A DNA stretch of 27,967 nt, taken from a virus. The stretch lies in the IMG/VR virus record IMGVR_UViG_3300025632_000062, positions 1 to 27,967 of that record; one strand, 5' to 3'. The position numbers and the translations under genes were made by a program. Under the pieces are notes generated by a model. It saw only the letters and a program-made list of their open reading frames with translations, made no database searches and was not told the origin of the DNA. This document shows, piece by piece, positions 1 through 27,967 of the stretch (positions within the stretch are counted from its first letter, which is position 1; every line of letters starts with the position of its first letter).

Positions 1-3000
1 TGAAGTTGCAGTTGCTAAAGTAGTAGCAGTATCATAAGTTGTTATTGTATTAAAAGTAGTTATAGTAGTCTTAGTAGTATTAAAAGTTGTTGTCGTTTCT
101 CTATCTGTAGAAGTGCTTCGTGTTTCAATAGTTGTCGTAGTAGTATTAAAAGTTGTAGTTGTGGTCGTTGTAGTATTAAAAGTTGTTATTGTGCTAAAAG
201 TAGTTGTTGTAGTGTATTGAGTTACGGTGTTTTTATTAGTATTAAAAGTTGTAATAGTGTTTTTTGAAGTAGAAGTAGCTCTCTGTTCAATAGTTGATTT
301 AGTAGTGTTAAAAGTTGTAGTTGTGGTTGTTGTAGTATTAAAAGTTGTTATTGTATTAAAAGTAGTTATTGTAGCATATGCAGTAGTGGTAGTTGTATTT
401 GTATTAAAAGTTGTACTTGTAATATATGCAGTAATTGTAGTGTATTGGGTTACGGTGTTTTTATTAGTATTAAAAGTTGTTATTGTACTTTTTGAAGTAG
501 AAGTAGCCCTTTGTTCAATAGTTGATTTAGTAGTGTTAAAAGTTGTAGTTGTGGTTGTTATTGTATTAAAAGTTGTTATTGTATTAAACGTTGTAATTGT
601 ACTAAACGTGGTTGTAGTTTCTTTTGAAGTTTCAAAAGTTGTACTTGTGGTATAAGTTGTAATCGTATTAAAAGTAGTTGTAGTATTTTTAGTAGTATTA
701 AAAGTTGTACTTGTAGTATAAGTTGTAATCGTATTAAACGTAGTAATTGTAGTTGTAGTTGTATTAAAAGTTGTTATTGTACTATAAGTTGTTAGTGTAG
801 AATACGTAGTTGTAGTATTTTTTGAAGTCGATGTAGCACGTGTTTCAATAGTATTTCTACTTGTTTCAAAAGTTGTACTTGTAATGTATGAAGTAATTGT
901 ATTAAAAACGGTAGAAGTATTTTTAGTAGTATTAAAAGTTGTTGAAGTAGTGTAGGTTGTTATTGTATTAAACGTGGTAAGTGTAGTTGTAGTTGTATTA
1001 AAAGTTGTTATTGTACTATAAGTTGTTAGTGTTGCGTATGAAGTAGTAGTCGAATATGCTGTAATTGTATTAAAAGTAGTTGTGGTAGTTGTATTTGTAG
1101 CAAAAGTTGTTGAAGTAGTGTAGGTTGTAATCGTATTAAAAGTAGTTGTGGTATTTTTAGTAGTATTAAAAGTTGTTGAGGTAGTGTAGGTTGTTATTGT
1201 ATTAAAAATAGTTTCTGTTGTTTTTGTAGTATTAAAAGTTGTTATCGTACTATACGTTGTAAGTGTAGCATACGAAGTAGTAGTCGAATATGCTGTAATC
1301 GTATTAAAGGTAGTAAGTGTAGTTGTAGTAGTAGCAAAAGTTGTACTTGTAATATATGCAGTAATTGTATTAAAGGTAGTTATGGTATTTTTAGTAGTAG
1401 CAAAAGTTGTTATTGTACTATAAATTGTAGTTGTAGAATATGTAGTAGTGGTAGTTGTGTTTGTATTAAAAGTTGTTGTTGTACTATACGTTGTAAGTGT
1501 TGCATATGAAGTAGTAGTACTTGCTGTGGTATTATACGTTGTAATAGTTGAATACGTAGTAATCGTAGTGTATTGAGTTACGGTATTTTTATTAGTATTA
1601 AAAGTTGTTATTGTACTTTTTGAAGTAGAAGTAGCACGTTTTTCAATAGTTGTTGTATTAGTATTGTAAGTTGTGATTGTAGTCGTTGTAGTATTAAAAG
1701 TTGTTATTGTACTATACGTTGTAAGTGTAGAATACGTAGTTGTAGTTTCTTTAATAGTATTAAAAGTTGTTGAAGTGGTGTAGGTTGTTATTGTATTAAA
1801 AGTTGTTATAGTATTTTTTGAAGTAATTGTATTAAAAACGGTAGTGGTATTTTTAGTAGTATTAAAAGTTGTTGAAGTGGTGTAAGTTGTAATTGTATTA
1901 AAAACGGTAGAAGTTGTCTTCGATGTAATTGTATTTCTTGTTTCAATAGTTGATATTGATGTATTATAAGATGTTATAGTTAGCACACTTTGTGTTGTAT
2001 TTCTTGATTCTATTGTATTTCTACTTGTGTTATAAAACGTAATAGTAGAGTAAGTTGTTATTGTATTAAAAGTAGTAGTAACCGTTTTCGATGTATTATA
2101 CTGAGTAAGAGTATTTTTTGAAGTAGCAGTAGCCCTTGATTCTGCTGTTAATTTTAACGTATTAAACCTCGTTGATGTATTAAAAATAGTAGTAGTATTT
2201 TTAGTAGTATTAAAAGTTGTACTTGTGTTAAATGCTGATGCAGTTGTTCTCGAAGTGAGCCTATAAGTTGTTTTGTTTGTTATAAAGAAAGTATAATGTT
2301 TTGTAATAGTATTAAAAGTTGTAGTTCTTGAAGTATTCTTAGAAGTAGTTCTAACAGGTGAACCTCCAGGCCCATTTCCATAGCCTACCCACGTTGAGTA
2401 AGATGTGATGTAGGTCGTAGTTTTCGAAGTAGCTGTAGCATAGTAAGTTAGTTTATAAGTATTCTTTGCTGTGATGAAGTACGTATAATACGTAGTAGTC
2501 ACATCCGTTGTTGTCTGAGTATTTTTTGATGTGTTATAAACGGTAGAAGTGTTTCTCGAAGTAGAAGTTGTTCTTGTGGTATTATACTCCGTCACGGTAG
2601 AGTAGGTTGTTATTGTATTAAACGCGGTAATGGTATTCTTTGATGTAATGAAAGTTGTAGTAGTGTTTTTTGAAGTTGCAGTAGCTCTTGTTTCTATTGT
2701 ACTTTTGTTTGTAACCATCACCGTAGAAGTTGTGTAGGTTGTTGTATAAGTTGTTATTGTAGCAGTAGCTTTAGTAGTAATGAAAGTTGTTGTTGTACTA
2801 TAAGTTGTAAGTGTTGCATATGAAGTAGTAGTATTTTTTGAAGTAGAAGTAGCTCTTGTTTCTATTGTATTTCTACTTGTGTTGTAAGTAGTAATAGTAT
2901 TTTTTGAAGTACTTGTAGCATATGCGGTACTTGTGTTTTTTGAAGTAGATGTAGCTCTTGTTTCTATTGTATTTTTACTTGTATTATACGTTGTAATCGT

Positions 3001-6000
3001 AATTCTTGAAGTGATAGTGTTTCTTGTTTCAATAGTACTCCTGGTAGTGTTGTAAGTAGTAATAGTAGACTTTGAAGTTTCATAAGTTGTAGTTGTAATG
3101 AATGAAGTAATTGTATTAAAAGTAGTTATAGTACTCTTAGTAGTATTAAAAGTTGTTGAAGTTACTTTTGAAGTTGAAGTGCTTCGTGTCTCAATAGTGC
3201 TTAAAGTAGTAGCATAAGTTGTTATGGTACTTTTTGAAGTGATAGTGTTTCTTGTTTCAATAGTACTCCTGGTAGTGTTATACGTTGTTGTAGTAGTTTT
3301 CGAAGTAATTGTATTTCGTGATTCAATAGTTGCTAATGTTGTATTGTAAGTTGTAATAGTGTTTTTTGAAGTAGAAGTAGCCCTTGTTTCTAATGTGTTT
3401 CTACTTGTGTTATAAGTAGTAATAGTATTCTTTGAAGTAGAAGTTGCTCTTTGTTCAATAGTACTTTTTGAAGTGATAGTGTTTCTTGTTTCAATAGTAC
3501 TTAAAGTAGTATTATAAGTAGTAATAGTATTTTTTGAAGTAGAAGTTGCTCTTTGTTCAATAGTATTTCTACTTGTGTTGTAAGTAGTAATAGTATTTCT
3601 TGAAGTAGAAGTAGCTCTTGTTTCTATTGTATTTCTACTTGTGTTGTAAGTAGTAATAGTATTTTTTGAAGTTGAGGTGCTTCTTTGTTCAATAGTAATT
3701 CTTGAAGTTATTGTATTTCTTGTTTCAATAGTACTCCTGGTAGTGTTATACGTTGTTATGGTATTCTTTGAAGTAGAAGTTGCTCTTTGTTCAATAGTAT
3801 TTCTACTTGTGTTGTAAGTAGTAATAGTATTTTTTGAAGTTGATGTAGCTCTTGTTTCTAAAGTATTTCTACTTGTTTCAAAAGTTGTTGAGGTAGTATA
3901 AGTTGTTATTGTATTAAACGTTGTGATAGTTGTTTTTGAAGTAATTGTATTTCTTGTTTCAATAGTACTCCTGGTAGTGTTGTAAGTAGTAATAGTATTT
4001 TTTGAAGTCGAAGTTGCTCTTTGTTCAATAGTATTTCTACTTGTGTTGTAAGTAGTAATAGTATTTTTTGAAGTAGAAGTAGCCCGTGTTTCTATTGTAT
4101 TTTTACTTGTATTATACGTTGTAATCGTAATTCTTGAAGTAGCAGTATTTCTTGATGTTGATGTTGCTAAAGTAGTATTATAAGTCGTAATAGTTGACCT
4201 GGAAGTATTAAAAGTTGTTATGGTCGCATACGTAGTAATGGTGTTAAAAGTAGTTATAGTGCTTTTAGTGGTATTAAAAGTTGTTGATGTTGTCTTTGAT
4301 GTTGAGGTTGACCTTGTTTCTAAAGTATTTTTAGAAGTATTATAAGTAGTAGTAGTTGTCTTTGAGGTAATAGTGCTTCTTGATGTTGATGTTGCTAAAG
4401 TAGTATTGTAAGTGGTAATAGTTGACCTAGAGGTATTAAAAGTTGTGATAGTTGAATAAGTGGTAATTGTATTAAAGGTAGTTATAGTGCTTTTAGTAGT
4501 ATTAAAAGTTGTTGAAGTTACCTTCGATGTACTTGTAATTCTTGATGTTGCAGTCGATAGTGTAGTAGCATACTTTGTAATAGTTGACTTAGAAGTTTCA
4601 TACGTAGTAATGGTCGCATACGTAGTAATAGTATTAAAAGTAGTTATAGTCGTCTTCGAAGTTTCAAAAGTTGTAGTAGTAGACTTTGAAGTAGCGGTTG
4701 CCAATGTTGTAGCAGTATTATAAGTTGTTATTGTATTAAAAGTAGTAATGGTTGTTTTAGAAGTATTATAGGTTGTAATAGTTGTTTTCGAAGTAATTGT
4801 ATTTCGTGTTTCAATAGTATTTTTACTTGTATTAAAAGTAGTAATGGTTGTTTTAGAAGTATTATAGGTTGTAATAGTTGAATAAGTAGTAATTGTATTA
4901 AAAGTTGTAGTAGTGTTTTTCTGTGTATTGAATGTAGTTGAAGTTGTCTTCGATGTTGAAGTGCTTCTTTGTTCAATAGTAGTTTTTGAAGTCTCAAAAG
5001 TTGTAATGGTTTCTAATGTTGTATTGTAAGTCGTAATAGTTGACTTAGAAGTTTCATAAGTTGTAGTTGTAATGAATGAAGTAATTGTATTAAAGGTAGT
5101 TATAGTGCTTTTGGTAGTATTAAAAGTTGTTGAAGTTACTTTAGATGTTGAAGTACTTCTTTGTTCAATAGTAGTTTTTGAAGTTTCGTACTTTGTAATA
5201 GTTGTTGTATTTGTTTCAAACGTAGTAATTGTTTCAAAAGTAGTTATTGTAGCATATGCAGTAGTAGTAGTTTTTGAAGTTTCATAAGTTGTTATAGTCG
5301 CATACGTAGTAATAGTATTAAAAGTAGTTATAGTACTTTTAGTAGTGTTGAATGTAGTTGAAGTTACTTTAGATGTTGAAGTAGACCTCTGTTCAATAGT
5401 AGATAATGTTGTGTTATAAGTTGTAATAGTTGTCTTCGAAGTTTCATAAGTTGTTATTGTATTAAACGTTGTAATTGTATTGAAAGTTGTAGTAGTTGTT
5501 TTTGAAGTTTCAAACGTTGTGGTAGTAGACTTCGAAGTAGCAGTTGCCAATGTTGTTGCAGTATCGTATGTAGTAATTGTATTAAATGTAGTAATAGTAT
5601 TCTTCGTAGTATTAAAAGTTGTAATAGTTGTTTTTGAAGTAATCGTAGACTTAGAAGTAATAGTTGCTAATGTTGTATTGTAAGTTGTTATAGTTGACTT
5701 AGAAGTTTCATACGTAGTAATAGTTGAATATGTAGTGATTGTATTAAAAGTTGTAATAGTGTTTTTAGTAGTATTAAAAGTTGTTGAAGTTACCTTCGAT
5801 GTTGAAGTGCTTCTTTGTTCAATAGTTGATAATGTGGTGTTGTAAGTAGTAATAGTATTTCTTGAAGTAGATGTACTTTTTGAAGTAGAGGTTGCTAATG
5901 TGGTATTAAAAGTAGTAATAGTTGTCTTCGAAGTTTCATAAGTTGTTATTGTATTAAACGTTGTAATCGTATTAAAAGTAGTTATAGTACTTTTAGTAGT

Positions 6001-7347
6001 ATTAAAAGTTGTTGAAGTTACCTTCGATGTTGAAGTACTTCTTTGTTCAATAGTTGCTAATGTTGTAGCATACTTTGTAATAGTTGACTTAGAAGTTTCA
6101 TAAGTTGTAGTAGTTGTTTTCGAAGTTTCATACGTAGTAATAGTTGAATATGTAGTGATTGTATTAAAAGTTGTAATAGTGTTTTTAGTAGTATTAAAAG
6201 TTGTTGAAGTTACTTTTGAAGTTGAAGTAACTAAAGTTGTTGCTGTAGCTAAAGTAGTATTATAAGTTGTTATAGTTGACTTAGAAGTATTATAAGTGGT
6301 TGTAGTTGTCTTCGAAGTTTCAAAAGTTGTAGTAGTGTTTTTTGAAGTAGCAGTTGCTAAAGTAGTAGCAGTATCATATGTGGTAATGGTATTAAACGTT
6401 GTAATAGTACTTTTAGTAGTATTAAAAGTTGTTGAAGTTACCTTCGATGTTGAAGTAGTCCTCTGTTCAATAGTAGTTTTTGAAGTCTCAAAAGTTGTAA
6501 TGGTAGTTGTTGTAGTATTAAAGGTTGTAATAGTTGACTTCGAAGTTTCGTAAGTTGTTATTGTATTAAAAGTAGTAATAGTATTAAACGTGGTGATGGT
6601 ACTCTTCGTAGTATTAAAAGTTGTTGCAGTTACTTTTGAAGTACTCGTAGCTATTGATGTTGATGTTGACCTTGTAGTATTGTAAGTAGTAATAGTTGAC
6701 TTAGAAGTTTCATACGTAGTAATAGTTTCATATGTAGTGATTGTATTAAACGTGGTTATAGTGTTTTTAGTAGTATTAAAAGTTGTTGAAGTTACCTTCG
6801 ATGTTGAAGTTTCTAAAGTAGTAGCGGTGTTAAAAGTAGTAATAGTATTAAACGTGGTGATGGTACTCTTCGTAGTATTAAAAGTTGTTGCAGTTACTTT
6901 TGAAGTCGAAGTAACTAAAGTTGTTGCAGTTGATAATGTGGTATTATAGGTCGTGGTGGTTTCTTTTGTAGTATTAAAAGTTGTAGTAGTGTTTTTTGAA
7001 GTAGCAGTTGCTAAAGTAGTAGCAGTATCATACGTTGTAATCGTATTAAAAGTAGTTATAGTATTTTTAGTAGTATTAAAAGTTGTTGATGTTACTTTTG
7101 ATGTACTATATTCAGTAGTAGTTTCTTTTGTAGTATTAAAAGTTGATGTGGTATTTTTAGTAGTATTAAAAGTTGTTATAGTTTCTTTTGTAGTATTAAA
7201 AGTTGTTATAGTACTTTGTGAAGTCGCAGTTGCTAATTTCGTAGCAGTTGCTAAAGTTGTAGACCTGGTGGTATTAGTAGCCTTAGTTGTATTAAACTCT
7301 GTGCTGAATTTTAATTCGTCAAGAAACCCAAAAGCGCCGTTTGCCAT
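1..7347 (-). CDS. Giant threonine-rich hexad/tetrad repeat protein, partial (C-terminus beyond left edge)
   Basis: The frame starts at an ATG at 7347 with an AAGGGAT ribosome binding site just upstream. I read it codon by codon over most of its length, found no stop, and it exits at base 1, giving at least 2449 codons. The N-terminus (MANGAFGFLDELKFST) is non-repetitive. From about residue 20 the protein is built of six-residue units (ITTFNT, ITTYDT, ATTLAT, STSKVT) and four-residue spacers (TKST, TKNT, SRST). Thr is about half of the residues in the lines I translated, and I saw no Cys. Even positions are mostly Thr, Phe, Tyr, Leu or Lys/Arg; odd positions are mostly Asn, Ser, Ala, Ile, Glu or Thr, a two-residue alternation that suits beta strands. 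It follows a run of appendage-type genes after neck genes 13-15. I infer an elongated virion fibre or adhesin; the exact role is unknown. A mucin-like or ice-binding TxT surface is a weaker alternative. Confidence 0.85.
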   Translation of the reverse strand, partial: MANGAFGFLDELKFSTEFNTTKATNTTRSTTLATATKLATATSQSTITTFNTTKETITTFNTTKNTTSTFNTTKETTTEYSTSKVTSTTFNTTKNTITTFNTITTYDTATTLATATSKNTTTTFNTTKETTTTYNTTLSTATTLVTSTSKVTATTFNTTKSTITTFNTITTFNTATTLETSTSKVTSTTFNTTKNTITTFNTITTYETITTYETSKSTITTYNTTRSTSTSIATSTSKVTATTFNTTKSTITTFNTITTFNTITTYETSKSTITTFNTTTTTITTFETSKTTIEQRTTSTSKVTSTTFNTTKSTITTFNTITTYDTATTLATATSKNTTTTFETSKTTTTTYNTSKSTITTYNTTLATATTLVTSTSKVTSTTFNTTKNTITTFNTITTYSTITTYETSKTTTTTYETSKSTITKYATTLATIEQRSTSTSKVTSTTFNTTKSTITTFNTITTFNTITTYETSKTTITTFNTTLATSTSKSTSTSRNTITTYNTTLSTIEQRSTSTSKVTSTTFNTTKNTITTFNTITTYSTITTYETSKSTITTYNTTLATITSKSTITSKTTITTFNTTKNTITTFNTITTYDTATTLATATSKSTTTTFETSKTTTTTFNTITTFNTITTYETSKTTITTYNTTLSTIEQRSTSTSKVTSTTFNTTKSTITTFNTITTYATITTYETSKTTTTAYATITTFETITTFETNTTTITKYETSKTTIEQRSTSTSKVTSTTFNTTKSTITTFNTITSFITTTTYETSKSTITTYNTTLETITTFETSKTTIEQRSTSTSKTTSTTFNTQKNTTTTFNTITTYSTITTYNTSKTTITTFNTSKNTIETRNTITSKTTITTYNTSKTTITTFNTITTYNTATTLATATSKSTTTTFETSKTTITTFNTITTYATITTYETSKSTITKYATTLSTATSRITSTSKVTSTTFNTTKSTITTFNTITTYSTITTFNTSRSTITTYNTTLATSTSRSTITSKTTTTTYNTSKNTLETRSTSTSKTTSTTFNTTKSTITTFNTITTYATITTFNTSRSTITTYNTTLATSTSRNTATSRITITTYNTSKNTIETRATSTSKNTITTYNTSRNTIEQRATSTSKNTITTYNTTRSTIETRNTITSKTTITTFNTITTYTTSTTFETSRNTLETRATSTSKNTITTYNTSRNTIEQRATSTSKNTITTYNTTRSTIETRNTITSRITIEQRSTSTSKNTITTYNTSRNTIETRATSTSRNTITTYNTSRNTIEQRATSTSKNTITTYNTTLSTIETRNTITSKSTIEQRATSTSKNTITTYNTSRNTLETRATSTSKNTITTYNTTLATIESRNTITSKTTTTTYNTTRSTIETRNTITSKSTITTYATTLSTIETRSTSTSKVTSTTFNTTKSTITTFNTITSFITTTTYETSKSTITTYNTTRSTIETRNTITSRITITTYNTSKNTIETRATSTSKNTSTAYATSTSKNTITTYNTSRNTIETRATSTSKNTTTSYATLTTYSTTTTFITTKATATITTYTTTYTTSTVMVTNKSTIETRATATSKNTTTTFITSKNTITAFNTITTYSTVTEYNTTRTTSTSRNTSTVYNTSKNTQTTTDVTTTYYTYFITAKNTYKLTYYATATSKTTTYITSYSTWVGYGNGPGGSPVRTTSKNTSRTTTFNTITKHYTFFITNKTTYRLTSRTTASAFNTSTTFNTTKNTTTIFNTSTRFNTLKLTAESRATATSKNTLTQYNTSKTVTTTFNTITTYSTITFYNTSRNTIESRNTTQSVLTITSYNTSISTIETRNTITSKTTSTVFNTITTYTTSTTFNTTKNTTTVFNTITSKNTITTFNTITTYTTSTTFNTIKETTTTYSTLTTYSTITTFNTTTTTITTYNTNTTTIEKRATSTSKSTITTFNTNKNTVTQYTTITTYSTITTYNTTASTTTSYATLTTYSTTTTFNTNTTTTTTYSTTTIYSTITTFATTKNTITTFNTITAYITSTTFATTTTTLTTFNTITAYSTTTSYATLTTYSTITTFNTTKTTETIFNTITTYTTSTTFNTTKNTTTTFNTITTYTTSTTFATNTTTTTTFNTITAYSTTTSYATLTTYSTITTFNTTTTTLTTFNTITTYTTSTTFNTTKNTSTVFNTITSYITSTTFETSRNTIETRATSTSKNTTTTYSTLTTYSTITTFNTTTTTITTFNTITTYTTSTTFNTTKNTTTTFNTITTYTTSTTFETSKETTTTFSTITTFNTITTFNTITTTTTTFNTTKSTIEQRATSTSKSTITTFNTNKNTVTQYTTITAYITSTTFNTNTTTTTAYATITTFNTITTFNTTTTTTTTFNTTKSTIEQRATSTSKNTITTFNTNKNTVTQYTTTTTFSTITTFNTTTTTTTTFNTTTTTIETRSTSTDRETTTTFNTTKTTITTFNTITTYDTATTLATATS
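2220..2517 (-). other. Non-repetitive aromatic/Gly-Pro island inside the giant protein
   Basis: Codons of about 1611-1720 break the repeat. They contain TTTYYTYFITAKNT, then YKLTYYAT, then WVGYGNGPGGSPVR (residues 1653-1666), then ITKHYTFFITNKTTYRLTS. This includes the only Trp I noticed and several Tyr/Phe clusters. Thr still falls on even positions before, within and after the island, so the register is kept. It may be a folded insertion, a hinge or a binding site; the function is unknown. Confidence 0.7.
2640..4420 (-). repeat. Sub-block of 22-residue (66-bp) higher-order repeats
   Basis: Within the giant gene this block is dominated by a composite unit of SRNT, IETRAT (or IEQRAT), STSKNT and ITTYNT, 22 residues in total, recurring with losses and reshuffling. 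On the plus strand it shows as repeated ctcttgtttctattgt or ctctttgttcaatagt stretches followed by atttctacttgtgt. Blocks on either side use TTFNT and TKST/TKNT units more. The gene is therefore divided into zones of different repeat families. Confidence 0.75.
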
Positions 7348-7364
7348 AACTATCCCTTAGTTCA

Positions 7365-7775
7365 TTATGAAAACGGGCCTAAATAGTTGACTGCCACGTT
7401 ACTTGTGTTGACCACGTAATACGACATTAAAGAAATGCCGTTGGCGGATGTGTCAAATGATATAGAATCTCCTCGAGGGGTTTTAAACAATGAATTTAAT
7501 GTTATTGAATGACCACCTGAACTATCTTGTATTAGTGCGATAAGTCCACTTTGTCCTTCACGGCCTGATAAGGCGGTTGGAGTTAAAGTAACGTTACCGG
7601 TTAAAGTAAGATTATAATTGTTCTTTGCAGATAAGTCAATGTTATTAGCACCGGTTATAGAAGTCGAAGTTTGAGTTACGGTAAATGCACCATTAATCTG
7701 TACATTACCGCTACTTGTAACTTCGTTTAGTACGGCATTACTGCCTGATGTTATTACTTTTTTCCAATTTGGCAT
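7365..7775 (-). CDS. Tail-associated structural protein with NWKKVI N-terminus, 136 aa
   Basis: The N-terminus (MPNWKKVITSGSNAVLNEVT) is clearly related to that of the 354-aa protein encoded at 8264-9328, so the two are paralogues at this end. The rest is different: a beta-rich module with LTGNVTLTPTALSGREGQSG, then IALIQDSSGGHSI, then a YYV motif near the C-terminus. Similar modules are common at the ends of phage tail-fibre-like proteins (from memory of the family type, not a search). The start has a good AGGAGA site a few bases upstream. It lies 17 bases ahead of the giant repeat gene and could be its partner or a cap protein. I infer a virion appendage component; no enzymatic motif is visible. 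Confidence 0.75.
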   Translation of the reverse strand: MPNWKKVITSGSNAVLNEVTSSGNVQINGAFTVTQTSTSITGANNIDLSAKNNYNLTLTGNVTLTPTALSGREGQSGLIALIQDSSGGHSITLNSLFKTPRGDSISFDTSANGISLMSYYVVNTSNVAVNYLGPFS

Positions 7776-7856
7776 CTACTACTTCTCCTACTATACGGTT
7801 GGTTACTTCTTTTGAAGCCCACTTCCCTTAACGGGCCAATATAGACTATACTACTA

Positions 7857-8021
7857 CTACTTACTAATTACTTCTTTTTTTTCTTCTAAGTTTTTAAGTC
7901 TACTTACTTCCTTAAAAACTTTATTTAATACTGCTCCTACAAAAAGTGAATCTTTTCCTTTTATTGTAGAATTATAAATACACTCTTTTATAAAATCTAA
8001 CTCAGCTATATCGAATTTCAT
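7857..8021 (-). CDS. Small protein, 54 aa, paralogous to the upstream 74-aa protein
   Basis: The ATG at 8021 overlaps the TGA stop of the upstream gene by four bases (ATGA, 8018-8021), with AGG a few bases before it, so the start is well placed. The product begins MKFDIAELDFIKECIYNST and ends LKNLEEKKEVISK. The pattern ELDFIKECIYNSTIKGKDS followed by a short helix ending KVFKEVSRL parallels HIEWLLRTIGDSVSLRGSDL and its following helix WLQSEYKRL in the neighbour. Both look like a small two-helix domain. No function is recognised; it may be an accessory assembly factor. Such a short gene is easily missed by automated calling. Confidence 0.75.
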   Translation of the reverse strand: MKFDIAELDFIKECIYNSTIKGKDSLFVGAVLNKVFKEVSRLKNLEEKKEVISK

Positions 8022-8242
8022 CCTGTTAGCCTCTTGTACTCACTTTGTAACCATTGAACTGAATCAATCGCAACTTGTAAATCAGAACCTCTTAGTGATA
8101 CTGAATCTCCTATTGTTCTTAATAACCACTCAATATGTTTTTTTTCTAAGTCTAAAACACTATTTGGTGTGTTCATTGCTGTTTTTGGTTTTGACCTTGT
8201 CGTTTTCTTACGTTTAGGGTCAACCTTGTCTATTAATCCCAT
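8018..8242 (-). CDS. Small helical protein, 74 aa, unknown function
   Basis: The first 25 residues are basic (MGLIDKVDPKRKKTTRSKPK), followed by a compact helical part: LEKKHIEWLLRTIGDS, a SLRGSDL turn and a helix ending WLQSEYKRLTG. The arrangement of Leu/Ile, a G at the turn and a final L/Y-rich helix resembles small conserved proteins seen among marine T4-like phage structural genes (from memory, not a search). It sits between the 354-aa appendage gene and its own smaller paralogue at 7857-8021, with which it shares an ATGA junction. The AAGG upstream of the ATG supports the start. Function is not recognised. Confidence 0.75.
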   Translation of the reverse strand: MGLIDKVDPKRKKTTRSKPKTAMNTPNSVLDLEKKHIEWLLRTIGDSVSLRGSDLQVAIDSVQWLQSEYKRLTG

Positions 8243-8263
8243 ATGTAACCTTTATCTTCTATT

Positions 8264-9328
8264 TTATGAATAAATAAATATATCACCTGTTGCTGTATTT
8301 ACGTGCATCATACCTATTCTACTACCTGCGGCTGTTCCAAAATCATTTGGATTAGCACCATCATTTGGGTCTAAAGCTGAACCTGAAACAGATACTATGT
8401 ATTGAAATCCTGCTGCTGAAGCATCTACTGATGTCGCATTATGTGCTAATTTATCTTCCGCACCTACTGCCCATCTGTTAATGTCGTCATCAAATACTAA
8501 AGCGGCGCCAGCGTAAGATGCGTTAGTTTGTACTACAATACCACCATCACCTGCGGCAGAACCACTATTAAGTAAAATAAATTTATCTTCTACTAATAAA
8601 TTTGAAACTTGTTGTTGAACCGTATCACCATAGATTGTTAAGTCACCATTAATGGTAAGATTATCACCGATAGTCACTTCTGATGTACCAGCTCCTATTG
8701 TTGCAGAAGATAATCCCGACATATCGACATTCAATGTGTGTGCGATATTTTCACCACTTGTAGCACCTGTAGATGAAATACCTGTACCTGCTGTTATGTT
8801 CTGAACATAATCGCCTGTAGTATCTGTCGCTAAAGCAACTGAGTTAGCTTGTATTGTCATAGCACCGTTTGAAGCTAATGCAATATCTCCACTAACTGCT
8901 ACTGAAGCAATATCTGTTCCATCACCAACTAAAATCTGTCCTGATGTTTTTGCATCTAAATCAGTAGGAGCATTTGAACCGCCACCAACTTTAATACTAC
9001 CTCTTGTGATGTTTGCCAACATAGAGTTTTCAACTGAATCTGCGGCGATTGTTAATGCACCACCTGCTGCGATTGTTGCATCTCCACTAACATTTCCGAA
9101 TACACCATCTTCTACATTACTAAATGTTATCTTCTTTTCAGTACCATTATCTGAAACAATAAAGTGGTCTTCTGTCTGATGTAAACTTGTTACAGCAGAT
9201 AAAGAGTCAATATCAACTGCGGCTGTTACACCCGTTAATGCTGAACCGTCTCCTTTAAAGTAACTCGCAGTTACATTATTCAGACTTGCATTTGAGCCTG
9301 AAACGATTACTTTTTTCCAATTTGCCAT
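8264..9328 (-). CDS. Tail-fibre-like structural protein, 354 aa
   Basis: It begins MANWKKVIVSGSNASLNNVT, then YFKGDGSALTGVTA, a beginning typical of marine phage tail-associated proteins. The middle is low-complexity beta-type sequence with repeated GDxxIAxxGAxTIxAxSV blocks (about residues 80-165). A second module follows (about 210-275) with EVTIGDNLTINGDLTIYGDT and VEDKFILLNSGSAAGDGG. The C-terminus ends NTATGDIFIYS. There is no signal peptide or membrane segment. The start has a strong AGGGGAG site. I infer an elongated trimeric tail appendage, on module style and on its place downstream of neck and tail-completion genes. Its N-terminus is shared with the 136-aa protein at 7365-7775, suggesting both dock to the same virion site. 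Confidence 0.75.
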   Translation of the reverse strand: MANWKKVIVSGSNASLNNVTASYFKGDGSALTGVTAAVDIDSLSAVTSLHQTEDHFIVSDNGTEKKITFSNVEDGVFGNVSGDATIAAGGALTIAADSVENSMLANITRGSIKVGGGSNAPTDLDAKTSGQILVGDGTDIASVAVSGDIALASNGAMTIQANSVALATDTTGDYVQNITAGTGISSTGATSGENIAHTLNVDMSGLSSATIGAGTSEVTIGDNLTINGDLTIYGDTVQQQVSNLLVEDKFILLNSGSAAGDGGIVVQTNASYAGAALVFDDDINRWAVGAEDKLAHNATSVDASAAGFQYIVSVSGSALDPNDGANPNDFGTAAGSRIGMMHVNTATGDIFIYS

Positions 9329-9364
9329 TACTTTTCTCCCCTAATTCGGCTATTCATCTTCACT

Positions 9365-9372
9365 TATAAATA
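9365..9372 (-). promoter_or_regulatory. Candidate late-promoter-like AT element upstream of the 354-aa gene
   Basis: In the 75-base gap between the 252-aa and 354-aa genes the minus strand reads ATAATATTTATAAGTG. The TATTTATA core is shared with the gaps at 13694-13708, 16595-16604 and 24764-24778. It lies about 36 bases before the start codon. In T4 the late promoter core is TATAAATA; here the reverse complement is what faces the downstream gene, so the assignment is tentative. Confidence 0.35.
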
Positions 9373-9403
9373 TTATGTTTTTAAAAAATTGTGTCATCAT
9401 CTA

Positions 9404-10162
9404 TCAAAGTCCTACATAAAAAGCACTACCACTATACATTATGCCACCGCCTGTTGCAGTAGGTGTCGCACCTACGATTGGTCTTAGTAAAAACATCGAA
9501 GCCGTTACGTTGTTAGTTACTACACGAGAACCTGTCGTAGCAAATATACTTATAGCATTACCATTATTTGTTGCAGTCATTGCGTCACCGTGAAAATCAA
9601 ATGTCCTTGAATTAGGACTCAAGATACTTCCGGAAAATGAAGCAGTTATTGCTAATCCTGAGCCACCGCCACTGCCACCGCCTCCTGAAAGGCCTGATAA
9701 GTCTACTGAATTTCCGCCTGTGATAGATAATCCGTAAGTTGACGCATTAAAAGTCAATAGCTGTGAGTCTGAATCTAAATTTGCTTGTGAACCTGAACGA
9801 ATTCCTTTCGGCAACAAATCTATTAGTTGGTCTGAGCCACTTATCAGATTAGGTATTTTTGCGGCTAAATGTGCTTTTGAAAAAGAGCCACTTATTTGTG
9901 ATGCTAATTGTGCAGAAGAACTTATAGTACTTGCAGGTAGATTTGCTTTTGTTTGTGCAGAACTACTAACTATTCCAAGTCCGTGTATTCTATCAATCTC
10001 AAACGAACCTGAAAAAGACCCTGTAAATGAACCTGTAAAATTAAAGTCAGCTGTTTCCCACCCGTATTCACTTGTTAAAGAACTCGTTACATTTGTAGTT
10101 CTTAAAAATTGTCCCGCTTGTTGTGGTGCTTTTGCTTGTCTTGTTAAATCTATTTTAGCCAA
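9404..10162 (-). CDS. Ser/Gly-rich virion appendage protein, 252 aa (TTG start)
   Basis: The product starts MAKIDLTRQAKAPQQ from a TTG codon, with GGAGA seven or so bases upstream, and overlaps the preceding stop by eight bases. It has GSFTGSFSGSF around residue 45-55, SSSAQ/SSAQL elements about 65-90 (IVSSSAQ, TISSSAQLASQISGSF), a flexible GGGGSGGGSG linker near 160-170, and a C-terminal part ending GGGIMYSGSAFYVGL. The SSSAQ and ISGSF elements recur in marine phage tail proteins in my experience. No enzymatic motif is visible. The context between two NGL-module proteins and the NWKKVI proteins indicates a baseplate or tail-fibre component, but the exact role is unknown. Confidence 0.75.
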   Translation of the reverse strand: MAKIDLTRQAKAPQQAGQFLRTTNVTSSLTSEYGWETADFNFTGSFTGSFSGSFEIDRIHGLGIVSSSAQTKANLPASTISSSAQLASQISGSFSKAHLAAKIPNLISGSDQLIDLLPKGIRSGSQANLDSDSQLLTFNASTYGLSITGGNSVDLSGLSGGGGSGGGSGLAITASFSGSILSPNSRTFDFHGDAMTATNNGNAISIFATTGSRVVTNNVTASMFLLRPIVGATPTATGGGIMYSGSAFYVGL

Positions 10163-10661
10163 TTATCGTCTCCGCTCTATACTTAATTAGTAAGGTATCC
10201 GAGTTATCTACTAAGATTCCACTATGGTCACCACGTGGTTTATATAAAACTAATTGTTCAAATCTTGACCCGGATAAAAAATAATCTGAACCACTAACCC
10301 TGTGTGTTTTTTGGTCTTCAGTAGTTTGTTGTTCTAAACCATTTATTTTTAAAGAAACACTTCCTGTAACTATTGCTTGTCCTGTAGGAACATCTATATT
10401 ATAAACTTGTGTAGTAGAATCAGACCTTCTTTGTTGTTTAGGAAGAACTTCTTCTCTATCTTTTATAAGAGTATTAACATAATTTTGCGTGATTATATCA
10501 GTATTGTTTTCTGATAAACTACTTGTTAAATGTAAATTAAAAGGCTTTAAACTACCATTTAATGTATGTCTGAATCCTAATACTTCAGAAACATTATTTT
10601 CATCATTTACAGACACTATAGAATTTATTAAGATTCTTCGTATTTCCGTTGAGTTTGCCAT
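10155..10661 (-). CDS. Structural protein with C-terminal NGL-DYF beta module, 168 aa
   Basis: The N-terminal half (MANSTEIRRILINSIVSVND) looks like a docking region with mixed helix. The C-terminal 75 residues form a module with VSLKINGLEQ, SGSDYFLSGS and a final DTLLIKYRAE strand. The same module ends the neighbouring 155-aa protein (EVYLNGLSLRQ, SSDYFVSG, DKLKIKF). This N-G-L / D-Y / D-x-L-x-I layout is common in phage appendage proteins. The ATG overlaps the upstream stop by one base (TAATG), implying coupled translation. I infer a virion surface or tail component; its position in the particle is unknown. Confidence 0.75.
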   Translation of the reverse strand: MANSTEIRRILINSIVSVNDENNVSEVLGFRHTLNGSLKPFNLHLTSSLSENNTDIITQNYVNTLIKDREEVLPKQQRRSDSTTQVYNIDVPTGQAIVTGSVSLKINGLEQQTTEDQKTHRVSGSDYFLSGSRFEQLVLYKPRGDHSGILVDNSDTLLIKYRAETIIG

Positions 10662-11128
10662 TAGAATCCTTGAGTAAATTTTATTTTTAATTTATCTTCG
10701 TCTTTTAGACGATATCCATATGAACCTGTAATATTATATATTACAACTTTATCTGTACCTGATACAAAGTAGTCTGAAGAGTGTGCATTTGAATTTTCAT
10801 TTTGTCGTAAACTTAATCCGTTTAAATATACTTCTAAACTATCTGTGTTTATTCTTTGTGAACCTGTTGGTTTGAAAGTAACTTGATAAAATTGATTTCC
10901 ATCAGAATCAAGAGAAGACGATTGGCTACCGGACAAATATACTTGTCTGTTTACAAAGTTTCCTTTAAGATAACCATAAGTAACGATTGCGTTATCATCT
11001 GCAGAACTTGATGGCTGACCTGTGCCTCTCATAACGTAAAGAGTTGGCCCGCCATTTGAATTAGTGAACTCTAAATCTTCTTGTGGTCCTATTTGGTTAA
11101 CTCTTAAAAAATCTCTCGCATCAGGCAT
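10661..11128 (-). CDS. Structural protein with C-terminal NGL-DYF beta module, 155 aa
   Basis: It starts MPDARDFLRVNQIGPQEDLE with a clear AGGAG site before the ATG. Residues about 30-60 include LYVMRGTGQPSSSADDNAIV and YGYLKGNFVN; the C-terminal part (about 90-155) carries EVYLNGLSLRQ, HSSDYFVSG and DKLKIKFTQGF. That module is paralogous to the end of the 168-aa protein encoded immediately downstream, while the N-terminal halves do not match, so the pair looks like one C-terminal domain on two adaptors. It directly follows the gp15-like gene. I infer a tail or baseplate appendage role; there is no enzymatic signature. Confidence 0.75.
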   Translation of the reverse strand: MPDARDFLRVNQIGPQEDLEFTNSNGGPTLYVMRGTGQPSSSADDNAIVTYGYLKGNFVNRQVYLSGSQSSSLDSDGNQFYQVTFKPTGSQRINTDSLEVYLNGLSLRQNENSNAHSSDYFVSGTDKVVIYNITGSYGYRLKDEDKLKIKFTQGF

Positions 11129-11137
11129 TAGCCTCTC

Positions 11138-12013
11138 CTATACTTGACTCTCAATTCCGCCTTGCTGTGGAAAGTTATATTTGTTATCATTTAAATCTTC
11201 ATTATCTAATGTTTGCTTTAGATTACTTGATGCTTCTGAAAAGTTTGTAACAAACTTTGGAGAAAATCCTCTCTGTGTGTTAGATACGCCATTAAATTCT
11301 TCAGGCAGTAGATACCCATTAAAAGTAAAACTAAAATTAGTTCTAATTAATCGTTCTTGTTCAAACTCTGATGCATCTTGAAAACTATCTATACTTGCTC
11401 GAAATTTAAATTTTCCAGGGTCACCCCAATATGAGCCATCAGTAAAATTAATCTTTTCTATAATTCTATTCATTTGGTCTGTGAAGTTTGTCCATATGAT
11501 AGCTTCATAATTCATAATCATATAATCCGGCATAGTTACAGAATGAAATTCTTGACTTGGCTCAGCACCATTCATAGCACTCATTAAATCGTATCTGTTA
11601 TTTACAGAATATTTTTTTTGAAATTGATAATTGAGTCTTGGCTTATTAGCATCTAACTTATCAATAGAATAATTTGGGTCTTTTTCAACAGAGACTCGTC
11701 TAAATGCTATAACAGGTATAACTCTTTTTTTATTTCTGTCTTGCATCCACCCTGATTTTCTAACTGCAGCCCATCTTTCAGGATTAGCATACATAATAGG
11801 AACTTTAACTTGATTACCATTTTCTTCAACTGCGGGTCTTATTACTTCATTAAAATAATACATAACAGCCGCATCGTGGTCCATAAGAGTAATTGAATAA
11901 TTCTTTTTAAGACTATCATCATCTCTTCTTAATTCACGAGACCTATTTACTTTACGTTTTTCTGTATATTCTATAGGTCTTGATAACTTTGGCTCTACTT
12001 GTCTACCTGCCAT
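11138..12013 (-). CDS. gp15: Tail sheath stabiliser / tail completion protein, gp15-like, 291 aa
   Basis: In T4, gp15 (272 aa) caps the tail, holds the contracted sheath and joins tail to head. This protein is 291 aa and has the same run of features I know from gp15 of marine T4-like phages. These are an N-terminal helix (DHDAAVMYYFNEVIRPAV), then KVPIMYANPERWAAVRKSG, then VIPVIAFRRVSVEKDPN. Further on come MPDYMIMNYEAIIWTNFTDQ and MNRIIEKINF, and a late ASIDSFQ/FSFTFNGYLLPEEF beta region. Its position after gp13- and gp14-like genes matches the T4 order 13-14-15. It shares a TAATG junction with the gp14-like gene. The call rests on pattern and gene order, not on a search. Confidence 0.65.
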   Translation of the reverse strand: MAGRQVEPKLSRPIEYTEKRKVNRSRELRRDDDSLKKNYSITLMDHDAAVMYYFNEVIRPAVEENGNQVKVPIMYANPERWAAVRKSGWMQDRNKKRVIPVIAFRRVSVEKDPNYSIDKLDANKPRLNYQFQKKYSVNNRYDLMSAMNGAEPSQEFHSVTMPDYMIMNYEAIIWTNFTDQMNRIIEKINFTDGSYWGDPGKFKFRASIDSFQDASEFEQERLIRTNFSFTFNGYLLPEEFNGVSNTQRGFSPKFVTNFSEASSNLKQTLDNEDLNDNKYNFPQQGGIESQV

Positions 12014-12498
12014 TATATTGTCCTCACTTGTTCAATGCCTAAACTACTTATTCGTGTTAGATATCCTGATGCTATTACTGAAAAGTTTTGATTCTGCATA
12101 CCTCCTACTAACTGATTTTCATTTAAATTAGAAATAGTCCAATATGCGTAATTCCAATTAACTACATCACCTAAACTAATAACAATTTTTGCATCTAAAA
12201 TTGAATCTCTTAGAAAAGAAAAGGTAACATTTTGATTTCTGTCCGGTCCAAACTCATCAGTATTGAAATCAAAATCTTCAGCTTCAATTAAACAATTCAA
12301 TGTGACACCCGGTTTCCAAGATTTACCGGATGCTGATTCTCCATACATATCAGTTGGAGTTTCACCAGCGTCAAGTTGATATACAACAACTTCTTGGTCT
12401 ATGATTCCGTCTTTACCGTTCACAGGGTCACCAAGAAGTTCTTTATTAACTTTATGAAAGAAGTTGTTATCTCTTGTTGAGAGAAAGCGTCCTGCCAT
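12013..12498 (-). CDS. gp14: Neck (head completion) protein, gp14-like, 161 aa
   Basis: gp14 and gp13 form the neck that closes the packaged head and receives the tail. The product starts MAGRFLSTRDNNFFHKVNKE and contains DGIIDQEVVVYQLDAGETPTD, LNCLIEAEDFDFNTDEFGPD, NVTFSFLRDSI and a C-terminal NYAYWTISNLNENQL beta region. The DEFGxDxxxxVTFxFxRD stretch is like the central part of gp14 proteins. At 161 aa it is shorter than T4 gp14 (256 aa), so it would be a compact version. It lies between the gp13-like and gp15-like genes with a four-base gap and a one-base overlap. Order is the stronger evidence; sequence support is moderate. Confidence 0.6.
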   Translation of the reverse strand: MAGRFLSTRDNNFFHKVNKELLGDPVNGKDGIIDQEVVVYQLDAGETPTDMYGESASGKSWKPGVTLNCLIEAEDFDFNTDEFGPDRNQNVTFSFLRDSILDAKIVISLGDVVNWNYAYWTISNLNENQLVGGMQNQNFSVIASGYLTRISSLGIEQVRTI

Positions 12499-12502
12499 TT
12501 TA

Positions 12503-13672
12503 TTATCCTATGTAAATAGGGTATGGAACTTTATTAAGTTTTTCTTGCAACGCTTCAGCTTCATCTCGTTCTGATTCCATCATTGCTTTTCTACTTGTTT
12601 GTTCTAATATTTCCCTAAGTTGTGTTACTAAAGTTTCTTTTTCTGAAGCGGCTTCATTTCTTAACGTATCTCCATCCATTGAGACATCACCGCCTGGTAT
12701 AGGAACTGAAGCATATTTACTTCGTATCGTTCCTAATAATTCTTTACAAAGAGCTAAAGCATATTTCTTTATCCATTGTTTACCAACATCATTTATATGT
12801 CTAAACTCCATATTGTCATACGGAGCATTACTAATATCACTAACTCTTCCTACACTATCACCTTTTAACGGATTACCTCTGTCATCTTTAATCAGATATT
12901 TAAAATGTAATTTATAGTTTTCTAATGGTCTTGGAAAAATTCTTAATTTATTGTTAATCAATTCAAATGTATATGCTGATTTTCTTATTTGGTCGTTTAA
13001 TTCAATCGCTTGTATTCTTAGCAAATCAGAATACATAGGCATCATCAAAAATTGTACTGAAGGAGAAAAATTTCCCCAACCAAAAGCGTCTAACATATTC
13101 ATATTATTACTACCAACACCCGCATAAGGGTCAAAATATTTATTGACTGCTGCAGGGCCTTCATAAAAAACTTTTCTAACTTCTATGCCACTACCTGAAG
13201 AAGCTACACTTTCTGAAACGTTTGTCCATAATGTATTTAAATCGTATTCTTGTGAGCCACTAACAATGTCAATAGAGCCTGTTTTGAAATCTACCGTACC
13301 ACCAACTCCTGCTTCAGTACCATATTGTTCTGAAAGAGTTATGAATCTGCCGAAAGAATTTGTAACAGGTCTGTGTGTTAAATTTGAGCCTGTAGATTGT
13401 CCTTGTAAAGATAATAGATTATCTTTGATATTAAATTGATTTACTTGTGCTGAATATTCAGTAATAGATTCTTCATAACAGGCATAAAAAGAGCCTGATT
13501 GCATTTCTACATCTATAATAGGATATCCGAGTCTTTTAGCAGCCCAATCAGAAAATCTATCTACAGAATGTACACCTGAACCTGAAAATTCTGAATCTGA
13601 ATCATAAAATCCATATGGTGTTTGACTACTACTAAAATTACTCGAACCAGCCCAAATTGGTAATTGTGCCAT
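12503..13672 (-). CDS. gp13: Neck protein, gp13-like, 389 aa
   Basis: The product begins MAQLPIWAGSSNFSSSQTPY, followed by FSDWAAKRLGYPIIDVEMQS about residue 40-60 and CYEESITEYSAQVNQFNI. This corresponds to the gp13 signature of an RLGxPxIDxx stretch followed by a helix of acidic residues. It is longer than T4 gp13 (309 aa), with extra Ser/Gly-rich sequence about residues 90-165. The C-terminal third is helical and charged (KETLVTQLREILEQTSRKAM, then ESERDEAEALQEKLNKV). It is the first gene after the terminator behind the capsid gene and has its own candidate promoter at 13694-13708. The start has GGAGA upstream of the ATG. Confidence 0.65.
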   Translation of the reverse strand: MAQLPIWAGSSNFSSSQTPYGFYDSDSEFSGSGVHSVDRFSDWAAKRLGYPIIDVEMQSGSFYACYEESITEYSAQVNQFNIKDNLLSLQGQSTGSNLTHRPVTNSFGRFITLSEQYGTEAGVGGTVDFKTGSIDIVSGSQEYDLNTLWTNVSESVASSGSGIEVRKVFYEGPAAVNKYFDPYAGVGSNNMNMLDAFGWGNFSPSVQFLMMPMYSDLLRIQAIELNDQIRKSAYTFELINNKLRIFPRPLENYKLHFKYLIKDDRGNPLKGDSVGRVSDISNAPYDNMEFRHINDVGKQWIKKYALALCKELLGTIRSKYASVPIPGGDVSMDGDTLRNEAASEKETLVTQLREILEQTSRKAMMESERDEAEALQEKLNKVPYPIYIG

Positions 13673-13693
13673 TTATTTCTCCAAAAGTCTTTT

Positions 13694-13708
13694 GTCATAT
13701 ATAAATAT
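13694..13708 (-). promoter_or_regulatory. Candidate late promoter element ATATTTATATATGAC
   Basis: The 15-base minus-strand string ATATTTATATATGAC is identical to the one at 24764-24778, and both lie about 20 bases before a start codon in a gap between transcription blocks. Here it sits between the terminator of the capsid unit and the gp13-like gene. A promoter for the neck/tail genes is the simplest reading. Against it, the T4-type TATAAATA core is on the opposite strand. Confidence 0.5.
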
Positions 13709-13734
13709 AAAACTATTAAGTTTCTGAAGGTTGT

Positions 13735-13765
13735 AAAAAAAGAAAAAGCCCCAAAAGAGGGGCTT
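13735..13765 (-). terminator. Intrinsic terminator after the major capsid gene
   Basis: The minus strand has a seven-base-pair stem AAGCCCC/GGGGCTT (13759-13765 pairing with 13746-13752) with a six-base loop, followed by a run of TTTTTCTTTTTTT. It lies about 30 bases after the stop of the capsid gene. It would limit read-through from the highly expressed capsid unit into neck and tail genes. Confidence 0.92.
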
Positions 13766-13796
13766 AATCTTTAAAGTGTATAAGTTTAACTTAAAC

Positions 13797-15431
13797 TTAC
13801 ACCATATCAACGTCTGCAACGATGACTTTACCGTAGAACTCAGGACGAACCATCTTCTTAGCATAACGAGTCATTACACCTTTACGTGGAGTAAAGTTGA
13901 CCGGGTCATACACAAGAGGTGTCATAATTAACGGAATATATGGAGCATATACAGCACCTGTTTCTAAGAAATTACTTCCTCTGAAACCACATAGTATCTG
14001 ATTCTCTAACATATAAGGGTTCTTGTAAACCGTATATCTGTTATTTAATGCACCCATTTGTTGTACACCCATTGCATACTTGTTATTCATCGCATCACCG
14101 TTTGTAGATGCAGCGTAGCCTGGAATAGACTCAATTATTGTAGCTGTCTCAGGAGACACAACAATAAAGTTAGCACCACCACGTAGTGTTTTTTGATGAA
14201 TAGCATTACTAACGGCTTGTATTTTGTTTCCAAGTGTTTGGAACCACTCGCCTTTAGTGTAAGCATTTGAGTTACCTGAAGATTCAGCGAAAACGTTTCC
14301 GCCATCCCATTCAAATCCAACTTTAGCAGACCATCTATCTGTCTTAGCAGAAGCGTTAGCCATTAACATATCAAGGATTTCTAAATCGATTTCCATAGAA
14401 ACGTACTCAGAAAGCATAGATGTTAACTCAGCTTCAGCATCAACTGAATGATAAGCGTTAAGGTCTTGAGCTAATTCAGGTGTCCAAACTGCTTTCAATT
14501 TACGTGTCTTAGCGACAATCGGAATTGATTTCATTTGGATGTCTACCTGAGGTATACTCAAGTCATCTGGTGTTGGTTCATTTGCGGTGAGGTCTTCAAA
14601 ATCGCCTCTGCTTGTAGCAGAAGTTTCTTTTGAAAATTTAACTGCAATAGATGATGTTACGTGAGCACCATATACACCGGATGTTGCTGGTGGAGCGATA
14701 ACGAAAGAAATAGTATCATTACCGTCGTACTTTGTATAAGCAGGATACTGAGTTGTTACACTATCTCCTACTAATTCAAAAGACCTTACAGCGTCTACAT
14801 CAACGTTGTCTAAATCCTGTTTACGAATACTAACTTTTATCAAAGTACTTAAAGAACTTGATAAAGAAGGTTCGAAATCAGTATCTTCTTGGTCTACTGA
14901 ACCGGTTATGTATTTATCTTGTGCTAGCGTTTGTGCACCATCTGTATGTGCTACGGTTTGGGATAGTTCTTTCATAGAGTATCCGAATTTACCTGCACCA
15001 TAAAGTCCGCCACTTGCGTCGCCTGAACCTGATGTGTTACCAAAGATGTCGCCACCTGTGGAAGCAAGCCCGTTACCGGAGCCGTATTTGAAATCAAGAT
15101 AGAAAATAAGTCCACTTGGAAGATTCATAGGCTGAACGCTTACGAAGTCTTGAGCAGCTAATTCACCAAAGATTCTACGAACCAATGGAAGAGCCACACC
15201 TGACCATTCTTCTTTTTGTGAGCCAGTAGATGTCTGTGAAGCTTCTTTAACCAGCTGTGAAGCCTGGTTTTCAAGAAGTACGGACATACTACTTTTCTTA
15301 GTTTCATCATTGATTCCATCAAGTAGACCTGTTGGTTCCCATTTCTCTGTAAGCTTTCTTGTGTGTTTCAACAATTCAGCTTGCGGAGATTGAGCACTCA
15401 TTAAGTCATTAATGTTGTCATAATTAGGCAT
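13797..15431 (-). CDS. gp23: Major capsid protein, gp23, 544 aa
   Basis: This is the HK97-fold major capsid protein of T4-like phages, assembled on the gp22 core and trimmed by gp21. The precursor has an N-terminal helical propeptide (MPNYDNINDLMSAQ, WEPTGLLDGI, VLLENQASQLVKE). It is followed by conserved gp23 motifs LVRRIF (83-88) and VQPMNLPSGLIFYLDFKYG (99-117). Near the C-terminus come FIVVSPETATIIESIPGY and IPLIMTPLVYDPVNFTPRKG. The string LVKE/A at 60-64 fits the L-x-x-E consensus of gp21, and E63 is close to the known T4 cleavage at E65, so processing there is inferred. Length is close to T4 gp23 (521 aa). AAGGGGA precedes the ATG, 11 bases after the scaffold gene. Confidence 0.96.
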   Translation of the reverse strand: MPNYDNINDLMSAQSPQAELLKHTRKLTEKWEPTGLLDGINDETKKSSMSVLLENQASQLVKEASQTSTGSQKEEWSGVALPLVRRIFGELAAQDFVSVQPMNLPSGLIFYLDFKYGSGNGLASTGGDIFGNTSGSGDASGGLYGAGKFGYSMKELSQTVAHTDGAQTLAQDKYITGSVDQEDTDFEPSLSSSLSTLIKVSIRKQDLDNVDVDAVRSFELVGDSVTTQYPAYTKYDGNDTISFVIAPPATSGVYGAHVTSSIAVKFSKETSATSRGDFEDLTANEPTPDDLSIPQVDIQMKSIPIVAKTRKLKAVWTPELAQDLNAYHSVDAEAELTSMLSEYVSMEIDLEILDMLMANASAKTDRWSAKVGFEWDGGNVFAESSGNSNAYTKGEWFQTLGNKIQAVSNAIHQKTLRGGANFIVVSPETATIIESIPGYAASTNGDAMNNKYAMGVQQMGALNNRYTVYKNPYMLENQILCGFRGSNFLETGAVYAPYIPLIMTPLVYDPVNFTPRKGVMTRYAKKMVRPEFYGKVIVADVDMV

Positions 15432-15442
15432 TTTAATTCCCC

Positions 15443-16483
15443 TTAAATGATGTTGGCTAACTTCTTGAATCTGTTGCGAAGAGCTGAACCTTCAGAAATT
15501 ACTTCTGTTTGTTTTTCACTCTTTGTTGACGCAACAGCTTTAGAAGCTGAGCCTTTTGATTCTTTAATATTGTTTTTAGCACCATTTCCAAAAGTTTCAG
15601 CCATTGTTGAATAAACCAACTTGACTTCTCTTAGATTTGTTGCTCTGTCGAAAGTTTCAACAACTTTCATTTTTTGCTCATTGTTTAGGCCATGTGCACG
15701 GAAAAGCTTGTTTGTGAAAAGAAGCTTAGCATTAAGTAGATTAACTTCGTTTAGCTTGTCTCTCATAAATTTGACTGCTGCACGAGTTTCTTCTAACTCA
15801 GCTTTAAGTTTAGAAGTTTCAGAAACTTCGTCTTCTTTAGGCTCGTCTTCTTCTTTAAGAGCGTCAAGTATTTCGTCTAAGTTAAACTCAGAGTCTTCCT
15901 TAACTTCATCTTTAGAATCATCGTCCTCTTCTTCTTCTTTCACTTCGTCTTTAGCTTTATCGTCTTCGTCTTCTTCCTTGACTTCATCTTTTTCGTCTTT
16001 ATCATTACGTCCTTCTTCAAGGTCGGCATCTTCGTCAAGTTCAGATTCAAGCTCTTTAATAACAGCTTCAAGGTCAAGTTCATCTTCATCGGCAGATTTT
16101 TCCATGTCTTCGCCTTCTTCTTCGTCCATCTCATCTTCGTGTTCTTCTTCAGCGACTACAGGTGCATACTTTACACCATCGATTTCGATTATCTCAGACT
16201 CATCTACCTCTTCACTATCTTCGTGACCATCTTCTTCAACTTCATCACCGTCGCGTCTCATATCGCCGCGACCTTCTTCTGCTTCTTCATCATCCATTTC
16301 TTCTTCGACATCTTCATCTTCGTGTTCATCTTCGTCAATTTCGATTTCGTTCTGAATTTTCTGTGAAAGCATATTCTGAAGTTTAGGTGTGAAAGCTTCT
16401 TCTAACGCTAACTTAGCATTAGTAATAGCTGTTTCACGAACTGCTTTGGCATCTGCAATGGCATCTTTTAATAAATCATCCAT
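15443..16483 (-). CDS. gp22: Prohead core scaffolding protein, gp22, 346 aa
   Basis: gp22 forms the internal core on which the prohead assembles and is later degraded by gp21. The product has an N-terminal helix (MDDLLKDAIADAKAV and LALEEAFTPKLQNML). A long Asp/Glu-rich middle (about residues 48-230) contains near-repeats of KDEVKEE with acidic runs. A conserved C-terminal helical domain (about 235-300) includes LNAKLLFTNKLFRAHGLNNE and TNLREVKLVYSTM, which I recognise from gp22 of marine T4-like phages. It ends with a basic tail ALRNRFKKLANII. It is larger than T4 gp22 (269 aa), mostly through the acidic middle. It sits directly before gp23, has an AAGGAGA site, and follows a leader with a candidate promoter and hairpins. 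Confidence 0.93.
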   Translation of the reverse strand: MDDLLKDAIADAKAVRETAITNAKLALEEAFTPKLQNMLSQKIQNEIEIDEDEHEDEDVEEEMDDEEAEEGRGDMRRDGDEVEEDGHEDSEEVDESEIIEIDGVKYAPVVAEEEHEDEMDEEEGEDMEKSADEDELDLEAVIKELESELDEDADLEEGRNDKDEKDEVKEEDEDDKAKDEVKEEEEDDDSKDEVKEDSEFNLDEILDALKEEDEPKEDEVSETSKLKAELEETRAAVKFMRDKLNEVNLLNAKLLFTNKLFRAHGLNNEQKMKVVETFDRATNLREVKLVYSTMAETFGNGAKNNIKESKGSASKAVASTKSEKQTEVISEGSALRNRFKKLANII

Positions 16484-16618
16484 TACTATTCTCCTTACGG
16501 AATTTGGAATTAAAATAGTTATTTTAAACTATTATAGAATTTCTCTATTGGTACACTTTATGATGTACGGAAGTACGAAAGTGTATTTGTTTTTATATAA
16601 ATATATAAAGAAAAAGTT
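16484..16618 (-). promoter_or_regulatory. Structured leader of the scaffold-capsid unit with candidate promoter
   Basis: This 135-base gap holds, in transcription order, a TATATTTATATAAA element (16595-16604) like the candidate promoters elsewhere. Next comes a hairpin with eight paired bases, TACACTTT/AAAGTGTA (outer arms 16578-16585 and 16552-16559), which encloses a GTAC/GTAC inner stem. A second stem of seven pairs follows, AATAGTT/AACTATT (16514-16520 with 16527-16533), then AAGGAGAA before the gp22 ATG. Neither hairpin has a proper U-tract, so I do not call a terminator. The structures may stabilise or regulate the capsid mRNA. Confidence 0.55.
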
Positions 16619-16825
16619 TTATAACCATTTAGTTGGTCTTTTTTCTTTTCTTTGTCTCATACGAGCTTTAGCTTGTGCTCGTTTTTTTCTTTTTACCGCA
16701 CTTGGCTTTTTAAATTCTTGTCTTTCACGTAACTCTAAAAGAATACCCGATTCTTTTACTTTTCGTTTAAATATTGAAATTGCCTTTTCAATACTTTTTC
16801 TTTTGTCAACCTTTACATATACCAT
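16619..16825 (-). CDS. rpsU: Phage-encoded ribosomal protein bS21, 68 aa
   Basis: bS21 is a small basic protein of the 30S subunit platform near the anti-Shine-Dalgarno end of 16S rRNA, needed for efficient initiation. The product has the family layout: MVYVKVDKRKSIEKAISIFK at the N-terminus, KRKVKESGILLELRERQEFK in the first helices, KPSAVKRKKRAQAKARMRQR and a basic C-terminal tail. The length (68 aa) matches bacterial bS21 (about 65-71 aa), so it looks intact and functional. The ATG overlaps the upstream stop by one base. It is the last gene before the capsid unit. bS21 genes are known from marine phages; the inferred role is to enter host ribosomes and favour phage mRNA. Confidence 0.93.
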   Translation of the reverse strand: MVYVKVDKRKSIEKAISIFKRKVKESGILLELRERQEFKKPSAVKRKKRAQAKARMRQRKEKRPTKWL

Positions 16826-17412
16826 TAGTCTTTTTCATCCTTCGCATCGTAGTTTTTATCTACATAGTTAAAAAATTTCTTTTTCTTGTCGTTATCCATA
16901 TCAGCAGGTGAACTTGCATCAAATTTCTTTAAAGCAGACTGAAAGAATTTTTCATATTCATCATCTTCTGTAATGTCTTCGCTTATCTCATAATAACGAC
17001 CCATTATGTTACCCATATCTTCATATAGACCCTGCATACGTTCTTGAAGACTTGCGGCTTCTTCTGCAATCTTACTAAATTGTTTTGAATGAGTATTTAA
17101 TTCTTTCATATTACGTGAAACGGTTACTCTGTCAAACCAATCTTCTTGAAGAGATTCTGTATGTATCTGTGCTGTTTCAGCAACATTCTTTAGTACATTA
17201 GCAATGCTACGTAAATCATTTATTTTAATGTCTTCGCCAATACGACCAAATCTATTAACCATACCAAGAAATGAGTCTGTATCAATTTTCTTTGATTCTT
17301 GTTGCTCGTCTTCGTTGACCATAGTAGCCATCTCAATGGTACCGACAGGTTTTATAGTTTTAATAGGGCTAACGAGAACTGAACTTTCTTTTAATATATC
17401 TTTAAGTTTCAT
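16825..17412 (-). CDS. Helical protein with capsid-targeting-like N-terminus, 195 aa
   Basis: The product starts MKLKDILKESSVLVSPIKTI. The first nine residues followed by Ser resemble the capsid targeting sequence of T4 internal proteins, which gp21 removes after Glu; I-L-K-E fits the gp21 consensus. The rest is mostly charged alpha-helix, likely coiled coil at about residues 85-150 (QIHTESLQEDWFDRV, LNTHSKQFSKIAEEAASLQE, RMQGLYEDMGNIMGRY), with a charged C-terminus NYDAKDEKD. An AAGGAAAT site precedes the ATG. It is coupled (TAATG) to the bS21 gene. No known fold is recognised; a prohead core or packaged internal protein is inferred. Confidence 0.75.
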   Translation of the reverse strand: MKLKDILKESSVLVSPIKTIKPVGTIEMATMVNEDEQQESKKIDTDSFLGMVNRFGRIGEDIKINDLRSIANVLKNVAETAQIHTESLQEDWFDRVTVSRNMKELNTHSKQFSKIAEEAASLQERMQGLYEDMGNIMGRYYEISEDITEDDEYEKFFQSALKKFDASSPADMDNDKKKKFFNYVDKNYDAKDEKD

Positions 17413-17423
17413 TATAATTTCCT

Positions 17424-17714
17424 TTATCTATGTAATACGTGTACTTTACCTGTAGCACCTATTGTTACTGAATACACTCCTACAGGATAAACCGTTTTTA
17501 CTAAACATTGATTACCATTTAGTGTGCCGCTGTTTGAACAATTTATTACTACGTTTGTAGCATTTTCAATAATAAATCCTGCAGCACCTGCTTCTGAACC
17601 GGTCGCAAAATACGTTGAATTTGGTCCTACGTATGTTACTTTGTTGTAGTCACCTGGACTATGAGACCTACTTCTCTGTGTTCGGTGTATTCCACCTACA
17701 TCTGCTGTTGCCAT
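17424..17714 (-). CDS. Small beta-rich protein, 96 aa, possible decoration or virion protein
   Basis: It starts MATADVGGIHRTQRSRSHSP with an AGGAGA site made by the end of the upstream gene. The C-terminal 70 residues look like short beta strands: YVGPNSTYFATG, AAGFIIENATNVVINC, NQCLVKTVYPVGVYSVTIGA and KVHVLHR. Two Cys residues (about 59 and 69) flank a turn. No enzyme motif or membrane segment is seen. It is unlike its helical neighbours, and its size and strand-rich character would fit a capsid decoration or small tail protein. That is a guess from shape and context only. Confidence 0.7.
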   Translation of the reverse strand: MATADVGGIHRTQRSRSHSPGDYNKVTYVGPNSTYFATGSEAGAAGFIIENATNVVINCSNSGTLNGNQCLVKTVYPVGVYSVTIGATGKVHVLHR

Positions 17715-17717
17715 TTC

Positions 17718-18092
17718 TTATCTCCTCAATTTACCTTTTGGTAAGTATCTTCTAAATTCTTTTCTAACTTTACGCCATAACATTTTCATAAAAGGTCTTT
17801 CACCTTCGTGTGTTCTATTCAAAGCGCCTGTTTCAATTCCACGTATAATATCCATCGCATCGTATTTATCATTTTTAACGCCATCCATCATCATCTTAAT
17901 TATTTCATATGATGCTTTTCCTAAAATCTTTGACATCTTCTTTACATCGTTATCCATCATTTGTTTAGCTTCTGCACTACTCCATTTAGCAGGAACAGCA
18001 TCAAAATCTTCTTCAACTTTTGGTTTAAAAGGTGTTGCTTGTGGGTTTGAATACACTTGCATTTGATTAAACATTTCTGATAACTTAATCAT
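17718..18092 (-). CDS. Helical basic-ended protein, 124 aa, unknown
   Basis: It starts MIKLSEMFNQMQVYSNPQAT, then FKPKVEEDFDAVPAKWSSAE. The middle is alpha-helical (KQMMDNDVKKMSKILGKASY, EIIKMMMDGVKNDKYDAMDI) and the C-terminus is strongly basic (WRKVRKEFRRYLPKGKLRR), which suggests contact with DNA or with the acidic scaffold. The ATG forms a TAATG junction with the upstream 129-aa gene. Function is not recognised. Its place among genes with capsid-targeting-like N-termini points to a head internal or core protein, but its own N-terminus is a weak match. Confidence 0.7.
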   Translation of the reverse strand: MIKLSEMFNQMQVYSNPQATPFKPKVEEDFDAVPAKWSSAEAKQMMDNDVKKMSKILGKASYEIIKMMMDGVKNDKYDAMDIIRGIETGALNRTHEGERPFMKMLWRKVRKEFRRYLPKGKLRR

Positions 18093-18481
18093 TAAAATAC
18101 ACTCATAATTATATCGTGATTACTAAAAACTTTCTTTGACCTTGCAAATAAAATTTTGTCTAATTTAGTTCTTGCTTTTATAGTTTCATTTGCTTGTCTT
18201 AATAAATCTTCTACATACATTAAACCTTCGTATGCTTTTATAACTCTTTTATCACCAATTTGTCTTGCAAGTTCTGCTCTTGCTCTTGTGTGATTATTAT
18301 TATCAGTAAGCATTCTTATAGATTCAATATAAGCACTGCCTAATTCTTTTTTTTCTGAAATAGTTTTTTTATTTTCATTATATTTTTTAGCTACATCTGC
18401 TAATGTAGGTAACGGGTCACCAAATTTTCTATTTTCATAGCCAGGTGCTGATTCGTTTATTATATTTTTTAACTTGACCAT
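18092..18481 (-). CDS. Protein with capsid-targeting-like N-terminus, 129 aa
   Basis: The N-terminus MVKLKNIINESAPGYENRKF has Glu at position 10 followed by Ser-Ala. That is the same spacing as the T4 capsid targeting sequence (ten residues, cleaved after Glu), and I-I-N-E fits the gp21 consensus. The rest is helical and rich in Lys/Arg (KKYNENKKTISEKKELGSAY, NNHTRARAELARQIGDKRVI, ETIKARTKLDKILFARSKKV). TAATG junctions lie at both ends. No function is recognised; I infer a packaged internal or core protein, uncertainly. Confidence 0.72.
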   Translation of the reverse strand: MVKLKNIINESAPGYENRKFGDPLPTLADVAKKYNENKKTISEKKELGSAYIESIRMLTDNNNHTRARAELARQIGDKRVIKAYEGLMYVEDLLRQANETIKARTKLDKILFARSKKVFSNHDIIMSVF

Positions 18482-19818
18482 TATTTTCTCCCGTCTTTTT
18501 TAAGATACTTTTTATATATTTTATCCCACTCTTTCCAAATGTTATTCATTTGGTCAAGTGATTTGTTAAGACCATTAGCAATTTTATTCATCATCTTGTT
18601 ATACTCGCTTATTGCTAATTCATAATTTCTTCTGTCGTTCCAATCATACATATGAGTTTCTCTTGGGCCGTAATCGATTGGACTTGGATGTCCTTGAGCA
18701 AGTTCGTTAAATACTTTTACCCAATGTCTTTCTGTTTTGTCAGGGTCTTCAGGGTGTACCATAAAAGCAGTTTTTATTCTTTCATTTAAAACTTGTTCTT
18801 TATAAGCTATCTTGCCACTTTTGGCTTCTATACCAATTTTATGATTTGGATGTTTTTTCTTTACATCAGCCATCTCTGCTGGTATCTCTTTTAAATTTTG
18901 TACAGATACTCGTTTTACTATCTTGTTATTTTTACTTACAATAATATCCCACGGTCCTGCAGTTCCATGTTTACGAATAGCTTTCATCATATTAGAAGTT
19001 TTACTTTCTTTTACAGATTCATTAGCTAATTTAAGAGCATTTCTTACTTTCTTATCTTTAGATAAACCTTTTTTAATCTTTTCAATTGCTTTAACAGCTC
19101 CTGTCATATTACCACTCATTGATTTAGCTATCTTTTCTGCTTGTTTAATTTGTTTAAGTAGATTTTCGTTTACGGATTCGTTATTTCTTGACCAATCTTG
19201 ATATGCTTTCCACATACGACCTAATGCTCTAATACCGTTTTCTGATGCTTTACTCCAATCACCTTTCTTAGCGTTCTTTTGTAAGTCAGTTGATAATTGT
19301 ATGATTTTCTTTTTAAGAGTTTTATCATCATACATTCCGAGTCCTTGTACTTGAATCTTAGTGCCTTCTTCAAGTTCAACAGATTCTTTTTTCCACCCAC
19401 CACCTGCGGCTTTATATTTTTTAGCGGCCCATGCATTTGCGTAAGCTGATGGATAAACATCAAATTTCTTTTTTGCTTGTCCTTTGTAATAAGACCACTT
19501 ACTTGCATCAGTAGGAACATTCTTTTCAATTAATGCGCTTATTGCTTCTACTTTACCGCCGTATTGTCTTGCATAAAAATCTGAATCTTTCTTTGACATC
19601 GGCTTATCCTTTTTAGGTTTATCTTTTTTCTTACTAATTTTATCTTTAATTCTTTGAAATATACTTTTAGCTTTTTTATGAGCGGCAGGGTCTTTTGAAG
19701 CATAGTTAGTTTGACGAGCAGTATTAACAGATACTTTCTTACCATCTGCATTTTGTATAGCCATACGAGCTGCTGTTGCTATTACTGCTGGGTTTTCATT
19801 TAACTTTTGTTTACTCAT
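18481..19818 (-). CDS. Large basic multi-domain protein with ESV linkers, 445 aa
   Basis: Residues 1-75 are basic and low complexity (KSIFQRIKDKISKKKDKPKK). Residues about 76-142 form a domain with KDSDFYARQYGGKVEAISAL and KWSYYKGQAKKKFDVYPSAY, then ANAWAAKKYKAAGGGWKK. I have seen this last motif repeatedly in marine T4-like phages without a known function. Then follow helical segments separated by similar linkers: KKESVELEE (143-151), NNESVNEN, ANESVKES and KEQVLNER. The linkers contain V-x-x-E or L-x-E strings that gp21 might cut, which would release several peptides. The C-terminal 100 residues are helical with aromatic residues (HMYDWNDRRNYELAISEYNK). A head internal polyprotein-like role is inferred only. 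Confidence 0.7.
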   Translation of the reverse strand: MSKQKLNENPAVIATAARMAIQNADGKKVSVNTARQTNYASKDPAAHKKAKSIFQRIKDKISKKKDKPKKDKPMSKKDSDFYARQYGGKVEAISALIEKNVPTDASKWSYYKGQAKKKFDVYPSAYANAWAAKKYKAAGGGWKKESVELEEGTKIQVQGLGMYDDKTLKKKIIQLSTDLQKNAKKGDWSKASENGIRALGRMWKAYQDWSRNNESVNENLLKQIKQAEKIAKSMSGNMTGAVKAIEKIKKGLSKDKKVRNALKLANESVKESKTSNMMKAIRKHGTAGPWDIIVSKNNKIVKRVSVQNLKEIPAEMADVKKKHPNHKIGIEAKSGKIAYKEQVLNERIKTAFMVHPEDPDKTERHWVKVFNELAQGHPSPIDYGPRETHMYDWNDRRNYELAISEYNKMMNKIANGLNKSLDQMNNIWKEWDKIYKKYLKKDGRK

Positions 19819-20744
19819 TATAAAATTCCGTTTATGTTATTATTATAATTAGAGTTAATGTTATTTAATGCACTATCTAAAGTACTCTCAACATTTGCGG
19901 GTTCTGATAATGCTTGTAAATTTTGTTCTCCGCCTCCTGTAGCTTCAATCCCTATTCCAACTGCTATGTTCGTTTTGCCTTTCGGGTTTGATACAAGAAC
20001 AGATTCTATACCCCCGCCTCGAGAATTAGTCATTGCTCTATTATGTTGAAATGCCATTTGAGCAAAGTTTGGTGGTGCCGGCGGTTCCGGAATTTCTTTA
20101 TCTGTTCTTCCGCCTAACGAATATACACTCCCTATTTGTGTAAAAAAATCTAACATTGGTTCAGGAGGGGCATTATAAGAATCGTAGTTAGGCGTTCCGG
20201 ACTTTACTTGTCCGGGTAAAGCAGATGAAGCAAATACATCTTCATTAGCGTTGCCTGGATTATTATAAACTGATTGCCTATCTTCTAAATTTTCTGTAGG
20301 TTCAAGTGGTTGATTTGGTACATCAAACGCATTTGGTATTTGTGGGCCATCATAACTACTATATTCACCGCCTCCATTAAATATAATAGACGAACCTCCA
20401 TCTCTAATATAAAGACTCAATCCTTGAGGTTGGTTTTTTGTAAAGCCTACGTGCATACCTTGTTCGTCTGAAAAGAAATCTACCGCGCCTATGCCAACAT
20501 TATATGCTGTTTTTTGTTCAAGTTCTTGTAACGGTGGGGTATTTAATTGACCTAACGTTGGTGCGGTAAACGTTGGTGGTTGTACTTCACCATCATCATT
20601 AACGTTAAAGACTCCGTTGATTTTACTCTGACCGAGTTGCATTAAAGGAGAAAACCCTGTAACGTGGTCGTCAGAAAAAAAGTTTACACCTTGAGTCTTA
20701 TAATCAGTTCTACCAAAGGTAGTTTTTCCTGTAGCATCAGGCAT
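19818..20744 (-). CDS. Pro/Asn/Gly-rich virion protein, 308 aa, unknown
   Basis: It begins MPDATGKTTFGRTDYKTQGV and is poor in helix-forming runs. It contains a VNFFSDDHVTGFSP stretch and a related VDFFSDEQGMHVGFTK stretch about 90 residues later, suggesting a divergent internal duplication. Later parts are Pro-rich (PPTFTAPTLGQLNTPPLQEL, IPEPPAPPNFAQMAFQHNRA), and the C-terminus is Asn-rich (LNNINSNYNNNINGIL). There is no signal peptide, membrane segment or catalytic motif. It sits directly after the protease gene with TAATG junctions. I would call it a structural protein, possibly an extended head or internal component, and cannot say more. Confidence 0.7.
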   Translation of the reverse strand: MPDATGKTTFGRTDYKTQGVNFFSDDHVTGFSPLMQLGQSKINGVFNVNDDGEVQPPTFTAPTLGQLNTPPLQELEQKTAYNVGIGAVDFFSDEQGMHVGFTKNQPQGLSLYIRDGGSSIIFNGGGEYSSYDGPQIPNAFDVPNQPLEPTENLEDRQSVYNNPGNANEDVFASSALPGQVKSGTPNYDSYNAPPEPMLDFFTQIGSVYSLGGRTDKEIPEPPAPPNFAQMAFQHNRAMTNSRGGGIESVLVSNPKGKTNIAVGIGIEATGGGEQNLQALSEPANVESTLDSALNNINSNYNNNINGIL

Positions 20745-21349
20745 TATTCACCTCTAAGAATCTGTCCTATAGTATTGTCTACAGCTGTCCATTTACCTGA
20801 ACGTATTTGTTCATCGCGGTTAACACTTTCATTGACCGGATTCATAAAAGCACCATGTGTAGACGGATTTGAGACAAAATCAAACGCTATTAATTCAAAG
20901 TCACTTTGAACTTCTTGCGCATCTTTGTCTTCTTTCATTGGTTCAACAGAACCTAATCCACGAGAAGATATACCAAGTCTAATACCTGATTTGAATAATT
21001 CTCTTAAAATGTTTCCACTTGGTGTAGTAAGTACTTCTATAGTACCCATTAAATCATTACCATTCCAATCCATTGATAATACATTATGTGAAACGTTGTT
21101 AAGATTAACAACAGAACTATCAGGATGGTCTAACTCACCTAATGCTCTTTTTTCTTTTATAAAGTTAGAAGTATACTTCTTTGCTTCACGTTGTAGTAAC
21201 TCTGAAGGATAAACTCTTCCATTTTGATTTTTTGATTCTGCTCTTTGTAAAACACCTTTTACAATGAGTTTACCATTAGAAGACATTGCTTCATTGAGTG
21301 CTTCAGGAGCAACTTCAAAAGGTATATAGTCTACGAGTAATTTTTTCAT
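20744..21349 (-). CDS. gp21: Prohead protease, gp21, 201 aa
   Basis: gp21 is a serine protease (family S77, herpesvirus assemblin-like fold) that cleaves the capsid, core and internal proteins during head maturation. The product starts MKKLLVDYIPFEVAPEALNE and contains LIVKGVLQRAESKNQNGRVY. Then comes GELDHPDSSVVNLNNVSH with the likely catalytic His75, LMGTIEVLTTPSGNILREL, and GIRLGISSRGLGSVE with the likely catalytic Ser128 or Ser129. ELIAFDFVSNPSTHGAFM follows. Length is close to T4 gp21 (212 aa). Downstream of residue 175 is a short tail that may be self-processed. TAATG junctions at both ends link it to its substrates. Confidence 0.95.
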   Translation of the reverse strand: MKKLLVDYIPFEVAPEALNEAMSSNGKLIVKGVLQRAESKNQNGRVYPSELLQREAKKYTSNFIKEKRALGELDHPDSSVVNLNNVSHNVLSMDWNGNDLMGTIEVLTTPSGNILRELFKSGIRLGISSRGLGSVEPMKEDKDAQEVQSDFELIAFDFVSNPSTHGAFMNPVNESVNRDEQIRSGKWTAVDNTIGQILRGE

Positions 21350-22323
21350 TAGTATTTTCCTCCTCCAAAACGTTCTAATTGTTCTTTTAGAAATGGTTTC
21401 TTTTTAGGTTTTACGCTTTCTTCTTGATGCCTCAGCTTACGCATTCCGTCATCGTCAAACATTGGTTCATCATATTTTTGGTGTCCACCTTCATTTGCCA
21501 TTTCTTGAAACTCAAATTCTAAGTTTTTAGCAAATTCTAAATATGTATTACTACTATCTGTTTCTTCGTTTGCTCTTTCTATAGCGTATTCTCTACTTAT
21601 ATCATACTTTTTAGCTAATGCGTCAGCTATTTCCTTAGCATTATCATCTTCATCATTCTCATCAGGTTCCATTGTTCCGCCAGGTATTTTAACATTATAT
21701 TCTTTTTCCATAGCTCCATGGTCATCATCGTCCGAATCTTTGTTTCTTAGCTTACGCATTCCGTCATCGTCAAACATTGGTTCATCGTATGGTTGAGCTC
21801 CGCCTTCTTCGGCCATTTCTTCTATATCATTTTCCATTGTTTTAGCAAATTCTATATATGATTCTGAGTTACCTATTTCTTCTTTTGCTCTTTCCATAGC
21901 GTATTCAGCACTTATATCATACTTTTTAGCTATTGCGTCAGCTATGTCCAAAGCAGATTCATCTTCTGTATCTTCTTTATCAAGTGGTCCATTAGGTATT
22001 TTAATATCATACTTTGCTTCTAATTCGTTTTTTTCTGATGCAGTAGACGAATCACCTTTTGGTTTATCTCCGCTATCTCTATCAAAATCACCTTTACCTA
22101 TTTTTTTATCTGAAGGAGCTTCTTTGTCGTCACTACCATCACCACTATCTTGCATCTTATCCCATTGTTGTTTAGCAGGATGGTCTGTTGGCATAGTCTT
22201 AGCAGAACCTGCCTTCATCTCTTTAGACTCACCGTCTTTGTCTTTATATCTAATCATTTTCTCATCGTCTACCTCGAGAAGTAATTCTTGAGCAATTTTT
22301 TTATAATTTTCTAAAATTTTCAT
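21349..22323 (-). CDS. Acidic core-type protein with internal duplication, 324 aa
   Basis: The N-terminus MKILENYKKIAQELLLEVDD is followed by YKDKDGESKEMKAGSAKTMP and HPAKQQWDK, then an acidic Lys/Asp/Ser-rich stretch. Residues about 101-193 and 207-298 are two copies of one module. Each contains Y-x-x-K-I-P-x-G, IADA-AKKYDIS-EYA-ERA, EFAK, EMA-EGG and DEPMFDDDGMRKLR, offset by 104-105 residues. The C-terminus is KPFLKEQLERFGGGKY. Both ends are shared with the 259-aa protein encoded next. Its place just before gp21 equals that of T4 genes 67/68, which encode small acidic prohead core proteins cut by gp21. I infer a core or internal protein. Confidence 0.75.
   Translation of the reverse strand: MKILENYKKIAQELLLEVDDEKMIRYKDKDGESKEMKAGSAKTMPTDHPAKQQWDKMQDSGDGSDDKEAPSDKKIGKGDFDRDSGDKPKGDSSTASEKNELEAKYDIKIPNGPLDKEDTEDESALDIADAIAKKYDISAEYAMERAKEEIGNSESYIEFAKTMENDIEEMAEEGGAQPYDEPMFDDDGMRKLRNKDSDDDDHGAMEKEYNVKIPGGTMEPDENDEDDNAKEIADALAKKYDISREYAIERANEETDSSNTYLEFAKNLEFEFQEMANEGGHQKYDEPMFDDDGMRKLRHQEESVKPKKKPFLKEQLERFGGGKY
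21434..21786 (-). repeat. Exact 38-bp direct repeat pair in the duplicated acidic gene
   Basis: Bases 21434-21471 and 21749-21786 are identical by eye (38 bp), 315 bp apart, both coding the end of the DEPMFDDDGMRKLR motif region. The exact match, including third positions, alongside more diverged flanks, suggests recent duplication or gene conversion of this motif within the gene. Confidence 0.85.
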
Positions 22324-23102
22324 TAGTATTTTCCCCCACCAATACGTTCTAATTGTTCTTTTAAGAATGGTTTGTTTTTAGGTTGTACAGAATCGTACAT
22401 ACCGGAACCTGCTTGTCCTGGTTCTCTAACACCTACTGAACCCATTGTACCGGAACTTTTTTTATCTGATGTTTTTTCACCTTGATGAACTATAGGCTTG
22501 CCTTGGTTTTGAGCGCGTCTATTTTCAATGCTTTTTATTAATTCGTCACGATAATCTTTCAAATTTCTTTTAGATGGTTTTCTACGGTTTTTTTGATATA
22601 TAGAAACTAATCTTTCTGATTCACCTGTAACCACATCAAACATTTCTTCGTCTTCGCCACCTTTACTATAGTGAGCGAGGAGTTCATCAGCAATTTCCAT
22701 TTCCATCTCTTGAGCTTCTTCAGAAGCGTTTCTATCAAAAGACACTTTTTCTAATTCATCTGATTTAAATTGGCTGTTTAAAGTACGAAACGTAGGCTCT
22801 TCTTCCGGAGCTTCTTTAGAATCACTATCATCTTTTTCTTTTGGTTTATCATCACCGCCATCTCTATCAAAGTCACTACCGCTTAATTTTTGTCCTGAAG
22901 GTTTTTCTTCTTCTCCGCCGTCTTCTTTATCTTTTTCTTTATCCCAAGCTTGTTTAGCAGGATGTTCATCAGGCATAGTTTTAGCACTTTTTGCTGCCAT
23001 CTCTTTATTTTCACCATCTTTATCTTTATACTTGATTATTTTTGTATCATCTACTTCAAATAATTCAGATACAAGATTTTTATAATTTTGTAAAATTTTC
23101 AT
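22323..23102 (-). CDS. Acidic core-type protein, 259 aa, paralogue with swapped middle
   Basis: It starts MKILQNYKNLVSELFEVDDT, continues YKDKDGENKEMAAKSAKTMP and HPAKQAWDK, and ends KPFLKEQLERIGGGKY, all closely matching the 324-aa neighbour. The middle (about 95-235) is unrelated to the duplicated module there. It has EEAQEMEMEIADELLAHYSK, VVTGESERLVSIYQKNRRKP, a basic LKDYRDELIKSIENRRAQNQ and a GSVGVREPGQAGSG loop. Common ends around different cores suggest terminal signals for packaging or cleavage and a replaceable payload. Glu16 before Val-Asp-Asp is a candidate gp21 site. TAATG junctions lie on both sides. Confidence 0.75.
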   Translation of the reverse strand: MKILQNYKNLVSELFEVDDTKIIKYKDKDGENKEMAAKSAKTMPDEHPAKQAWDKEKDKEDGGEEEKPSGQKLSGSDFDRDGGDDKPKEKDDSDSKEAPEEEPTFRTLNSQFKSDELEKVSFDRNASEEAQEMEMEIADELLAHYSKGGEDEEMFDVVTGESERLVSIYQKNRRKPSKRNLKDYRDELIKSIENRRAQNQGKPIVHQGEKTSDKKSSGTMGSVGVREPGQAGSGMYDSVQPKNKPFLKEQLERIGGGKY

Positions 23103-23458
23103 TATTTTCTTCCCATAAAATCGTACTCTTCGTTGTCGTACGCATCTTTAAATTCTTGAACAAATTCTTTTGCAACTTCTTTCTTATCGTTTTTAGAAAA
23201 TGTATTTCTGTCTCCGCCGAAATCTTTAATATATTTCTTAGCACCTGCTTCTACTAAATACATAAAAGCTTTTACAGCAAGAGAATCTTTATATCTGTCT
23301 TTTGCCATATGATTACTAAGATTTCTCATAATAGGTAAAAATTTTTGTCTATATAAAGCAGAATCGTTTTCTATATAAAGTTTTAATTCACGTGCTTCAA
23401 TCTTGCCTTCTTTAACAACACCAAAAGCTTCTTTCATCATTTTTTTATATGTACTCAC
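23102..23458 (-). CDS. Protein with T4-like capsid targeting N-terminus, 118 aa (GTG start)
   Basis: It starts at a GTG that overlaps the upstream TGA (GTGA, 23455-23458) with GGGGAG upstream. The first residues MSTYKKMMKEAFGVV are a close match to the capsid targeting peptide of T4 internal protein III as I remember it (MKTYQEFIAEA): same length, Tyr at position 4, Glu at 10, then Ala. The remainder is helical and includes ELKLYIENDSALYRQKFLPI, VKAFMYLVEAGAKKYIKDFG and EVAKEFVQEFKDAYDNEEYD. No other function is recognised. I infer an internal head protein processed by gp21. Confidence 0.72.
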   Translation of the reverse strand: MSTYKKMMKEAFGVVKEGKIEARELKLYIENDSALYRQKFLPIMRNLSNHMAKDRYKDSLAVKAFMYLVEAGAKKYIKDFGGDRNTFSKNDKKEVAKEFVQEFKDAYDNEEYDFMGRK

Positions 23459-23922
23459 GCGCTCAACTCCCCAACTCTCTTAGCCATTTTAATTAATCTT
23501 TCTTGTATTTTAGGAAAACTATTTTTAGCATACTTATAATAAGTTCTTGAATCCATCCCTTGTTCATTTTTTAACTTGATAGCGTGTTTTAAACTTCTTT
23601 CAAGTTTCATCAAACTATCACGAACTTCTCTTACATTATGCCAAATCTTTTGTTTAGGATTACGAGTGTCATCATTACGATATTCGTAATATTTTGCTTC
23701 ATTTATTGAAGACTCATCTATTTTATCAACTAACTTCATATGAAGTCTTTTAATTAAATCTTTTTTCTTCTTTTTATTTTTAGCAAGACCGCCTGAGAAT
23801 GCATTTGGTGTTTCATAACCAGCAACATTTCCTGTAACAGAGGCTTCGTTCATCTCACGAATAATCTCTTTTATAATTTCAATTAATTCGTTACGACTTA
23901 TCGACTGCTTCATAGATTTCAT
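23455..23922 (-). CDS. Helical protein with VAGYETP motif, 155 aa
   Basis: The product starts MKSMKQSISRNELIEIIKEI, then IREMNEASVTGNVAGYETPN and AFSGG. An alternative start is the ATG at 23913. The gene overlaps the upstream 284-aa gene by 32 bases. The first 26 residues form a helix ending in Glu before Ala-Ser, a possible gp21 site. GNVAGYETPNAF is a motif I recall from structural genes of marine T4-like phages. The rest is basic helix (KKKKKDLIKRLHMKLVDKID, SLMKLERSLKHAIKLKNEQG, FPKIQERLIKMAKRVGELSA). Function is not known; a core or internal head protein is inferred from position. Confidence 0.72.
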   Translation of the reverse strand: MKSMKQSISRNELIEIIKEIIREMNEASVTGNVAGYETPNAFSGGLAKNKKKKKDLIKRLHMKLVDKIDESSINEAKYYEYRNDDTRNPKQKIWHNVREVRDSLMKLERSLKHAIKLKNEQGMDSRTYYKYAKNSFPKIQERLIKMAKRVGELSA

Positions 23923-24745
23923 CCAAAAGACTATAGAACCTCATCATAGTGATAAGTTGTTCTTCATTAACAATGTTTCCTTTGTCCAACTTCTTTAAAA
24001 CATTCAAACATTCTTTTAGTTTGATAGAAACGACCTTGTCATCAATCTTAGGATGAATTTTTAAAACTTCATTTTTAATCTTTTTGATTTCTTCGGCCAT
24101 GAAGTCTTTTAAAGTACTTGTATTAGATATGTTATTTATATAAGTTTTTAACAAATTACGTTGTGATTCATTAAGATTTGAGTATTTCTGATTAAACTTA
24201 TCTACAAGTATTTTATATGATAATAATCTTAGGTCTTTAGATTCTTTTGCAAATTTTTCGACTACAGAAGTTTTTTCTGTACTTAGAGGTTTTTTCTCTT
24301 TTAAGTTCTCCATAACAACGAAACGTATTTCTGTCTCTTCGAAAGGATTAGAAGTTTGTTGGATTTCAAACAATTTATAAACAGACGCTATGTCTTTATA
24401 ATCAGAAATTCTTGTTCTAAAAAAATCTTTCAATTCATAGTGTTCAGTAATCTTCTTAATTAAATTATACTTAGCCCTACGCATTTCACTAAAATTTAAT
24501 TTAGTTCTTTCACGAAGTACTGAATCTACTAAATAATTTATTTTACCTTCATTTTTTAATTTTTTAGATGTTAGTGCTTTATAAAGAACTAACTCTTTAC
24601 CTAATATAGTAGTAGGCTTAAAAAATTCTTTGACTATTGCCAAAGCGGGTGAAGGTTCAACATTAGATAGCACATCTGATGTTATTTGTCTTGTTAGACA
24701 TTCGTATAAAAATGCTGTGTTTTTAACTTTATTATGTTTAATCAT
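23891..24745 (-). CDS. Unassigned helical protein before the core genes, 284 aa
   Basis: I chose the ATG at 24745 (MIKHNKVKNTAFLYECLTRQ). A longer frame begins with TTG at 24763, but the G-rich site GGAAATTGGGG lies just before the ATG and fits the later start. The protein is almost wholly alpha-helical and Lys/Glu-rich, with segments ALAIVKEFFKPTTILGKELV, RRAKYNLIKKITEHYELKDF and LITMMRFYSLLDEIYEAVDK. There is no capsid-targeting-like start and no enzyme motif. It is the first gene after the portal, with the candidate promoter at 24764-24778 directly upstream. It may be a portal-proximal assembly or core protein; this is positional inference. Confidence 0.72.
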   Translation of the reverse strand: MIKHNKVKNTAFLYECLTRQITSDVLSNVEPSPALAIVKEFFKPTTILGKELVLYKALTSKKLKNEGKINYLVDSVLRERTKLNFSEMRRAKYNLIKKITEHYELKDFFRTRISDYKDIASVYKLFEIQQTSNPFEETEIRFVVMENLKEKKPLSTEKTSVVEKFAKESKDLRLLSYKILVDKFNQKYSNLNESQRNLLKTYINNISNTSTLKDFMAEEIKKIKNEVLKIHPKIDDKVVSIKLKECLNVLKKLDKGNIVNEEQLITMMRFYSLLDEIYEAVDKS

Positions 24746-24763
24746 TTTAGCCCCAATTTCCAA

Positions 24764-24778
24764 GTCATATATAAATAT
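24764..24778 (-). promoter_or_regulatory. Candidate late promoter element ATATTTATATATGAC
   Basis: An identical 15-base string to that at 13694-13708, in the 47-base gap after the portal gene and about 18 bases before the ATG at 24745. Two exact copies at equivalent places, in gaps before gene blocks, support a regulatory role even in AT-rich DNA. Its orientation relative to the T4 TATAAATA core is reversed, so promoter direction is unproven. Confidence 0.5.
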
Positions 24779-24792
24779 GTCCTAATTAAAAA

Positions 24793-26589
24793 TTATTTTT
24801 CTGAGTTTAATTCTTCTTTGTAATTATTTGTTAAATCTTCCGATTCTGAAAGAATTTTCCTCGAATTTTTATCCATTGCCTGCATCAACCCATCATAATG
24901 TGATAAAGCCAGCGGTCCGTTTTTAAAAGTATGTTTAATTTTGTTGTCTTTTTCGTAACTTGTACGTAAATCGTGTGAACCCATAGGGTCTCTACCACGT
25001 GATGAGCCATCTTTTTTATATTTCGGCCCTTCTTGTGGTCTACCTATCTTTTTTTCCAACTCATTTCCACTTCTACCTATCTCTTCATCGCCTGTTTCTG
25101 TTTGTTCAGGTTCTTTTGCCGGGTCAGTACCTTCTGATTCGATAGTTTGTTTTCTAAACTTAGTTTTTGTGTCAAAAATAACTTTTTCGTCATTTTCTTT
25201 GATTTCGTCATCACTCATACCAAAAATATTCTTATAAACCCACTCTGAAGACATTAATCCGTCTCTTAACATAGAGTCAGCTAAACTTGTTTTAGTATTC
25301 CACAACTCAAGTTTCTCTTGTTCGTATATAGTAGACGGGTTTGTAAGTGTTAAGTCAAAATTTACTAACTCTTGGTCACGAAATCCTTGTGCATACAAGT
25401 GTACAATAGCTATTTTCTGTAATTCACTTACAATAATTCGTTGTAGTCTTTCTATTGTACGAGCAAACCTAACATCTTCTGCGGCAAGAGTTGCTTTACC
25501 TTCTATACCTTCTTCATATCCAAGAAAGGCTTTAGGTACACGTAATGATGCTAACATACGATTTCTCAAATATTCAATATCGTCAACAGAATCATAACTC
25601 AACCCGTTTAACGTATCAATAGAAGTACCTGAATCTCCTCCTCGAACAGGTATAAAGAAATCTTCTGTAATGTTTTGCATATTATATTTTAAATTGTACT
25701 CACCGGTCTTATCATCCATAACAGGAGTCTTTTTCATCTTATTTACAACTTGTTGCATATAGTTTTCGACTTCTGCTGGTGGTATATTTCCAATATCAAA
25801 TTTAAATACTCTCTTTTCAGGAGCTCTCATAATTCTATGAATTAACATAGCGTCTTCCATAAGAGTTAATTGTTTCCAAACTTTACGAGCTGCTTCTAAT
25901 GTAGAACGACCATATGGTAAAAAGTTTGCATCACTTATTAATCTAAAGTGTGCAATTTGAAATGCTTCAAAGTCATCATCTAATGGCCCATAAGTAGTGT
26001 GTCTAACGTTATCTACAGGATTCATACGAAATTTAATTAAATGTGGGTTGTCAGGGTCTTCGCCTTCTACTCTTGAAATATCATACGGGCTCATAGGAAC
26101 AACATTAGTAATACCAAATTTTTCATCTATATCAAGATACAAAAAGAAGTCACCATATTTACACATATTACGAACCCACGGCCATAAATTAAATTCTATA
26201 TTAATAACATCATAAAATAAGTTATGTAATATGTCGTGTATATTAGCATTATCAGTTTCTATGTTTAAAACTTTACCATACTCGTTCTTCATAGTAGATT
26301 CATCTGCATAAATGTCGAGCGCAGACGAAATAATAGAGTCACTATCCATCGTTTCGTAATCTTTGAAGAGACCTAAACGTTGTTGTTGAATTATAAGACC
26401 GCCATCATACCCAAACTGCTTAGCAGATGAGTAGATTTTTTGATATCTGTCTATCAACTGATGTTTTATACTCGATTGTGTCCTCGATGTATCAGAAACT
26501 TTAAGTTTTTTACCACCAACTTGTCTAACAACAACGTTAGTAGAAAACAATCTCTGTAATCTTGTAAATAATCCTTTATCTACAGCCAT
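24793..26589 (-). CDS. gp20: Portal vertex protein, gp20, 598 aa
   Basis: The portal is the dodecameric ring at one capsid vertex through which DNA is pumped by gp17 and to which the neck binds. Conserved gp20 motifs are present. They are YETMDSDSIISSALDIYADE (78-97), YGDFFLYLDI, LPYGRSTLEAARKVWKQL (224-241), HRIMRAPEKRVFKFDIGNIP (251-270), FFIPVRGGDSGT (311-322) and VPKAFLGYEEGI (351-362). The C-terminal 100 residues are charged and low complexity. It is somewhat longer than T4 gp20 (524 aa). AGGAG precedes the ATG, nine bases after the terminase stop, so the two are likely co-translated from one mRNA. Confidence 0.96.
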   Translation of the reverse strand: MAVDKGLFTRLQRLFSTNVVVRQVGGKKLKVSDTSRTQSSIKHQLIDRYQKIYSSAKQFGYDGGLIIQQQRLGLFKDYETMDSDSIISSALDIYADESTMKNEYGKVLNIETDNANIHDILHNLFYDVINIEFNLWPWVRNMCKYGDFFLYLDIDEKFGITNVVPMSPYDISRVEGEDPDNPHLIKFRMNPVDNVRHTTYGPLDDDFEAFQIAHFRLISDANFLPYGRSTLEAARKVWKQLTLMEDAMLIHRIMRAPEKRVFKFDIGNIPPAEVENYMQQVVNKMKKTPVMDDKTGEYNLKYNMQNITEDFFIPVRGGDSGTSIDTLNGLSYDSVDDIEYLRNRMLASLRVPKAFLGYEEGIEGKATLAAEDVRFARTIERLQRIIVSELQKIAIVHLYAQGFRDQELVNFDLTLTNPSTIYEQEKLELWNTKTSLADSMLRDGLMSSEWVYKNIFGMSDDEIKENDEKVIFDTKTKFRKQTIESEGTDPAKEPEQTETGDEEIGRSGNELEKKIGRPQEGPKYKKDGSSRGRDPMGSHDLRTSYEKDNKIKHTFKNGPLALSHYDGLMQAMDKNSRKILSESEDLTNNYKEELNSEK

Positions 26590-26598
26590 AATTAACTC

Positions 26599-27966
26599 CT
26601 ACAATAACCATTTTATGTCCTCATTTTCTTTATTTGGACCGATTTCAATTCTCCAAGCGTCTTCTTTTCCGCCCGGTGTGTACATTAATTGATTAGGAGT
26701 AGAGAAATTAGACATAGTTTTTTTACTTAACTCTATTCCTTCTGCTCTTAATCTTAACGCAGTATCTCTTACCCATAATGCGATGCCATAGCTCATCACT
26801 AAATCATCATTATAGCCGGACATAGCTTGCGCTTTATTGTTGTTATATATAAATACAAACAACTCATCAATTAATCGATTTGAATGCACAATTACTGCCT
26901 TTTCTCTAAAATATTCTTCTAATTTAGCAATAACAAGTGGCCTTGTTTTCATTGTCATAGAGAATCCAGGCTTTAAATTTCTATCTTGTGCCCTAAATTT
27001 ATTTGTTATTTGATGTTCAACATCTACATATTGTAAATCTTGAGAAGAATAAAATAAATTTTGATATCCTCTATCAATAACTTGTTGAATAGTAGCCCAA
27101 CCTATATTATTATTCTCAACTACTAATAAAGCATCATTAAACTCTGTAGCTACATTTACACATAGATTACCAAAGTCTTTCGTACTTATTTTACCTCTAT
27201 ACTCAGCAACTTGTTCCATAGATTCAACATCTAATATATGAAATGCAGAATAATCTGAACCATCACCTCTACTAACATCAGCACTCATTATATAATTTTT
27301 ATTATAATCCGGTGCTTCCCATATCCAAACATTAGAGTCTATGCCTTGTTTCATCATAGGTTCTCTACATTGATTATCTTTGTACTCTTGTAAAATAGAA
27401 CCATCTACAACCATTTGACCTGAAGTTAAAAAATCACAATCACATTCTTGTGCGGCGAGTCCGGGTCCTAATAATTTATCTTGTGCTGCTCTATACGATT
27501 TATCTCGTTCAGGATGTACGGTCCAATGAAGTTTTATTGGATAAAATCCATTGTCGTTTTCTTCAGCGCCTACCCAAGTTCTATGAAACCAATTTCCAAC
27601 ACCGTTTGGTGTAGATAACGCAATACATTGTCCACCTGTTGATAGTGTCTGTTGAGCCGCAGCCCATATCGTATCAATCTTGTCTATAAATGCGGCCTCA
27701 TCTAATACTAATAAAGATAACGCTTCTGAACGACCTGAGTCTTCACTACTTGAAACTGCTTTTACTTGTGAACCATTTTTATATCGTAATGATAACTTAT
27801 TATCTTCAATACAAGTCTGTTTCAACCAACCAGGTAAATTAGAGTGCATCACTCTAATCTTCGTAACAAGGTTTTTAGCAGTATCTTGTTTTGTTGCTAA
27901 TACTAAAATGTTTTTATCATTTCTAAATGTCATTAACCATAATGAATACGCCGCAGTTAACGTAGA
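26599..27966 (-). CDS. gp17: Large terminase subunit, gp17, partial at right edge
   Basis: gp17 is the DNA packaging motor, with an N-terminal ATPase and a C-terminal RNase H-like nuclease. About 455 codons are visible; the start and most of the Walker A loop are off the right edge. The first residues, STLTAAYSLWLMTFRNDKNI, follow where GK-S/T would stand. Walker B with catalytic Glu is SLLVLDEAAF (visible residues about 84-93), and the coupling motif is ALSTPNG. Nuclease acidic residues lie in IMSADVSRGDGSDYSAF, LLVVENNNIGWATIQ and GYNDDLVMSYGIALW. The C-terminus is short and charged (NKENEDIKWLL). It directly precedes the portal gene, with no tail sheath or tube genes between. Confidence 0.96.
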   Translation of the reverse strand, partial: STLTAAYSLWLMTFRNDKNILVLATKQDTAKNLVTKIRVMHSNLPGWLKQTCIEDNKLSLRYKNGSQVKAVSSSEDSGRSEALSLLVLDEAAFIDKIDTIWAAAQQTLSTGGQCIALSTPNGVGNWFHRTWVGAEENDNGFYPIKLHWTVHPERDKSYRAAQDKLLGPGLAAQECDCDFLTSGQMVVDGSILQEYKDNQCREPMMKQGIDSNVWIWEAPDYNKNYIMSADVSRGDGSDYSAFHILDVESMEQVAEYRGKISTKDFGNLCVNVATEFNDALLVVENNNIGWATIQQVIDRGYQNLFYSSQDLQYVDVEHQITNKFRAQDRNLKPGFSMTMKTRPLVIAKLEEYFREKAVIVHSNRLIDELFVFIYNNNKAQAMSGYNDDLVMSYGIALWVRDTALRLRAEGIELSKKTMSNFSTPNQLMYTPGGKEDAWRIEIGPNKENEDIKWLL

Positions 27967-27967
27967 A

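Follow-up and report, generated by a model that had tools for sequence, protein, structure and literature searches.

Our analyses indicate that a marine T4-like myovirus encodes a giant Thr-repeat protein, in all likelihood a tail fibre, that is, on balance, probably O-glycosylated by a phage-encoded transferase using a CMP-ulosonate, perhaps CMP-Kdo, as donor. The DNA under study, hereafter the window, is an entire IMG/VR contig (27,967 bases), and the gene of interest fills positions 1..7347 of its minus strand, where the contig end cuts it after residue 2449 of 3309. As judged from gene position and domain fusions in other phages, a tail or baseplate location of its product is very likely, and it is also rather likely that this product is the acceptor of the transferase to which its gene is linked.

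The first-pass annotation of the window had described an uninterrupted minus-strand frame that runs past the left edge, begins with a good start and ribosome-binding site, encodes about half Thr and is missed by start-to-stop gene calling, which reports plus-strand shadows instead, and all of this was borne out. The frame starts with an ATG at 7347, preceded by an AGGG-type Shine-Dalgarno sequence (7347..7360, minus strand, ctaagggatagttATG), and stays open to the contig edge over 2449 codons with 0 stops. It is listed only if open ends are allowed in ORF calling, and shadow ORFs are present on the plus strand at 227..655 and 6953..7360. Thr accounts for 45.1% and Ser for 10.7% of the residues encoded in the window. 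When the same 7347 nt were shuffled 200 times at the dinucleotide level, the longest stop-free frame averaged 93 codons and reached at most 145, so that a chance ORF was rejected.

Scanning viral contigs then revealed the same gene, with 0-3 SNPs over 9930 nt, in six other IMG/VR contigs (L009-L014), some of which may be re-assemblies from the same samples; the window is identical to L009 over their common part. The leftward extension that had been recommended was thereby obtained: the complete gene (L011:10001-19930, and likewise in the five other contigs) encodes 3309 residues with 47% Thr, or ~1,550 Thr per polypeptide, and ends in ...TTYNTSRITSYYVS before a TAA stop. The repeat copies are spelled in many different ways at the DNA level, the 45 copies of ITTFNT alone using 21 synonymous spellings. 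Considering these varied spellings, the six contigs with so few SNPs and an intact relative (L016), an assembly artefact is unlikely and misassembly was rejected; the in-frame stop against which the annotation had cautioned was not found. We are all but certain that this is an intact and constrained gene with a hexad/tetrad grammar.

The annotation had recognised no named family, which agrees with our searches: the 2449-aa protein had no match in Pfam at a threshold of E 0.1 or among PDB chains at E 1, two diverged Thr-rich relatives matched no PHROG, and tblastn of the fibre in INPHARED gave no match, the low-complexity filter of that search masking such a query. To our knowledge, a protein of 47% Thr with this hexad/tetrad grammar resembles no phage fibre. 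The sole non-repeat segment at its start is an N-terminal cap (7290..7347, minus strand, MANGAFGFLDELKFSTEFN), which is kept as MxxGFGFxxELKF in all close homologues whose start is visible.

The earlier description of the sequence as hexads and tetrads proved exact, with residues 15-3309 made up of 431 hexads ([I/S/T/A]-T-[T/S]-[F/Y/K/R]-[N/S/A/E]-T) and 177 tetrads ([T/S]-[K/T/R/L]-[T/N/S]-T) that cover all but one residue. The final residue is Thr in 429 of the 431 hexads and in 175 of the 177 tetrads. Hexad runs between tetrads are odd in number in 160 cases and even in 6, compared to an average of 59% odd and a maximum of ~70% in 500 shuffles of the unit order, and the same rule was found in six further full or partial homologues. 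Most exceptions fall at residues ~1607-1775, and an irregular insert that includes TWVGYGNGPGGSPVR lies at ~residues 1610-1700 (2252..2520, minus strand). An odd number of hexads between tetrads implies turns of 12 (6+6) and 10 (6+4) residues. An AlphaFold2 model of residues 1-300, computed with six homologues, was uninformative (pLDDT 27) and was discarded as a fold for the fibre, leaving a beta-solenoid, a trimeric fibre or a disordered mucin-like rod as candidates.

Comparison with diverged homologues shows the protein to be under purifying selection. These homologues comprise 3333 (L016), 3418 (L022), 3298 (L039), 1990 (L020) and 1786 (L017) residues and nearly all terminate near ITSYYF/S. 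L016 is intact and shows 91% protein identity, with a dN/dS of 0.063/0.227 (~0.28), and the comparison with L039 gave 0.27/1.19. Every insertion or deletion that separates L011 from L016 measures exactly 12 or 22 residues, and most of those relative to L039 are 2, 10 or 12 residues long, as expected if whole turns were gained or lost or if 12- and 10-residue turns were exchanged. Since slippage on tandem DNA could also yield such unit-sized indels, they support the repeat unit rather than a particular fold. On another contig (3300037961_006939; L018/L024), a stop and a frame change break the fibre gene of a relative, which could reflect either a genuine disruption or a fault of assembly.

The remainder of the window carries recognisable structural genes, all on the minus strand: the tail sheath stabiliser gp15 (11138..12013; PF16724 at 1.3e-9, phrog_227), the major capsid protein gp23 (13797..15431; PF07068 at 9.3e-76), the prohead protease (20744..21349; phrog_207 at 2e-54), the portal protein gp20 (24793..26589; phrog_213 at 1e-70) and the terminase large subunit (26599..27933; phrog_2 at 9e-35). 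The gp23 match places the phage among T4-like myoviruses, and its gp23 is ~50-53% identical to those of Flavobacterium phage immuto, Microcystis phage Mel-JY01 and an uncultured 484-kb phage. Thr-rich ORFs near gp23 were checked in immuto, Mel-JY01, RM378 and LR756508, and none of them resembled the Thr-repeat fibre.

Directly upstream of the Thr-repeat gene lies a 136-aa tail-fibre-like protein (7365..7775, minus strand), whose C-terminal segment matches phrog_31840 and phrog_4549 (tail fiber) and which has syntenic homologues in L017, L020 and L022. It shares its N-terminus (MANWKKVIVSGS) with a 354-aa fibre-like protein (8264..9328, minus strand), homologues of which are found upstream of the Thr-repeat fibre in L020 and L022. 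The start M(P/A)NWKKVI(T/V)SGSNA, common to both proteins and also present in fibre-like proteins of L020 and L022, may be a shared attachment signal. The ~490 bases between the two genes (7776-8263) lack a long ORF and possibly hold small genes or regulatory sequence.

Just past the edge of the window, a sugar cassette follows, as seen in L011, one of the contigs with the complete gene. The fibre gene is followed there by a gene for a 323-aa protein (GT323) and then by genes for KdsA, a cupin, a GT29-like protein, a radical SAM/SPASM protein, an SDR, a protein of 235 residues (GT8 match in its L110 homologue), a protein of 96 residues and the tail sheath protein, the family of the latter being assigned on its L020 homologue. 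The Thr-repeat gene thus sits in the tail module, with tail-fibre-like genes before it and the tail sheath gene beyond the cassette. The cassette is conserved in the close homologues that include downstream sequence, with the same order in L017 and L020, and lacks the radical SAM and SDR genes in L072; glycan genes also occur around GT323 in other loci. The cassette KdsA is clearly a KDO8P synthase by similarity (6mdy at 3.7e-92 versus 2.4e-31 for the best DAHP synthase), and its linkage to GT323 is limited to the window's clade and a few other loci (L079/L081, L087). A conserved C-terminal extension of 204 residues on this KdsA (L011:21808-22419) has no Pfam match and has diverged far more rapidly than the remainder of the cassette, with 44-61% identity across homologues. 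The GT29-like protein gave no meaningful match in the PDB. CMP-Kdo synthetase (PF02348) was not found in the four contigs searched, so that the host would have to supply CMP-Kdo.

GT323 corresponds to PHROGs 26179 and 30602, neither of which has an assigned function. Profile searches gave weak matches only, the best of them to families of CMP-sugar transferases: GT52 sialyltransferases (E 5e-4, 1 of 19 members), polysialyltransferases of GT38 (E 0.021, 1 of 19) and Capsule_synth (also one member), and sequence searches against the PDB, with GT323 alone or as profiles, returned nothing relevant. A KxHP motif is invariant in all 19 aligned sequences, isolates included, and in 52 of 52 marine proteins. 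(K/R)xHP is conserved among sialyltransferases and retaining Kdo transferases (PMC12887879), and is the CMP-binding motif of the retaining beta-Kdo transferases GT99, GT107 and GT140. The QxxxD nucleophile motif of these enzymes is, in contrast, not conserved in GT323, which has no Q at a fixed site and only sporadic QxxxD, and GT323 was for this reason not placed in any of the three families. The top Foldseek match of its AlphaFold2 model (pLDDT 75) is a weak one (E 2.6e-3, TM 0.40) to KpsC, a beta-Kdo transferase of the retaining group KpsC/WbbB/KrkA (GT99, GT107, GT140). A search of cellular genome contigs for homologues gave 17 pattern matches, of which 0 were homologous. From motif and predicted fold, GT323 is likely a GT-B-like sugar transferase using a CMP-ulosonate donor. 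The adjoining KdsA in the window's clade suggests Kdo as its sugar, an assignment that we make tentatively and hold at somewhat below an even chance.

The association of GT323 with Thr-rich proteins extends well beyond the window's clade. A search with aligned GT323 homologues returned 80 viral loci, which together with those of the earlier scan reduce to 58 non-redundant marine ones. A Thr-rich ORF lies within 1.5 kb upstream of GT323 in 54 of these, mostly across a gap of 11-130 nt; in L110, GT29-, GT8- and methyltransferase-like genes intervene and the upstream distance is 2.5 kb, and in the remaining three the contig ends within 130 bases upstream of GT323. A Thr-rich ORF is therefore found beside or near GT323 in 55 of 55 informative loci, compared to 3 of 76 non-redundant control gp23 loci (757 kb, with three small or partly Thr-rich ORFs and 0 long repeat proteins), counts that do not represent independent events since the 58 GT323 loci are related, so that a Fisher test on them overstates the significance. 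The Thr proteins themselves differ greatly, including ITTFNT, TTTSWTTSRS and ATTTTWATSR types, and the ORF upstream of GT323 in L128 is only partly Thr-rich. The terminus of this L128 ORF, which ends at 4506 with ...YSNGILTHNSVPINNL, looks like a C-terminal intein junction. Two different Thr-rich proteins are encoded in the few kilobases before GT323 in L077, L101, L102, L104, L122 and L132. When Thr-rich relatives were sought independently of GT323, few loci were obtained, two with GT323 and one running off its contig, and this direction of the association is thus weakly tested; a further locus, L217, has no GT323 in its 4 kb downstream flank.

Remote GT323 homologues (~23-31% identity by tblastn) were also found in isolated phages, namely Caulobacter phages of the Lullwater and Percy groups, Cr30, KVP40 and its relatives and Stenotrophomonas phage DLP_6, and the GT323 profile re-finds them at 4e-86 to 1e-107, the same sequences being included in that profile. 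In Lullwater, gp41 (26% Thr), the most Thr-rich of 41 ORFs, follows a tail fibre gene and directly precedes the GT323 homologue. KVP40.0254 of the Vibrio phage (29% Thr) lies two genes before the homologue and is by a wide margin the most Thr-rich of 328 ORFs (0.42 versus 0.23 for the next). The Lullwater and KVP40 repeats have a four-residue period. Cr30 gp253 and gp254, which precede its homologue, both rank in the top four of 202 ORFs by Thr. DLP_6 gp265, the most Thr-rich of 203 ORFs, is not adjacent to GT323, and joins a baseplate-wedge N-terminus (phrog_17744) to several hundred residues of Thr repeats, an architecture that recurs in marine contig L217. A methyltransferase, GT8-like and GT29-like cluster of DLP_6 (L059:7688-9741, AAY80_200-202) is homologous to part of the cassette and lies far from both GT323 and the Thr-rich baseplate protein of that genome.

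The very long virion fibre proposed in the first-pass annotation remains the best reading, because of the tail-module position and of the repeat/baseplate-wedge fusions in DLP_6 and L217, but the bare fibre or adhesin that it had in mind gives way to a probably glycosylated fibre, since a glycosyltransferase cassette lies just past the contig edge. We propose that a 3309-residue fibre, attached to the tail or baseplate and built of ~300 turns, each 12 (6+6) or 10 (6+4) residues long and with Thr at the end of nearly every half-turn, would be made late in infection and serve as the acceptor of an O-glycosylation system encoded directly downstream. GT323 would be the constant enzyme that transfers an ulosonate from its CMP donor onto exposed Thr as the first sugar, possibly Kdo synthesised by the adjacent phage KdsA, and variable neighbours (GT29-, GT8-, GT4- and GT25-like transferases, methyltransferases and oxygenases) would extend or modify the glycan. 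The sugar-decorated fibre may then provide a long, protease-resistant surface for adsorption or shielding; whether adsorption, shielding or stiffness is its role is a guess.

The most serious alternative, which we consider unlikely, is that the fibre is an unglycosylated, self-folding beta-structured rod and that the downstream genes alter host surface sugars, for example to block superinfection. The 12- and 10-residue turns and the whole-turn indels do suggest a regular fold on their own, and KdsA and the GT29-, GT25- and GT4-like genes would also suit LPS or capsule modification; however, the cassette is located among late tail genes, and GT323 stays with Thr-rich proteins across otherwise different podoviruses and myoviruses. 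Export of the Thr-rich proteins to the cell surface, where they would be glycosylated as adhesins or receptor masks without being virion parts, is quite improbable: surface Ser/Thr-rich adhesins elsewhere do adjoin their own transferase genes, but the N-terminus (MANGAFGFLDELKF) shows no apparent signal peptide, the gene belongs to the tail module, and the repeats are fused to a baseplate wedge domain in DLP_6 and L217.

DNA is the substrate of many phage glycosyltransferases (Pyle et al. 2024, as cited in PMC12619734), and GT323 and its neighbours could by analogy modify phage DNA instead of protein. This was rejected as their main role and appears very improbable, considering that GT323 is linked to tail-module genes for Thr-rich proteins and that the neighbours examined included no recognisable base-hypermodification gene. 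From its KxHP motif, GT323 would also be expected to take CMP sugars, and the donor of DNA glucosyltransferases is UDP-glucose. Least credible of all is a reading frame that arose as an artefact of low-complexity expansion or that represents a functionless repeat in decay: its low complexity, the contig break inside the repeat and the interrupted L018/L024 relative would fit, but the gene is intact in six other contigs and several diverged homologues, with a dN/dS of ~0.25, conserved ends and a strict grammar.

The glycosylated fibre that we favour has partial counterparts in known systems. Serine-rich-repeat glycoprotein adhesins are giant Ser/Thr repeat proteins encoded beside their own Gtf O-glycosyltransferases, and the Thr-repeat protein likewise adjoins glycosyltransferase genes, but these adhesins reside on bacterial surfaces after accessory Sec export, and the likeness is one of function. 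T4-type and other phage tail fibres share the tail-module position and the fibre-like neighbours, but the Thr-repeat protein matches no fibre family or solved fibre. Phage glycosyltransferases are reportedly involved in the glycosylation of mycobacteriophage virions. Glycosylation of mycobacteriophage virion proteins is phage-encoded (Freeman et al. 2023, as cited in PMC12619734), and the C-termini of capsid and tail-tube subunits are reportedly modified there, in contrast to a giant dedicated Thr-repeat protein here; the present system also differs by its transferase family, its KdsA-bearing cassette and phages that probably infect Gram-negative hosts. KpsC/WbbB/KrkA (GT99, GT107, GT140) resemble GT323 by (K/R)xHP and by KpsC being its top structural match, but GT323 lacks the conserved QxxxD and any sequence-level match to solved structures, and the acceptor differs. 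Maf flagellin transferases add Kdo or Neu5Ac from CMP donors onto Ser/Thr of a filament protein (PMC11339370), which makes the proposed chemistry possible; the kind of acceptor and the CMP-ulosonate donor would be alike for GT323, whereas the enzyme family is another one and the Maf acceptor is flagellin, not a Thr hexad repeat.

More broadly, we tentatively suggest, as an idea that may well prove wrong, a widespread viral system in which the GT323 family would put Kdo or a related acidic sugar directly on Thr of dedicated Thr-repeat tail proteins of up to 3400 residues, so that many phages, marine and other, would bear fibres of a mucin-like or sugar-coated solenoid kind. If true, this would assign a function to phage families annotated as unknown, including proteins of the well-studied KVP40 and Cr30, and would explain why some phages carry kdsA. 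It would also define a dedicated acceptor-plus-transferase module for sugar-coating phage tails, offer a natural Thr-directed glycosylation system for glycoengineering and provide a testable account of the very long fibres of marine T4-like phages.
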